Origin: Hypericibacter terrae
Lineage (GTDB): Bacteria; Pseudomonadota; Alphaproteobacteria; Dongiales; Dongiaceae
Reading direction: 5' to 3'
Length of the DNA stretch: 64,000 bases
NCBI RefSeq assembly: GCF_008728855.1
Contig: NZ_CP042906.1
Location: 5,485,001-5,549,000, forward strand
Shown here piece by piece: positions 1 through 64,000 of this stretch. The notes beneath the pieces are model-generated. The model worked only from the letters and a program-made list of their open reading frames with translations. It searched no databases and was not told the origin of the DNA. Each line of letters opens with the position of its first letter. Position 1 is the first letter of the stretch. Both the position numbers and the translations under genes were made by a program.

Positions 1-28
1 AAGAAATAGCGGCGGAGAACGCCAGTGT

Positions 29-122
29 TGTCCCCTCTCCCTTCAGGGAGAGGGCTAGGGAGAGGGAAATCGAGATCTCGCCGTCCCCCTCCCTAACCCT
101 CCCCCGCGAAGCGAGGGAGGGG
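29..122. repeat. GC-rich composite palindromic repeat (family A)
   Basis: Downstream of acnA. Two pyrimidine/purine-rich hairpin units are visible: CCCTCTCCC-TTCA-GGGAGAGGG at about 33-55 and a CCCTCCC..GGGAGGG unit at about 89-121. The left part (GTTGTCCCCTCTCCC, then GGGCTAGGG) matches the reverse complement of the element at 45607-45706, so the two belong to one dispersed family. It may act as a terminator for acnA; that is inference. Confidence 0.7.
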
Positions 123-141
123 ATCTATCAACTAGTAACGC

Positions 142-2823
<2,682 letters not shown>

Positions 2824-3372
2824 TGATTTCTCTCCCTTGAGGCGCGCGGAACAGACATGGGGCCGACCGGAAGGGGACACCGCTTCCGCGACTCGCTGCC
2901 GCACGCCGACATGAATCGGTGCAGGCCTTTTATCACGGCCAATGGCCTCCTATCGAGGCCAGGACGAGATGAAGATCCAATTATGGCCGGGAGATAGTGC
3001 AAAACGCGCATCGCTGTCGCCCGCGGGCTTACCGGAACTTCATGCTGTGACCAGGTGCGGGCATCGGAAGCGATTGGACATAAATCACAATTTCGCCATT
3101 TTCGCGGCCCAATCGCGCCACGATGGGTGCCTACCTCTGGAGGCGTCAGAGACCTTCCCTCTCTGATAAAGGCGCTTCCAGCCCGCCTCAGCACTGGCCC
3201 CCAAATGGCTGGAATTTGGATGTCCCATCCAGCTTCCCCCTGATGGACATCCCTCAAGCGCCGCGCTTCCGTCCCATCCCCGGAAGCGCGGCGCGGTTGT
3301 TTTGGGGCCTCTCCTCTCGATCCCGAGCCGCCTCAGGGCGCCCCTCGCAAGCCGGACGAGGCGCAAGGTAGA
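2824..3372. other. Divergent acnA-ccmA intergenic region
   Basis: A 549-bp gap between divergent genes. It should hold both promoters, but no convincing -35/-10 pair stands out. Short open frames here (for example 2942-3166) lack a ribosome site and a recognisable product and are not called. The only strong structure is the hairpin at 3258-3294. A locally AT-rich patch lies at about 3073-3100 and is a possible promoter zone for ccmA. Confidence 0.6.
3258..3294. terminator. 14-bp perfect hairpin upstream of ccmA
   Basis: Arms 3258-3271 and 3281-3294 are perfectly complementary (GCGCCGCGCTTCCG against CGGAAGCGCGGCGC) around a 9-base loop. A T-rich run (GGTTGTTTT) follows on the plus strand. 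It looks like an intrinsic terminator or leader attenuator, yet no gene precedes it on the plus strand and ccmA starts about 80 bases later. Confidence 0.5.
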
Positions 3373-4101
3373 GTGCGCGAGCCTGCATCGCCCCCGCGCC
3401 GCTCAAGGGTCCGCCTGTTGTCCTCGACGTCTTCCCTGACCTCACCGGCCGAGCCCACCGCGTCGGCCCTGCCGATCCCGGCCTTGCGCGTCGTCGACCT
3501 GGCCTGTCAGCGCGGCGACCGGCTGCTGTTCGAGGACATGGGCTTCATGCTGATGGGCGGGGATCTTCTTCTGCTCACCGGTCCCAATGGCAGCGGGAAA
3601 TCGAGCCTGCTGCGGCTCCTGGCCGGCCTCAACGCGCCGGCGGCGGGGAGCATTTTCTGGCAGGGCCGCGCCATCGCCGAGGACGCGGCCGCCCATCGCC
3701 AGCGGCTGCGATTCCTCACCCATCTCGACGGGGTCAAGCCGGCTCTGACGGTGCTGGAGAATCTCGCCTTCTGGGCGGCGCTGATGGGCGGGCCCACCGC
3801 CGCGGCACAAACGGCGCTCGCGGCCTTCGATCTGGAGCGGATCGCCGATCTGCCGGCCCGGTTTCTTTCGGCGGGCCAGCGCCGGCGCCTGGCCCTCTCG
3901 CGCCTCGTCCTGAAGCCGGCCGCCTTGTGGCTGCTCGACGAGCCCTCGACCAGCCTCGACAGCGAGGGCTCGGAGCGGCTGCTGGCGGCCATCGCGACCC
4001 ATCGCGCGCAGGGCGGCCTCGTCATCCTCGCCACCCACGACCGCCTGGCGCTGCGGCCCACGCAGGAGCTTCGCCTCGCCAACAGCGGGACCCTGCGATG
4101 A
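3373..4101 (+). CDS. ccmA: Heme exporter ATP-binding protein CcmA
   Basis: ATPase of the CcmABCD complex that releases holo-CcmE in System I cytochrome c maturation. Walker A GPNGSGKSS lies near residues 70-78, the signature as LSAGQRRRLALSRL and Walker B as LLDEPSTSLD. The GTG start has AAGG just upstream. The 242-aa product is longer than the usual 200-215 aa because of a Ser/Pro/Arg-rich leader of about 35 residues, so a start further in (for example TTG at 3418) is possible. It overlaps ccmB by ATGA. Confidence 0.93.
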   Translation: MREPASPPRRSRVRLLSSTSSLTSPAEPTASALPIPALRVVDLACQRGDRLLFEDMGFMLMGGDLLLLTGPNGSGKSSLLRLLAGLNAPAAGSIFWQGRAIAEDAAAHRQRLRFLTHLDGVKPALTVLENLAFWAALMGGPTAAAQTALAAFDLERIADLPARFLSAGQRRRLALSRLVLKPAALWLLDEPSTSLDSEGSERLLAAIATHRAQGGLVILATHDRLALRPTQELRLANSGTLR

Positions 4102-4817
4102 GCGCGCAGCAAGCCTTGGACCCCCCTCTCCCTGCCGCCGATCCCAGCCTCGTGCGCGCCTTCCTGGCGATCCTGTCGCGCGATCTGCGCCTCATCCTGC
4201 GCCATGGCTCGGAAGCCGCGACGGCGGTCGCCTTCTTCCTGCTGGCGACCTTGCTCTTCCCCTTCGGCCTGGGACCCGAGCCCGAGCTCCTGGCGCGCAT
4301 CGCCGCCGGCATCCTCTGGGTCGTGGCCCTCTTGGCCTCGCTGATCGCACTCGATCGGCTGTTCGCCGAGGACTATCAGGATGGCAGCCTCGAGCAGCTG
4401 GCGCTGGCGCCCTTGCCGATGCCGCTGGTGGTACTGGCGAAGCTCGCCGCCCATTGGCTCGCGACCGGATTGCCGCTGGTGATCCTGGCGCCGATCCTCG
4501 CTCTCATGCTGCGGATGGATCCGGCGGGATTGCCGGCGCTGATCGGATCGCTGCTGCTGGGCACGCCCTGCCTCAGCCTCATCGGCGCCGTCGGTGCGGC
4601 CCTGGTGCTGGGCGCGCGGCGCGGCGCGCTGCTGCTGCCGTTGCTGATCCTGCCGCTCTATATCCCGGTGCTGATCTTCGGCACCGCCGCGGTCGACGCC
4701 GCCTTGTCGGGGCTGTCCGCAGCACCCCACCTCCAATTGCTCGGTGCGATCCTGTTGATCTCGCTCGGCGTGGGACCTTTCGCGGCCAGCGCGGCGGCGA
4801 AGCAGGCGTTGAGCTGA
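4098..4817 (+). CDS. ccmB: Heme exporter membrane protein CcmB
   Basis: Integral membrane partner of CcmA in the CcmABCD complex; 239 aa with about six hydrophobic segments. The conserved region FAEDYQDGSLEQLALAPLPM follows the first helices. The start ATG overlaps the ccmA stop (ATGA), which indicates translational coupling. The gene is followed by an unusual 285-bp gap containing a palindromic repeat before ccmC. Confidence 0.93.
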   Translation: MSAQQALDPPLPAADPSLVRAFLAILSRDLRLILRHGSEAATAVAFFLLATLLFPFGLGPEPELLARIAAGILWVVALLASLIALDRLFAEDYQDGSLEQLALAPLPMPLVVLAKLAAHWLATGLPLVILAPILALMLRMDPAGLPALIGSLLLGTPCLSLIGAVGAALVLGARRGALLLPLLILPLYIPVLIFGTAAVDAALSGLSAAPHLQLLGAILLISLGVGPFAASAAAKQALS

Positions 4818-4872
4818 CGGCGGTTTTCGTTCGCTCGCCATCGCTCTCCTTTGTCACCCCCTGCTCTCTCTT

Positions 4873-4951
4873 GTCACCCCGCGAAAGCGGGGGCCCATGC
4901 CGATCCAGCGGTGTCGGTTGAGAGTTGGGTCCCCGCTTTCGCGGGGATGAC
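4873..4951. repeat. Inverted pair of GAAA-loop palindromes (family B)
   Basis: Two hairpins built on CCCCGC-GAAA-GCGGGG (4873-4897, and its inverse at 4926-4951) are themselves inverted relative to each other, with flanks GTCAC..GGCCCA and TGGGT..GATGAC. The same core recurs at 35019-35044. The element lies inside the ccm cluster between ccmB and ccmC and may attenuate transcription into ccmC. Confidence 0.8.
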
Positions 4952-5102
4952 TGTCGGAGTGCGTGACAGCTACTTTGGGGCGTGGCCCACAGGGTTCTTC
5001 CTCCTGCGCGGATGATCCCCATCCTCCTCACGCGATCGTTCACCCCTTGCGGCCCTTTGCCGCTTGGCAAGGCCTGCCCCCGGCGCCATGCTCGGAGCCC
5101 TG

Positions 5103-5822
5103 ATGTCGTTGCACCGCTTCGCCAGTCCCGCGCGTTTTCAGCGCCTGTCGCGCCGGCTCATGCCCTGGCTCGCCGGCGCCTGCCTGCTGCTGTTCCCGGT
5201 CGGGCTGCTGCTCGCGTTCCTGGCGCCGGCCGACTATCAGCAGGGCCTCTCGGTGCGCATCATGTATGTGCATGTGCCCTCTGCCTGGATGGGTCTGCAG
5301 GTCTATGCGCTGATCGCCATCGCGAGCGCGGTCGCGCTGATCTGGCGTCATCCGCTGGCCGATCTCTTCGCCAAGTCCGCCTCGCCGATCGGGGCCGCCT
5401 TCACCGCGATGGCCCTGGCGACCGGATCGCTCTGGGGCAAGCCGATGTGGGGCACCTGGTGGGTGTGGGATGCGCGCCTGACCTCGATGCTGATCCTGCT
5501 GTTCCTCTATCTCGGCCATATGCTGCTCTTCGGCGCCTTCGACGACCGGGTGCGCGGTCAGCGCGCGGCGGCGGTGCTGGCGCTGGTGGGCGCGATCAAC
5601 CTGCCGATCATCAAATTCTCGGTGAACTGGTGGAACACGCTGCACCAGCCGGCCTCGATCCTGCGCTGGGGCGCTCCCACCATCGACCCCTCCATGCTCT
5701 GGCCGCTCTTCGTCATGGCGATCGCCTTCAATGCCTATTTCGGCGTGACTCTGCTCCTGGGCATGAGGGCCGAGCTGCTCGAGGCGCGGCTGCGGGCCCT
5801 GCAATATGGCCGCGCGGCCTGA
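5103..5822 (+). CDS. ccmC: Heme exporter/heme delivery protein CcmC
   Basis: Membrane protein of the heme handling protein family that presents heme to CcmE at the periplasmic face. The tryptophan-rich signature WGTWWVWDARLTS is present with conserved histidines in MYVHVPSAW and WNTLHQP, and six membrane helices fit the 239-aa product. The frame is open from 5064, but ATG 5103 has GGAG five bases upstream and gives the normal CcmC N-terminus. Confidence 0.95.
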   Translation: MSLHRFASPARFQRLSRRLMPWLAGACLLLFPVGLLLAFLAPADYQQGLSVRIMYVHVPSAWMGLQVYALIAIASAVALIWRHPLADLFAKSASPIGAAFTAMALATGSLWGKPMWGTWWVWDARLTSMLILLFLYLGHMLLFGAFDDRVRGQRAAAVLALVGAINLPIIKFSVNWWNTLHQPASILRWGAPTIDPSMLWPLFVMAIAFNAYFGVTLLLGMRAELLEARLRALQYGRAA

Positions 5823-5964
5823 GGCCGGCGCGCGCCGCTGATCAAATTTCCATTATTATTCAGGCCATTAACATCATCGGACAGGCCTCGGCGCGGCAGG
5901 GCGTCGCTGGCGGGCGGGCCGTTCCCGGTGCTATAAGCCCCCGCGGTCACCGGCATGGGCGAGC

Positions 5965-6186
5965 ATGAGCGACGGGTTGGACAGCTTCTTCGACATGGGC
6001 GGTTATGGCGCGTTCGTCTGGCCCGCCTATGCGCTGGTCGCTGCCTTGCTGGTCTGGCTCCTGGTCGCGCGCATCGGCCGGCTGAAGCGGCGCGAGAGCG
6101 AGCTCGCCCGGCTCGAGCAGGCCCGTGACAACGAGCGGCCGCCGGCGAAGTCCGCGCCGATTTCTTCCGCGAAAGAACGGGCATGA
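5965..6186 (+). CDS. ccmD: Heme exporter small membrane protein CcmD
   Basis: Small (73 aa) single-helix component of CcmABCD needed for release of holo-CcmE. The typical pattern is visible: FFDMGGYGAFVWPAYALVAALL forms the membrane segment, then a basic and charged tail. It follows a 142-bp gap after ccmC that includes an AT-rich patch near 5843-5880, so a second promoter is possible. The stop overlaps the ccmE start by ATGA. Confidence 0.9.
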   Translation: MSDGLDSFFDMGGYGAFVWPAYALVAALLVWLLVARIGRLKRRESELARLEQARDNERPPAKSAPISSAKERA

Positions 6187-6644
6187 CCCGCAAGCGCCAG
6201 CGCCTCATCGTGCTGCTGTTGGCGCTGCTGCTGGGCGGCGGCGCCACGGCGCTCGTGCTCAGCGCCTTCAGCGACAATCTCGTCTTCTTCTACAGTCCGA
6301 CGGATCTCAAGACCAAGCAGGTCCCAGTCGGGCGCTCCTTGCGGATCGGCGGTCTCGTTCAGGAAGGCAGCGTCACGCGCGATGCGGACGGCGTCACGAT
6401 TCATTTCGTCGTGACCGATCTCAAGAACAGCGTGCCCGTGACCTTCAGCGGCGTGCTGCCGGACCTGTTTCGGGAAGGCCAGGGCGTCGTCGCCGAGGGA
6501 ACGCTGGCGGCCGATGGCGGGTTCACCGCGCGCTCGGTGCTGGCCAAGCATGACGAGAAATACATGCCGCGCGAGGTGGCCGAGGCCTTGAAGAAGTCCG
6601 GCGAATGGCGCGGCGATGAGACGACGAGCGGAGCCACGCCATGA
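6183..6644 (+). CDS. ccmE: Cytochrome c maturation heme chaperone CcmE
   Basis: Periplasmic, membrane-anchored heme chaperone that binds heme covalently through histidine. An N-terminal membrane anchor (residues 6-27) precedes an OB-fold domain with the family segment GGLVQEGSV. The heme-binding H-x-x-x-Y motif is present as KHDEKYMP near the C-terminus. It overlaps ccmD upstream and ccmF downstream by four bases each, so the three are translationally coupled. Confidence 0.96.
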   Translation: MTRKRQRLIVLLLALLLGGGATALVLSAFSDNLVFFYSPTDLKTKQVPVGRSLRIGGLVQEGSVTRDADGVTIHFVVTDLKNSVPVTFSGVLPDLFREGQGVVAEGTLAADGGFTARSVLAKHDEKYMPREVAEALKKSGEWRGDETTSGATP

Positions 6645-8620
6645 TCGTCGAGCTGGGCCATTACGCGCTGATCCTCGCCTTCCTGGTGGCGCTGCTGCAA
6701 TCGACCGTTCCGCTGGTCGGCGCGCAGCGCAACAATGCGCGCTGGATGGCGGTGGCGAAGCCGGGCGCGCTCACGCTCTTCGCGCTGATCGCCTTTGCCT
6801 TCGCCAGCCTGATGCGCGCCCACATCCTGTCGGACTTCTCCGTCCGCAACGTGGTCGAGAACTCGCATTCGCTCAAACCGATGCTCTACAAGATCACCGG
6901 GCTCTGGGGTAACCACGAGGGCTCCCTGCTGCTCTGGGTGCTGATCCTCGCGATCTATGGCGCCTCTGTGGCGCTCTTCGGCAACCGCCTGCCGACGCGG
7001 CTCAAGGCCCGCGCGCTCGCCGTGCAGGCGATGATCGCGCTGGGCTTCCTCGCCTTCATGCTCTTCACCTCCGATCCCTTCGCGCGCGTCTTCCCGCCGC
7101 CGCCCGACGGCAACGATCTCAATCCGCTGCTGCAGGATCCGGGCTTGGCCTTCCATCCGCCGATGCTCTATCTGGGCTATGTCGGCTTCTCGATGGCCTT
7201 CTCCTTCGCCGTCGCCGCCCTCATTGAAGGCAAGGTCGACGCCGCCTGGGCGCGCTGGGTGCGGCCCTGGACGCTCGCCGCCTGGATCGCGCTCACCGCC
7301 GGCATCGGGCTGGGGAGCTGGTGGGCCTATTACGAGCTGGGCTGGGGCGGCTGGTGGTATTGGGACCCGGTCGAGAACGCCTCCTTCATGCCCTGGCTCC
7401 TGGGCACCGCGCTGCTGCATTCGGCGATCGTGGTCGAGAAGCGCGACGCACTCAAAGCCTGGTGCATCCTGCTCGCGATCCTCACCTTCGCCCTCAGCCT
7501 GATCGGCACCTTCCTGGTGCGCTCGGGCGTGCTGACCTCGGTCCATGCCTTCGCGGTCGATCCCGCGCGTGGCATCTTCATCTTAGGCCTGCTGGTGCTC
7601 TATGTCGGCGGCGCGCTCGCGCTCTTCGCCTGGCGCGCGCCGGTGCTGAAAGGCGGCGGGCTGTTCCAGCCGGTGAGCCGCGAGGGCGCGCTGCTGCTGA
7701 ACAACCTCCTGCTGGCGACCGCCTGCGCCACGGTCTTCATCGGCACGCTCTATCCGCTGTTCCTCGACGTGACCGGCGGCGGCGCCGTCTCGGTCGGGCC
7801 GCCCTATTACAACGCGACCTTCGTGCCGGTGATCCTGCCGATGCTGCTGCTGATGGGGGTGGGCCCGCTCCTCGCCTGGAAGCGCGGCGATCTCGGCGGG
7901 GCGCTGACACGGCTCTGGGTCGCCGGGCTCGCGGCGCTCGCGATCGCGGCCCTCACCTGGTGGCTCCATCGCGGCGGCCCGATCCTGGCGTTGGTCGGCA
8001 TGGCGGCCGGCGGCTGGGTCGCCGCCTCGGTCTTCGTCGAGCTTGCGACCCGCATCGGCCTCGGCCGCAGCGGGCTCGGCGTCTCGCTGCGCCGCCTGGT
8101 CCAGCTGCCGCGCGGGGCCATCGGCATGACGGTCGCGCATCTGGGCCTCGCCATCGCCATCTTCGGCATCACCGGTGCGGCCGCCTGGAAGGAAGAGCAT
8201 GTCGCCAATCTCGCGGTCGGGCAGAGCCTCGATCTCGGCGCCTATGAGTTCCGCCTCGACGATGCGCGGCGCATCGACGGCGTGAATTACTGGGCCTATC
8301 GCGGCCAGTTCACCGTCAGCAAGAACGGCGCCCCGGTCGCGGTGCTGCATCCCGAGCGCCGGCTCTATTGGGTCCAGCGCATGCCGACGACCGAGGCCGC
8401 GATCCACAGCAACGGACTTGCCGATCTCTATGCCGTGCTGGGCGATCCCGACGGCAAGGGCGGCTGGACCGTGCGCATCTATCGCGAACCGCTGGTGCCG
8501 CTGATCTGGGGCGGCGTGCTGGTGATGGTGCTGGGCGGATTCGTATCGCTCTCCGACCGGCGCTACCGCGTCGGCGCGCCGGCACAGCGCCGCGCGGCGG
8601 TCGCCGCGGCACGCGCGTGA
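6641..8620 (+). CDS. ccmF: Cytochrome c heme lyase subunit CcmF
   Basis: Large multi-spanning protein (659 aa) of the heme lyase that takes heme from CcmE and attaches it to apocytochrome c. The signature WGGWWYWDPVENASFMPWL is intact, and family segments WGNHEGSLLLWVLIL and GTFLVRSGVLTSVHAF are present. It overlaps ccmE and is followed after 25 bp by ccmG. Confidence 0.97.
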   Translation: MIVELGHYALILAFLVALLQSTVPLVGAQRNNARWMAVAKPGALTLFALIAFAFASLMRAHILSDFSVRNVVENSHSLKPMLYKITGLWGNHEGSLLLWVLILAIYGASVALFGNRLPTRLKARALAVQAMIALGFLAFMLFTSDPFARVFPPPPDGNDLNPLLQDPGLAFHPPMLYLGYVGFSMAFSFAVAALIEGKVDAAWARWVRPWTLAAWIALTAGIGLGSWWAYYELGWGGWWYWDPVENASFMPWLLGTALLHSAIVVEKRDALKAWCILLAILTFALSLIGTFLVRSGVLTSVHAFAVDPARGIFILGLLVLYVGGALALFAWRAPVLKGGGLFQPVSREGALLLNNLLLATACATVFIGTLYPLFLDVTGGGAVSVGPPYYNATFVPVILPMLLLMGVGPLLAWKRGDLGGALTRLWVAGLAALAIAALTWWLHRGGPILALVGMAAGGWVAASVFVELATRIGLGRSGLGVSLRRLVQLPRGAIGMTVAHLGLAIAIFGITGAAAWKEEHVANLAVGQSLDLGAYEFRLDDARRIDGVNYWAYRGQFTVSKNGAPVAVLHPERRLYWVQRMPTTEAAIHSNGLADLYAVLGDPDGKGGWTVRIYREPLVPLIWGGVLVMVLGGFVSLSDRRYRVGAPAQRRAAVAAARA

Positions 8621-8645
8621 CGACAGGCGGATTCGTAAACGCGCC

Positions 8646-9209
8646 ATGACCCTCCCCTCGCGCCGGATTCTGTTCCTGCTGCCGATCCTGCTGTTTGCGG
8701 GCGTGGCCGCTTATTTCCTGCTGCGGCTGGGCGAAGACCGCGATCCGAGCCAGATCCCCTCCGCCCTGATCGACCGCCCCGTGCCGGAATTCTCCTTGCC
8801 CGGCATGACCGCGACGGATCGCGGCCTAACCCATGCCGACGTCATGCGCACCGGCAACGAGGGCAAGGTCACGATCGTGAATTTCTTCGCCAGCTGGTGC
8901 CTGCCCTGCCGCGCCGAACATCCGCTGCTGAGCGAGCTCGCCCAGCATCCGAACGTGGCGCTCTACGGCATCCTCTACAAGGATGAGCCCGCGGCCGCGG
9001 CCGACTGGCTCAAGGAGCTGGGCAATCCCTACGCCGCCATCGGCAACGATGCGAAGGGCCGCACGGGGATCGATTTCGGCATCTCGGGCGTGCCGGAAAG
9101 CTTCATCGTCGATCGCGCCGGCCATATCCGCTATCGGCAATGGGGTCCGCTGGATCAGCCGACCATCGACAAGACGATCATGCCGCTGCTCGACGAGCTG
9201 ACGAAATGA
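8646..9209 (+). CDS. ccmG: Thiol:disulfide interchange protein CcmG/DsbE
   Basis: Membrane-tethered periplasmic thioredoxin that reduces the apocytochrome CxxCH cysteines. An N-terminal signal anchor (residues 8-25) is followed by a thioredoxin fold with the active site FFASWCLPCRAEHP and the cis-proline region GISGVPESF. The length of 187 aa is typical. The stop overlaps the ccmH start (ATGA). Confidence 0.95.
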   Translation: MTLPSRRILFLLPILLFAGVAAYFLLRLGEDRDPSQIPSALIDRPVPEFSLPGMTATDRGLTHADVMRTGNEGKVTIVNFFASWCLPCRAEHPLLSELAQHPNVALYGILYKDEPAAAADWLKELGNPYAAIGNDAKGRTGIDFGISGVPESFIVDRAGHIRYRQWGPLDQPTIDKTIMPLLDELTK

Positions 9210-9715
9210 GGCGGCGAATTTTTCCGCTCGGTTGTCTCGCCGTCCTCCTGCTGTGGGCGATGATCGGGCTGGCGCAGGCGGTCGAGCCCGGCGAGATGCT
9301 GGCCGACCCCGCGCTCGAGGCGCGCGCGCGGACCATCAGCCGCGACATCCGCTGCCTCGTCTGCCAGAACCAGTCGATCGACGATTCGCAAGCCGATCTG
9401 GCGCATGACCTGCGCGTGCTGATCCGCGAGCGGCTCACGGCCGGCGACAGCGACGCCCAGGTGCGCGCCTTCCTGGTGGCACGCTATGGCGACTTCGTCC
9501 TGCTGGAGCCGCCGCTCAAGCCCAAGACCTATCTGCTCTGGTTCGGTCCGGCCGCGATCTTCCTCCTGGCGCTGCTGGCGATCGCGCTCTATTTCCGCCG
9601 GCGCCGGTCTGAAGCGGCGCCGGCCGCCTTGACGCCTGAGGAGCAGGCGCATCTGCGGGCCCTCCTGGCGCGCGATGGCGAAGAGGCCGCGCCGCCGGGC
9701 GGGAGCGCGCCGTGA
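9206..9715 (+). CDS. ccmH: Cytochrome c maturation protein CcmH
   Basis: Redox component of the heme lyase module that interacts with apocytochrome thiols. The signal segment is followed by the LRCxxC-type motif as IRCLVCQNQSIDDSQADLA, and one C-terminal helix (about residues 105-125) anchors it. This is the short 169-aa form; the TPR part is the separate ccmI gene. The ATG at 9206 overlaps the ccmG stop and matches the conserved length better than the upstream open frame. Confidence 0.95.
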   Translation: MRRRIFPLGCLAVLLLWAMIGLAQAVEPGEMLADPALEARARTISRDIRCLVCQNQSIDDSQADLAHDLRVLIRERLTAGDSDAQVRAFLVARYGDFVLLEPPLKPKTYLLWFGPAAIFLLALLAIALYFRRRRSEAAPAALTPEEQAHLRALLARDGEEAAPPGGSAP

Positions 9716-11130
9716 CCCTGCTCTGGATCGCCATCGCGCTGCTCACCGCCGCGTCGCTGCTGGCGCTGCTCTGGCCCTTGCTGCGCGCGGCCGAGCCGGT
9801 GCCGCCGGTCGGCGGCGACGATGCGGTCTATCGCGACCAGCTGAACGAGCTCAAACGCGATCTCGAGCGCCGGTTGATCGATCCCGACGCGGCGGCCTCG
9901 GCCCGGCTCGAGATCGAACGGCGGCTGCTCGCGACCGATGTCGCCGCGCCACCCTTGCGGCACCAGCCCGCCGTGACGCGCCGCCGGCTCGTCCTGGTGC
10001 TGGCGGCGATCCTGGCCGCGGGTGCCCCCATCCTCTATCTCGAGCTGGGCGCGCCCGGCCTTCCCGACCAGCCGATGCGGCAGGCCTCGCTGGCGCCGCG
10101 GTCGGTCGACACGGCCGTGCCGCCGCCCTCGCCCGAGCTGCAGCCCCTGGCCGATGCGGCGAAGCTGCTCGCGGCCAAGCTCGATGCCAACCCGTCCGAT
10201 GCCACCGGCTGGGCGCAGCTCGGCGATCTCTATCTGACCCTGCAGCGTTTCGAGGAGGCGGCCACGGCGCTGGAGCAGGCGATCCAGCAGAATGCCGATC
10301 CCAAGCTCACCCAGTCCCGCTATGGCGAGGCGCTGACGCAGATGGCCGAGGGCCAGGTGACGCCCGACGCGGCCGCCGCCTTGCGCAAGGGCCTGGCGGC
10401 CGATCCGGCCGATCCGCGCGCGCGCTTCTACCTGGCGCTGGCCGCGGCCGAGGCCGGCCGGATCGACGAGGCGATCGCCGCCTGGAACCAGCTGCTGGCC
10501 GAAGCGCCGCCCGATGCCGGCTGGCGCCAGATGGTCGAGCAGACCATCGCCGCCGCCCAGCGCGCCAAGGCCGGCATGGCCATGGCGGCCGCGCCCGGCG
10601 CCACGGCGGCACCCGCGCCCGCCGACGGCAGTGGCACCGGGCCTTCCAATGAGGACATGGCGGCCATGGCGAACCTCACGCCCGAAGAGCGCGAGGCCAA
10701 GATCCGCGCCATGGTCGACGGCCTGGCGCAGCGGCTGCAGAGCGATCCCAACGATCTCGAGGGCTGGCTCAAGCTGTCGCGCTCCTATGGCGTGCTGGGC
10801 CAGAGCGACAAGGCCGTGGAGGCCCTGGGTCATGCCGCGGCGCTGGCCCCCGACCGCACCGACATCCAGCTCGATTATGCCGGGGCCCTGCTCCAGGGAA
10901 CGCCCGAGACGGCGCCCCTGCCGCCCGCCTTCGACGAGACCCTGGCGCGCGTGCGCGCCAAGGAACCCGGCAATCTGGCGCTGCTCTATTTCGACGGGCT
11001 GGGCGCCGCGCGGGCCGGCCGGCCGGCCGACGCCCGCAAGCTCTGGACCCGGCTCCTGGCGGCCCTGCCGGCGGATGCCCCCTTGCGCTCGCATCTCCAG
11101 GACCAGATCAACGCCCTGCCGGCGGATTAG
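9712..11130 (+). CDS. ccmI: Cytochrome c-type biogenesis protein CcmI
   Basis: Apocytochrome c chaperone of the heme lyase. Two N-terminal hydrophobic segments (about residues 3-22 and 86-106) flank a cytoplasmic region with the family segment VYRDQLNELKRDLERRLID, and the periplasmic part holds TPR repeats (for example WAQLGDLYLTLQRFEEA and WLKLSRSYGVLGQSDKA). An Ala/Pro-rich linker separates two TPR blocks. The GTG start overlaps the ccmH stop. It closes the complete ccmABCDEFGHI cluster. Confidence 0.94.
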   Translation: MTLLWIAIALLTAASLLALLWPLLRAAEPVPPVGGDDAVYRDQLNELKRDLERRLIDPDAAASARLEIERRLLATDVAAPPLRHQPAVTRRRLVLVLAAILAAGAPILYLELGAPGLPDQPMRQASLAPRSVDTAVPPPSPELQPLADAAKLLAAKLDANPSDATGWAQLGDLYLTLQRFEEAATALEQAIQQNADPKLTQSRYGEALTQMAEGQVTPDAAAALRKGLAADPADPRARFYLALAAAEAGRIDEAIAAWNQLLAEAPPDAGWRQMVEQTIAAAQRAKAGMAMAAAPGATAAPAPADGSGTGPSNEDMAAMANLTPEEREAKIRAMVDGLAQRLQSDPNDLEGWLKLSRSYGVLGQSDKAVEALGHAAALAPDRTDIQLDYAGALLQGTPETAPLPPAFDETLARVRAKEPGNLALLYFDGLGAARAGRPADARKLWTRLLAALPADAPLRSHLQDQINALPAD

Positions 11131-11214
11131 CGCTCGCCCAGGACCCGCCCTTGCCCGACCCCGGCGCGACCGACTAGCTTTGAACGCAACAGCGCAAGTC
11201 CCGGAGCCTTCCCG

Positions 11215-12261
11215 ATGCAGACCACCCAGACCATCGCCGCCAAGGGCCAGCCGGTTCTGACCCTGCCGGGCAGCTGGTATTCCGATCCCGAGATCTTCGC
11301 CGCCGAGCGCGCGCGCATCTTCGGCAAGACCTGGCAGCTCGCGGGGCCGCTCTCCTCGCTGCAGAAGCCCGGCGACTATATGGCGATCGAGATCCTGGGG
11401 TGGCGCGTCTTCGTGATCCGGAATCGGGAGGGGGAGCTCAAGGGCTTCCACAATGTCTGCCGCCATCGCGCCGGCCCGCTGCTGGACGAGGGCCGCGGCC
11501 ATTGCGACATCCTGCGCTGCCGCTATCACCTCTGGGTCTATGACACCGACGGCAATCTGCGGCGCACGCCCGCCTTCGGCGAGGCCGACTGGTTCGACAA
11601 GAAGGATTACAGCCTGTTTCCGGTCAAGGTCGCGACCTGGCGCGGCCTGGTGTTTGTCAATCTCGACATGGATGCGGGGCCCCTCGAGGCGGCGCTGGGC
11701 GACCTGATCGACGAATGCGCGCCCTATCCGATGGAGAGCTTCACCTTCGTACGCGAGGAGGTGTTCGACATCGGCTGCAACTGGAAGACCTATACCGACA
11801 ATTTCGTCGAGGGCTATCACATCCCGGGCATTCATGCCGGCCTCAAGGAAATGGTCGATATGGAGCGGTTCCAGACCACGGGCCGCAACCAGATCGTGGT
11901 GATGGAAGCGCCGCAGAAGGACGGCTCGATCTACGGCGGGGTCTGGACCTGGGCCTTTCCCAACATGACCCTCTCGGTCTATCCGCATGGCATGAACACC
12001 TCGCGGATCATGCCGATCGATGCCAAGCGCACGCGTCTCATCTACAATTTCTACTTCAAGGACGTGGCGCCCGAGGGCGCGGAGGCGCGCAAGCGCACCA
12101 TCGAGATCAATTGCGGGATCGTGCGCGAGGATTTCGGCATCTGCGAGATCGCCCAGGGCAATATCGACGCCGGCCGCTACACCCAAGGTCCCCTGAGCCC
12201 CCGGCATGAGGACGGCGTGCGCTATTTTCACGAGCTTGTGCGCAACGCCCTGGCCGGATGA
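11215..12261 (+). CDS. Rieske non-heme iron oxygenase, alpha subunit type
   Basis: Aromatic ring-hydroxylating-type oxygenase (348 aa) related to choline/carnitine monooxygenase-like proteins. The Rieske cluster ligands are Cys82-x-His84 and Cys102-x2-His105 (CRHRAGPL and CRYHLWVY). The catalytic iron site is visible in NWKTYTDNFVEGYHIPGIHAG, residues 189-209, with His202 and His207. No reductase or ferredoxin gene lies next to it, so the substrate and electron donor are unknown. The ATG follows a short gap after ccmI. Confidence 0.88.
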   Translation: MQTTQTIAAKGQPVLTLPGSWYSDPEIFAAERARIFGKTWQLAGPLSSLQKPGDYMAIEILGWRVFVIRNREGELKGFHNVCRHRAGPLLDEGRGHCDILRCRYHLWVYDTDGNLRRTPAFGEADWFDKKDYSLFPVKVATWRGLVFVNLDMDAGPLEAALGDLIDECAPYPMESFTFVREEVFDIGCNWKTYTDNFVEGYHIPGIHAGLKEMVDMERFQTTGRNQIVVMEAPQKDGSIYGGVWTWAFPNMTLSVYPHGMNTSRIMPIDAKRTRLIYNFYFKDVAPEGAEARKRTIEINCGIVREDFGICEIAQGNIDAGRYTQGPLSPRHEDGVRYFHELVRNALAG

Positions 12262-12498
12262 TCCGACGCTCCCCTCAGGGGCCTGTTCCAGGGATGGCGG
12301 TTGCCGCTAAGTCGATGAAATAGGGCCGCTTCGCGCCTTTCTCCAGCGATTCCGGCGGCGACGGACAGGACGCGAGTGGAATCCTTCCCGCCGCCCGAAG
12401 AGCCCCGAAACCGGACCGTTTTACCCTTGGCAAAGATCGATGGGCGCGACTACCTTGCCTTTGGATAGGGATGGATACGACGAAAGCAGAGGCAATGA

Positions 12499-13275
12499 AT
12501 GGGTGATTCAACACCCGCCCTTGTCGTCGAAGACTTGCACAAGCGGTTCGGCGAGGTCGAAGTCCTGAAGGGCGTGTCGTTGTCCGCCAGGGACGGCGAC
12601 GTCATCGCGATGATCGGCAGCAGCGGCTCGGGCAAGAGCACGTTCCTGCGCTGCATCAACCTGCTCGAAACGCCGGACTCCGGACGCGTCTCGGTCGGCG
12701 GCGAGTTGATCCGCATGCGCCCCACCAGGCAGGGCCACGCGGTCCCGGAAGATTCCAAGCAGGTCGACCGGATCCGCTCGCGGCTCGGCATGGTGTTCCA
12801 GAGCTTCAATCTCTGGTCGCACATGACGGTGCTGGAGAACGTGATGGAAGCACCCGTGCATGTGCTGAAGGTGCCGAAGGCCGAGGCCAAGGAACGCGCC
12901 GTGGCCCTGCTCAACAAGGTCGGCATCGGCGACAAGGGCGACTACTACCCGGCGCATCTCTCGGGCGGCCAGCAGCAGCGCGCGGCGATCGCCCGCGCGC
13001 TGGCGATGGAGCCCCAGGTGATGCTGTTCGACGAGCCGACCTCGGCGCTCGATCCCGAGCTGGTCGGCGAGGTGCTGAAAGTGATGCGACAGCTGGCCGA
13101 CGAGGGCCGCACCATGATCGTGGTGACCCACGAGATGGGCTTCGCCCGCGAGGTCGCGACCGAGGTGCTGTTCCTGCATCAGGGCCGCGTCGAGGAGCAG
13201 GGTCCGCCCGCGAAGCTCTTCAAGAATCCCGACTCCGAACGCTGCCGCCAGTTCCTGGCGAGCCGGCTGCACTAG
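12499..13275 (+). CDS. Polar amino acid ABC transporter ATP-binding protein
   Basis: ATPase of the HisP/GlnQ/OccP type, 258 aa. Walker A is GSSGSGKST, the Q-loop FQSFNLW, the signature LSGGQQQRAAIARAL, Walker B LFDEPTSALDPE and the H-loop VVTHEMGF. An insert (MRPTRQGHAVPEDSKQ) before the Q-loop is common in basic amino acid and opine importers. The ATG has AGAGG upstream. It is the first gene of a four-gene importer with the binding protein and two permeases. Confidence 0.93.
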   Translation: MGDSTPALVVEDLHKRFGEVEVLKGVSLSARDGDVIAMIGSSGSGKSTFLRCINLLETPDSGRVSVGGELIRMRPTRQGHAVPEDSKQVDRIRSRLGMVFQSFNLWSHMTVLENVMEAPVHVLKVPKAEAKERAVALLNKVGIGDKGDYYPAHLSGGQQQRAAIARALAMEPQVMLFDEPTSALDPELVGEVLKVMRQLADEGRTMIVVTHEMGFAREVATEVLFLHQGRVEEQGPPAKLFKNPDSERCRQFLASRLH

Positions 13276-13335
13276 GGTCGCAACGGACTTCAAGCGGGGG
13301 AGCGTTGCTCCCCGATAACAAAGGGAGACTTGCAC

Positions 13336-14127
13336 GTGAAGAGAATGTTGACGCTGACGCTCGCGGCTGCCGCGCTGGCCTTCGCCACCGCGTCGGCCTC
13401 GGCCGATTCGATGAAGATCACGATCGCGACCGAAGGCGCCTATGCGCCCTTCAATTTCGTCGCCGACGACGGCTCGCTCCAGGGCTTCGACGTCGATATC
13501 GCCAAGGCGCTCTGCGCGAAGATCAAGGCCGAATGCACCATCATCAAGCAGGACTGGGACGGCATGATCCCGGGCCTGCTGGCCAAGAAGTACGACGCCA
13601 TCGTCGCCTCGATGTCGATCACCGCGGAGCGCAAGCAGAAGATCGATTTCACCGGCAAATACTACAATACGCCGGCCGTGATCGTGGCGCGCAAGGACTC
13701 GGCCATCAAGATCGGGGCCGACGGCCATATCGATCCGGCCAGCATGAAGGGCCTGAAGATCGGCGCGCAGCGCGCGACCATCCATGAGAACTTCGCCCGC
13801 GCCAACTTCCCCGGCGCCGAGGTCGTGGTCTATGACACGGCCGACAACGCCAATCTCGATCTCATGAGCGGACGTCTCGATGCGCGCATCGACGACATCC
13901 TGGCGCTCGAGTCCGGCGTGTTGAAGCAGGATGGCGGCGCCGATTACCAGATCTTCGGCAAGGGCTGGACCGGCGGCATCCTCGGCGACGGCGCGGGCAT
14001 CGGCGTGCGCAAGGAGGACACCAAGCTGCGCGACGCGCTGAGCCAGGCGATCCTCGATATCCGCGCCGACGGCACCTACAAGAAGATCAACGACAAGTAC
14101 TTCAACTTCGACGTCTATGGCGACTGA
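13336..14127 (+). CDS. Polar amino acid ABC transporter substrate-binding protein
   Basis: Periplasmic family 3 solute-binding protein (263 aa) with a signal peptide (KRMLTLTLAAAALAFATASASA). The segments EGAYAPFNFVADDGSLQGFDVDIA and MSITAERKQKIDFTGKYY are typical of HisJ/ArgT/OccT-like proteins for lysine, arginine, ornithine, histidine or opines. The preferred start is GTG 13336, with AAGGGAGA at 13321-13328; the TTG at 13330 is too close to that site. A strong hairpin follows the stop. Confidence 0.92.
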   Translation: MKRMLTLTLAAAALAFATASASADSMKITIATEGAYAPFNFVADDGSLQGFDVDIAKALCAKIKAECTIIKQDWDGMIPGLLAKKYDAIVASMSITAERKQKIDFTGKYYNTPAVIVARKDSAIKIGADGHIDPASMKGLKIGAQRATIHENFARANFPGAEVVVYDTADNANLDLMSGRLDARIDDILALESGVLKQDGGADYQIFGKGWTGGILGDGAGIGVRKEDTKLRDALSQAILDIRADGTYKKINDKYFNFDVYGD

Positions 14128-14153
14128 TCGAGCCGCCTAGACCGGTTAAGCGA

Positions 14154-14188
14154 AGCGCCGCCGGAGGCTGACCGCTTCCGGCGGCGCT
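14154..14188. terminator. 12-bp hairpin between binding protein and permease genes
   Basis: Arms 14154-14165 and 14177-14188 (AGCGCCGCCGGA / TCCGGCGGCGCT) are perfectly complementary with an 11-base loop, and GTCTTTCTC follows. Such hairpins after binding-protein genes often lower downstream permease expression or stabilise the upstream mRNA; that role is inference here. Confidence 0.6.
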
Positions 14189-14233
14189 GTCTTTCTCAGC
14201 CCACCGCCGCCCTCGAGGAAAAACTGTCACCCG

Positions 14234-14923
14234 ATGTTCGACTATAAGGGCTACGGACATTTCCTGATCGAAGGCGCACAGATGACGATCATCGTCGCTG
14301 TGCTGGCGATGCTGCTCACGGTCGCGATGGGCTTGATCGGCGCGCTCGGCAAGCTGTCGCGCTTCCGCTGGGCCCGCATCCTCGCCGACCTCTACACCAC
14401 CATCATCCGCGGCGTGCCGGAACTGGTATTGCTCTTGCTGATCTATTACGGCGGCACCGTGCTGCTGCAGCATCTCGCCAGCCTGTTCGGGCGCGAGGAG
14501 CCGATCGACATCAACGCCTTCGTCGCCGGCGTCCTGGTGATCGGCTTCATCTATGGCGCCTATGCGACCGAGACCTTCCGCGGCGCCTTCCAGGCGGTGC
14601 CGAAAGGCCAGATCGAGGCCGCCATGGCCTGCGGCATGAACCGCCGGCAGATCTTCTGGCGCATCCGCCTGCCCCAGGTCTGGCGCTTCGCCATTCCGGG
14701 CCTTGGCAATGTCTGGCTGGTGCTGCTGAAGGCGACCTCGCTCATGTCGGTGATCGGCGTCGAGGAGCTGACGCGCAAGGCCGACCTCGCCAAGGCGCCG
14801 ACGCGCGAGCCCTTCACCTTCTTCATCAGCGCCGCCTTCATCTATCTCGTCTTCACCGCGATCTCGGACTTCGGACGGCATTGGGCGGAAAAACGCGCCA
14901 ATGTCGGCGTCCGGCGCGCCTGA
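14234..14923 (+). CDS. Amino acid ABC transporter permease (HisQ type)
   Basis: Inner membrane permease (229 aa), first of a pair. The EAA loop is visible as EAAMACGMNRRQIFWRIRLPQ, and IIRGVPELVLLLLIYY is the typical N-terminal helix region. About five membrane segments. It lies after the hairpin at 14154-14188 and 18 bp before the second permease. Confidence 0.92.
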   Translation: MFDYKGYGHFLIEGAQMTIIVAVLAMLLTVAMGLIGALGKLSRFRWARILADLYTTIIRGVPELVLLLLIYYGGTVLLQHLASLFGREEPIDINAFVAGVLVIGFIYGAYATETFRGAFQAVPKGQIEAAMACGMNRRQIFWRIRLPQVWRFAIPGLGNVWLVLLKATSLMSVIGVEELTRKADLAKAPTREPFTFFISAAFIYLVFTAISDFGRHWAEKRANVGVRRA

Positions 14924-14941
14924 AGGGGGAGACGAGCGCGC

Positions 14942-15751
14942 ATGGACACCCAGGCCCCCGATCTCTGGCAGCGCATCAACGCGGTGTTCGATTTCGATCT
15001 GATCTGGCGGAGCCTGCCGGCCCTCTTCGACGGGCTCTTGCTGACGATCGAGCTGGTGGCGATCTCGCTCGTCATCGGGCTCATCATCGCCGTGCCGCTC
15101 GCCATCATGCGGGCCTCGGGCAAGACCTGGCTCTCCGCGCCGATCTACGCCTACACCTATTTCTTCCGCGGCACGCCGCTCCTGGTGCAGATCTTCCTGA
15201 TCTATTACGGGCTGGGCCAGTTCCACTGGATCAAGACCACCATCCTCTGGGACTTCTTCCGCGAGGGCTACTGGTGCTGCCTGCTCGCCTTCGTGCTCAA
15301 TACCGCCGCCTATGTGACCGAGATCTTCCGCGGCGCGATCCAGGCGGTGCCTCATGGCGAGGTCGAGGCGGCCAAGGCCTGCGGCATGTCCTGGGGCCTG
15401 CGCTACCGGCGCATCATCCTGCCGCGCGCCCTGCAGCTGGTGCTGCCGGCCTATTCCAACGAAGTGATCTTCATGCTGCAGGCGAGCTCGCTCGCCAGCG
15501 TGGTGACGCTCATGGATCTGACCGGCGTGGCGCGCGTCATCATCGCGCGGACCTTCGCGCCCTATGAGATCTTCATCACCATCGCGATCATCTATCTGGC
15601 GATCACCTATCTGATCGCCTGGGGCTTCCGCCGCTTCGAATGGCGCCTGACCCACCATCTGCGCGACCGCCCGACCGTCTCGGCCATCCGCCGGGGTGAG
15701 GCGGCCGAACCTGCGGTCGAGATTCCGACTCCGACGCCGCTCAATCGATAG
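14942..15751 (+). CDS. Amino acid ABC transporter permease (HisM type)
   Basis: Second permease (269 aa) of the importer. The EAA loop is EAAKACGMSWGLRYRRIILPRA, and FFRGTPLLVQIFLIYYGL is the conserved segment. GGGGGAG-like sequence precedes the ATG. A 30-residue hydrophilic C-terminal tail is longer than in HisM. The gene ends 78 bp before a tRNA on the opposite strand. Confidence 0.92.
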   Translation: MDTQAPDLWQRINAVFDFDLIWRSLPALFDGLLLTIELVAISLVIGLIIAVPLAIMRASGKTWLSAPIYAYTYFFRGTPLLVQIFLIYYGLGQFHWIKTTILWDFFREGYWCCLLAFVLNTAAYVTEIFRGAIQAVPHGEVEAAKACGMSWGLRYRRIILPRALQLVLPAYSNEVIFMLQASSLASVVTLMDLTGVARVIIARTFAPYEIFITIAIIYLAITYLIAWGFRRFEWRLTHHLRDRPTVSAIRRGEAAEPAVEIPTPTPLNR

Positions 15752-15828
15752 GGGTCGATCGATCCGCTCCCGCGGCCGAGGGCCGGCGGGTGGGGGCGTT
15801 GCGGATTTCGGGAAGATCGGTCGGCGGC

Positions 15829-15904
15829 TGGTGGAGCTGAGGGGAATCGAACCCCTGACCTCCTCATTGCGAACGAGGCGCTCTCCCATCTGAGCTACAG
15901 CCCC
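15829..15904 (-). tRNA. tRNA-Ala(CGC)
   Basis: The minus strand folds into a full cloverleaf of 76 nt with encoded CCA (15829-15831). The acceptor stem GGGGCTG/CAGCTCC contains the G3:U70 wobble that is the alanine identity element. The D arm is GCTC/GAGC, the anticodon stem CCTCG/TGAGG with loop TTCGCAA (anticodon CGC), and the T arm AGGGG-TTCGATT-CCCCT. It would read the GCG codon. Confidence 0.96.
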
Positions 15905-16120
15905 GCCGCCGAACGGCCGGGACTATGGAAAGACGCCCTCGCCCTGTCAAGGGCAAGAGGCTTAAGAGGAGGTTACCGCGAGGCCGGCCGAGCCCAGCGA
16001 TTCCAGGCGCTTGGCAGGGACCGAACGGGCGCGGCGGATCGTCCCGCGCCCTTGCGTAGGGCGCCCCGGGCCGATAGCCTCGGGCCGGTTTTCGCCATGC
16101 CAGGAGGCAGCGCCCCCGCG

Positions 16121-16399
16121 ATGAATCCCTTCGCAAGCATCATCGACCTCGTGATCAGGCTCTATATGTGGGTCGTGATCGGCAGCGCCATCATGAGCTG
16201 GCTCGTCGCCTTCGGCGTGCTCAACACCCGCAACCGTTTCGTCTATCAGGTGGGCGACGTGCTCTACCGCCTGACCGAGCCGGCGCTGAGACCGATCCGC
16301 AAGGTGGTCCCGACGATCGGCGGGCTGGATCTGTCGCCGGTGGTGCTGCTGCTGCTCCTCATCCTCATCCGTAACCTGCTGTTCTGGTACGTCTTCTAG
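16121..16399 (+). CDS. YggT family membrane protein
   Basis: Small membrane protein (92 aa) of the YggT/YlmG family, which is linked to membrane and division functions and to osmotic adaptation in some bacteria. Two hydrophobic blocks flank the conserved [17 protein letters not shown] segment. The frame is open from 16052, but ATG 16121 gives the family N-terminus, with AGGAGG 13 bases upstream. It is followed by a YggU-type gene, a common pairing. Confidence 0.88.
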
Positions 16400-16411
16400 A
16401 GGCGAGCCCCG

Positions 16412-16756
16412 GTGCCGCGACCGTTCGCTGCCGTGTCGGATGGGTTGCGCCTGCGGGTCCGGCTGACGCCCAAGGCGCGGCGCAGCGCAATCGACGGGCT
16501 GATGGCGGAGGCGGACGGCTCGGTGGTGCTGAAGGTGGCGGTCACGGCGGTGCCGGAGAAGGGCCGTGCCAACGAGGCGCTGATCGAGCTCCTGGCCAAG
16601 GAATGGCGGATCGCCCGCTCCAGCATCACGCTCGAGAGCGGCGCCACCGACCGGCGCAAGCTGCTGCATCTGGCGGGCGATCCGATGGCGCTGGAAGCCC
16701 TGCTGACGGCGTGGCTGGCACATCACGGCGACAAAACTCACGGCACAAAGATCTAG
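16412..16756 (+). CDS. DUF167/YggU family protein
   Basis: A 114-aa cytoplasmic protein of the YggU (DUF167) family, function unknown. The family segments [33 protein letters not shown] and [16 protein letters not shown] are all present. It starts 13 bp after yggT and runs into folD, and is probably cotranscribed with both. Confidence 0.88.
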
Positions 16757-16811
16757 GGGCCGTGTGAAGCGGCCCGACGACGAGTTCGACATCGAAGGAA
16801 ATGAGACGCGC

Positions 16812-17684
16812 ATGAGCAATATCATCGATGGCAAGGCCTTCGCCGAAGGCCTGCGCCGCCGCCTCGCCGCCCAGATCGCCGGCCTCAAGGAGAAGCATGG
16901 CTTCATCCCGGGCCTGGCCGTGGTGCTGGTGGGCGAGGACCCCGCCAGCAAGGTCTATGTCCGCAACAAGGCGGCACAGACGGTCGAGGTCGGCATGGCC
17001 TCGTTCGAGCATAAGCTCCCGCCCACCACCTCGCAGGGCGAGCTCCTGGCGCTGGTGAAGCGGCTCAACGAGGACAAGTCGGTCAACGGCATCCTGGTGC
17101 AGCTGCCGCTGCCCAAGCAGATCGACCCGCAGGCCGTGCTCGACGCGATCGATCCGGCCAAGGATGTCGACGGCTTCCATGTGATCAATGCGGGCCGGCT
17201 CGCGACCGGCGGCCAGGCCTTGGTGCCCTGCACGCCGCTGGGCTGCCTGATGCTGCTGAAGGACCGGCTCGGCGATCTCTCCGGCAAGCGCGCCGTGGTG
17301 CTCGGCCGCTCCAACATCGTCGGCAAGCCGATGGCGCAGCTGCTGCTCGGCGAAAGCTGCACCGTCACCATCGCCCATTCCAAGACCCGCGACCTCGCCG
17401 GCGAATGCCGCCGCGCCGAGATCCTGGTGGCCGCCGTCGGCCGCCCCGAGATGGTGCGCGGCGACTGGGTGGCGCCGGGCGCCACCGTGATCGATGTCGG
17501 CATCAACCGCATCACCGGGCCCGATGGCAAGGGCAAGCTGGTGGGCGACGTGAACTTCGCGGAGGCGGTCAAGCATGCCGGCGCCATCACGCCCGTGCCG
17601 GGCGGTGTCGGCCCGATGACGATCGCCGTGCTGCTGCAGAACACGGTCACCGCCGCCTGCAGGCAGCACGGGGTGACGATTTAG
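16812..17684 (+). CDS. folD: Methylenetetrahydrofolate dehydrogenase/cyclohydrolase
   Basis: Bifunctional FolD interconverting 5,10-methylene-THF and 10-formyl-THF with NADP. Conserved blocks: [14 protein letters not shown] with the catalytic lysine, [26 protein letters not shown], the NADP-binding [15 protein letters not shown] and [18 protein letters not shown]. Length from ATG 16812 is 290 aa, as usual; AAGGAA precedes it. A palindromic repeat lies directly downstream. Confidence 0.96.
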
Positions 17685-17703
17685 GGATCGCATAAAATGG
17701 ATC

Positions 17704-17863
17704 TCACCCCCTTCCCTTGCGGGAGGGGGTAGGGGGAGGGGTTGGTTCAGAGGAGGTTTCGAACGTTGTGCGCGCTGCAATCGCTATAGCAGCCCGCACG
17801 TCATCGAGAGCCCTCCCCCTACCCCCTCCCGCACGCCGCCTTCGGCGGCTGGGAAGGGGGTGA
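17704..17863. repeat. Nested 160-bp GC-rich inverted repeat (family A)
   Basis: Outer arms 17704-17716 and 17851-17863 (TCACCCCCTTCCC / GGGAAGGGGGTGA, 13 bp) enclose inner arms 17721-17740 and 17811-17830 (20 bp, all perfect). A small hairpin with a TTCG loop lies at 17835-17849. It sits between the convergent folD and ybjQ-type genes. The organisation resembles a MITE-like or REP-composite element; no coding capacity is seen. Confidence 0.85.
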
Positions 17864-17886
17864 AGTTAATTGCGTAAGCCCCGCCC

Positions 17887-18207
17887 CTACTCGATCACCA
17901 CCGCCGTGCCGCTGACGCTCACCATCAGCATGCTGCCGTCCTTGCCGACGACCTCGTAGTCGATGTCGATGCCGATGATGGCGTTGCCGCCGGCTTCTTT
18001 CGCGGCCTTTTCCATCTCGCCCATCGCCGCCTCGCGGGCACCTTTGAGCGCGTTCTCATAGGCGCCGGAACGGCCGCCGACGATGTCGGTGATCGAGGCC
18101 ATGAAGTCGCGGAAGATGTTGGCGCCGACAATGGTCTCGCCGGTCACGATGCCGCGATAGTCGCGGATCTTGAAGCCTTCGATGGTGTTGGTCGTGGTCA
18201 GGATCAT
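17887..18207 (-). CDS. YbjQ family protein
   Basis: A 106-aa pentamer-forming YbjQ/UPF0145 family protein of unknown function. The segments [15 protein letters not shown] and [16 protein letters not shown] are diagnostic. The frame is open to 18258, but ATG 18207 ([12 protein letters not shown]) is the conserved start. It lies 54 bp after the second ABC transporter ATPase gene and may be the last gene of that operon. Confidence 0.85.
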
Positions 18208-18261
18208 GGCGGCGTCTCCAACGTCGTTCCGGCCGCCCGCCCGACGCGGCGGCGGCACCGA

Positions 18262-19089
18262 TTAGACCAGCACCGCCGCGCCGCGGTCGAGATAAGTTTC
18301 CAGGAAGTCGGCCAGCCGCGGATGCCAGGGCTTGGCGAAGACGTCCTTGGCCAGGCCCCGCAGCAGGATCTCGCCCTTGTCGAGGAACGCCACGTCGCTG
18401 GCCACCTGGGCGGCAAAGCCGATCTCGTGCGTCACCACCACCATGGTCATGCCTTCCTGCGCCAGATGCCGCATGACGGACAGGACCTCGCCGGTGAGCT
18501 CCGGATCGAGCGAGGAGGTCGGCTCGTCGAACAGCATGATCCGGGGCTCCATGGCGAGGGCACGCGCGATGGCCACGCGCTGCTGCTGCCCGCCGGAAAG
18601 CTGCGAAGGATAGTGGTGGGCACGGTCGGCCAGGTCGACGCGCTCCAAGACCGACATCGCGCGGGCCTCGGCCTCCCGGCGCGACAGGCCGCGAACCCGC
18701 TTCAGCGCCTCGCTGACATTGCCCAGCGCCGTCATATGCGGCCAGAGGTTGAATTGCTGGAACACCATCCCGATCGCGCGCCGGACCCGGACGACCTGCG
18801 CGTGGGGCAGACGCAGGCGCCCGCCGCCCGGCTTCGGCGCGAATCCCAGCGGCTCGCCATAGACGGTGATGATGCCGGCGTCATGCTCCTCCAGGAAAGC
18901 CATGCAGCGCAGCAGCGTGCTCTTGCCCGAGCCCGAGGGACCCAGCAGGCAGGTCACGACGCCATGGCGCACGGCGAGGTCGACGTTCTTCAGGACGGTA
19001 TTCTGGCCGAAGGTCTTGCTCAGCCCCTCGATCCGAAGCGCCACGCCCCCGGCTTCGAGCCCCGCCGCCTTGCCCGTCAGATCGGTCAT
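18262..19089 (-). CDS. Amino acid ABC transporter ATP-binding protein (second system)
   Basis: GlnQ-type ATPase, 275 aa. Walker A is GPSGSGKST, Q-loop FQQFNLW, signature LSGGQQQRVAIARAL, Walker B LFDEPTSSLDPE. ATG 19089 has GGGAGC six bases upstream and is preferred; an alternative ATG at 19113 overlaps the permease stop by ATGA. The open frame further upstream is out-of-frame permease sequence. Its operon order (binding protein, permease, permease, ATPase) differs from that of the first system. Confidence 0.9.
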   Translation of the reverse strand: MTDLTGKAAGLEAGGVALRIEGLSKTFGQNTVLKNVDLAVRHGVVTCLLGPSGSGKSTLLRCMAFLEEHDAGIITVYGEPLGFAPKPGGGRLRLPHAQVVRVRRAIGMVFQQFNLWPHMTALGNVSEALKRVRGLSRREAEARAMSVLERVDLADRAHHYPSQLSGGQQQRVAIARALAMEPRIMLFDEPTSSLDPELTGEVLSVMRHLAQEGMTMVVVTHEIGFAAQVASDVAFLDKGEILLRGLAKDVFAKPWHPRLADFLETYLDRGAAVLV

Positions 19090-19109
19090 CGCCGCTCCCG
19101 AGGGATCCA

Positions 19110-19772
19110 TCATACCATCCGATAGCGCGCGAGGCCGGCCTCGAGGCCGCGCCCCAGGGCGCTCGCCGCCTCCACGATGCCCCAATAGATCAGGGCCAGC
19201 AGCAGCAGCGCCTCGACGAAGGCGAAATGCGCCGAGCCGATCGCAGTCACCACCAGCGTCAGCTCCGGCACCGTGATGATGGAAAGCACCGCCGTCTCCT
19301 TGAGGAGGATGATCATCATGTTGATCGAGCTCGGCAGGATCAGCAGCGTCATCTCCGGAACCAGGATGCGCGCGACCGTCTGGGTGCGGGTCAGGCCCAG
19401 GACCGTGGCGGCCTCGACATGGCCGCGCGGCACGGCCTCGAGACCGGCGCGAATTATCTCGGAGAAATAGGCGGCTCCATAGATCGCGGTCCCCAGGAAT
19501 CCCGCCTCGTAGGGCTCCAGGCGCAAGCCGATGAAGGGGCCGCCGTAATAGAGCAGGAAGAGCTGGATCAGGAACGGCGTGCCGCGCAGGACCTCGACGG
19601 GGCCGGCCAGGCCCCACCGGACCCAGCCGCCGCCATAGCGGCGCGCCAGCGCCACCAGGAAGCCGATCGCGAAGGCGACCAGCCCGCCGCCGATCCACAT
19701 CATGACCGTGATGCCGGCGCCCCGCAGCGCCGCGGGGATCGAGTGGAGGATCAGATCGAGATCGAGCGTCAC
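19110..19772 (-). CDS. Amino acid ABC transporter permease (second system, B)
   Basis: Permease of 220 aa with the EAA loop EAATVLGLTRTQTVARILVPEM and the helix segment LRGTPFLIQLFLLYYGGPF. The GTG at 19772 overlaps the stop of the preceding permease (GTGA), supporting this start over the longer frame to 19826. Confidence 0.9.
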   Translation of the reverse strand: MTLDLDLILHSIPAALRGAGITVMMWIGGGLVAFAIGFLVALARRYGGGWVRWGLAGPVEVLRGTPFLIQLFLLYYGGPFIGLRLEPYEAGFLGTAIYGAAYFSEIIRAGLEAVPRGHVEAATVLGLTRTQTVARILVPEMTLLILPSSINMMIILLKETAVLSIITVPELTLVVTAIGSAHFAFVEALLLLALIYWGIVEAASALGRGLEAGLARYRMV

Positions 19773-20410
19773 CGGCGCCCCCAATGCAGGGCGCGTTCGA
19801 GCCCGAGGCCACCGCCGGCGATGCACCAGTTGAGGAGCAGATAGAGCAGGCCGGCCATCGCATACATGTCGAGCGGCTTGAAGGTGCTGGTGGAAAGGTT
19901 CTGCGCCATGCGCGTCAGCTCCGACACGCCGACCACCGAGACCAGGGAGGAGGATTTGAGGATCAGGATCGCCTCATTGACGATCGCCGGCAGCACGAGG
20001 CGAAAGGCGATCGGCAGCCGGATGCGCAGCAGGATCTGGCGGTCGCCGAGACCGACCATGCGTGCCGCCTCGATCAGGCCCGGCGCCACGTTCAGGAAGC
20101 CGCCGCGCAGATTCTCCGCCTGATAGGCCGCGGTGCAGAGCGCCAGGCCGACGATGGCGGTGACCGTGCTCGGCAGGTTGATGCCGACGCCGGGCAGGAG
20201 ATAGTAGATCAGCATCAGCTGGACCAGCAGCGGGACGCCGCGAAAGAAGCTGATATAGGAACGGCCGAGCCGGTGCAGGAGCCGGTTGCGCGCCAGGCTG
20301 GCCGCCGCGATCGGCACGGCGATGGCCAGCCCGAAGGCGATGGCCAGCGCGCTGATGATCGCCGTGACCCCGGCCCCCAGCGCCAGCAGTTCGAAATATT
20401 TCCAGCTCAT
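19769..20410 (-). CDS. Amino acid ABC transporter permease (second system, A)
   Basis: Permease of 213 aa; EAA loop EAARMVGLGDRQILLRIRLPIA and helix segment FFRGVPLLVQLMLIYYLLP. ATG 20410 begins the hydrophobic family N-terminus (MSWKYFELLALGAG); the 60 codons upstream are Arg-rich and non-conserved in character. It follows the binding-protein gene by 94 bp. Confidence 0.9.
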   Translation of the reverse strand: MSWKYFELLALGAGVTAIISALAIAFGLAIAVPIAAASLARNRLLHRLGRSYISFFRGVPLLVQLMLIYYLLPGVGINLPSTVTAIVGLALCTAAYQAENLRGGFLNVAPGLIEAARMVGLGDRQILLRIRLPIAFRLVLPAIVNEAILILKSSSLVSVVGVSELTRMAQNLSTSTFKPLDMYAMAGLLYLLLNWCIAGGGLGLERALHWGRR

Positions 20411-20504
20411 CCTGCTGCTGTCGTGGGCGAGGGCTGCGATCGGGCCCGGGAGCCGGCGGCGCTCCCCAGGCCGAGACCGGAAGGCGCCGCCGCGACCCGC
20501 GTGA

Positions 20505-21338
20505 TCAGAAGTTCGGCGTCGGGACCGTGTCCGGCGTATCGAACACCAGCCCGAACCATTTCTTTTCCAGCGCCGCCAGGCGACCGTCATGCTTCATCTT
20601 CACCAGCGCCTGGTCGATCGCGTCCATCAGCGACTTGTGGTCGTCGTCCTTGCGGCCGACATAGCCGAAATAGGATTTCTGGCCGAACGGCGGCTCGACC
20701 ACGGCGAAGGTGTCGGGGCGCTGCTGGGCGACATAGGCGATGTTCGGAAGCGAGTTGGCGACGCCCGCGATGCGGCCCGCCGCGAGATCGGCATAGGCGG
20801 TGCTGTTGTCGACATACTCACGGATGTCGACGTTCTTCAGGGTGGCGGCGTAGGCCTTGAGCTGGTCCATCTGCGAGGAGGCCTTGCCGGCGCCGACCGC
20901 CTTGCCGGCGATGTCCTCCGGCTTCTGGATCGATTTGTCGCCCGCGGCCTTGAGGATCGCGCAGGTGGCGTCCGCGATCGGCACCGTGAAGCGGTAATGC
21001 TCCATGCGCGCCTTGGTGATCGTCGCCGGACCCGCGACGATGTCGAACTTGCCGGCATCGAGCCCCGGCAGGACGCTTTCCCACGGAAGATCTTCCCACA
21101 CGATCTTCACGCCCAGCTCCTTGCCGATCTCGTTGAAGACATCGACATTGAGCCCGACATGATCGCCCGCATCGATGAAATCGAACGGCGCGAACTGCGT
21201 CTCGGTGCCGACCTTGAGCTCGCCGGCCGCCTTCACTTTGGCCAATGCGTCATCGGCCTTCGCCGCGCTGCCGAAGGCACCCGTGCCGAGCATCAACGCC
21301 AGCAGGCCGGCGGTAAATCCGCCCCATAGGCTTTTCAT
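20505..21338 (-). CDS. Amino acid ABC transporter substrate-binding protein (second system)
   Basis: Periplasmic family 3 solute-binding protein, 277 aa, with a signal peptide (residues 1-25, ending AAKADD). Family segments: GTETQFAPFDFIDAGDHVGLNVDVF, FDIVAGPATITKARMEHYRFTVP, and a C-terminal ALEKKWFG. ATG 21338 has GGGAG about eight bases upstream. It heads the minus-strand operon and is divergent from the 2-oxoglutarate oxygenase gene. Substrate unknown. Confidence 0.9.
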   Translation of the reverse strand: MKSLWGGFTAGLLALMLGTGAFGSAAKADDALAKVKAAGELKVGTETQFAPFDFIDAGDHVGLNVDVFNEIGKELGVKIVWEDLPWESVLPGLDAGKFDIVAGPATITKARMEHYRFTVPIADATCAILKAAGDKSIQKPEDIAGKAVGAGKASSQMDQLKAYAATLKNVDIREYVDNSTAYADLAAGRIAGVANSLPNIAYVAQQRPDTFAVVEPPFGQKSYFGYVGRKDDDHKSLMDAIDQALVKMKHDGRLAALEKKWFGLVFDTPDTVPTPNF

Positions 21339-21605
21339 GTTCCGTGCTCCCAGAAGATTGCCAAATTCCAAACCCGACGCCGCCGCCTCGTTTCGAGGCG
21401 GTCCGGCGTGGCGCCGCTTGATGGTCCCGGAGACCTGTCACGGTCGCATGGCGAACCGGCGCCGCTCTCGACCCCCGCGCCCTCGAACGCGCTGAAATCG
21501 AGCCCTGGCGCATTGTTGCCACAGGGTTTCGGCAGTGTAAACTTGCTTCCGGACGGCCCGGCGGCGAACCCGTAGCGGGCGGAACGGCGGACAGGAGTGG
21601 GCGGA

Positions 21606-22595
21606 ATGCAATCCTTGCCAGGCGCGGGCGGGAGCGAGCTCCCGATCATCGATCTCGGGGGCGTGCGACGCGGGGACCGCGCCGCCATGAGCCGGACCGC
21701 GGCCGCCATCCGCTCGGCCTGCACCGGTGTCGGGTTCTTCTATGTGACGCATCACGGCGTTCCGGACGCGGTGATCGCCGAGGCCGTCGCGCAGGCCCGC
21801 GCTTTCTTCGCTTTGCCGCTGGAGCGCAAGCGCGAGGTGTCGGTCAATGCCCGGCATCGCGGCTTCAATGCGCTGGGCGACGCCCTCATGTATGAGGCGA
21901 AGCGACCCGACCACAAGGAGTTCTACAGCATGGGGCTGGAGCTGCCGGAGGACGATCCCGACGTGGTCGCCGGCGAGCCCCTGCGCGGCCCCAACAACTG
22001 GCCCAAGGACAGGCCCGCCTTCCGCGCGGCGCTGACGGCCTATTATGACGCCATGGGCGCCTGCGGCGCGGAGCTGCTGCGTTGCGTGGCGGTGTCGCTG
22101 GGCCGGCCGGAAGACTTCTTTGCCAGCCGCTACCGCAAGCGGCTGCAGCGCACCCAGATCATCTATTACCCGCCGCAGCCGCCCGAGCTGGGCGACGACC
22201 AGTTCGGCGTGGCGCCGCATTCGGATTTCGGCTGCATCACCCTGCTGTGGCAGGACCAGAATGGCGGGCTGGAGGTGCTGGAGCGGTCGAGCCGGCGCTG
22301 GATCCCGGCGCAGCCGATCCCCGGCACCCTGGTCGTGAATGTCGGCGATCTGCTGGAGCGCTGGACCAACAATCTCTACGCCTCGACCCCGCACCGCGTC
22401 GTGAACCGGTCGGGCCGCGAGCGCTACTCGATCGCGACCTTCTACGACCCTGACTTCAAGGCGGTGATCGATCCGCGCGACTTCGGCGTCGCGCCCGAGG
22501 ATATCCGAACCACGCCGACCACGGCGGGCGCCCATATCCTGGGCCGCATCGAGAAATCCTTCGGCTATCGCAAGAAGCTGAAAGAGACGGCCTGA
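21606..22595 (+). CDS. 2-oxoglutarate/Fe(II) oxygenase, isopenicillin N synthase-like
   Basis: Soluble non-heme iron oxygenase of 329 aa. The N-terminal DIOX_N region (PIIDLGGVRRGD; GFFYVTHHGVP) precedes the jelly-roll core with the iron ligands H-x-D (APHSDFGCITLL) and the distal histidine (STPHRVVN); the 2-oxoglutarate-binding R-x-S is RYS. ATG 21606 has AGGAG eight bases upstream, better than the GTG at 21597. It is divergent from the amino acid importer, which hints that the substrate could be imported by it (inference). Confidence 0.88.
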   Translation: MQSLPGAGGSELPIIDLGGVRRGDRAAMSRTAAAIRSACTGVGFFYVTHHGVPDAVIAEAVAQARAFFALPLERKREVSVNARHRGFNALGDALMYEAKRPDHKEFYSMGLELPEDDPDVVAGEPLRGPNNWPKDRPAFRAALTAYYDAMGACGAELLRCVAVSLGRPEDFFASRYRKRLQRTQIIYYPPQPPELGDDQFGVAPHSDFGCITLLWQDQNGGLEVLERSSRRWIPAQPIPGTLVVNVGDLLERWTNNLYASTPHRVVNRSGRERYSIATFYDPDFKAVIDPRDFGVAPEDIRTTPTTAGAHILGRIEKSFGYRKKLKETA

Positions 22596-22619
22596 GCGGG
22601 CCGGCGGCGGTTCGGGCGC

Positions 22620-23138
22620 TTAAGGGTTGCCGGTGCGGCGCAGCGACTTGCGGCAGGTGAGGCGCTGCGGCGCATAGCCGAGCTTGGTCCAGACAGCGGC
22701 CGCCGCCTTGTTGGCGAGACTGTAGCGCAACTCGATATGCTCGATGCCGCGATCCTGGAACCATCGCTCGGCCGCCTGCGCCAGCGCCGAGGCCACGCCC
22801 CGGCCGCGCGCCTCGTCGCGCACGAAGCAATGGGAGATGTAGCCCATCGAGGGAATCGGCGATTCCCTGACATAAGCGGGCTCGACCCGGCCATAGAGAT
22901 AACCGACGGGCGCGCCCGCCAGCGAGGCGATCAGGACGAGATCGCCCTTGGCGAAGGCCGCTTCGAAATCGGCCCGCGCCAGATCGGCCCGCGGCTCGGC
23001 GCCCTCCCAGAACGCATCGGCCACGGTCGCCTTGAGATAGTCGAAGAAGCGCAGCGACAGCGCGGTCAGAAGCGCCAGGTCCGACGCGGTGGCGAGGCGG
23101 ACATCGATCTGTCCGGCATCCGCAGGACCCCGCCCCAT
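22620..23138 (-). CDS. GNAT family N-acetyltransferase
   Basis: A 172-aa acetyltransferase. The acetyl-CoA-binding motif A is visible as CFVRDEARGRGVASALAQAA and the C-terminal segment as NKAAAAVWTKLGYAPQRLT. Substrate unknown. It begins five bases after the argG stop and is probably cotranscribed with argG; it converges with the oxygenase gene. Confidence 0.85.
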   Translation of the reverse strand: MGRGPADAGQIDVRLATASDLALLTALSLRFFDYLKATVADAFWEGAEPRADLARADFEAAFAKGDLVLIASLAGAPVGYLYGRVEPAYVRESPIPSMGYISHCFVRDEARGRGVASALAQAAERWFQDRGIEHIELRYSLANKAAAAVWTKLGYAPQRLTCRKSLRRTGNP

Positions 23139-23143
23139 CGCGA

Positions 23144-24361
23144 TCAGCCACGTCCCTTCTTCAGCAGTCGCAGCCTGAGCGCATTGAGCTTTATGAAGCC
23201 CGCGGCGTCGCGCTGGTCGTAGGCGCCGGCGTCTTCCTCGAAGGTCACATGCTGCAGGCTGTAGAGGCTCTTGGGCGATTTGCGGCCGACCACCGCCGTG
23301 TTGCCCTTGTAGAGCTTGAGCCGCACCGTGCCGGTGACATTCTCCTGGCTCTTGTCGATCAGGGCCTGGAGCATCTCCCGCTCCGGCGAGAACCAGAAGC
23401 CGTTATAGATCATCTCCGCATAGCGCGGCATGATCTCGTCCTTGAGATGGGCCGCCCCGCGATCGAGCGTGAGGCTCTCGATGCCGCGATGGGCGGCATG
23501 AAGGATCGTGCCGCCCGGCGTCTCATAGACGCCGCGGCTCTTCATGCCGACGAAGCGGTTCTCGACCAGGTCGAGCCGGCCGATGCCGTTCGCTTTTCCC
23601 AGCTCGTTGAGTTTGGTCAGGAGCGTCGCCGGCGACAGCCGCTTGCCGTCGATCGCGACCGCGTCGCCCTTCTCGAACTCGACCTCGATATAGGTCGCCT
23701 TGTCGGGGGCCGCTTCCGGCGAGATCGTGCGCTGATAGACCATCTCGTCGGGCTCGGCCCAGGGATCCTCCAGCACCTTGCCCTCGCTCGAGCTGTGCAG
23801 CAGGTTCGCATCGACCGAGAAGGGCGCGTCGCCGCGCTTGTCCTTGGCGATCGGAATCTGATGTTTCTCGGCGAACTCGATCAGCTTGGTGCGGCTGGTG
23901 AGATCCCATTCGCGCCAGGGCGCGATCACCTTGATGCCGGGCTCGAGCGCGTAATAGCCCAGCTCGAAGCGGACCTGGTCGTTGCCCTTGCCGGTGGCGC
24001 CATGCGCGACGGCGTCGGCGCCGGTCTTGCGCGCGATCTCGATCTGATGCTTGGCGATCAAGGGCCGCGCGATCGAGGTGCCCAGCAGATACTGGCCCTC
24101 ATAGAGCGCGTTGGCGCGGAACATCGGAAACACGAAGTCGCGCACGAACTCCTCGCGCACGTCCTCGATGAAGATGTTCTCGGGCTTGATGCCGAGCAGC
24201 AGCGCCTTCTTGCGCGCGGGCTCCAGCTCCTCGCCCTGGCCCAGATCGGCGGTGAAGGTCACCACCTCGCAGCCATAGGCCTCCTGCAGCCATTTGAGGA
24301 TCACGGAGGTGTCGAGGCCGCCGGAATAGGCGAGCACCGCTTTCTTGACCTTGGCGTGCAT
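23144..24361 (-). CDS. argG: Argininosuccinate synthase
   Basis: Joins citrulline and aspartate with ATP in arginine synthesis; 405 aa. The ATP-binding [15 protein letters not shown] is at residues 10-24, and the segments [14 protein letters not shown] and [15 protein letters not shown] are conserved. The frame is open to 24466, but ATG 24361 ([15 protein letters not shown]) is the family start with GGGAGA upstream. It is divergent from the ArsR-type regulator gene. Confidence 0.97.
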
Positions 24362-24497
24362 GGATCGAAAGTTCTCCCGGAGAAAAGCCGCGCGGAGTAT
24401 AGGGATCGAGGCTGGACGGGCAAGCCACTCGGCTGCGACGTCGGGCTTCAAAGGCGGCGAGTGCATCTTTCGCTTGATCGGCCGAAGTTCAGTATTT

Positions 24498-24515
24498 ATC
24501 TAACTAATGTTAGAT
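24498..24515. promoter_or_regulatory. Inverted-repeat operator of the ArsR-type regulator
   Basis: ATCTAAC-TAAT-GTTAGAT is a perfect 7-bp inverted repeat with a 4-base centre, in an AT-rich patch (about 24491-24530) of otherwise GC-rich sequence. It lies 20 bases before the start codon of the winged-helix gene and 137 bases upstream of argG. Size and AT content fit ArsR/SmtB operators, so autoregulation is likely (inference). Confidence 0.6.
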
Positions 24516-24535
24516 TAGAATCGAATCATAGACCC

Positions 24536-25801
24536 ATGCCTCCGCGCCGCCCTTCACCGCCCATGGCTCCAAGCTCGGGCTCCCCGCCGCGCTGGGAGTG
24601 CCGCGCCAGCCCGCGGCTCGAGCTGTTCCTCGCGGCCTGGTCGCTGGCCAGCGATCGCGCCCAGCGGCATCCCGAATGGCGCCGCCAGGGCCGCCGCGCC
24701 CTGCCCGGCACCTACTGGGCGGCGGAGGCTGCCCTCGGCGGCACGCCGGAAATCTGGCTGCTCGCCGCGGCCGCGCCGGGCGCAGTCCCGCTTGATTCGA
24801 CGCCCATCGAACTCCTGGGCCGGATCGAGCATCGGCCCGCGGGCGCGGTTCTCACTGCCATGCTGACAGCGCTGCTCGGCGACCCTGTGCTGGCCCGGCG
24901 GGTCGCGGTGGGCGGGCTGACCTTGCCGCGGGCTTTGGCATCTCTCCCCCGGCCCCGTCTTCTCGCATTGAGTTCGATGGATTTCGAACCTTCCGATCTC
25001 GACCATCCGCTTTGGGCGTCCCTGGCGCGCTTCGCTGCCGATCCCGAGGCCGGGCAGCGGGCCCTGGTGGCGGGGCTCGACGCCTTCCGCGAGGCGGTGT
25101 TCGAGCCGCTATGGCGCAGCCTCGCCGGGGCCGAAGCCAAGCTGGCGGCCTCGGTCGCGGCCGGGATCGAACGGGGCGATTGGACGGGGCTGGGCCACCG
25201 GCTGGGGCTGGGCGTCGAGTTCGAGCCCAAGGCCGGCGCCCTCCGCCAGGTGACGGGGGGCGCCCGCACGGACATGGGCCAGATCGGCAGCCTCCAGTTC
25301 CTGCCCTCGAGCTTCAACGAGCCGCGCTGGTGGTTCGTGGATCCCGAAGGCGAGCGCGGCACCGCCTGGCTCCCCTTCCTCGACCCGAGCCTGGGGCCCG
25401 AGCCGCAGCGCGGCGGGGCTCTCGAGTCCGAGCCCGCGGCGATCCCGGCAGCAAGGCCGGGTTCCGCAGCCCGCAACCTCACGCCCGCGGCCGGCGGCGA
25501 CGTGGCGCTGGTGTTCCGCGCGCTGGGCGATGCCACGCGCTTCGCCATCGCCCATCTTCTGGCGCGGCGCGCCATGCCGGCGGTCGAGCTGGCGCGCCAG
25601 CTTCATCTCTCCAAGCCGACCGTGACCCATCATCTGCATTTCCTGCGCGATGCCGGGCTCATCGAAGAGCAGGGCGAGGGCGGCCGCAAGCTGCTGGCGC
25701 TCCGCCGCGACGCGCTGGAGGCGCTGTCGAGCCGCACCGTACGCCGCCTGTTCGAAGCCGACGCCGTGCCGCCGGCACGATCGCGGCGGCGGCCGACCTA
25801 G
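24536..25801 (+). CDS. ArsR-type winged-helix regulator with long N-terminal domain
   Basis: A 421-aa protein. The C-terminal part (about residues 322-395) is an ArsR HTH: VFRALGDATRFAIAHLL, recognition helix region LSKPTVTHHLHFLRDAGLI, wing EGGRKLLALR. No metal-binding ELCVC motif is seen. The N-terminal 310 residues, beginning SPRLELFLAAWSLAS, resemble the long sensor regions of DUF5937-type ArsR proteins; I am not certain of the family. ATG 24536 is the first in-frame start after the operator; ATG 24563 is an alternative. Confidence 0.8.
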   Translation: MPPRRPSPPMAPSSGSPPRWECRASPRLELFLAAWSLASDRAQRHPEWRRQGRRALPGTYWAAEAALGGTPEIWLLAAAAPGAVPLDSTPIELLGRIEHRPAGAVLTAMLTALLGDPVLARRVAVGGLTLPRALASLPRPRLLALSSMDFEPSDLDHPLWASLARFAADPEAGQRALVAGLDAFREAVFEPLWRSLAGAEAKLAASVAAGIERGDWTGLGHRLGLGVEFEPKAGALRQVTGGARTDMGQIGSLQFLPSSFNEPRWWFVDPEGERGTAWLPFLDPSLGPEPQRGGALESEPAAIPAARPGSAARNLTPAAGGDVALVFRALGDATRFAIAHLLARRAMPAVELARQLHLSKPTVTHHLHFLRDAGLIEEQGEGGRKLLALRRDALEALSSRTVRRLFEADAVPPARSRRRPT

Positions 25802-25943
25802 CGTCGCGCTCTGCGAAAATTGCGACCCGGGCTGACGCGCGAAGCGGATCATGCCGGCGATGATGCCGATGGCGAAAGTCGAATTGCGGAAGCTCGAGGA
25901 CGCTTATGGCGGCCGCTGATCGCGACCCGGATGCGAGATCCGG

Positions 25944-27110
25944 TTACTGCGGCAGCCGGGTCGCTTCGGCCGCAGCGGCGTCGGCCGCGATCTGCTGGCT
26001 CTTGCGCAGCTTCACGCTCTCGCTCTTGAGCTGGCCGCAGGCGGCCATGATGTCCTGGCCCCGCGGGGTGCGCACGGGCGAGGCATAGCCGGCATCGAAC
26101 ACGATCTGGCTGAAGGCCTCGATCGCGCGCCGGCTGGAACATTCGAAGGGCGCGCCCGGCCAGGGATTGAACGGGATCAGATTGACCTTGGCCGGCACGT
26201 CGGCGAGCAGCGCCACGAGCGCGCGCGCATCGGCCGGCGAATCGTTCACATCCTTCAGCATGATATATTCGAAGGTGATGCGCCGCGCGTTGGAGAGGCC
26301 CGGATAGTAGCGGCAGGCCCGCATCAGCTCGGCGATCGGATATTTCTTGTTGATCGGCACGATGCGGTCGCGCAGCTCGTCGGTGACGGCATGGAGCGAG
26401 ATGGCGAGATTGACGCCGAGCTCGCGGCCGCAGGCCTCGATCATCGGCACCACGCCCGCGGTCGAGAGCGTGATGCGCCGCTTCGAGATCGAGATGCCCT
26501 CATGGTCCATCACGATCTTGAGGGCCTTCGAGACATTGTCCCAGTTATAGAGCGGCTCGCCCATGCCCATCATGACGATGTTGGACAAGAGCCGTCCGTC
26601 CGGCGGCGAGGGCCATTCGCCCAGCGCATCGCGCGCCATCATCACCTGGCCGACGATCTCGGCGGCCGAGAGATTGCGCACCAGCTTCTGCGTGCCGGTG
26701 TGGCAGAACTTGCAGGTGAGGGTGCAGCCGACCTGCGAGGAGACGCAGAGCGTGCCACGATCCTCCTCGGGAATATGGACGGTCTCGATCTCCTGGCCGT
26801 CGGCGAATCTGAGCAGCCATTTCTGCGTGCCGTCGATCGATTGCCTGGCGACCGTGATCTCGGGCCGCGCCACCACGAAATGCTGTGCCAGATTCTCGCG
26901 GAAGGATTTGGCGAGCGAGGTCATCGCGGCGAAATCGGTGACGCCGCGGTGATAGATCCAATGCCAGAGCTGGCGCGCGCGGAAGGCGGGCTCGCCCAGC
27001 GCCACGATCTCGGCCTCAAGCTCGGCGCGATCGAGACCCACGAGATTCCGGCGCCCGTCCGCGGGGGCGGCAGGCGGCGCGAAGTTCTGGGCGTGCGCGA
27101 TCGTGCTCAT
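25944..27110 (-). CDS. rlmN: Dual-specificity RNA methyltransferase RlmN
   Basis: Radical SAM enzyme making 2-methyladenosine at 23S rRNA A2503 and tRNA A37; 388 aa. The cluster motif CxxxCxxC is CTLTCKFC, preceded by [10 protein letters not shown]. Family segments [52 protein letters not shown] and the C-terminal active-site cysteine region ACGQL are present. Start ATG 27110. Confidence 0.96.
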
Positions 27111-27300
27111 GGGCGTCGGATCATACTCTTGGCGGCAGCGGGGCTAGGAAAGCCGGCCTGTTCTTATCACCCGGGGGCCCGGAGGGTCCATGGCGCGATG
27201 ACCCGGGACCCGCGTTCCATGGCCGCAGCCCAGGCCGCCGGCTCCGCCTGAAAAGTGAGATCGGTCAGCGGGTTATTCAAGTCCCCGACCGACCCGGGGC

Positions 27301-28491
27301 TCAGCGCATATTGCCGGTATGGCCCAGGGAGTAGCGGCCGGGCTGCGGCCAGACCGTCAGCCCGTGGGGCTCACGCCCAACCTTGATCTGGGTGATGGCG
27401 CCCGTCGCGGTGTCGATGTCGTAGACGACGTCGTCGAACCGGCCCGACAGCCAGAGATGCGAGCCGTCGGCCGAGACATTGCCCATGTCGGGGCTGCCGC
27501 CGCCGGGGATCGGCCAGTTGGCGACGACCTTCCGGGTCGCGAAATCGATCACGCTGATGCTGCCCTCGCCATGCGGCTTGGCGAAGACCATGCCGCTGCC
27601 GCGATTGGAGACATAGAGCCGGGTGCCGTCGCGGCTCGGATAGAGTCCATGGGCGCCGGGGCCGGTCGGGATGAAGGTCACGAATCTGAAGCTCGCGCCG
27701 TCGATGACATAGACGCCCCCGACATGCATGTCGGCGACGTAGAAGACGTCGCCGTCCGGCGAGATGCGGATGTCCTGCGGCATGCCATGCTTCGCCAGCG
27801 GCAGCGGCAGATAGCCCAGCACCTTGCGGTTCACCATGTCGATCTTCGCCAGCGTGCCGTCGAACTCGCAGGTGAAGATCGCGTAGCGCCCGTCGATCGA
27901 GAAATCGGCATGGTTGATGCCGTTGCAGTCGGGCGTCTCCAGCGACATCTGCAGCGCCATCGTATGCGGATCGCGGAAGTCGAGCCGCTTATGCATCTCG
28001 GCCACGACGATCGCGGAGCTGCCGTCGGGCGTGAAATAGAGGTTGTAGGGATCCTCGACCGGAATCTCGGGACCCGGCTTGCCGGTCCGGGGATCAATCG
28101 GCGTGACGCTGCCATCGACGCCCTTGCGCAGCTCATGGCCGTTATTGACGACCCACAGCGTCTTCAGGTCCCAGGAGGGAACGATATGCTGCGGGCTGAT
28201 TCCGACCTTGAAGCTGTCGATCACCTTGCGCGTCGCCGGATCGATCACGTCGACGCTGTTGGAGCGCCGGTTGGGAACATAAACCCGCGACAGCGCGCCG
28301 GCCGTGGCGGGACTGAGGAGGTTGGCGCCTGCCTCGCTGTAGAGATTGTCGGGGTCGACCACCGGCGGCATGCCGGCGACGGTCTCGACTTCGGGCCGAG
28401 CCCTCGCCGGTCCGGCGGCGAAACTCGCCAGAACAGCCAGGCCAAGCAGGATCAGAGCGGTGCGACCGACGGAATGTTGCGGATTATTCAT
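27301..28491 (-). CDS. Secreted YVTN beta-propeller protein
   Basis: A 396-aa exported protein. A signal peptide (TALILLGLAVLASFAAGPARARP) is followed by YVTN/NHL-like propeller repeats, for example SRVYVPNRRSNSVDVIDPATRKVIDSF, YVADMHVGGVYVIDG and LYVSNRGSGMVFAKPHGEGSISVIDFATRKVV (in short overlapping units). Function unknown; such propellers often bind substrates or partners in the periplasm. ATG 28491 is preferred over a TTG at 28500. It lies 60 bp after a secreted creatininase-like gene on the same strand. Confidence 0.8.
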   Translation of the reverse strand: MNNPQHSVGRTALILLGLAVLASFAAGPARARPEVETVAGMPPVVDPDNLYSEAGANLLSPATAGALSRVYVPNRRSNSVDVIDPATRKVIDSFKVGISPQHIVPSWDLKTLWVVNNGHELRKGVDGSVTPIDPRTGKPGPEIPVEDPYNLYFTPDGSSAIVVAEMHKRLDFRDPHTMALQMSLETPDCNGINHADFSIDGRYAIFTCEFDGTLAKIDMVNRKVLGYLPLPLAKHGMPQDIRISPDGDVFYVADMHVGGVYVIDGASFRFVTFIPTGPGAHGLYPSRDGTRLYVSNRGSGMVFAKPHGEGSISVIDFATRKVVANWPIPGGGSPDMGNVSADGSHLWLSGRFDDVVYDIDTATGAITQIKVGREPHGLTVWPQPGRYSLGHTGNMR

Positions 28492-28551
28492 CTTCGACAA
28501 GAACGTTGCACCACAGCGTCGATTCGCCGGGGCCAGTGATAGCGCCGGACG

Positions 28552-29361
28552 CTAGCGTTCTTGCACCGCGTTGGCGATGTCCTTCACCGTGCGTGCGACA
28601 ATCAGATCCACGCCGATCTGGCCAAGCTCGGCGCTCGATCGCCGCGGATCGCCATAAACCCCGTCGGCGCGTCCGAATTTTGTCCCAGCCTGGAGCTGGT
28701 CGAGGCGGACCAGGCTCGGATCCAAAGCCAGGGTGAGCGAGGTATCGGCGAGCCCGGCATGGGTTCCGATCTCCTCCGCGCTGTAGCCGCGGGCCTCGAG
28801 AGCCTTCACATAGTCCGTCTGCGTGATGTCGTAATATTCGATGAGCGCATGCACGCGCACCGGCGTCTTGACCCATTCGCGATTGAGGCGATCGGCCACG
28901 ACCGTCTCATCCTTCTGATAGCCGCCATGATCGCCGACGAAAACGATGTCCCGGAAGCCATGCAGCTTGAAGCTGCGGGCCGCATATTCGAGCGTCGTCT
29001 CGAACACATCGTCGGGCACCGTGATGGTACCGGGAAAGCGCATATGCGCGCTCGGCGGATCGATCGTCCCTTCCGGCACATAGGCGATGACGGGGGCCAC
29101 CAACGCATTGCCGAGCTGCCGCGCGATCTTCTCCGAGAGCAACGCCGCCCGATGATTATGCTTGCCGAGCGCCATCGCCGGACCGCTCTGCTCGGTCCCG
29201 CCGATCGGCACGATGATCGTGGTCTTCCCGGCCGCGATCTGATCGCGCAGCTCGGTCCAGGTGAGATCCTCGAGGGAAACGCTGTCGGGCGTCTGCGCGC
29301 GCGCCGCGGATGCGATTGCGAGAAAGAGGAGGCCGATCAGCCAGGCCCATCTGCAGCGCAT
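28552..29361 (-). CDS. Secreted creatininase-family protein
   Basis: A 269-aa member of the creatinine amidohydrolase fold with a signal peptide (WAWLIGLLFLAIASAARAQ). Core segments VPIGGTEQSGPAMALGKHNH and VFVGDHGGYQKDE align to the two metal-site loops of creatininase, but the usual EQHGPH..TD is changed to EQSGPA..KHN, so Glu57 and His145 remain while other ligands differ. Catalytic activity cannot be assumed. Probably in an operon with the YVTN propeller gene. Confidence 0.78.
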   Translation of the reverse strand: MRCRWAWLIGLLFLAIASAARAQTPDSVSLEDLTWTELRDQIAAGKTTIIVPIGGTEQSGPAMALGKHNHRAALLSEKIARQLGNALVAPVIAYVPEGTIDPPSAHMRFPGTITVPDDVFETTLEYAARSFKLHGFRDIVFVGDHGGYQKDETVVADRLNREWVKTPVRVHALIEYYDITQTDYVKALEARGYSAEEIGTHAGLADTSLTLALDPSLVRLDQLQAGTKFGRADGVYGDPRRSSAELGQIGVDLIVARTVKDIANAVQER

Positions 29362-29438
29362 GATCTCTGGCCGTTTCCCTCGGCCGACGCTGGATTTCGT
29401 CGGCGTTGTCGCCGGGCCTCGAAGAACCCGGCGCGCCG

Positions 29439-29957
29439 TCAGCCGCCGACGTCGCAGGCTTTGTTGATGGCCTGGAGCGCCTTGCCGAACCCGGTCAGCG
29501 AATAGGTATCGACCGTCTTCGTGCCGCGCGAGGATTCGCCACTGATCGCCAGCGTCGTGCCCTTGACCATCGCATCGACGATCTTGGCATCGTCGCCGTC
29601 GCGGGCCCAGGCGGTGTCATCCTTGGTGAAAAGATCGAAGCCGGTACCATCGATATCGACTTTGACCTGTCCATCGGGCTTGTAGTCGTAACCGGCGGTG
29701 AAGCTCACCACGCCGGTCGACTTCTGCGCCGGGCGATGCGTAATCAAGAGATAGACCTCGCCGCGGCGGGTGTAATTCCCCTCCTTGCGGGTCGGCTGGC
29801 TCATCACATAGCAGGCGGTATGCCCGTCTTCCTGGAAAGTCATCGCGGTCCAGGAGCCGAACTTGCCGATTTGCTTGGGCTCTTGGGCCAAGGCCGGTTG
29901 CGCGGAAACCGCAGCAACAAGGCCGCAAGCAAACAGGAACGACACGAGGCGTTTCAT
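29439..29957 (-). CDS. Invasion-associated locus B (IalB)-like protein
   Basis: A 172-aa exported protein of the IalB family. A signal peptide (LVSFLFACGLVAAVSAQPALAQ) precedes the family opening FGSWTAMTFQEDGHTACYVMSQP and the end YSLTGFGKALQAINKACDV with paired cysteines. The family is widespread in free-living alphaproteobacteria; its role outside Bartonella is not established. ATG 29957 has AGGTGA upstream. A CtrA-type site lies 216 bp upstream. Confidence 0.8.
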   Translation of the reverse strand: MKRLVSFLFACGLVAAVSAQPALAQEPKQIGKFGSWTAMTFQEDGHTACYVMSQPTRKEGNYTRRGEVYLLITHRPAQKSTGVVSFTAGYDYKPDGQVKVDIDGTGFDLFTKDDTAWARDGDDAKIVDAMVKGTTLAISGESSRGTKTVDTYSLTGFGKALQAINKACDVGG

Positions 29958-30172
29958 ACCGATCACCTACCTAGCTTCGCGCTGCCCGCCGGGAGGGGCT
30001 GCCTAAAATTTGCCTTAAATGACAACAGGTTGTAGTCTTTCCGTGATCGCCCATTTAGGGCAATTCGCGGAAAGCTGCAAGAGCAGGCGGAGCAAATTAA
30101 CCATATTTCGGCGGAAAACACCCGGTCGTTCGCGCATTTCCTGCGAACCCACCCAGAAGGCCTTGAGTCTGG

Positions 30173-30187
30173 TTAATTTATGCTTAA
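30173..30187. promoter_or_regulatory. CtrA-type box TTAA-N7-TTAA
   Basis: TTAA-TTTATGC-TTAA followed by C matches the full CtrA consensus exactly. It lies in the 255-bp gap 29958-30212, upstream of the IalB-like gene. The gap is locally AT-rich and holds no gene. Confidence 0.45.
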
Positions 30188-30212
30188 CAGCGCCCCTTTT
30201 GGAGCGGGTCCG

Positions 30213-30764
30213 TTAGGGCTTCGGCAAGCGTGTTCGCTGCTTCTGTTTCCAGATCGGCTCGCCATGGCGATGAGGCGCCGGCGCTTCCGTCGGACCGCCG
30301 GCGCGCACCGGCCGCTCGGCGAAGCGTCCCAGCGAGATCATCCGGTCATACATCACGAGCGCGCCGGCCAAGGCGACATTGATGCAGAACCGCGTCGGAA
30401 TCTTCACGACATGGTCGCAGCGCGCGAGCAGGGCCGGCGAGAGATCGTCGCGCTCGGCCCCCATCACATAGGCGGCGCGCGTCGGGTGGCGAAAGCTCGG
30501 CAGCTCGACCGCGTCCTCGATGAATTCCAGCCCGACCAGCTGGCAACCCTTCGGCAGCTGGAAGGCCGCGAGGTCGGGATAATCGTGGAACGGCAGGCTC
30601 TGCAAGGCATCCGACGTATCGGCCAGGCGGGCCTCGCGCGTGTCGAACGTCGCGCCGATGGCGAAGCAGAAGCTGGCGCCGAACGCATGGGCCGTGCGCA
30701 TCAGGCTGCCGAGATTCATCGGCTTGCTGACGCCTTCGATGCCGATGCCGAAATAACCGCGCAT
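30213..30764 (-). CDS. TrmH/SpoU family RNA methyltransferase
   Basis: A 183-aa SPOUT methyltransferase for 2'-O-ribose methylation of RNA; the exact target is not clear. Motif 1 is seen in KPMNLGSLMRTAHAFGA, motif 2 in AAYVMGAERDDLSP and motif 3 in IPTRFCINVALAGALVMYDR. ATG 30764 gives the family start (MRGYFGIGIEG). It is divergent from the asparaginase gene. Confidence 0.87.
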   Translation of the reverse strand: MRGYFGIGIEGVSKPMNLGSLMRTAHAFGASFCFAIGATFDTREARLADTSDALQSLPFHDYPDLAAFQLPKGCQLVGLEFIEDAVELPSFRHPTRAAYVMGAERDDLSPALLARCDHVVKIPTRFCINVALAGALVMYDRMISLGRFAERPVRAGGPTEAPAPHRHGEPIWKQKQRTRLPKP

Positions 30765-30838
30765 GGCGGCGAAGGTTGCATGGGGCCTGCGGCCAAGGCA
30801 AGGTGGCGCCCTCGGATCAATGGAAACGGTTTCGGGCG

Positions 30839-32020
30839 ATGGCACGCAGAGCGGCCCGCAAGACCGCCGGTCGCAACGCGAACGCGAAACGGGCGGCCGG
30901 CGGCAAGAGCCGGGTAAAGGTCAAGGCCAAGGCGAAGACCAAAATCAAGGCGGTGGCGAAACCGGCGGCGGCGCCGCGCGCCTCCCAGGCACCGTCCGCC
31001 GATCGGAAACCACCCGCCAATCCGGTGCTGATCGAGGTCACGCGCGGCGAGATGGTCGAGAGCCGCCATCGTCTCGCGGTCGCCGTGGTCGATGCCGGCG
31101 GCAAGCTGGTCGAGAGCTGGGGCGACATCGAGCGCCCGATCTATGGCCGCTCCGCGATCAAGCCGTTCCAGGCCCTGCCGCTGCTCGAGACGGGAGCGGC
31201 CGACGCATTCGAGCTGGGCGAGCCGGAGATCGCGCTCGCCTGCTCGTCGCATAACGGCGAACCGCAACATACCGATCGGGTCCATGACTGGCTGGCGCGC
31301 GTCGGCTGCGAGATCGCCGATCTCGAATGCGGCGCACATCTGCCCTATCACGAACCGACCATGCTCCAGCTCGTCGCCAATGGCGGCGACATCACCGCGA
31401 TCTACAACAACTGCTCGGGCAAACATACGGGCTTCCTCACCACCGCGCGCCACGAGGGCGAGCCGACCAAGGGCTATATCCGCTACGAGCATCCGGTGCA
31501 GCAGCGCGTGACCCGGGCGATGTCGGAGATGACCGGCGTCGATCTCACGCGCAGTCCCCGCGGCATCGATGGCTGCGGCATCCCCGTCCTCGGCATGCCG
31601 CTGCGCGCCATGGCCCATGGGCTCGCCAGGATGGCCGATCCGCGCAAGCTCTCGGCCGACCGCGCCAATGCCTGCAAGCGCATCGTCGCGGCGATCATGG
31701 CCTGGCCGATGCTGCTCGGCGGTACCGGGCGCTTCGGCTCGAGCACGATGGCGACCTTCAAGAACCGCTTCGTGCTCAAGGGCGGAGCCGAGGGCGTCTA
31801 TGCCGCGATCCTCCCCAGCCTCGGCCTCGGCGTGGCGATCAAGGCCGATGACGGCGCCGGCCGCGCGGCCGAGGCGGCGATGGCGCAGACCCTGCGGCGC
31901 CTCAAGCTGGTGTCGGCGGCCGAAGCCAAGCAGTTCGCCGACCTGTTGATGCCGCCGGTGCTCAATCGCGCCCATCTCGAGGTGGGCCGGATCCGCTCCA
32001 CCGGCGAAGGGCGTTTCTGA
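30839..32020 (+). CDS. Asparaginase II family protein
   Basis: L-asparaginase of the Rhizobium etli AnsA/asparaginase_II family, unrelated to the E. coli type; 393 aa. Family motifs with the conserved cysteine, lysine and serine positions are visible: SAIKPFQALPLLE, ALACSSHNGEP, NNCSGKHTGFL, DGCGIPVLGMPL. Unusual is an N-terminal extension of about 60 residues rich in Lys, Arg and Ala (VKVKAKAKTKIKAVAKPAA). The ATG at 30839 has a weak ribosome site, so the start is uncertain. Confidence 0.87.
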   Translation: MARRAARKTAGRNANAKRAAGGKSRVKVKAKAKTKIKAVAKPAAAPRASQAPSADRKPPANPVLIEVTRGEMVESRHRLAVAVVDAGGKLVESWGDIERPIYGRSAIKPFQALPLLETGAADAFELGEPEIALACSSHNGEPQHTDRVHDWLARVGCEIADLECGAHLPYHEPTMLQLVANGGDITAIYNNCSGKHTGFLTTARHEGEPTKGYIRYEHPVQQRVTRAMSEMTGVDLTRSPRGIDGCGIPVLGMPLRAMAHGLARMADPRKLSADRANACKRIVAAIMAWPMLLGGTGRFGSSTMATFKNRFVLKGGAEGVYAAILPSLGLGVAIKADDGAGRAAEAAMAQTLRRLKLVSAAEAKQFADLLMPPVLNRAHLEVGRIRSTGEGRF

Positions 32021-32023
32021 ACG

Positions 32024-33010
32024 ATGCGTGTCATCGAGGCACGGGCCTGGGGCGGTCTCGATCAACTGGCGCTCGCCGAGCGGCCGGATCTGCCAGCCCC
32101 GGACAACGATCAGGTAGCGATCGAGGTCGCCGCCTGCGGACTCAATTTCGCCGACTCGCTCATCATCGCCGGCAAATATCAGGAGCGGCCGCTGCCGCCC
32201 TTCGTGCCGGGATTCGAGGTGGCCGGCCGCGTCAAGGCGGTCGGCGCCCATGTGCGCCGCGTGAAGGCGGGCGATCGGGTCATGGCCGTGGTCGATCATG
32301 GCGGCTTCGCCGAGCAGGCCGTGGCGCGCGAGATCGACTGCTTCCCGATTCCGCCCGAGATGGATTTCGTCACGGCCGCGGGCTTCGCCATCGCCTATGG
32401 CACCTCGCATGGCGCGCTCGAATGGCGCGCCCATATCAAGCCCGGCGAGACCCTGCTGGTGCTGGGCGCCTCGGGCGGCGTCGGGCTGACCGGGGTCGAG
32501 ATCGGCAAGGCGATGGGGGCAAGCGTGATCGCCTGCGCCGGCGGGCCGGAGAAGCTCGCCATCGCCAAGGCCCATGGCGCCGATCATCTGATCGATTATC
32601 GCGCCGAGACCCTGCGCCAGCGCATCAAGGAGATCTGCGAGGGCGGCGGCGTCGATGTGGTCTATGACCCGGTCGGCGGCGAGCTGTTCGACCAGGCGCT
32701 CAAATGCACCAACTGGGGCGGGCGCCTCCTGATCGTGGGCTTCGCCGGCGGCGGCGTGCCGCAGATCCCGGCCAATTATCTGCTGGTGAAGAATCTGGCG
32801 GCGATGGGCATCTATTGGGGCTCCTATCGCCGCAAGCAGCCGCAACTGGTGGAGGCTTCGTTCCGCCAGCTCTTCGCCTGGCACCGCGAGGGCAAGCTCA
32901 AGCCGCTCATCTCCCATCGCTTCGATCTGGCGGAGGCGGCGACGGCGCTCGAGCTGCTGACCTCGCGGCGCGCTACGGGCAAGGTGGTCCTGACCACCGG
33001 CCGCGGCTGA
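32024..33010 (+). CDS. NADPH:quinone oxidoreductase family MDR protein
   Basis: Zinc-independent medium-chain reductase, 328 aa. The GroES-like N-terminal domain contains ACGLNFADSLIIAGKYQ and PFVPGFEVAG, and the nucleotide-binding domain LVLGASGGVGLTGVEIGKAMGA; the typical end (RRATGKVVLTTGRG) is present. It starts three bases after the asparaginase gene and is likely cotranscribed. Substrate unknown. Confidence 0.9.
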   Translation: MRVIEARAWGGLDQLALAERPDLPAPDNDQVAIEVAACGLNFADSLIIAGKYQERPLPPFVPGFEVAGRVKAVGAHVRRVKAGDRVMAVVDHGGFAEQAVAREIDCFPIPPEMDFVTAAGFAIAYGTSHGALEWRAHIKPGETLLVLGASGGVGLTGVEIGKAMGASVIACAGGPEKLAIAKAHGADHLIDYRAETLRQRIKEICEGGGVDVVYDPVGGELFDQALKCTNWGGRLLIVGFAGGGVPQIPANYLLVKNLAAMGIYWGSYRRKQPQLVEASFRQLFAWHREGKLKPLISHRFDLAEAATALELLTSRRATGKVVLTTGRG

Positions 33011-33029
33011 TCCTCGACCCGCACCGCCC

Positions 33030-34274
33030 ATGACCGACGATCGCGTGCGCGAGCAATATGAAGCCTATCCCTACCCGCCGCGCGATCCGCGCGACGAGAC
33101 GAAACGGCTGATCGAAGGCTCGCCCAGCCATCGTCTCGAGATCGATCACTATCTCTTCGCCGGCCAGCGCGACTGGCAGCTTCCCTTCCGGGCACTGGTG
33201 GCGGGCGGCGGCACCGGCGACGGACTCGTGATGCTGGCGCAGCAACTGGCCGACATCGGTTGTCCCGCCGAGATCCACTATCTCGATCTGAGCCATGCCT
33301 CGCGCAACATCGCCGAGGCCCGCATCCGCACGCGCGAGCTTCGCAGCGTGACGTTCCATGCGGCGGCGATCGAGGATCTGCCGCGACTGGGGCTGGGCGA
33401 ATTCGACTACATCGATTGCTGCGGCGTGCTGCATCATCTGGCCGATCCGCTGGCCGGTCTGCGCATCCTTCGCGAGGCGCTGTCGCCGGAGGGCGGCATC
33501 GGCCTCATGGTCTATGGCGAGCTGGGACGCTCGGGCGTCTATCCGATGCAGGATCTCCTGCGGATGCTGGGCGAGAACGATCCCGCCGAGAAGCGCATCG
33601 AGACCGCCAAGCGCCTGCTGCGGCAATTGCCCGCGACCAACCTGTTCGCGCGCAATCCCGTGCTCGGCGATCACCTGCAGGCGGGCGATGCCGGCATCCA
33701 CGATCTGCTGCTGCATGCGCGCGACCGCGCCTATCGCGTGGGCGAGCTGGTGGCGCTGATCGATGCCGCCGGCCTGGCGCCGACCGCGCTGATCGAGCCC
33801 TGGCGCTACGATCCCGCCAGCTATCTCGCCGATCCGAAGCTGCTGACCCCCTTGAACGCGCTCGACCGTTGGCAACGCGCGGCCGCGGCCGAGCTGCTCG
33901 CCGGCAATCTCAAGACCCATATCGCCTATGCCGTGCCGAAGGGACGCGCGACCCTGGCCGTCGCCGATGCCGAGGACCCGGCCGCGGTGCCGGTCCTCAA
34001 GGACGGCAACGGCGTCGAGCTGGCGCGGGGGTTGCGGCCGGGCGGGAAGCTCACCGTCAAGGCCGACGGCTATGAGGCCCGCTTCCCGACCTCGACCGGA
34101 ACGGGTCCGATCCTGGCACTGATCGACGGGCAGCGCTCCATCGCCCTGATCGGCGCCCTCCTGGCGGAGCAGGATCCCAAGCGCTGGACACCGGTCCATT
34201 TCGCCGCCGAGTTCGCCGCCACCTACAGGCTTTTCAATGCGTTGAACCGCTTGTTCCTGACCCGCGCCCGGTGA
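33030..34274 (+). CDS. Class I SAM-dependent methyltransferase
   Basis: A 414-aa protein. The SAM-binding core is at residues 50-160: VAGGGTGDGLVMLAQQL (motif I), YLDLSHASRNIAEARI (motif II) and FDYIDCCGVLHHLADP (post motif). The N-terminus YEAYPYPPRDPRDE is typical of Methyltransf_11/12 proteins of this type; a C-terminal domain of about 160 residues looks like a PqqD- or winged-helix-like accessory domain but was not identified. Substrate unknown. Confidence 0.82.
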   Translation: MTDDRVREQYEAYPYPPRDPRDETKRLIEGSPSHRLEIDHYLFAGQRDWQLPFRALVAGGGTGDGLVMLAQQLADIGCPAEIHYLDLSHASRNIAEARIRTRELRSVTFHAAAIEDLPRLGLGEFDYIDCCGVLHHLADPLAGLRILREALSPEGGIGLMVYGELGRSGVYPMQDLLRMLGENDPAEKRIETAKRLLRQLPATNLFARNPVLGDHLQAGDAGIHDLLLHARDRAYRVGELVALIDAAGLAPTALIEPWRYDPASYLADPKLLTPLNALDRWQRAAAAELLAGNLKTHIAYAVPKGRATLAVADAEDPAAVPVLKDGNGVELARGLRPGGKLTVKADGYEARFPTSTGTGPILALIDGQRSIALIGALLAEQDPKRWTPVHFAAEFAATYRLFNALNRLFLTRAR

Positions 34275-34380
34275 GGGTCCAGGATACCGGCCCACCCTGG
34301 TGCGCCCGCCCGATCATCGCCATGTAACAGACTTGTCGCTGAAACTTGCCATTCTGCCGCCGCTTCCGCGATTGGACCTC

Positions 34381-34950
34381 ATGTCGTCACATCATCTGAC
34401 CTGGCTCAAAATCTGGATTCGCAACCCGATGAAGCTGGGTGCCATCGTGCCCTCGAGCCGCGAGCTGGCCCTGGCGATGGCGCGGCTGGTGCCGACCGAT
34501 CGCAAGGGCCCGGTGGTCGAGCTGGGCGGCGGCACCGGCGTCATCACCCGCGGCCTGATCGAAACCGGCATCGCGCCCGAGGACCTGATCGTGATCGAGC
34601 GCGATCCGACCCTGCATGCGCTGTTGCATAAACAGTTCCCGACCGCGCGCATCATCCTGGGCGATGCCACCGAGCTGTCGCGGCTGCTGGCGCCGATGCA
34701 TCTGCCGCCGGTGCGCGCGGTGGTGTCGGGCCTGCCGCTGCTCTCGATGAGCAAGCCGGTGCAGCAGAAGATCGTCGAGGAGGCGATCAAGGTGGTCGGC
34801 AAGGAGGGGCCGATCATCCAATTCACCTACGGCCCCTTCTCGCCGATCGCGCGCCGCCGCTTCGGCCTGGTCGGCCGCGTCGCGGAACGCGTCTTCGCGA
34901 ACCTGCCGCCGGCGAGCGTGTGGGAATATCGGCGGGGCGGCGCGGTTTAG
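34381..34950 (+). CDS. Phospholipid N-methyltransferase-like protein
   Basis: A 189-aa PmtA/rRNA adenine dimethylase-like SAM methyltransferase. SAM motif I is VVELGGGTGVITRGLIETG, followed by LIVIERDPTLHALL and VVSGLPLLSM, the pattern of Rhodobacter/Agrobacterium PmtA, which makes phosphatidylcholine from phosphatidylethanolamine. ATG 34381 gives the usual N-terminal helix (WLKIWIRNPMKLGAIVPSS). The frame is open from a GTG at 34300. Confidence 0.82.
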   Translation: MSSHHLTWLKIWIRNPMKLGAIVPSSRELALAMARLVPTDRKGPVVELGGGTGVITRGLIETGIAPEDLIVIERDPTLHALLHKQFPTARIILGDATELSRLLAPMHLPPVRAVVSGLPLLSMSKPVQQKIVEEAIKVVGKEGPIIQFTYGPFSPIARRRFGLVGRVAERVFANLPPASVWEYRRGGAV

Positions 34951-35018
34951 GGCCGGCTTGAGCGCTTCGCCCGCCTTCTAAGGGCCCCCGCGCGCCTTCA
35001 TCGTCACCTCGCTCCGTC

Positions 35019-35044
35019 GTCATCCCCGCGAAAGCGGGGATGAC
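35019..35044. repeat. GAAA-loop palindrome (family B)
   Basis: GTCATCCCCGC-GAAA-GCGGGGATGAC is a perfect 11-bp stem with a GNRA-type loop, sharing its core with the pair at 4873-4951. It lies between the converging pmtA-like and DinB genes, where it could serve as a bidirectional terminator. Confidence 0.8.
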
Positions 35045-35113
35045 GGGGGGAGTGGGGGCGAAAGTCGGGAGTGACGGAAGATTTAAGCGATTGCCGCGCC
35101 ACCGCGGCGCCCG

Positions 35114-35620
35114 TCAGCTCGCCAGTTCTTCCCGCAGGAAGACGATCATGTCCAGCGAGGGCGGCTTCACATCCGTGCTCGAGAGCATGGCGTGGGCCTG
35201 TCCCCGATGATGGGTCTGGTGATTGAAGAAATGCGCCAGGCTCCAGCGCAGCGGGGTCACCTGGAACTCGCCGGCCATGTTGCGATAGGCCAGATCGCCC
35301 TCGAGGCGCTCGGAATCCAGTCCCGATGTGTAGGTGACAATCCGTTCGTCCTCGGCCTCGCGCGCCGCCTTCAACGCGGAAAATTCCGGATAGGGCACCT
35401 CGTCGAGGCGGCGATGGGGCAACTCGACCTGCTCGAAGCGGGACAGCCAGACCCGGTCGCCGACCAGGATGTGGTTCAGCGTTTTCTGCAACGACGGGAA
35501 AAATCCTGCGCGGGGGGCCGCCCATTCGGCGGGCGAGAGATCGGCGCAGGCCAAATAAAGCCGCCGGTTGGCCCATCCGTTATAGCGGGCCAGCCGGCGG
35601 AAGTAGGGAAGGTCTGCCAC
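35114..35620 (-). CDS. DinB family protein
   Basis: A 168-aa four-helix-bundle protein of the DinB/YfiT-like superfamily, many of which are metal-dependent thiol transferases. The histidine triad is suggested by TLNHILVGDRVWL and FFNHQTHHRGQAHAML. The start NPYFRRLARYNGWANRRL-like segment is typical. Precise function unknown. Confidence 0.85.
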   Translation of the reverse strand: MADLPYFRRLARYNGWANRRLYLACADLSPAEWAAPRAGFFPSLQKTLNHILVGDRVWLSRFEQVELPHRRLDEVPYPEFSALKAAREAEDERIVTYTSGLDSERLEGDLAYRNMAGEFQVTPLRWSLAHFFNHQTHHRGQAHAMLSSTDVKPPSLDMIVFLREELAS

Positions 35621-35637
35621 GACGGGGTGACCTTCCC

Positions 35638-35910
35638 TCAGGGACGCCAGAAGGGCTTCGCGGCCTCGTTCTCCACATCGGCCCGCGCGAGCCCGATATC
35701 GCGCAACATGCGGTCGTCCAGGGTCATGAGGTGGGAGCGCTCATGGGCCCGGTACTGCCAGGACAGGAGCGAGTCGGTCACCCGGACCAGCCATTCGCCG
35801 ACCCGATGGATAGTGGTCCGATCCAGGTCGGCGGCTTTCAGGGAAAGGGAACGGTCCTGATTCCGACTGGCCTCGGTCCCTAACCGGCAATCCAGAGATT
35901 CGGTCATCAT
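35638..35910 (-). CDS. DUF1127 (YjiS-like) protein
   Basis: A 90-aa protein ending with the DUF1127 segment HLMTLDDRMLRDIGLARADVE. Members are small regulators affecting phosphate, RNA or virulence traits in alphaproteobacteria. AAAGGAA precedes the ATG pair at 35907-35910; the frame is open to 35958. It lies 17 bp upstream of the DinB gene on the same strand and is divergent from the LysR gene. Confidence 0.82.
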   Translation of the reverse strand: MMTESLDCRLGTEASRNQDRSLSLKAADLDRTTIHRVGEWLVRVTDSLLSWQYRAHERSHLMTLDDRMLRDIGLARADVENEAAKPFWRP

Positions 35911-36076
35911 TTCTTCATTCCTTTCACAGAGGGCCAGGGTTCGTGACGAGGTCGTCAAAACCGCTTCCGCCCTTGTTTCATGGGCTGGAACATGAAGCTT
36001 GCAGGGGTCATCGGCAAACGATAGTTTCTCATAGGTTCTGTTAGCTCACCTCACATGTAGCGGGACATTCGGGGCC

Positions 36077-36979
36077 ATGGTCGAGCGGCTGCCACCGTTG
36101 AAATCGATCCAATATTTCGCCTCCGCCGCCCGGCTTCTCTCCTTCAGCCGGGCGGCCGACGAACTCCATGTCACCCACAGCGCCGTCAGCCATCAGATCA
36201 AGGCGCTGGAGGAGTGGCTGGGGGTGCGCCTGTTCCGGCGCGCCAACCGCCAGGTGATCCTGACCGACGCGGGCCAGGCCTATCTGAAGCCGGTGATGGA
36301 GGCCTTCGACCGGCTGGGCGAGGCCTCGCGCCAGTTGAAGCGGCGCGAGAGCGCGGGGCCCTTGACGGTCAGCACGCTGCCTTCCTTCGCGGCGAAATGG
36401 CTGGTGCCGCGCCTGCGCACCTTCCGCCAGGAATATCCCGACATCGATGTCCGCATCACCGCGAGCGAGAAGCTGGTCGATTTCGCGCGCGACGATATCG
36501 ATCTCGCGATCCGCTACGGGCGCGGCAACTGGCCCGATCTTCTGGTCGACAAGCTGATGCGCCATGACTGGTTCCCGGTCTGCAGCCCGGCGCTCCTGAC
36601 CGGAACGCCGCCGCTGCAGAAGCCCGAGGACCTCGCGAACCACACGCTCCTGATCGACTATGACTGGCGCGAGGATGCCTGGGCCGCCTGGCTCACGGCC
36701 GCGGGCGTGGGACAGATCCGTCCCAATCGCACGCTCGCCTTCAACTATTCGAACCTGATGATCCAGGCGGCGATCGACGGGCTGGGCGTGGCGCTCTCGC
36801 CGGGGGCCCTGGTCAGCGACGATCTCGCCGCCGGCCGCCTGATCCGGCCCTTCAAGACCAGCCTCTCGACCGATTACGGCTACTACCTCGTGGCGCCGGC
36901 GGGCGCCTTCGAGCGGCCCAAGCTCGCGGCCTTCCGCGACTGGATCCGGCGCGAGGCCGCCGCGGCCGCCGGCGGCTGA
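36077..36979 (+). CDS. LysR-type regulator, GcvA-like
   Basis: A 300-aa LysR regulator. The N-terminal HTH is visible (LPPLKSIQYFASAARLLSF, AADELHVTHSAVSHQIKALEEWLG), and the effector domain opens with GPLTVSTLPSFAAKWLVPRL as in GcvA-type proteins. It is divergent from the DUF1127 gene and lies 107 bp upstream of the nitrile hydratase-type genes on the same strand, so either could be its target. Confidence 0.9.
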   Translation: MVERLPPLKSIQYFASAARLLSFSRAADELHVTHSAVSHQIKALEEWLGVRLFRRANRQVILTDAGQAYLKPVMEAFDRLGEASRQLKRRESAGPLTVSTLPSFAAKWLVPRLRTFRQEYPDIDVRITASEKLVDFARDDIDLAIRYGRGNWPDLLVDKLMRHDWFPVCSPALLTGTPPLQKPEDLANHTLLIDYDWREDAWAAWLTAAGVGQIRPNRTLAFNYSNLMIQAAIDGLGVALSPGALVSDDLAAGRLIRPFKTSLSTDYGYYLVAPAGAFERPKLAAFRDWIRREAAAAAGG

Positions 36980-37086
36980 GCCGCGCGCGCGACCGGGATC
37001 GCACAAACGGTTTGCGTGCGGCCGCCGCCGGGATTGTAATCTCGTTGGCATAGGTTTCTCCGCCAGCCCTTCATGAGGCACCGATC

Positions 37087-37425
37087 ATGGCGACTGTTCC
37101 CAGCGACGACGTCCCGGAGCTTGCGCGCGGGATCCACGATATGGGCGGACTTCCCGGCGGTGCCGTCGATCGCCATGAGCATGCGGTCACGCTGTGGGAG
37201 AAGCGGGTCGATGCGCTCCTGGTGCTCTTGACGCGCAAAGGCGTCTTCAGCGTCGACGAGCTGCGGAACGCGATCGAGCGGCTGGGTGCGGAGGCTTACA
37301 CCTCCCTGTCCTATTACGAGCGCTGGACCGCCTCGATCGCCTGGAACCTGATGCAGCGCGGCGTCATCCAGGCCGACGAGCTCGGCAAGCGCATGGCCGA
37401 GATCGAAGCGGAAGGCCGGCAATGA
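37087..37425 (+). CDS. Nitrile hydratase beta-like subunit, N-terminal half (ScnB-like)
   Basis: A 112-aa protein matching only the N-terminal helical half of nitrile hydratase beta: GIHDMGGLPG at the start, then ERWTASIAWNLMQRGVIQADELGKRM. In ordinary nitrile hydratase this region is fused to an SH3-like half; here that half is the next gene, overlapping by ATGA. The same division exists in thiocyanate hydrolase (ScnB) and in three-subunit nitrile hydratases. Which enzyme this is cannot be decided by reading alone. Confidence 0.82.
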   Translation: MATVPSDDVPELARGIHDMGGLPGGAVDRHEHAVTLWEKRVDALLVLLTRKGVFSVDELRNAIERLGAEAYTSLSYYERWTASIAWNLMQRGVIQADELGKRMAEIEAEGRQ

Positions 37426-37709
37426 CGGCGTCACGCTTCCGCGCGGGCGACCCGGTGCGCGTGCGCCGCGCCTTTCCGCCTGGCCACATCCGGACGCCGA
37501 TCTATATCCGTGGAGCCAGCGGCGTGATCGAGCGCGATTGCGGCGATTGCATCAATGCCGAGGAGCGCGCCTTCGGGCGCCCGGGGCTGCCCGGGCTGCC
37601 GCTCTATCGCGTGCGCTTCCGGCAGCATGAGATCTGGCCGGACTATGCGGGCCCCGCCGGCGACAGCATCGAGATCGAACTCTATGCCAACTGGCTCGAG
37701 CCGGCCTGA
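37422..37709 (+). CDS. Nitrile hydratase beta-like subunit, SH3-like C-terminal half (ScnA-like)
   Basis: A 95-aa protein matching the SH3-like C-terminal half of nitrile hydratase beta: FRAGDPVRVR at the start, HIRTPIYIRGASGVIERDCG in the middle and LYRVRFRQHEIWPDYAG, ending IEIELYANWLEPA. The ATG overlaps the preceding stop, so production of the two half-subunits is coupled. It corresponds in position and size class to ScnA of thiocyanate hydrolase. Confidence 0.84.
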   Translation: MTASRFRAGDPVRVRRAFPPGHIRTPIYIRGASGVIERDCGDCINAEERAFGRPGLPGLPLYRVRFRQHEIWPDYAGPAGDSIEIELYANWLEPA

Positions 37710-37723
37710 CGAGAGGTGAGGGA

Positions 37724-38389
37724 ATGACCCAGAGCCATCCGCATGATCACGACCATGATCATCACGACGGCGAAGGCGGCGCGCCGCATCGCCACCCGAC
37801 GCAAAGCGACGATCCGCCGCCCACCGGCTATTACCAGGTGATGGCGGTGGCACTCCGCGAGTTGCTGGTCGAGAAGGGCGTGCTCGGCGCCGACGAGATC
37901 CGCGCCCAGATCGAGCGCATGGATATGCGGGGACCCCATCTGGGCGCGCGCGTGGTGGCCAAGGCCTGGACCGATCCCGCCTACAAGGCGCGCCTCCTGG
38001 CGGACGGCCCCAAGGCCTGCGCTGAGCTCGGCATCGAGCTCGACGGGATGCGCCTCACGGTCGTGGAGGACAAGCCTACCCTCCACAACGTGATCGTCTG
38101 CACCCTCTGCTCCTGCTATCCGCGCGCGCTTCTGGGCCTGCCACCCGCCTGGTACAAGAACGCCGATTACCGCAAGCGCGCCGTGCGCGAGCCGCGCGCT
38201 GTGCTCAAAGAATTCGGCACCGAGCTGCCGGCTTCCATGGAAGTGCGAGTCCATGATTCGACGGCGGAGCTGCGCTACATCGTGCTGCCGCTGAGGCCCG
38301 CCGGCACCGAAGGTTGGAGCGAGGAGACGCTCACAGGCCTCGTCACGCGCGACGCGATGATCGGGGTCACGCTGCCGAAGACAGTCTGA
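37724..38389 (+). CDS. Cobalt-type nitrile hydratase alpha / thiocyanate hydrolase gamma subunit
   Basis: A 221-aa metal-binding catalytic subunit. The claw-setting motif C126-T-L-C129-S-C131 carries Thr, the cobalt-type signature (iron types have Ser). It continues YPRALLGLPPAWYK; nitrile hydratases usually have Trp-Pro after the motif, while Arg at this position is, to my recollection, a thiocyanate-hydrolase-like trait. The C-terminus RPAGTEGWSEETLTGLVTRDAMIGV is typical. The first 24 residues are His/Asp-rich. It is the third gene of the operon; no cobalt activator gene is adjacent. Confidence 0.88.
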   Translation: MTQSHPHDHDHDHHDGEGGAPHRHPTQSDDPPPTGYYQVMAVALRELLVEKGVLGADEIRAQIERMDMRGPHLGARVVAKAWTDPAYKARLLADGPKACAELGIELDGMRLTVVEDKPTLHNVIVCTLCSCYPRALLGLPPAWYKNADYRKRAVREPRAVLKEFGTELPASMEVRVHDSTAELRYIVLPLRPAGTEGWSEETLTGLVTRDAMIGVTLPKTV

Positions 38390-38400
38390 CGAGGCACCTT

Positions 38401-38955
38401 ATGGGCTTGCGGTCGTGGTTCGGGCTGGGAGGAAGGTCACGCAGGCAAGCCAGCAACCCGCTGCTCAAGCAATTCGGTGATTTGTCAGCGTCGGACTTCG
38501 AATTGCATCCCATTTGGGTAAGTTGCCACGGCACCGATCAAGATGAGCCCTGGCATGACGACACCGATGAAGAGACCTTCAGGCCTTGGACAGGCCAAGT
38601 GCCGGTTGATCCGGCAGATGGAATATTTCTCGTGCGGTCCCGGTTCCGGATTGCGAGCGGACAGGAATATGCGGGTTTCGTTACCCCGGCCGTGCCGCAA
38701 GAAGGTAGTAACCTTGGCACCATGCAACCTCACATGGCGGTTGCTGGACGCTTCTTTTCATTTTGGCATGGAATATTGAAGATCGCTGCAGAAACCAAAT
38801 CCGCGTTCTACGTCGCGTTGCGAAAGAAGCCCAGCGAGGTCTTTCCAATCCGCTTCGAAGCAGAACCTAACCTCACGATCGGTGTCGCATCAGGTCAGAT
38901 TGTCGGCTTCTATCGCAGGCCGGCTCCCGGCGCTGCGCCAGAAATGGAACAATAA
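38401..38955 (+). CDS. Uncharacterised protein
   Basis: A 184-aa protein starting 11 bases after the nitrile hydratase-type operon. I do not recognise a characterised family. Visible traits are an acidic, Trp-containing segment (SCHGTDQDEPWHDDTDEETFRPW), a central VRSRFRIASGQEYAGFVTPA and a C-terminal AFYVALRKKPSEVFPIRFEAEPNL. No signal peptide or membrane segment. Its base composition is less GC-rich than its neighbours, suggesting separate acquisition. ATG 38401 is preferred over the open frame from 38314. Confidence 0.7.
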   Translation: MGLRSWFGLGGRSRRQASNPLLKQFGDLSASDFELHPIWVSCHGTDQDEPWHDDTDEETFRPWTGQVPVDPADGIFLVRSRFRIASGQEYAGFVTPAVPQEGSNLGTMQPHMAVAGRFFSFWHGILKIAAETKSAFYVALRKKPSEVFPIRFEAEPNLTIGVASGQIVGFYRRPAPGAAPEMEQ

Positions 38956-38994
38956 CGGCGGGGCACTGCCCGCAACGTCCCTGTTGGGCGTTCT

Positions 38995-40965
<1,971 letters not shown>

Positions 40966-41119
40966 GGGCGGGTGCTTTTCGCGGGAAATGAAGTCTGGAG
41001 AGCCCAGGTCGAGGCGGGGCCGGGGATTCTTCGCCCGCAAGGCCGCCCAAGGCAAGCGCGCTGGCGGCATCATAGTGATGAGATCGCGACATGAGCGCTG
41101 CGGAACGGAGCTCCACTTA

Positions 41120-41246
41120 TCCCCTCCCCCAACTTTGGGGGAGGGCAGGGAGGGGGATGACTCGGTTCGCGATCTCGTCGGGGTGCGAAGGGGCCGACAC
41201 CGAGCAGCCCCCTCCCCCACTCTCCCCCAAAAGTTGGGGGAGGGAA
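41120..41246. repeat. GC-rich inverted repeat (family A)
   Basis: Within the 393-bp gap 40966-41358 between divergent aacS and the first EamA gene. Hairpin units CCCTCCCCCA-ACTT-TGGGGGAGGG (41122-41145) and CCCCCTCCCCC..GGGGGAGGG (41209-41244) lie in inverted arrangement. The text GAGCAGCCCCCTCCC at about 41202-41216 recurs at 45607-45621. The rest of the gap shows nothing convincing. Confidence 0.75.
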
Positions 41247-41358
41247 CAAAGCGGCGTGGCGAGCGTCTCCTCGAACAGCCTCAACCGGTCAGCCCTGCCC
41301 ATGGCGTGACGATGACCGAACGGTTAGGGTGACCAGGTCTTCGATCACGCGTCGCATC

Positions 41359-42366
41359 ATGGGCCTGCCGCTTCCCCTTCCCGCCTTTGCGTCCCAGCTC
41401 GCCGAGGCGGCCGGCCGGCTGCCACAGCCGGTCCGCGCCATCCTGTGGATGCTGGTCGCCTGCCTGCTGTTCGCGATCCTCAACGCCTTCATCCGCGAAG
41501 CCTCGCGGGCGATGCACCCGTTCCAGGCAGTGTTCTTCCGCAACCTGTTCGGGCTGCTCTTCATGCTGCCCTGGATCAAGACCGCGGGGCTCGAATCGCT
41601 CAATCGCCATCGCATGAAGCTTTATCTCGGCCGCACCGCGGTCGGGCTCCTCTCCATGTTCGCCTGGTTCTGGGCATTGAAACTCTTGCCCTTCGCCGAG
41701 GCGATCGCGCTCAGCTTCGCCTCGCCGCTCTTCGCCACGCTGCTGGCGGCGATGTTCCTGGGCGAGCAGGTGCGGATCCGGCGCTGGACCGCGATCCTGG
41801 TGGGCTTCGCCGGCGTGCTGGTGATCCTGCGCCCCGGCGCCGACGCCTTCAGCGCCGGGGCCCTGTTCGCGCTGGCCTCGGCGGCCTTGGGCGCCTGCGG
41901 CATCATCTTCACCAAGCAGCTCGTGCGCAGCGAATCCACCACCGCGGTCGTCACCATCATGGTGCTGATCCAGACGCCGATGGCGCTCATCCCCGCGCTC
42001 TTCGTCTGGGAGTGGCCCGCGGCCTCGCTCTGGCCGATGCTGCTGACGATGGGCCTGGCCGGCTCGCTCGGGCATATGAGCTTCGTGCGCGCGCTGCGCC
42101 TGGCCGAAGCTTCCTCGTTGATGCCCTACGATTATGCGCGCCTCGTCTTCGCTGCCATCATCGGCTGGCTCTTCTTCGCCGAGGTGCCGGACAACTGGAC
42201 CTGGGTCGGCAGCGCCATCATCGCCGCGGCCGCGGTCTATATCGCGCGGCGCGAGGTCAAGCTCAAAGCCATGCCGGCTGCAGCCCTCGCTTCGTCCCTG
42301 CCGGACGAGCCGCCCGCGATCGTCACCAAGCCCCCGATCGTCACGAAGACCGGGCCCGCCGCATGA
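41359..42366 (+). CDS. EamA/DMT family transporter (first of pair)
   Basis: A 335-aa inner membrane protein with ten hydrophobic segments in two EamA repeats, for example ILWMLVACLLFAILNAFIREAS and GALFALASAALGACGIIFTKQLV. Drug/metabolite transporter superfamily, often an amino acid or metabolite exporter; substrate unknown. ATG 41359 is chosen; the frame is open from a GTG at 41329. The stop overlaps the start of a paralogue by ATGA. Confidence 0.85.
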   Translation: MGLPLPLPAFASQLAEAAGRLPQPVRAILWMLVACLLFAILNAFIREASRAMHPFQAVFFRNLFGLLFMLPWIKTAGLESLNRHRMKLYLGRTAVGLLSMFAWFWALKLLPFAEAIALSFASPLFATLLAAMFLGEQVRIRRWTAILVGFAGVLVILRPGADAFSAGALFALASAALGACGIIFTKQLVRSESTTAVVTIMVLIQTPMALIPALFVWEWPAASLWPMLLTMGLAGSLGHMSFVRALRLAEASSLMPYDYARLVFAAIIGWLFFAEVPDNWTWVGSAIIAAAAVYIARREVKLKAMPAAALASSLPDEPPAIVTKPPIVTKTGPAA

Positions 42367-43307
42367 GGGTCGTCCCCGTCTCGGTCGAGCAGCGCTGGAT
42401 GGCGCTCTCGGGCAATCTGCGCGGCGCGCTCTGGATGATCGGGTCCGGCGTCATCTTCACCTTCATGGCGATCGCGATCAAACTGCTCGGCCATCGGCTC
42501 GACAGTTTCCAGATCGCCTTCTTCCGCTGCCTGATCGGCTTCATCGCCATCCTGCCCTTGGTGGCTGCCTATGGCATCGAGGTGCTGCAGACGCGCTCGC
42601 TCAAGATCCATGCGCTGCGCGGTCTCTTCGGCCTCATCGCCATGTTCGCGAGCTATTACGCGATCGCGCGCATTCCGCTCGCGTCCTACACCGCGCTCAG
42701 CTTCACCAAGCCGCTGTTCTCCACCATTCTCGCCGTCGTCATCTTGCATGAAATCGTGCGCTGGCGGCGCTGGAGCGCGACCGCGGTCGGGTTCATCGGC
42801 GTTCTGGTGATGGTGCGGCCGGGGGCCGAGACCTTCAACAGCGCCGCCCTCTTCGCGCTTGCGGATTCGCTCTCGATCGCCTTCCTGGTGACGCTGATCA
42901 AGCGCCTGCCGCCGGGCGAGACGCCGCTCGGGATGATGTTCTATTTCGGCGTCTTCTCGACCATCGCGGCGCTGCCGCCGGCCCTCTACGTCTGGCAATG
43001 GCCGACGACGGCGGAATGGGGGCTGCTGGTCTTCATCGGAATCCTGGGGGCCCTGTCGCAGTCCTTCTGGATCCGCGCCTATCGTGCCGGGGAGGCTTCG
43101 ATCGTCGCCCCCTTCGATTATCTGCGGCTGCTCTTCGCCGGTATCGCGGGCTATCTCGCCTTCGCCGAGACCGTGGATCTCTGGACGGTGCTGGGGGCCG
43201 CGATCATCGTGGTCTCGACCGTCTATATCGCGCGGCGCGAGGCGCGGCTGCCGCGCGCGCAGGCCAAGGCCCGGATCGAAGCGAAGGCCGTCGAAGAGGC
43301 GAGGTGA
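42363..43307 (+). CDS. EamA/DMT family transporter (second of pair)
   Basis: A 314-aa paralogue of the preceding gene with the same two-repeat, ten-helix layout (ALWMIGSGVIFTFMAIAIKLLG; SFWIRAYRAGEASIVAPFDYLRLLFAGIAG). The ATG overlaps the upstream stop. Shared features with the first copy include YIARREVK/YIARREAR at the end of the last helix, so the pair arose by tandem duplication. Confidence 0.85.
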   Translation: MRVVPVSVEQRWMALSGNLRGALWMIGSGVIFTFMAIAIKLLGHRLDSFQIAFFRCLIGFIAILPLVAAYGIEVLQTRSLKIHALRGLFGLIAMFASYYAIARIPLASYTALSFTKPLFSTILAVVILHEIVRWRRWSATAVGFIGVLVMVRPGAETFNSAALFALADSLSIAFLVTLIKRLPPGETPLGMMFYFGVFSTIAALPPALYVWQWPTTAEWGLLVFIGILGALSQSFWIRAYRAGEASIVAPFDYLRLLFAGIAGYLAFAETVDLWTVLGAAIIVVSTVYIARREARLPRAQAKARIEAKAVEEAR

Positions 43308-43311
43308 CGCG

Positions 43312-43740
43312 TCAGGCGGCGGGCGGCTTGCCGGCGTCGACCAGCTTGCGCTGGATGAGATCCTTGGCGCGCTCGCGATGGGCCGGCTTGATATGCTCGG
43401 TGACGGCGCGGATCGCGGCATAGAGCACGGTGCCGTCATCGACGAAGCCGATGCCGGTGAGGAAATCCGGAATCAGATCGACCGGCAGGACGAAATAGGC
43501 GAGCGCACCCATGAGGGTCGCCTTGGCCCGCAGCGGCGTCGCCGGATCGAGCGCGCAGTAATAGGCCGCCAGCAGCATGTCGAGAAAAGGCAGCTTGCCC
43601 GCGACGCGCCGCAGCTTGGTCCAGAAGCCCCGGGACACGCGGGCCTGGTCGCGCTGGAACTTCGCGGGATCGTAGGGCGTCAGGGCGGTGCTGGTCGCGA
43701 CCGCGCCGACATCGGCGGCTGTGGGCGTGTCCGTGGTCAT
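43312..43740 (-). CDS. YkvA family protein (DUF1232)
   Basis: A 142-aa protein with the DUF1232 core ALAYFVLPVDLIPDFLTGIGFVDD and ILAAIRA-like helix; weak membrane association is typical. Function unknown. ATG 43740 (MTTDTPTAADVG) is chosen over a longer open frame to 43887. It converges with the EamA pair, four bases apart. Confidence 0.85.
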   Translation of the reverse strand: MTTDTPTAADVGAVATSTALTPYDPAKFQRDQARVSRGFWTKLRRVAGKLPFLDMLLAAYYCALDPATPLRAKATLMGALAYFVLPVDLIPDFLTGIGFVDDGTVLYAAIRAVTEHIKPAHRERAKDLIQRKLVDAGKPPAA

Positions 43741-43910
43741 GGGCGGGCATATGGCCCTGGCCATCCCCCTCCGCAAGGCACGGGTATTATGAGAATTCTT
43801 CCGACCCTTGCAGCCGGAGGCCCGGCTGGTCATTCTGCGCCGCGGCAGGCCGGGGCTAAGCGCCGGTCGGCCGCGGAAATCAGCCATTTTTCGAGGAAGA
43901 GGCGAGGGCC

Positions 43911-44672
43911 ATGGAGATCAAGGGACAGGCAGCGATCGTCACCGGCGGCGGCTCCGGCATGGGGGCCGACGTGGCGCGCCACCTGGCGAAGGCGGGGGCC
44001 AAGGTGACGCTGGTCGACGTCAATCGCGAGGCGGCCGAGGCGGTCGCCCGGGAGATCGGCGGCTTTGCCGCGATCGCCGACGTGTCCGACGCGGCCGCGG
44101 GGGAGGCGGCGGTCAAGGCCGCGCGCGAGCGCCATGGGCCGGCACGCATCCTGATCAACGTCGCCGGCATCCTCATTCCGGGCCGCATCGTCGGCAAGGA
44201 CGGGCCGTTGGCGCTGGAGAAGTTCAGCAAGGTCATCACCATCAACCTGATCGGCACCTTCAACATGATGCGGCTGGCGGCCGCCGACATGGCGGGCGCC
44301 GAGGCGCTGGCCGACGGCGAGCGCGGCGTCATCATCTCGACCAGTTCGGTCGCGGCCTATGAAGGCCAGATCGGCCAGGCGGCCTACGCCGCCTCCAAGG
44401 CCGGCATCGTCGGATTGACGCTGCCCGCCGCGCGCGATCTCGCCGGCCGGGGCATCCGCGTCAACACCATCGCGCCGGGTCTGGTGGCGACGCCGATGAT
44501 GCTCACCCTGCCGCCGGAAATTCAGAAGAGCCTGACCGACACCATGCCCTTCCCGAGCCGGCTGGTGCGGGCGGACGAATATTCGCGGCTCTGCCTCCAC
44601 ATCATCGAGAACACCGCGATCAATGGCGAAGTGATCCGCCTCGACGGCGCGCTGCGCATGGCGCCGCGCTAA
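43911..44672 (+). CDS. Short-chain dehydrogenase, 3-hydroxyacyl-CoA dehydrogenase-like
   Basis: A 253-aa SDR. The cofactor motif TGGGSGMG is at the N-terminus, NVAG marks the central strand, and the catalytic Ser and Y-x3-K are in STSSVAAYEGQIGQAAYAASK (two short parts). The combination of MTLP-like loop (MMLTLPPEIQKSL) and RLDGALRMAPR end is typical of HSD17B10-type (type II) 3-hydroxyacyl-CoA dehydrogenases. Beta-oxidation or branched-chain catabolism is likely; the exact substrate is not known. Confidence 0.88.
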   Translation: MEIKGQAAIVTGGGSGMGADVARHLAKAGAKVTLVDVNREAAEAVAREIGGFAAIADVSDAAAGEAAVKAARERHGPARILINVAGILIPGRIVGKDGPLALEKFSKVITINLIGTFNMMRLAAADMAGAEALADGERGVIISTSSVAAYEGQIGQAAYAASKAGIVGLTLPAARDLAGRGIRVNTIAPGLVATPMMLTLPPEIQKSLTDTMPFPSRLVRADEYSRLCLHIIENTAINGEVIRLDGALRMAPR

Positions 44673-44713
44673 GGCGGGCCCGAAGGCGGGATCGAGGAAG
44701 GATCGCGGGGGCC

Positions 44714-45004
44714 CTATCCCGCGATCTTCCCGATCGCGCGGGCGAGCTTCACGTCGCGCTCCGAGAGGCCGTCGCAATCATGGGTCGAGAGGGTGATCTC
44801 GACCCGGTTATAGACATTGGACCATTCCGGATGGTGGTCCATCTTCTCGGCCAGCAGCGCGACCCGGTTCATGAATCCCCAGGCCTCGTTGAAGTCCTTG
44901 AATTTGAAAGATTTGTGGAGGGCGTCGCGACCGGCGACCGCCTGCCATCCGGCCAGTTCCTGGAGGGCGGCGGCACGGGCATTGGCATCGAGCTTGGCGA
45001 TCAT
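44714..45004 (-). CDS. 4a-hydroxytetrahydrobiopterin dehydratase
   Basis: Pterin-4a-carbinolamine dehydratase (PhhB family), 96 aa. The active-site motif is [24 protein letters not shown] (in short: DHHPEW, then the conserved STHD). It regenerates oxidised pterin cofactor; no phenylalanine hydroxylase gene lies nearby. The ATG has a strong AAAGGAGA ribosome site. Confidence 0.92.
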
Positions 45005-45145
45005 GAAATCTCCTTTGCAGGCGCGGGTCAGAGTCTCGTAAACGCGCTATCCTACATCTTCAGATAGCGCTGCCTCACCCTTGCCCCAGTGGCGAACGGC
45101 GCCGGCGCGTGAGAATGACGGGCATAGCCCCTTGAGCGAGAGACC

Positions 45146-45589
45146 ATGGCCGATCTGATCAAGACCTCCCGCCGCTTCGGCGTCGCCCCGGACCTGGCCG
45201 AGATCGAGGAGATCGCGGCCGCCGCCTTCGAGACGATTCCCGAAGAGCTGGCGCAGCATGTCCAGGAGGTGATCATCCGCGTCGAGGATTTTCCCGATGC
45301 CGAGACCGAGGAGGAGATGGAGCTCGAGACTCCGTTCGACCTCCTGGGTCTCTATCGCGGACAGCCGCTGGGCGCCAAGAGCGTCAGCGACGTCGTCACC
45401 GACATCGACATGATCTTCCTCTATCGCCGGCCGCTGCTGGATTTCTGGTGCGACAGCGACGAGGAGCTCGAGCATATCGTGCGCCATGTGCTGATCCACG
45501 AGATCGGCCATCACTTCGGCTATAGCGACGAGGACATGGAGCGGCTCGAGGAGGAATCCGACAGCCGCGCCGCCGGCGCGCAGGCGTAG
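45146..45589 (+). CDS. Zincin-like metallopeptidase family protein
   Basis: A 147-aa protein of the PF06262-type metallopeptidase family. The zinc-binding HExxH with downstream ligand is visible as LIHEIGHHFGYSDEDMERL, and the YRRPLLDFW segment precedes it. Function unknown. The gene ends 17 bp before a large palindromic repeat. Confidence 0.87.
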   Translation: MADLIKTSRRFGVAPDLAEIEEIAAAAFETIPEELAQHVQEVIIRVEDFPDAETEEEMELETPFDLLGLYRGQPLGAKSVSDVVTDIDMIFLYRRPLLDFWCDSDEELEHIVRHVLIHEIGHHFGYSDEDMERLEEESDSRAAGAQA

Positions 45590-45606
45590 AACGCCAAATC
45601 GACAGC

Positions 45607-45706
45607 GAGCAGCCCCCTCCCTAGCCCTCCCCCTTACAGGGGGAGGGGACAACAAAAATCTGCCCCGTCTCCCGCTTGCGGGGGAGGGCTAGGGAGGGGG
45701 CTGCTC
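45607..45706. repeat. 100-bp GC-rich inverted repeat with 27-bp perfect arms (family A)
   Basis: Arms 45607-45633 and 45680-45706 are perfectly complementary over 27 bp (GAGCAGCCCCCTCCC.. / ..GGGAGGGGGCTGCTC). Each half has its own smaller hairpin (CCCTCCCCC-TTACA-GGGGGAGGG on the left; CCCGC-TTGCGGG on the right). The right arm overlaps the last codons of the uracil-DNA glycosylase gene. Same family as 29-122, 17704-17863 and 41120-41246. Confidence 0.9.
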
Positions 45707-46297
45707 GGTTGTCCCCAACGCCTTGCGCACCCGCCGGCGCAAGACCGGCAACAAGTCTTCCTCGAACCAGGGATTGCGTTTGATCCAGCCGGTGTTGCGC
45801 CAGGAAGGATGGGGCAGCGGCAGGAATTGCGGCAGATAGTCGGCGAAGCGGCGCACCGTATCGGTCATGGTGCTGCCGCGACGCCGGCCCAGATAGAACG
45901 CCTGCGAATAGCTTCCGACCAGCAGCGTGAGCTCGACGCCCTTGAGGAACGGCATGATCTGCGGATGCCAGAGCGGCGCGCATTCGGGCCGCGGCGGCCG
46001 GTCGCCGCCAGCCCCGTCGGTGCCGGGAAAGCAGAATCCCATCGGCACGATCGCGATCTGCTTCACGTCGTAGAAGCGCTCGCGGTCGATCCGGAGCCAT
46101 TGGCGCAGGCGATCGCCCGACGGATCGTTCCAGGGAATGCCGGTTTCGTGCACAAGCCGGCCCGGCGCCTGGCCGACGATGAGAAGTTTCGCGCTCGACG
46201 AGGCGCGCAAAACCGGGCGGCAGCCATGCGGGAGAGCCGCGGCGCAGACCCGGCAGCCCTGCGCCTGCTTCAGCAGGGTGTCGAGTTTGCTCGCCAT
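45689..46297 (-). CDS. Uracil-DNA glycosylase family protein
   Basis: A 202-aa uracil-DNA glycosylase superfamily member. The catalytic loop is LIVGQAPGRLVHETGIPWNDPSGDRLRQWL and the second motif LPLPHPSWRNTGW. An N-terminal C-x2-C (GCRVCAA) is present, but the four-cysteine iron-sulfur set of family 4 is not complete by eye. The ATG overlaps the sirtuin stop. The last residues (TTEQPPP) are encoded by the palindromic repeat. Confidence 0.85.
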   Translation of the reverse strand: MASKLDTLLKQAQGCRVCAAALPHGCRPVLRASSSAKLLIVGQAPGRLVHETGIPWNDPSGDRLRQWLRIDRERFYDVKQIAIVPMGFCFPGTDGAGGDRPPRPECAPLWHPQIMPFLKGVELTLLVGSYSQAFYLGRRRGSTMTDTVRRFADYLPQFLPLPHPSWRNTGWIKRNPWFEEDLLPVLRRRVRKALGTTEQPPP

Positions 46298-47031
46298 CAG
46301 GAACGCAGACGTGCGGCCGCGTCGATGAGGGCCTCGGCATAATGCGGCACCACCTCGCTCGCCGGACCATGCCGCGCCTCGGCGAACAGGGCCGCCCCCT
46401 GGCTGGGCTCGAGATTGAGCTCGACCGTGTGGGCGCCCGCGGCCCGCGCCAGCTCGACGAAGGCCGAGGCGGGATAGACATTGCCGGAGGTGCCGATCGA
46501 GAGAAAGAGATCGGCCCGGCCCAGCGCCTCGAAGATCCGATCCATCTCGAACGGCATCTCGCCGAACCACACCACATGCGGCCGCAGGCCCCCGCGCTCG
46601 CCGCAGGCAGGGCATATTGCCTCGACCGTAAGATCGTCATGCCAGGGCAGCACCGCCTCGCAAGCCATGCAGCGTGCCTTGAGCATCTCGCCATGCATAT
46701 GCACGATCGCCTCGCTGCCGGCACGTTCATGGAGATCGTCGATGTTCTGGGTCACCAGCAGGAACGCCCCCGCACCAGCCTGGGCCCAGGCGCGTTCAAG
46801 CCTGGCCAGCGCGTGATGGGCCGGATTCGGCACCACGGTATCGGACAACAACCGGCGGCGGCGCTGGTTATAGAAACCATGCACCAGGACGGGATCGCGC
46901 GCGAAGCCCTCGGGCGTCGCCACATCCTCGACGCGCACCTTCGCCCAGATTCCGTCCGCATCGCGGAAGGTCTCGAGACCGGACTCCTGCGAGATGCCGG
47001 CGCCGGTTAAGATGACGAGGTTGCGTGCCAT
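46297..47031 (-). CDS. cobB: NAD-dependent protein deacylase (Sir2/CobB)
   Basis: Sirtuin of 244 aa removing acyl groups from lysines with NAD. Conserved: GAGISQESGLETFRDADGIW, TQNIDDLHERAG, the catalytic histidine in VHMHGEM, and four zinc cysteines in CMAC and CPAC. The stop overlaps the start of the glycosylase gene (ATGA), so the two are coupled. It is divergent from the phosphatase gene. Confidence 0.93.
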   Translation of the reverse strand: MARNLVILTGAGISQESGLETFRDADGIWAKVRVEDVATPEGFARDPVLVHGFYNQRRRRLLSDTVVPNPAHHALARLERAWAQAGAGAFLLVTQNIDDLHERAGSEAIVHMHGEMLKARCMACEAVLPWHDDLTVEAICPACGERGGLRPHVVWFGEMPFEMDRIFEALGRADLFLSIGTSGNVYPASAFVELARAAGAHTVELNLEPSQGAALFAEARHGPASEVVPHYAEALIDAAARLRS

Positions 47032-47110
47032 GATCGAGGTTCCATTCTAATCGCCCGCGGCGTCCCGCCAAGCCCCCCGGACGCCGCGGCCCAACGCCAT
47101 TTGTAACGCA

Positions 47111-47596
47111 ATGAAACGGATCCTGTTTGTCTGCACCGGCAATATCTGCCGCTCGCCCACGGCCGAGGGGCTGTTCCGCCACCGCATCCGCGAGGCCGGG
47201 CTCGAAGACCGGCTCTCCGGAGATTCCGCCGGGACCGAAGGCTATCATGTCGGCGACGCGCCCGATCCCCGCGCCATCGCCGAAGCTGCGCGTCACGGCG
47301 TCGAGATCGGCGATCTCAGGGCAAGACAGCTCGACCGTGCGGATTTCCAGCGGTTCGATCTGCTGCTCGGCATGGATCGCAGCCATCTGGCGTTCATGCG
47401 CCGCCTGGCGCCGCCCGAGGTGCAAACCCGAATGGCACTGCTGCTGGCTCACGCGCCCGATTGCGGACGGGCGGAAGTGCCCGATCCCTATTATGGCGGC
47501 GAGGCGCAATATCGGTTGAGTTATCGGCTGATCGACGCCGGCGTCGCCGGGCTCATGCGCTATTTGGCGGAGACCGTCGCGCGCGACAATTCGTAG
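47111..47596 (+). CDS. Low-molecular-weight protein tyrosine phosphatase
   Basis: A 161-aa phosphatase. The P-loop C-x5-R is FVCTGNICRSPTAEG near the N-terminus and the general acid is in VPDPYYGGE. No exopolysaccharide cluster is adjacent, so a housekeeping role is likely. Its 3' end overlaps the convergent thpR gene by 37 bp. Confidence 0.93.
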   Translation: MKRILFVCTGNICRSPTAEGLFRHRIREAGLEDRLSGDSAGTEGYHVGDAPDPRAIAEAARHGVEIGDLRARQLDRADFQRFDLLLGMDRSHLAFMRRLAPPEVQTRMALLLAHAPDCGRAEVPDPYYGGEAQYRLSYRLIDAGVAGLMRYLAETVARDNS

Positions 47597-48117
47597 GAAC
47601 ATTCGGCGCGGTAATAGGGACCCTCGCCGCCGATGAAGCTCGAATAGATGGTGAAGTGCGTCACGTCGAAGGGCCGGCTGCGATAGAGCCCATGCTGGGC
47701 GAGGAAGGCCTGCATCTTCGAGGGCGGCGGCGGCTGATTCGGCCGCGCCAAGGTGACGTGAGGCCGGAAGCGCTGGCCGTCGGGCCGCGCGCCCGCACGG
47801 ACCACGGCGGATTCGATCTTGTCATGGAGATGCTGCAGCGCCGGTTGCGGACGCACGCCGGCCCAGACCGCGCGCACCTTGGAATCGTCGCCGAAATGGC
47901 CGACGCCGGCGAGCTCGAGCGCGAAGGCGGGCGCGCGGATGCCGCAGAGGGCCGCGTCGATATCGTCGGCGGTGCCGCCGTCGACTTCGCCGATGAAGCG
48001 CAGCGTGATGTGGAAATTCTCCGGCGCCACCCAGCGCACGCCGGGCAATCCGCAGCAGAGATGCGACAATCCGAGGCGGACCTCGTCGGGCAACGAGAGG
48101 GCGACGAACAGGCGCAA
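47560..48117 (-). CDS. thpR: RNA 2',3'-cyclic phosphodiesterase
   Basis: 2H phosphoesterase of the ThpR/LigT family, 185 aa. The two H-x-T-x motifs are FHITLRFIG and RPHVTLARP. The start codon is TTG (LRLFVALSLPDEV) with a G-rich ribosome site about ten bases upstream, and sequence conservation begins there. Confidence 0.9.
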   Translation of the reverse strand: MRLFVALSLPDEVRLGLSHLCCGLPGVRWVAPENFHITLRFIGEVDGGTADDIDAALCGIRAPAFALELAGVGHFGDDSKVRAVWAGVRPQPALQHLHDKIESAVVRAGARPDGQRFRPHVTLARPNQPPPPSKMQAFLAQHGLYRSRPFDVTHFTIYSSFIGGEGPYYRAECSYELSRATVSAK

Positions 48118-48290
48118 AGCAACCAGCCCCCTTTATTGGCGATCAGGCGACTCGGGGTATAGCGACTCGGATTCCTTTATAGCGTCAGCGGCCGATTCGG
48201 CAAAATGTCATCGTGGAACAGCCGTACGCCTCTGTCTTAACTCTGCAACAGTCAGCAGGCCTGTCCTGACCGAAAGCGCCGTTCCGGCCG

Positions 48291-49424
48291 CTAGAAGAAC
48301 ACCGCGAGCACGCCGGTGAAGCTGCGGATGCGGTTGTAGCAAATCTCGGCGGAGCCGAAGAATCCGATCACCGGCACCGCCCCCAGGCTGCCGCCGATGA
48401 TGCCGAACTCCTCCTCCGCCGAGCCGAACAATTGCGGGCCGCGCCGCGTGCAGGAGAAATAGACGGCCCCCTTCGCGGTTCTCTGCCCTTGCGGAACGAC
48501 GCGGGCCAGCATGGCGCGCAGATCGGCCTCGGCCGCTTCGCGCGAGAGCCGCATGAAGGAGAGGTTGGCGCCGATCTGCACCGTCCGGTCGAGCGCCAGC
48601 CAGCCGCGATCGGGATCGGCGCCGAGGATGCCATGGGCCATCAGGCTGGTGCCGGTGCCGATATGATCTTCGAGCCCGACATAGCAATCCCAGCCGATCC
48701 GTTCGAGGCTGGCCTCCGAATGGGGCGCCAGCTCTTCCTTCAGCACGGCCAGCGCCGGGCGGCCATCCACCTCCGTCAGCAGATTGCGCGCCGCGCCGGT
48801 GACCCGGTGCGGCGGGCCGATGGGCGCGCAACTCTGGGTGAGGCCGGTCGCCGCCCCCACGCCGGCCGCGAAGAGCACGCCGGAGAAACCGCCTTCGACC
48901 ACGCGCTGCGCCACTTGCGGGAAGATCCCGGCGCGCGAGGAGGTCATGCCGCCCACCAGGAAGCTGCCGGTCACCTCGGCCAGATCGGTGACGATCGAGG
49001 GCGCCAGGGGATTGCGGGGATCGCCATGAACGATGCCGAGCAGGGGGTGAGCGCGGGCCAGCCAATCCCCATATTCACGGCGGAAGGCACCGAAGGCGCC
49101 ATGAACCGGTTCGAATACGCGGAAACTGTCGGGCGGCAGACGCCCCACCATGGCCACCAGGGCCGGCTGGTCGAAATGACCGACCGCAGCCTCGCCCGCG
49201 AGCTTGGCCCCGATGCCGATCCCGACGGTGCCGACCCAATCGGCGATGCCGGTCGATTGCCGAAGTTCGGTCAGAATCTCGCCCAGATGTCGTGCCAGAT
49301 AGTCGGTGGCGTAAAGCAGCCCGATATTGTCGCCATGAGCCGCCACGTCCAGCCGTTCCGAGATCTGAGCGACCAACGACCTCCAATCGCCCCCGGCTGC
49401 ATGTGCGGCACGAAAGACCGCCAT
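48291..49424 (-). CDS. FIST domain protein
   Basis: A 377-aa cytoplasmic sensor-type protein with FIST_N and FIST_C domains. Segments SFLVGGMTSSRAGIFPQ, GFSGVLFAAGVGAATGLTQSC and the C-terminal GAVYFSCTRRGPQLFG, ELFG-like EEFGIIGGSLGAVPVIGFFGSAEI are typical. FIST proteins usually partner with signalling proteins, but none is adjacent. ATG 49424 has GAGGGG nine bases upstream and is preferred to ATG 49433. Confidence 0.9.
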   Translation of the reverse strand: MAVFRAAHAAGGDWRSLVAQISERLDVAAHGDNIGLLYATDYLARHLGEILTELRQSTGIADWVGTVGIGIGAKLAGEAAVGHFDQPALVAMVGRLPPDSFRVFEPVHGAFGAFRREYGDWLARAHPLLGIVHGDPRNPLAPSIVTDLAEVTGSFLVGGMTSSRAGIFPQVAQRVVEGGFSGVLFAAGVGAATGLTQSCAPIGPPHRVTGAARNLLTEVDGRPALAVLKEELAPHSEASLERIGWDCYVGLEDHIGTGTSLMAHGILGADPDRGWLALDRTVQIGANLSFMRLSREAAEADLRAMLARVVPQGQRTAKGAVYFSCTRRGPQLFGSAEEEFGIIGGSLGAVPVIGFFGSAEICYNRIRSFTGVLAVFF

Positions 49425-49451
49425 CGCTTGCATCCCCTCGCCTGCGTCGTC

Positions 49452-50174
49452 TCAGCCCGAATCGCTTTCCTTGCGCGCCTTGATGAGCGCGATGACTTCG
49501 GGCGCTATGCGTTTCACGATCGTCGCCACCCCGGCGGCGTTCGGATGAATGCCATCGCTTTGGTTGAGCGCCGGATCGCCGGCGACACCGTCGAGATAGA
49601 AAGGAACCAGCGGCACCTGGAACTGGCGCGCCAGATCCTCATAGAGCGGATCGAACGCCGCGACATAGTCGGCGCCCAGATTGCGCGGCGCCTTCATGCC
49701 GATCAGCAACGTCGGGATCCGGTCTTGCGCCAGGCGCGTCAACATCGCGGCGATGTTCTCGCGCGTCGCCGCCGGATCGAGACCGCGCAGGCCGTCATTC
49801 GCACCGAACTCGAGCAGCACCAGGTCCGGCTTGTCGGCGAGCGTCCAGTCGAGCCGCGCGAGACCGCCGGCCGAGGTGTCGCCCGCGACGCCGCCATTGA
49901 TGAGCTTCACATTCTCGCCCGCCGCGATCAGCGCGCGTTCGAGCTGCGAGGGAAAGCTGTCCGCATCGGGCAGGCCATAACCCGAGGTCAGGCTGTCGCC
50001 GAACGCCAGGATCCGCAGGGGTTCTGCAGCCATTACGGGCAGCGCGAGCGAGCCGAGCGCCGATGACAAGATCAGCGCAAAGAAAGCACGTCGCGCAAAA
50101 TGAGGGGGGTCCCGACGGCCACCCTCGTAAGGACGACCATGACCGGCGTCGACAACAGCGGAAGCGGAACCCAT
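49452..50174 (-). CDS. tesA: Arylesterase / lysophospholipase TesA-like
   Basis: Periplasmic SGNH hydrolase, 240 aa. A signal peptide (about residues 28-48, ending VMAAEP) precedes block I ILAFGDSLTSGYG, block III LLEFGANDGLRG and block V SDGIHPNAAG. It acts on esters, thioesters or lysolipids. The start is uncertain: ATG 50174 overlaps the divergent ATPase start. The tesA-ybbA-ybbP arrangement is the same as in E. coli. Confidence 0.88.
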   Translation of the reverse strand: MGSASAVVDAGHGRPYEGGRRDPPHFARRAFFALILSSALGSLALPVMAAEPLRILAFGDSLTSGYGLPDADSFPSQLERALIAAGENVKLINGGVAGDTSAGGLARLDWTLADKPDLVLLEFGANDGLRGLDPAATRENIAAMLTRLAQDRIPTLLIGMKAPRNLGADYVAAFDPLYEDLARQFQVPLVPFYLDGVAGDPALNQSDGIHPNAAGVATIVKRIAPEVIALIKARKESDSG

Positions 50175-50862
50175 GATTCGACTGGAAGCCATTGAGCTAA
50201 GTTTGGGTAGCCAGGAGCGAAAGGTCAACGTATTGCGCGGCCTCGATCTCGCGGTGGCGGCGGGCGAGACGATTGCCGTGGAAGGGCCTTCCGGATCAGG
50301 AAAAACCAGCATGCTGATGGTGATTGCCGGGTTGGAGCGACCCACCGGCGGCCGGGTGCGGGTGGACGATGTCGAGCTTGGGCCCCTTAACGAAGATGCC
50401 CTCGCCCGCTTCCGACGCGACCGCGTCGGCATCGTGTTCCAGGGGTTCCATCTCATCGCGACCATGACCGCATTGGAAAATGTCGCGGTGCCGCTGGAGC
50501 TTGCGGGACGTGCCGACGCTTTCGTGCGCGCCCGCGAGGAACTGACCGCTGTCGGGCTCGGACGGCGCCTGTCGCATTACCCGGGGGAGTTGTCCGGTGG
50601 CGAACAGCAGCGGGTCGCGTTGGCCCGCGCTTTCGCCTGCGAACCTCGGTTACTTTTAGCGGATGAACCCAGCGGCAATCTCGATCCGGATACTGGACAT
50701 GCGGTGATGGATCTCATGTTCGCCGAGGTCGCGCGGCGCGGCACCACCCTCCTTCTCATCACGCACGATCCCGCCCTGGCCTTGCGTTGCGGGCGGCGAT
50801 TGAGACTGGTCGAAGGCCGGCTGATCGACGGACCGGCCCTGGGTAGCATGACTCATGGTTGA
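50173..50862 (+). CDS. ybbA: ABC transporter ATP-binding protein YbbA-like
   Basis: LolD/MacB-type ATPase of 229 aa. Walker A GPSGSGKTS, Q-loop FQGFHLI, signature LSGGEQQRVALARAF, Walker B LLADEPSGNLDPDTG. It pairs with the large permease whose start overlaps its last eight bases. The E. coli counterpart is linked to TesA, suggesting a role in envelope lipid or ester handling (inference). Confidence 0.9.
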   Translation: MIRLEAIELSLGSQERKVNVLRGLDLAVAAGETIAVEGPSGSGKTSMLMVIAGLERPTGGRVRVDDVELGPLNEDALARFRRDRVGIVFQGFHLIATMTALENVAVPLELAGRADAFVRAREELTAVGLGRRLSHYPGELSGGEQQRVALARAFACEPRLLLADEPSGNLDPDTGHAVMDLMFAEVARRGTTLLLITHDPALALRCGRRLRLVEGRLIDGPALGSMTHG

Positions 50863-53419
50863 TAGCCTGGTCTTGTCCGCACGCGCCAGCCGGGGGCCCC
50901 AGCTGCTGGCGCTGCGTTTCGCCTGGCGCGAGCTTCGGGGCGGGATCGCCGGCTTTCGCCTGTTCCTGGCCTGCCTGGCGCTGGGTGTGGCGATCGTCGC
51001 GGCCGTGGGCTCGCTCGCGGCGAGTCTCGAAGCGGGCATCGCGGCCGATGCCACGCGTCTCCTCGGCGGCGATCTTGAATTGCGGCGCGTCTATCGTCCG
51101 CTCGAGCCCGACACGCTTTCCTTCCTCCAGGCGCGCGGCCTGACCTCTACCCTGGTCGAGACGCGCAGCATGGTGCGGCCCGTCACCGGCGACGCGGCGC
51201 CGCTGCTGGTCGAGCTCAAGGCGGTCGATGCGCCCTATCCTCTCGTGGGACAGGTCGATCTCGATCCGCCGCAACAACTCGCCGAGGCCCTGGCCTCGCA
51301 TGACGGTGCGCGCGGTGCCGTGGCCGATCCGGCGCTGTTCGATCGCCTCGGCGTCCATATCGGCGATCGCATCAAGCTCGGCGCCGAGGAATTCATCCTG
51401 ACAGCCCATCTCGTTACCGAGCCCGATCGCGGCGCCACCGTCTTCTCGCTCGGGCCCCGCCTGATGATCGCCGAGGACGCGTTGCCGGCGACGGACCTGC
51501 TGGTGCCGGGCAGCCTGGTTTATTACGAGACGCGCCTGTCGCTGCCGCCGACGGCCACGGAAAGACCGGACGCGCTTGCCAAGGCGGTGCGCGCCGAATT
51601 TCCCAATTCGGATTTCCGCGTGCGCACGCCGAGCGATGCCGGCCCCGGCATCAAGAGCTTCGCGCGACGTGCCGCGCTTTTTCTCAATTTCGTGGGCCTG
51701 GCCGCCCTTCTCATCGGCGGCGTGGGTGTCGCCAATGCGGTCGGCGCCTATCTCGAAGGCAAGCGCACGACCATCGCGACCCTGAAATGCCTGGGCGCCA
51801 GCGCAGGCCTGATCGCAAGGCTCTATCTGGCGCTGGTGCTGGGCCTGGCCGCGGGCGGCGTCTTCATCGGCTTGATGGTGGGTGCCGCCGCCCCCTATAT
51901 CGCGGCGCCGTTCCTCGCCGCCCATTTCAGCGTGCCGTTCCGTGCCGCGATCCATGCGCTGCCCCTGGCGGAAGCGGCGGCCCTGGGCCTGCTCGCGGCC
52001 CTCGCCTTCGCCTTCCTCCCCCTGGCCCGCGCGCGCAGGGTGCCGGCAGCCGATCTCTTCCGTGCCACCGCGCCGCGCTCGATCGATCTGCGCGACCGGC
52101 TGCTGCTGGGCGGCATCTGTCTCGTCCTCGCCGGTTTCACCGTGCTGGTCTCGGCCGACAAGCTGCTGGCGTTGGGCTTTGTGGTCGCGGCCGCGCTCTG
52201 TTATCTGCTGTTTCGCGTCCTGGCCCAGGCGCTGGGACGGCTGGCGCAGTATCTGGCACGCCGCCAGAAAGGCCATCCGGCCTTGCGTCTGGCGCTCGCC
52301 AATCTGGCGCGGCCCGGTGCGCCCACCACGAGCGTGGTGCTGTCGCTGGGGTTGGGCTTGACAGTGCTGGTCGTGGTGGTGCTGGCGCAGGGCAGCCTGC
52401 ACCGGCAGATCGCCCAGACCTTGCCGGCGGTGGCACCCGCCTTCTATTTCATCGATATCCAGAACGATCAGGCCGAGCCCCTCCGCGCCACGGTGGGCCG
52501 CACGCCGGGCCTCACCGCCTTCCGCGAGGTGCCGATGCTGCGCGGACGCATCGCCGCGGTGAACGGCACGCCGGCCGATCAGCTGACGGTGCCGAAGGAC
52601 CAGCAGTGGGTGCTGCAGGGCGACCGCGGCCTCACCTGGTCCGACAGTCTGCCGGAGGGCAGCCGCCTGACCGCGGGCCACTGGTGGCCGGCCGACTATC
52701 AGGGCCCGCCGCTGGTCTCCTTCGAGGAGGAAGCGGCCGCGGCCCTGGGCCTCGAGCCCGGCGACCATGTCACCATCAGCGTGCTGGGCCGCGAGATCAC
52801 GGCCGAGGTCGCCAGCATCCGCGCCATCCGCTGGACCGATCTCACCATCAATTTCGTGATGGTGTTCTCGCCGGGCAGCTTCGCCGGCGCGCCCGCCACC
52901 TGGCTCGCCACCGCGAGCCTGCCGCCCGAAAGCGAAGCGGCGCTGGCCCATGCGGTGGCGGCGCAGTTCCCGAATGTCTCGACCATCCGGGTCAAGGATG
53001 CGCTGGCCGCGGTCGACGGGATCTTGAGCGCCGTCGGCGCCGCCATCACCGCGACCGCCGGGCTGGCGCTGGCCTCCGGCCTCCTGGTTCTGGCGAGCGC
53101 CGTGCTGGCGGAGGAGCGGCGCCGGATCTATGAGGCGGTCGTGCTCAAGGTGCTGGGCGCCACGCGGCGCGATCTCGCCCGCGCCTTCCTGCTGGAGCAG
53201 GGCTTGCTGGGGCTGGTCACCGGATTGCTCGCGATCCTGCTGGGCTCGATCGCCTCCTGGGTCCTCGTGACCTATGGCATGGAGAACGAGTGGAGCTTCT
53301 CGGGCCCCACCGTCTTTGCGATCGCGCTGGGCGGTGCCGCGCTGGCGCTGCTGATCGGACTGGGCGGCACCTGGCGCGCGCTCTCCACGCCGGCAGCACC
53401 GCATCTGCGCAACGAGTGA
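50855..53419 (+). CDS. ybbP: ABC transporter permease YbbP-like
   Basis: An 854-aa FtsX-type permease. One N-terminal helix (FLACLALGVAIVAAVGSLAAS), a large periplasmic domain, three to four central helices (from LFLNFVGLAALLIGGVGVANAV), a second periplasmic domain and a C-terminal helix group (LALASGLLVLASAVLAEERRR; EAVVLKVLGATRRDL) match YbbP with two FtsX domains. Stop lies 14 bp from the convergent murJ stop. Confidence 0.9.
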   Translation: MVDSLVLSARASRGPQLLALRFAWRELRGGIAGFRLFLACLALGVAIVAAVGSLAASLEAGIAADATRLLGGDLELRRVYRPLEPDTLSFLQARGLTSTLVETRSMVRPVTGDAAPLLVELKAVDAPYPLVGQVDLDPPQQLAEALASHDGARGAVADPALFDRLGVHIGDRIKLGAEEFILTAHLVTEPDRGATVFSLGPRLMIAEDALPATDLLVPGSLVYYETRLSLPPTATERPDALAKAVRAEFPNSDFRVRTPSDAGPGIKSFARRAALFLNFVGLAALLIGGVGVANAVGAYLEGKRTTIATLKCLGASAGLIARLYLALVLGLAAGGVFIGLMVGAAAPYIAAPFLAAHFSVPFRAAIHALPLAEAAALGLLAALAFAFLPLARARRVPAADLFRATAPRSIDLRDRLLLGGICLVLAGFTVLVSADKLLALGFVVAAALCYLLFRVLAQALGRLAQYLARRQKGHPALRLALANLARPGAPTTSVVLSLGLGLTVLVVVVLAQGSLHRQIAQTLPAVAPAFYFIDIQNDQAEPLRATVGRTPGLTAFREVPMLRGRIAAVNGTPADQLTVPKDQQWVLQGDRGLTWSDSLPEGSRLTAGHWWPADYQGPPLVSFEEEAAAALGLEPGDHVTISVLGREITAEVASIRAIRWTDLTINFVMVFSPGSFAGAPATWLATASLPPESEAALAHAVAAQFPNVSTIRVKDALAAVDGILSAVGAAITATAGLALASGLLVLASAVLAEERRRIYEAVVLKVLGATRRDLARAFLLEQGLLGLVTGLLAILLGSIASWVLVTYGMENEWSFSGPTVFAIALGGAALALLIGLGGTWRALSTPAAPHLRNE

Positions 53420-53432
53420 GCCCCGCGCCGGA

Positions 53433-55037
53433 TCAGGCCTCGCCGCCGGCGTCCCTGTCGGGCGTTGCCGGTGCGGCGACAGCAGGCGTTGTGCCCTTCT
53501 TGCGCGAGAGCGCCTTGGAGAAATCGGAACGGGCGAAGGCGCCGAACAACAGGCCCAGCCCGGCATAGGCGACGAGCCCGACCGTCACCAGCACCACCAG
53601 CATGATCAGCCTCAGCCAGCCGCCGGCGGCGATGAAGGGGTCGATCGCCCAGGTCGTCCCCAGCAGGATCGCCGTCATCCCGAGGCTGGCGAGGAAGATG
53701 CGCGGCAGGCGGCGTTTCAGCCGCGCGTCCATCACGAAATGCTCGAGCCGGAAGAGCTTCGCGCCGAGAAGCGTGGCGTTGAGCGTCGTCGCCAGGGTGG
53801 TGGCGATCGGAATGCCGATGAAGCCGATGGTCTGCGACAGCCCGACGCTGAGCGCCACATTGGCCGCGACCGCGATCAGCGCGACGCGGAAGGGCGTGGT
53901 GGTGTCCTCGCGCGCGAAGAAGCAGGGGGCGAAGGCCTTGACCAGGGCGAAGGCCGGCAGGCCGGCGGCGAAGGCGGCGAGCGCCCAGGCCGAGGCGTGG
54001 CTGGCCTCGGCATCGAAGGCCCCGCGCTCGAACAGCGTGGTCATGATCGCGACCGGGATGGCCAGCAGCGCCATCGTCGCCGGAATGATCAGCGTCATCG
54101 AGAATTCGACGCAGCGATTGAGATTATGCATCGCGACGTCATGCCGGCCGGCGCGCAAGGAGCGCGTGAGCGTCGGCAGCAGCACCACGCCGACGGCGGC
54201 ACCGATGATGCCCAGCGGCAGCTGGAACACGCGGTCGGCGTAATAGAGATAGGAGACGGCCGCCGGGAAGCTGGTGGCGATGATGGTGCCGACCACGATG
54301 TTGATCTGGGTGACGCCGCCCGAGAGCAGCCCCGGCACCATCAGCTTCAAGAGCCGTTTGATCTCGGGATCGATGCGCGGCATCGGCAGCGACAGCACCA
54401 TGCCGGCGCGGTTGCAGGAGAAGACCAGCCAGATGAACTGGCAGAGGCCCGAGGCCGCGACCGACCAGGCCAGCACCAGGCCCGGGCGTCCGGTGAAGGG
54501 CACCACGAAGATGAGAGCGCCTGCCATCACCACGTTCAGCAGGATGGGGGCGGCCGCCGGCGCGCCGAAGCGATGGAGCGAGTTGAGGATGCCGCCCTGG
54601 AGCGCCGTCAGGGACATGAACAGGAGATAGGGGAAGGTCACTTGCGTGAACTGCACCGCATAGCCGAACTTGACCGGATCCTCGGTGAACCCCGGCGCGA
54701 TGATCCACATCAGCCAGGGCATCGCGAACTGCGCGCCGATGGTGAAGAGCAGCAGCCAGAACAGCAGGACCGACATCACGCGCTCGGCGAAGGCCTTGGC
54801 CGCGGCCGGCCCCTGCTGCTCGAGCCGGCCGGCGAACATCGGCACGAAGGCCGCGTTGAAGGCGCCCTCGGCGAACATCTGGCGGAACAGGTTGGGGAAG
54901 CGCATCGCCACGAAGAAGGCGTCGGCGATGGGCCCGGTGCCCAGCGCATGGGCGATCAGGATGTCGCGCAGGAAGCCGCCCGCGCGGCTGACGCCGGTGA
55001 GAGAGCCGACTTTGACGATCGAGCCGATCAGCGCCAT
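53433..55037 (-). CDS. murJ: Lipid II flippase MurJ
   Basis: Polytopic MOP-superfamily protein of 534 aa that flips lipid II. The start GSIVKVGSLTGVSRAGGFLRDILIA, the segment FFVAMRFPNLFRQMFAEGAFNAAFVPMF (conserved arginines) and about 14 helices are visible. In many alphaproteobacteria murJ directly follows glnD; here a 2-kb insert on the opposite strand separates them. Confidence 0.96.
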   Translation of the reverse strand: MALIGSIVKVGSLTGVSRAGGFLRDILIAHALGTGPIADAFFVAMRFPNLFRQMFAEGAFNAAFVPMFAGRLEQQGPAAAKAFAERVMSVLLFWLLLFTIGAQFAMPWLMWIIAPGFTEDPVKFGYAVQFTQVTFPYLLFMSLTALQGGILNSLHRFGAPAAAPILLNVVMAGALIFVVPFTGRPGLVLAWSVAASGLCQFIWLVFSCNRAGMVLSLPMPRIDPEIKRLLKLMVPGLLSGGVTQINIVVGTIIATSFPAAVSYLYYADRVFQLPLGIIGAAVGVVLLPTLTRSLRAGRHDVAMHNLNRCVEFSMTLIIPATMALLAIPVAIMTTLFERGAFDAEASHASAWALAAFAAGLPAFALVKAFAPCFFAREDTTTPFRVALIAVAANVALSVGLSQTIGFIGIPIATTLATTLNATLLGAKLFRLEHFVMDARLKRRLPRIFLASLGMTAILLGTTWAIDPFIAAGGWLRLIMLVVLVTVGLVAYAGLGLLFGAFARSDFSKALSRKKGTTPAVAAPATPDRDAGGEA

Positions 55038-55133
55038 AGGAAAACCGCGGCGCCCAAGCTCTCAGGAAACGCTATTGTTCCCTTGAGGAGTCGGAGTTCT
55101 GCAGAGTCCTCGCGCTTTGGCGGGAAACTCGAC

Positions 55134-55325
55134 TTACTTTTGATCTGGTGGCTCGCTGTCTTGTGTACGCAACCTATGGTCTGTACCGAGTCGCGCCGAT
55201 TTTGGCGCTTCCTCTACGGGCAACTTCTCCCGCCTTAACCCTCGGTCCCAGCCATTTACATCCTGTACGGCCGCGTCCAGCTCTTCGCGTAACCAGCTAT
55301 ATTTGTTGGTATTGCTTTGAGCCAT
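55134..55325 (-). CDS. Small hypothetical protein
   Basis: A possible 63-aa protein beginning MAQSNTNKYSWLREELDAAV and rich in charged residues. The helical stretch WLREELDAAVQDVNGWDRGLR looks protein-like, and GAGAG lies about eight bases before the ATG. No family is recognised, and the opposite frame is also open, so coding is uncertain. It points toward murJ. Confidence 0.4.
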   Translation of the reverse strand: MAQSNTNKYSWLREELDAAVQDVNGWDRGLRREKLPVEEAPKSARLGTDHRLRTQDSEPPDQK

Positions 55326-55385
55326 CGCCAGTCTCTCTATCTAAGGATGCATAAGCAACGACTCGATACCACGTTTTCGATCGCG

Positions 55386-55414
55386 TTGACAGATTCCCCT
55401 TTCCAGGAAACAAT
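55386..55414 (+). promoter_or_regulatory. Candidate sigma70 promoter before the deaminase
   Basis: TTGACA (55386-55391) is a perfect -35 box, with AACAAT (55409-55414) at 17-bp spacing as a weaker -10. Transcription would begin just before or within the hairpin at 55423. A second exact TTGACA at 55445-55450 has no good -10 at normal spacing. Confidence 0.35.
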
Positions 55415-55422
55415 GATTCTGA

Positions 55423-55446
55423 GGCGATTCTTTCGCCCATTTTTTT
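55423..55446 (+). terminator. Intrinsic terminator-like hairpin upstream of the deaminase gene
   Basis: GGCGA-TTCTT-TCGCC (55423-55437) forms a 5-bp stem with a 5-base loop and is followed by CA and seven T (55440-55446). It ends 49 bases before the deaminase ATG on the same strand. It could end a small upstream RNA or attenuate read-through into the deaminase gene. Confidence 0.5.
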
Positions 55447-55495
55447 GACACAATTTACTATCTCAGGTTGAGTAACCATATTAAAGGAATCGGAT

Positions 55496-57064
55496 ATGGC
55501 TGAGATTAGCGAAACAAGTGAGTTTTTAACGCCATTGAAAGGCCAGGAACTGGTCTTCGGGCTCGTAGGCCCCATTGGTGCGGACCTAAAGCTCGTGGCA
55601 GAGGTTCTGAGCCAAGAACTTGCCAATGTTCGGTACGTCGCAAAGCGGATCAAAATTACCGACTGCTTTGAGTCTTTTGAGCATGATTTTCGTCTCGTTA
55701 GGCGGCCTCTGGAAGCTTACTACAAAAGCTATATCGATGCCGGCAATGAGCTCCGAAAAATCACTCAGCGACAAGATATCCTGGCACTCATGAGCATCGC
55801 TGCAATTCGGCGGGCCAGAAGCGAAATTACCGGCGATCGAAAAGTTCCTGCCTCTCGAACTGCCTACATCCTTCATCAGTTCAAACGACCGGAAGAGATT
55901 TCTGCACTGCGACGGGTGTACGGACCGTGCTTTGTGCAAATTTCCGCTCACTGTCCAAGAAGGCTCCGCGAACTCTCCTTAACCGACAAAATTTCAGAGT
56001 CATATTCGCACGAGAGACGCGGCGACTACTATCAAGCCAAGGCCGTTGAACTAATCGTCAGAGACGATGCCGAAGAAGAGATTACTTGTGGGCAGCGAGT
56101 CCGCGAAACGTTTCCGTTGGCCGACGTAGTTATCAACGCAAGTTCTCCGGAAACCGTAAGACAGACATGTAGGCGGTTCATCGAAGCATTCTTTGGGAAT
56201 TCCTTCATTACCCCAACACTGGACGAATACGGCGTCTATCTCGCTCGATCGGCCGCGCTGAGATCGGCTGATCTCTCAAGGCAAGTGGGGGTGGTGATTG
56301 CGAATGAAGGAGGCGACGTAGTCGCCGCAAGCTGCAATGAAGTGCCAAAGGCTTTCGGCGGGGCGTACTGGCCAGAAGATACCTTTGATTTACGGGACTT
56401 CAAGCTTGGCTATGACCCGAGTACAAAGGTAAAGCGCCAAATTCTCTCTGACGTCTTTCGACGATTGAAAGACGGTGGCTGGCTCAGCGATGGGCATTGC
56501 AATAAAGACGTGTCTGCACTTGTCGAAGAATCGCTCGATGGCAAATCCGGCTTGATGCACGATTCCTCTATAATGGACATCCTTGAGTTTGGTCGAGTCG
56601 TCCATGCTGAAATGCATGCTCTCAGTACTGCCGCAAGGAACGGTATTCCAGTAAAGGGCGCGACTCTCTTCACAACAACTTTTCCATGCCACATTTGCGC
56701 TAGGCACATAGTAGCCGCCGGCATTAAACGTGTTGTCTATGTTGAGCCTTATGCAAAGAGTCTGGCTGGCGAGCTGTATCCCGATTCCATCGAGATCGAA
56801 GGAGATAGTCGGGTTGCCGGCCCAAAGGTCTCCTTCGAGCAGTTCAAGGGAATCGGATCTCAACGTTTCTACTCAATCTTCCAGAAACGGCAACGTAAGG
56901 ATCGCAGAGGGAATGTCATCGCGTGGAGCGCTCCCTCGGCGGAGGCGATTCCAGAGCTATTGGTTGCCGCTTATGTAAATATAGAGTCGGCTGTCCTCAA
57001 ATCCTTGTCCGAGCACCTTGCACAAGTGAACTTGAAACTTCGAACACCTGATCTGGCGGCGTAG
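55496..57064 (+). CDS. Antiphage dCTP/dCMP deaminase (AvcD/DcdV-like)
   Basis: A 522-aa fusion protein. The N-terminal half is a P-loop kinase-like domain opening LVFGLVGPIGADLKLV (residues 19-34), a Walker A-like loop without the usual lysine, as in AvcD/DcdV. The C-terminal half is a zinc-dependent deoxycytidylate deaminase: H370-A-E372 (VVHAEMHAL) and P-C398-x2-C401 (FPCHICARHI). In characterised members the enzyme depletes dCTP/dCMP on phage infection and is held inactive by an upstream small RNA. AAAGGA precedes the ATG. The gene is less GC-rich than the window and interrupts the glnD-murJ neighbourhood on the opposite strand. Family assignment is by motif and layout. Confidence 0.85.
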   Translation: MAEISETSEFLTPLKGQELVFGLVGPIGADLKLVAEVLSQELANVRYVAKRIKITDCFESFEHDFRLVRRPLEAYYKSYIDAGNELRKITQRQDILALMSIAAIRRARSEITGDRKVPASRTAYILHQFKRPEEISALRRVYGPCFVQISAHCPRRLRELSLTDKISESYSHERRGDYYQAKAVELIVRDDAEEEITCGQRVRETFPLADVVINASSPETVRQTCRRFIEAFFGNSFITPTLDEYGVYLARSAALRSADLSRQVGVVIANEGGDVVAASCNEVPKAFGGAYWPEDTFDLRDFKLGYDPSTKVKRQILSDVFRRLKDGGWLSDGHCNKDVSALVEESLDGKSGLMHDSSIMDILEFGRVVHAEMHALSTAARNGIPVKGATLFTTTFPCHICARHIVAAGIKRVVYVEPYAKSLAGELYPDSIEIEGDSRVAGPKVSFEQFKGIGSQRFYSIFQKRQRKDRRGNVIAWSAPSAEAIPELLVAAYVNIESAVLKSLSEHLAQVNLKLRTPDLAA

Positions 57065-57085
57065 GATTCCCTAAAGCCGCGTGCC

Positions 57086-59881
57086 CTACTCGGCCGCGGC
57101 CGAGTCGCTGTCGGGGTCGCTTGGCGAAGGCGCGGCCGGGGGCGACGATGTCTTGGCCTCCCCCTCCTCGAGCACGGCCATCAGCGCGTCGCGGATCGGC
57201 TTGAGGCGGGCATCGCCCTCGACCTTGAGGCCGAACTTGTCCTTCACATAGAACACGTCCACGGCCCGCGCGCCGAAGGTCGAGACCTTGGCCGACATGA
57301 TCTGCAGTTTCTGGGCGGCGAGCGCCTTGGTCAGCCCATAGAGCAGGCCGCGCCGGTCGCGGCCATTGACCTCGATCAGGCTGTGTTCGGCCGAGCCCTT
57401 GTTGTCGATCAGCACGCGCGGCGCCACATTGAAGAGCTCGGTGCGCCGGCCCAGGGGCGAAGGCGGAAACACCAGGTCGGGCGGCGCCGGCTCGTCGTCC
57501 GCCAGCATCCGTTCCAGGCATTGGCGGATACGCTTCAGATCCTCGGGCCGCTCGATCTCGCGGCCTTCGCCGTCCTGGACCTGGAAATTGTCGAGCGCCT
57601 TGCCGTTGGCGAGCGTGAAGATGTCGGCGGCCGCGATGTTGGCGCCGGCCAGCGCCAGCGCACCCGCGAGCCGCGCGAACAGGCCCGGCCGGTCGGCGGT
57701 ATAGACCGTCACTTCCGTGACCGCGCGCCAATGGTCGATGCGGGTGTCGAGGGCCAGCGCATCGCCGGCGCGTTCCGCGCGCTCGACCAGCCGCGCATGG
57801 CGCGCCAGCGTCTCCTTGTCGTAGGCCAGCCAATAGGAGGGCGTGCCGCGCGCCACATGGGCGGCGAAGGCGGCATCGGTCCAGTCGCCGAGCTCGCTGC
57901 GCAGCGCGTCGACCGCGACCTTGACCCGCTCCTCGCGCTTCACGGCGATGAGCCCGCCCGAGATCAGCTCCTCGGCGCGCCAATAGAGATCGCGCAGCAG
58001 CTGCGCCTTCCAGCCGTTCCAGACCTTGGGTCCGACCGCGCGGATGTCGGCCACCGTCAGCACCAGCAGCAGCCGCAGCCGTTCGAGCGATTGCACCGCG
58101 GCGACGAAATCCTGGATCGTCTTGGGATCGTCGATGTCGCGCTTGAAGGCGGTGTTGCTCATGATCAGGTGGTAGCGCACCAGCCAGGAGACGGTCTCGG
58201 TCTCTTCATCGGTGAAGCCCAGCCGGGGCCCGAGCTTGAGCGCGATGTCGGCGCCCAGCTCCGAATGATCGCCGCCGCGCCCCTTGGCGATGTCGTGCAG
58301 CAGCACCGCCAGATAGAGCACGCGGCGCGACTGCACCAGATGCACCACCTCGCTCGCGATCGGCACCTCGTCCTTGATCAGCCCCTGCTCGATCTTCCAC
58401 AGGATGCCGATGGCGAAGATGGTGTGCTCGTCGACCGTGAAGTGGTGATACATGTCGTACTGCATCTGCGCCACGACGCGGCCGAAATCCGGCATGAAGC
58501 GCCCGAAGACGCCGGCCTCGTTGAGGCGGCGCAGCGTGATCTCCGGCCCCTTCTTCGAGGTCAGCATCGCGACGAAGAGCCGGTTGGCCTCGGGGTCGGC
58601 GCGCAGCTTGGCATCCACCAGCTTCAGATTGCGCGTGATGAGCCGGAGGCTCGCCGGATGGATATCGAGATCGTGACGTTGCGCCACCTCGAACAGGCGC
58701 AGCAGATTGACCGGATCCTTCACGAAGGCGTCCGCGTCGGCGACCGCCAGCCGGTCGCCATCGACCGGGAAACCCTCGATCTCGCGCTGGAACAGGCCGA
58801 ACCGCGCGCGCGACAGCAGCGATCGTTTCTGATGCTGGGCCTCGAGCACGGCGCAGAAGATGCGCGTCAGGTCGCCCACCGACTTGGCGATGAGGAAGTA
58901 ATGCTTCATCAGCCGCTCGACGCCGCGCGAGCCGGCATGGTCGGTATAACCCATGCGGCGCGCCAGCTCCGGCTGCAGATCGAAGGTCAGCCGCTCCTCG
59001 GGCCGGTCCGCCAGGTAGTGAAGATGGAATCGCAGCGACCAGAGGAAGGCCTCGGCCTTTTCGAAGCGCCGCACCTCCTCGGCCGTGAAGACGCCGCGAT
59101 CGATCAGCGTCGCCACATCCTCGACGCGATAGAGATATTTCGCGATCCAGAAGAGCGTGTGGAGGTCGCGCAAGCCGCCCTTGCCGTCCTTGATGTTGGC
59201 TTCGAGCGAGTAGCGCGAATCGCCCATGCGCTTGTGGCGCGCCTTGCGCTCGGCAAGCTTGGCCTCGACGAAGGCGGGCCCCGTGCCGGCCACGATCTGC
59301 TTGAGGAACTTGGCGCGCAGATCCTGATTGAGCGCCTGCTCGCCCCAGATATAGCGCGCTTCGAGCAGGGCCGTGCGGATGGTGAGATCGTTCTTGGCCT
59401 GGCGGATGCACTCATCGACCGAGCGCACCGAATGTCCGACCTTGAGGCCCAGATCCCAGAGCCGGTAGAGCATGTATTCGATCACCTGCTCGACATAGGG
59501 CGTGCGCTTGTAGGGCAGCAGGAACAGGAGATCGATGTCGGAATGGGGGGCAAGCTCGCCGCGGCCATAGCCGCCGACCGCAACCACGGCGAGGCGCTCG
59601 CCGGTCGAGGGGTTGGCCAGCGGAAACACCAGCTGCGTCGCCGCGTCATGGAGCGCGCGGATGATCTGATCCATGAGATAGGAAAGGGTGCGTGCCGCCA
59701 TGCGCCCGTCGCCGGTGGCGTCGAAGCGCCGCCGCACCTCGGCGCGGCCTTCCGCGAGCGCCGCTTTCAGCACCCGGGAAACCGCGGCCTCATCGAGCTT
59801 GCCCTCGTCGGCCAGCGCCGCCAGCTCCACGGTCAGCTTGCGCCGGTCGATGACCTTGCGGGGATCGGAGATTTCTCCCAT
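57086..59881 (-). CDS. glnD: [Protein-PII] uridylyltransferase/uridylyl-removing enzyme
   Basis: Nitrogen sensor of 931 aa that uridylylates PII. Nucleotidyltransferase motif GGYGRGELAPHSDIDLLFL, the HD domain with LHDIAKGRGGDHSELG, and two C-terminal ACT domains (VTVYTADRPGLFARLAGALA; IEVNGRDRRGLLYGLTKALA) are in the expected order. ATG 59881 (MGEISDPRKVIDRRKL) is preferred over ATG 59917 because a TATAAT lies between them. Confidence 0.96.
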   Translation of the reverse strand: MGEISDPRKVIDRRKLTVELAALADEGKLDEAAVSRVLKAALAEGRAEVRRRFDATGDGRMAARTLSYLMDQIIRALHDAATQLVFPLANPSTGERLAVVAVGGYGRGELAPHSDIDLLFLLPYKRTPYVEQVIEYMLYRLWDLGLKVGHSVRSVDECIRQAKNDLTIRTALLEARYIWGEQALNQDLRAKFLKQIVAGTGPAFVEAKLAERKARHKRMGDSRYSLEANIKDGKGGLRDLHTLFWIAKYLYRVEDVATLIDRGVFTAEEVRRFEKAEAFLWSLRFHLHYLADRPEERLTFDLQPELARRMGYTDHAGSRGVERLMKHYFLIAKSVGDLTRIFCAVLEAQHQKRSLLSRARFGLFQREIEGFPVDGDRLAVADADAFVKDPVNLLRLFEVAQRHDLDIHPASLRLITRNLKLVDAKLRADPEANRLFVAMLTSKKGPEITLRRLNEAGVFGRFMPDFGRVVAQMQYDMYHHFTVDEHTIFAIGILWKIEQGLIKDEVPIASEVVHLVQSRRVLYLAVLLHDIAKGRGGDHSELGADIALKLGPRLGFTDEETETVSWLVRYHLIMSNTAFKRDIDDPKTIQDFVAAVQSLERLRLLLVLTVADIRAVGPKVWNGWKAQLLRDLYWRAEELISGGLIAVKREERVKVAVDALRSELGDWTDAAFAAHVARGTPSYWLAYDKETLARHARLVERAERAGDALALDTRIDHWRAVTEVTVYTADRPGLFARLAGALALAGANIAAADIFTLANGKALDNFQVQDGEGREIERPEDLKRIRQCLERMLADDEPAPPDLVFPPSPLGRRTELFNVAPRVLIDNKGSAEHSLIEVNGRDRRGLLYGLTKALAAQKLQIMSAKVSTFGARAVDVFYVKDKFGLKVEGDARLKPIRDALMAVLEEGEAKTSSPPAAPSPSDPDSDSAAAE

Positions 59882-59887
59882 CGCGCC

Positions 59888-59917
59888 ATTATAGGGCGTC
59901 GGCCTCCTTCCCGCCAA
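59888..59917 (-). promoter_or_regulatory. Candidate glnD promoter, possibly leaderless
   Basis: On the minus strand TATAAT (59893-59888) is a perfect -10 and TTGGCG (59917-59912) a four-of-six -35 at 18-bp spacing. The -10 ends six bases before the glnD ATG, so transcription would start at or next to the start codon. No ribosome site precedes that ATG, which also suits a leaderless mRNA. Confidence 0.4.
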
Positions 59918-60026
59918 ATCGGGACCGGTGCCGCTTCCGCCCGGAACCCATTGCCGCAGGGGGCGTTTGACACCAACTGGTGATTGCGCAGCCCGGAGCG
60001 CTCATACTGGGCAGGAAATCGCGGAT

Positions 60027-60806
60027 ATGAGCCTTCGCCAGACAGGGCCCATCCTCATGCCATCCCCCTCTGCCCAGCCGACCCCGTTCTCGCGATGGCG
60101 CGCCATCGCGCCGGCGCTGATGGTCTGTTTCGCCCTGGCGGCCTGCGCCGACGACAAGCCGCCCCCGCCGGCCGCGACCCTGTCGCCCGGCCAGTCGCCC
60201 AACGCCTCGGCCTATGACAGCACCGCCGCGACGCCGATGGGTTCCGAAGCCGCCCAGACGGCGCCGACCGTCGGCTCGCAGCCCATGGCGCCGGCCCCCC
60301 TGCCGCAGACAGCGACCTCGTCCCCCTCGTCGAACAAGCCGGGGTCGCCCTCGATCGACCAGGGGGCGGGCGGCATCCTGCTGCCGGTGACGGCCAAGTT
60401 CCTGATCGACCGCCCCGACACGATCGAGGTCTCGATCCGCGACGCCCAGGCCGCCGACCGGGTCCAGCTGGTGGCGCCGGACGGCAGCCTGGCCGACGCC
60501 TTTCAGCTCGACCGGGAAACCATCCACGCGCAGGACACCGGCTCGTCTGGATTCAATTTCGGCGTGGGCGTGAGCGGCGGATCGAGCTCGGGCGTCCAGC
60601 CCAGCTTCGGCATCGGATTTCCGATCTTCGGCGGCGCGCCCAACAGCCCGCAGCGCGACGAGGTGCGGACCAAGGCCCTGATCAAGGTCCCGGACATGGC
60701 CGCTTATCGCGCCCGCTGGCAGCAGACGGTCGTCCGCATCTATCTCGGCGACAACAGCCCCAGCCCGCGGAAGATGGAGATGGCGGCACCGGCGCCGCCG
60801 TCCTGA
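60027..60806 (+). CDS. Putative lipoprotein, uncharacterised
   Basis: A 259-aa protein of unknown function. A lipobox is seen as ALMVCFALAAC-ADD, so it is probably lipidated and exported. Residues 48-110 are low-complexity Ser/Pro/Ala/Thr linker. The C-terminal part contains VTAKFLIDRPDTIEVSIRDAQ and a Gly/Ser-rich FNFGVGVSGGSSSGVQPSFGIG patch. It lies on the plus strand between the minus-strand glnD and mutS genes. ATG 60027 has AGGAA upstream; ATG 60057 is an alternative. Confidence 0.7.
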   Translation: MSLRQTGPILMPSPSAQPTPFSRWRAIAPALMVCFALAACADDKPPPPAATLSPGQSPNASAYDSTAATPMGSEAAQTAPTVGSQPMAPAPLPQTATSSPSSNKPGSPSIDQGAGGILLPVTAKFLIDRPDTIEVSIRDAQAADRVQLVAPDGSLADAFQLDRETIHAQDTGSSGFNFGVGVSGGSSSGVQPSFGIGFPIFGGAPNSPQRDEVRTKALIKVPDMAAYRARWQQTVVRIYLGDNSPSPRKMEMAAPAPPS

Positions 60807-60928
60807 GCGGCAGCGCCGGCGCGGGACCGAGTGCCACGCGATGCGGAATCAATGACCGGAAACGCGGCGCCTTGGCGCAACCGGGCCGTCCCGGAAAACC
60901 GGTCTCGGAATCGTTCGCCGAGAAACGA

Positions 60929-63676
60929 TCAGGAGGAAGCGAGCAGAGCCTTGAGGCGATAGAGCGCTTCGAGCGCTTCCTTGGGGGTGATCTCGTCGGG
61001 ATGGAGTTCCGCGAGCGCGCTGTCGAGCGGGCGCGGCTCCGCCAGTCCGCCCGGCGCGGCGCGCGCGGCCGCGGCCGAGAACAGCGGCAGATCGTCCGCG
61101 AGCTTGGCGAGCGCACCCGCCTGCTGGCCCTGCTCGAGCAGCGTCAGCACCGCTTCGGCGCGCGCGACCGCCGCCGCCGGCAGCCCGGCGAGTTTGGCGA
61201 CATGGATGCCGTAGGAACGGTCGGCGGCACCCGGCGCCACCTCATGCAGGAACACCACCTCGCCCTGCCATTCCTTGACGCGCATGGTGTAGGGCGCGAG
61301 GGCCGGTAGCTTGGCCGCGAGCGAGGTCAGCTCGTGATAATGCGTCGCGAACAAGGCGCGGCAGCGATTGACCTCGTGCAGATGCTCGACCGTGGCCCAG
61401 GCGATCGAGAGCCCGTCGAAAGTCGCGGTGCCGCGGCCGATCTCGTCGAGGATCACCAGCGCCTTCGGGCCCGCCTGGTTGAGGATGGCGGCGGTCTCCA
61501 CCATTTCGACCATGAAGGTCGAGCGGCCGCGGGCGAGATCGTCGGCGGCGCCGACGCGGCTGAAGAGCCTGTCGACCACGCCGATGCGGGCCTGCGCCGC
61601 CGGCACGAAGCTCCCTATCTGCGCCAGGATGGCGATGAGCGCGTTCTGGCGCAGGAAGGTCGATTTGCCGGCCATGTTGGGCCCGGTCAGGAGCCAGAGC
61701 CGGCGCTCGGGGCCCAGATCGCAATCGTTGGGCACGAAGCGCGTGTCGCCCTTGGCCTCGAGCGCGGCCTCGACCACGGGATGGCGCCCGCCTTCGATCG
61801 CGAAGCTCTGATCTTCCAGCACCACCGGCCGGCAATAGCCGCGTTCGGAAGCGAGGGCCGCGAGGCCCGCCGTCAGGTCGGTCAGGGCGAGCGCCCGCGC
61901 CGCGTCCGCGATCGCATCGCCTGCCCCGCGCACCTTCTCCACCAGCGCCTCGAACAGCTGCAGCTCGATCGCGAGCGACTTGTCGGCGGCCGAGGCGATC
62001 TTGCGCTCGAGCTCGCCCAGCTCGACCGTGGTGAAGCGCATCGCCGAGGCCATCGACTGGCGATGGATGAAGAGGCCGTTCTCCTTGATCTTGTCGGCGT
62101 GGGTCGCCGTGGTCTCGACGAAATACCCCAGCACATTGTTGTGCCGGATCTTGAGCGAGGGCGTCGCGGTCTCGTTGCGATAGCGCGTCTCGAGGTCGAG
62201 GATCAGACGCCGGCTGTGGTCGCGCAGGGTCCTGAGCTCGTCGAGTTCGGCGTGATAGCCCGCGGCGATGAAGCCGCCGTCGCGGATGAGGATCGGCAGC
62301 TCGGCTGCCAGCGCCTGCGTCAGCAGCTGAACCAGACCGCCGTGATCGCCCAGGTGGCGCGCGGCGGCGGCCAGCCCCGCCGGCAGATCGGTCTCGCGGT
62401 TCAGCAGCGCGCGGATCTCGCCGGCAACGGCGAGGCCGGCTTTCAACGCCGCCAGATCGCGCGGGCCGCCGCGGCCCAGGATCAGGCGCGACAGCGCGCG
62501 CTCGATGTCGGGCGCGCGGCGCAACAGCGCGCGCAGATCGTCGCGCAGATGGCCGTCGGCGACGAGCCGCTCCACCATGTCGAGCCGCGCCGCGATGATC
62601 GCGGGCTCGGTCGAGGGGGCCGCCAGCGCCGCGGCCAGCGCCCGCGCGCCCGCACCCGTCACGCTGCGATCGATGGCCGCGATCAGCGAGCCTTCGCGCT
62701 GGCCCGACAAGGTTTCCGTGAGTTCCAGATTGCGCCTTGTCGCCGCATCGATCTCCATGACCGTGCCGCGCGCCAGGCGTCGCGGCGTCGAGAGCCGCGG
62801 CAGCTTTCCGCGCTGGGTCAGCTGGACATAATCGATCAGCGTGCCGGCGGCCGCGATCTCGGCGCGCTCGAAGCTGCCGAAGGCATCGAGCGCCTTGACG
62901 CCATAGAGCGCTTCCAGCCGCCGGCGCGCGGCCTCGCTGTCGAAGCGGCTCGACGGCAGCGGCGAGAGGATCGAGGTCCAGTCGCCGAGCTGGTCGCGCA
63001 CCGGCCCCTGCGCCAGGAGCCGCTCTGGCAGCAGCAGCTCGCCCGGCGAGAGCCGCGCCAGCACCGCCGCCAGGTCGCGCGGCTCGACCGGCTGCAGCTG
63101 GAAATCGCCGGTCGAGATGTCGAGCCAGGCCAGGCCCAGCCCGCCGGCGGCATCGGCCAGCGCCGCCAGATAATTATGCCGGCGCGCGTCGAGCAGCGTG
63201 TCCTCGGTCAGGGTGCCCGGCGTCACCACGCGCACCACGTCGCGCTTCACCACGGCTTTGTAGCCGCGCTTCTTGGCTTCGGCCGGATCCTCGATCTGCT
63301 CGCAGACCGCGACCTTGAAGCCCTGGCGGATCAGCCGGGCGAGATAGGCGTCGGCGGCATGGACCGGCACGCCGCACATGGCGATGTCCTGGCCGTCATG
63401 CTTGCCGCGCTTGGTGAGCGCGATGTCGAGGGCGGCCGAGGCCCTGACCGCGTCCTCGAAGAACAGCTCGTAGAAATCGCCCATCCGGTAGAACAGCAGG
63501 CAGTCGCGGTTCTGCGCCTTGATGGCGAGATACTGGGCCATCAGCGGCGTGGCGCCGCCCTCGGCCGCGATCAGCGCAGCCGGATCCTCGGGCGCGTCGG
63601 GCTCGCCGCCGGCAGGCTCTCGGTGATCGCGGGGCGGACGGGTCAGGGACATCGGTTCGGAGTCGCGGATTCCCAT
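60929..63676 (-). CDS. mutS: DNA mismatch repair protein MutS
   Basis: Mismatch recognition ATPase, 915 aa. The mismatch-binding domain I starts [13 protein letters not shown] and has the F-x-E-type contact in [14 protein letters not shown]; the ATPase has Walker [15 protein letters not shown] and Walker [19 protein letters not shown] 63676 or ATG 63652 ([13 protein letters not shown]) could be the start; neither has a clear ribosome site. It is divergent from pyrE. Confidence 0.97.
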
Positions 63677-63813
63677 AAAAAGCGACGGTTCCCCTCATGA
63701 CAGGGGGCGGGCGGCGCGTGTAGGTTGCCGCCCAACTTGCGCCTGTCGGCGCAGCATCGGCAACTCAACCGCAGCCAGGGTTGTGGCGCGGTTTTTCCGG
63801 AGGATCAACCCCC

Positions 63814-64000
63814 ATGGCGCTTGCCCGCCGCCGGCCCGAGACAAAGGCCCAGTTCGACCAGCTCAAGGCCATCATCCGCCGCGAATCGCTCCTCACCGGC
63901 GGCGAATTCAAGCTCGCCTCCGGCGCCCAGAGCAGCGTGTTCTTCGACATGAAGAAGACGCTGTTCGATCCCGAGGGGGCCTCGCTCGTGGGCGAGCTGA
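63814..64000 (+). CDS. pyrE: Orotate phosphoribosyltransferase, N-terminal part (cut by window end)
   Basis: The first 62 codons are seen. The segment LKAIIRRESLLTGGEFKLASGAQS followed by SVFFDMKKTLFDPEGASLVGEL matches the start of the PyrE family found in alphaproteobacteria (pyrimidine synthesis, orotate to OMP). CCGGAGG lies about 11 bases before the ATG. The catalytic PRPP-binding motif is beyond the window. Confidence 0.85.
   Translation, partial: MALARRRPETKAQFDQLKAIIRRESLLTGGEFKLASGAQSSVFFDMKKTLFDPEGASLVGEL

Follow-up and report, generated by a model that had tools for sequence, protein, structure and literature searches.

The best-described relatives of the gene reported here are the AvcD deaminases of the AvcID systems of Vibrio cholerae (VC0175), V. 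parahaemolyticus and E. coli (ETEC). AvcD is held back by an RNA, AvcI, which is lost once a phage stops host transcription (PMC10511110, PMC12409362; the mechanism of characterised relatives is also treated in PMC9455884), and the AvcI transcript of V. parahaemolyticus is about 280 nt long (PMC10511110). A gene specifying the same protein architecture, including the zinc deaminase motif, is present in the window (the whole 64,000 nt stretch of the Hypericibacter terrae genome analysed here), and like AvcID it is a small locus on mobile or island DNA. It most probably represents a one-gene antiphage defence of the AvcD/DcdV type, a dCTP/dCMP deaminase that was acquired horizontally and inserted between glnD and murJ, a reading to which we assign a probability of about 0.9. 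The window enzyme differs from those of AvcID in that it belongs to another, mostly alphaproteobacterial branch and has a P-loop of the form GPIGxD rather than GxxGSG, and no AvcI antitoxin RNA is recognisable at its locus. Its identity to gammaproteobacterial plasmid-borne relatives is about 30–34%.

The deaminase gene (nt 55,496–57,064, plus strand) is intact, codes for a full-length protein of 522 aa without an internal stop, and begins with an ATG codon preceded by AAAGGA. The zinc/catalytic HAE (residues 370–372, nt 56,603–56,611) and the zinc-binding PCHIC (residues 397–401, nt 56,684–56,698) are both present, and H370, E372, C398 and C401 are invariant in the aligned relatives; conservation of the zinc motif and of the P-loop region was seen in alignments of about 37, then 21, homologs. 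The original prediction had described the protein length and both deaminase motifs correctly, and its right end (nt 57,064) stands, but the left limit it gave, nt 55,038, is the edge of the surrounding insert and not the start of the gene. It had also pointed to a P-loop-like N-terminal domain without lysine. In the P-loop-like segment (ELVFGLVGPIGAD, residues 18–30, nt 55,547–55,585) the lysine is indeed missing, with G28 at the Walker-A position, but this glycine is invariant in all of the aligned homologs, among them the gammaproteobacterial relatives (the V. cholerae protein was not part of the alignment). Since every homolog examined lacks the lysine, its absence was rejected as a special feature and is uninformative about the window gene. 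The invariant glycine suggests that the N-terminal domain is not an active kinase but a pseudokinase that binds a nucleotide or another ligand, and it is more likely to bind a nucleotide or an inhibitor than to phosphorylate anything.

Searches of curated profiles and defence databases placed the protein in the antiphage family. It matched the NCBIfam equivalog NF041025 ('anti-phage dCTP deaminase') with 445.2 bits against a cut-off of 400, across profile positions 1–435 of 437, and the PADLOC dCTPase profile with 500 bits, while a match to PHROG 9198 indicates that relatives are borne on phages. The domain content of these three families is the same as that of the window protein. An AlphaFold model based on 21 homologs (pLDDT 84, pTM 0.81) has two domains, and Foldseek returned the adenylate-kinase-related proteins 3lw7 and 3h0k for one half, and the PBCV-1 bifunctional dCMP/dCTP deaminase (7fh4) and human dCMP deaminase (2w4l) for the other. 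As modelled, the protein joins a domain resembling adenylate kinase to one of the dCMP/dCTP deaminase kind. The PBCV-1 enzyme shares the deaminase fold and sets a precedent for dCTP activity, but it consists of a single domain of 140 residues, lacks the kinase-like N-terminal domain and falls outside the antiphage family; a solved structure of a full-length relative was not found by sequence. Judged by its profile matches, the window gene is an ordinary member of the known AvcD/DcdV family, and the predicted fold also supports the identity that had been proposed for it.

The deaminase gene is carried by an AT-rich insert of about 2.04 kb (nt 55,038–57,076) that is flanked on the left by murJ (534 aa, nt 53,433–55,037) and on the right by glnD (nt 57,086–59,917). 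Both flanking genes are on the minus strand and the deaminase is on the plus strand, so that it converges with glnD, their stop codons lying 21 bp apart. The left edge of the insert is the first base beyond the ATG of murJ. Homology to the congener ends at nt 55,037 and returns at about nt 57,074–57,077, and the right end of the insert is about 10 bp short of the glnD stop codon at nt 57,086. Across 55.0–57.0 kb the GC content drops from 66–70% to 47–53% (about 51% for the insert overall), and GC3 is 0.53 in the deaminase gene versus 0.86–0.93 in four flanking genes (glnD 0.89, murJ 0.93, mutS 0.90), with the genes of the window serving as the only reference for codon comparison. These values and the strands agree with the original prediction of an AT-richer insert opposite to glnD and murJ. 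The prediction had also noted the lack of an integrase and of terminal repeats, and searches of the insert ends likewise found no direct or inverted repeats, integrase or tRNA. The best imperfect end-to-end direct repeat was at chance level (97 of 500 shuffles), so that the ends bear no mobile-element trace that would account for the entry of the insert.

In the single congener available (GlnD 89% identical), murJ and glnD are separated by 130 bp with no gene between them, and in further genomes of the taxonomic family with assembled junctions murJ adjoins glnD with short spacers and without the deaminase. In the window, some 115 bp of the spacer seen in the congener are not recognisable, so either the insertion was not clean and sequence was lost, or the spacer has diverged. 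Since relatives have glnD and murJ side by side in the same orientation, murJ has probably been cut off from upstream transcription by the insert. The deaminase family was detected in 18 of 385 genomes of the class and in 2 of 17 genomes of the order, namely those of the window and the congener. The congener's own deaminase (G001:C1:236211-237653; L003, L060) is found at a different place, has a P-loop of the GSG type, shares 36% identity with the window enzyme and belongs to another clade of the tree; the two are not orthologous. Even the nearest sequence found (L044) is only about 46% identical to the window deaminase, and relatives occur on conjugative plasmids, small plasmids and proviral contigs. 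The foreign composition, the empty site of the congener and the patchy, non-orthologous distribution argue for horizontal acquisition, and support the earlier proposal of a single-gene defence insertion in a core locus.

Two observations on the wider distribution may be added. The pair of Hypericibacter genomes represents two independent acquisitions of an antiphage deaminase within one genus. An antiphage dCTP deaminase is essentially the sole cargo of many plasmids of about 4.6 kb from Klebsiella and E. coli (L072, L077, plasmid hits H16–H40), where it lies beside a ColRNAI-type origin, and full-length relatives are also encoded on two unannotated 5 kb 'Bacteriophage sp.' scaffolds from human faeces (L075, MT838710; H42, MT839973), which are possibly not phages but small plasmids.

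Two other explanations of the gene itself were considered. A housekeeping dCMP deaminase of the ComEB/Dcd type could be AT-rich by accident, and the zinc motif with its surroundings, about 55 residues in all, does resemble ComEB and viral dCMP deaminases. However, the RibD, TadA and ComEB models reach the deaminase motif only (ComEB: residues 367–421, 47 bits where the cut-off is 219), the Pfam match is limited to the deaminase zinc region, and the two-domain profile of the antiphage family is matched full length and above its cut-off, covering residues 18–467, so that the N-terminal domain missing from housekeeping enzymes is present here. The gene is also absent from the remaining 15 genomes of the order, and a housekeeping role appears extremely improbable. 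The low GC content, the isolated position and the lack of a mobile partner would suit a decayed remnant without function, but a reading frame that is uninterrupted over its full length and keeps all of the invariant catalytic and structural residues makes decay very unlikely.

If the gene is an acquired antiphage deaminase, as we consider most probable, its mode of action can be outlined from the characterised relatives, the window protein being known from its sequence and predicted structure. In the uninfected cell the deaminase would be kept inactive by an inhibitor. Shut-off of host transcription by an infecting phage would cause the inhibitor to disappear, and the released enzyme would turn dCTP/dCMP into dUTP/dUMP, lowering the dC pool and impairing phage DNA replication. 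The 458 bp upstream of the window gene yielded neither an AvcI RNA nor a proven antitoxin, which means that the regulatory half of AvcID is either absent or unrecognised there.

A recurrent feature of related loci bears on the question of an inhibitor. Within a branch of the deaminase tree comprising clades A, B and C, 29 of the 30 members with sufficient upstream sequence have an ORF of 52–76 aa on the opposite strand that starts 10–120 nt upstream of the deaminase, versus 5 of 37 members outside the branch. The divergent ORF of the thirtieth member (L162) is 206 nt from the deaminase, and that of one of the 29 (L093) has no recognisable relative. Overall, the ORFs at the loci concerned (L017, L018, L021, L067, L087, L089, L103, L105, L106, L108, L110, L111, L114, L141-L143, L151-L157 and L161-L163) are about 55–75 aa long and lie on the opposite strand about 20–210 nt upstream. 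Family A (Rhizobium, Ciceribacter, a Pararhizobium plasmid and others) has a conserved tryptophan, family B comes mostly from proviral contigs and shows the motif ALxDFR, and family C is marked by RGPYVIxDxDL; L141 and L152 were assigned to family C by position and clade, as they are missed by the profile of the remaining members. In the deaminase tree, each of the three families maps to a single clade, with support of 99/97, 100/98 and 100/100. Synonymous differences outweigh non-synonymous ones in the pairs compared (for example, pN 0.16 vs pS 0.74, 0.24 vs 0.66 and 0.22 vs 0.75), most substitutions fall at third codon positions, and the small ORFs are under purifying selection where tested. 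None of the families matched Pfam or NCBIfam, and PHROGs gave non-significant matches only. Homology among the three was undetectable by hhalign, for which reason they are not claimed to be a single family. The small ORFs are unmentioned in the literature searched, which excluded most subscription papers and probably the founding AvcD/DcdV papers. Their clade specificity, excess of synonymous changes and absence from Pfam and NCBIfam suggest that they are, very probably, genuine companion genes that have so far gone undescribed, and for their role an inhibitor or an autoregulator would be the obvious guess.

For the window enzyme, control may be sought in an RNA or in such a small protein. The 458 bp upstream of the deaminase gene (nt 55,038–55,495) would be enough to encode, on the same strand, an inhibitory RNA as long as AvcI of V. 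parahaemolyticus, and contain terminator-like hairpins as well as a sigma-70-like promoter match (TTGACA-17-AACAAT, nt 55,386–55,414, plus strand), the latter by consensus only and with 1.2 such matches expected by chance for the one found. On the other hand, the region had no match in Rfam, folded no better than shuffled sequences (z -0.42 and +0.34) and had no DNA relative in the 41 relatives' genomes or in the plasmids searched, leaving an arrangement of the AvcID type possible but doubtful. At seven loci of the gammaproteobacterial type (L069, L071, L072, L074, L077, L146, L149) the AvcI position directly upstream of the deaminase is occupied by a same-strand ORF. Its 56–79 aa product has a shared end, [IL]-x-W-stop following Lys/Ser (for example, SKSLKW, SKKITW and SKLDW), and one pair gave a pN of 0.31 vs a pS of 0.63. 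As AvcI was published as a non-coding RNA, a conserved peptide at its position is worth attention.

Control by a divergent small protein, as suggested for clades A–C, would make the window locus a cassette of two genes. The window deaminase sits just outside the A+B+C branch (support 100/96), and representatives of these clades (Ciceribacter L018, a Pararhizobium gei plasmid, L067, and IMG/VR L111) have the same P-loop type and are about 36–42% identical to it. Their divergent ORFs lie mostly within about 120 nt of the deaminase, whereas the window has only a candidate, an ORF of 63 aa (MAQSNTNKYSWLREELDAAVQ..., nt 55,134–55,325, minus strand) that is 170 nt away. Among 739 ORFs it was the best non-training match to the family C profile (8.4 bits), and with the ten-member profile only 2 of 2000 shuffles equalled it. 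The regularity of the divergent ORFs across the branch, the correspondence of each family to one deaminase clade and the low pN relative to pS also favour such a cassette. Against it, the E-value is only 0.09, the shuffles equalling the candidate rise to 13 of 2000 with an eight-member profile and to 502 of 2000 with a six-member one, where the effect is gone, and hhalign gave a probability of 8%. Codon usage lends no support for coding (p 0.73), and most of the tested ORFs of families A, B and C score higher. Moreover, no such ORF accompanies the deaminase of L066, which branches between the window and A+B+C, or those of the nearest outside relatives, L044 and L052. With a profile similarity that is weak and dependent on the model, the ORF at nt 55,134–55,325 is listed as a candidate gene only, and a two-gene cassette in the window seems unlikely. 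A second small ORF (nt 55,297–55,479, minus strand, 60 aa) was rejected, since it matched no profile and its third positions are AT-rich. The L066 locus, on a Zymomonas plasmid, has a minus-strand ORF of 99 aa located 93–392 nt upstream of the deaminase, with a Cys/His-rich segment (CxCPxC...CxH) that by eye is SWIM zinc finger-like.

The filled site in H. terrae and the empty site of its congener provide a clean before-and-after pair for the entry of a lone defence gene into a core gene pair. Looking more widely, it is a tentative and rather improbable proposal that the deaminases of the mostly alphaproteobacterial branch, including that of the window, are controlled by a divergent protein of about 60 residues that replaces the AvcI RNA or acts besides it. 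If true, loci currently listed as single genes in defence databases would be two-gene, protein-regulated defence modules. The conserved, clade-specific small ORFs offer a direct and testable candidate for what silences these deaminases outside Vibrio and E. coli.
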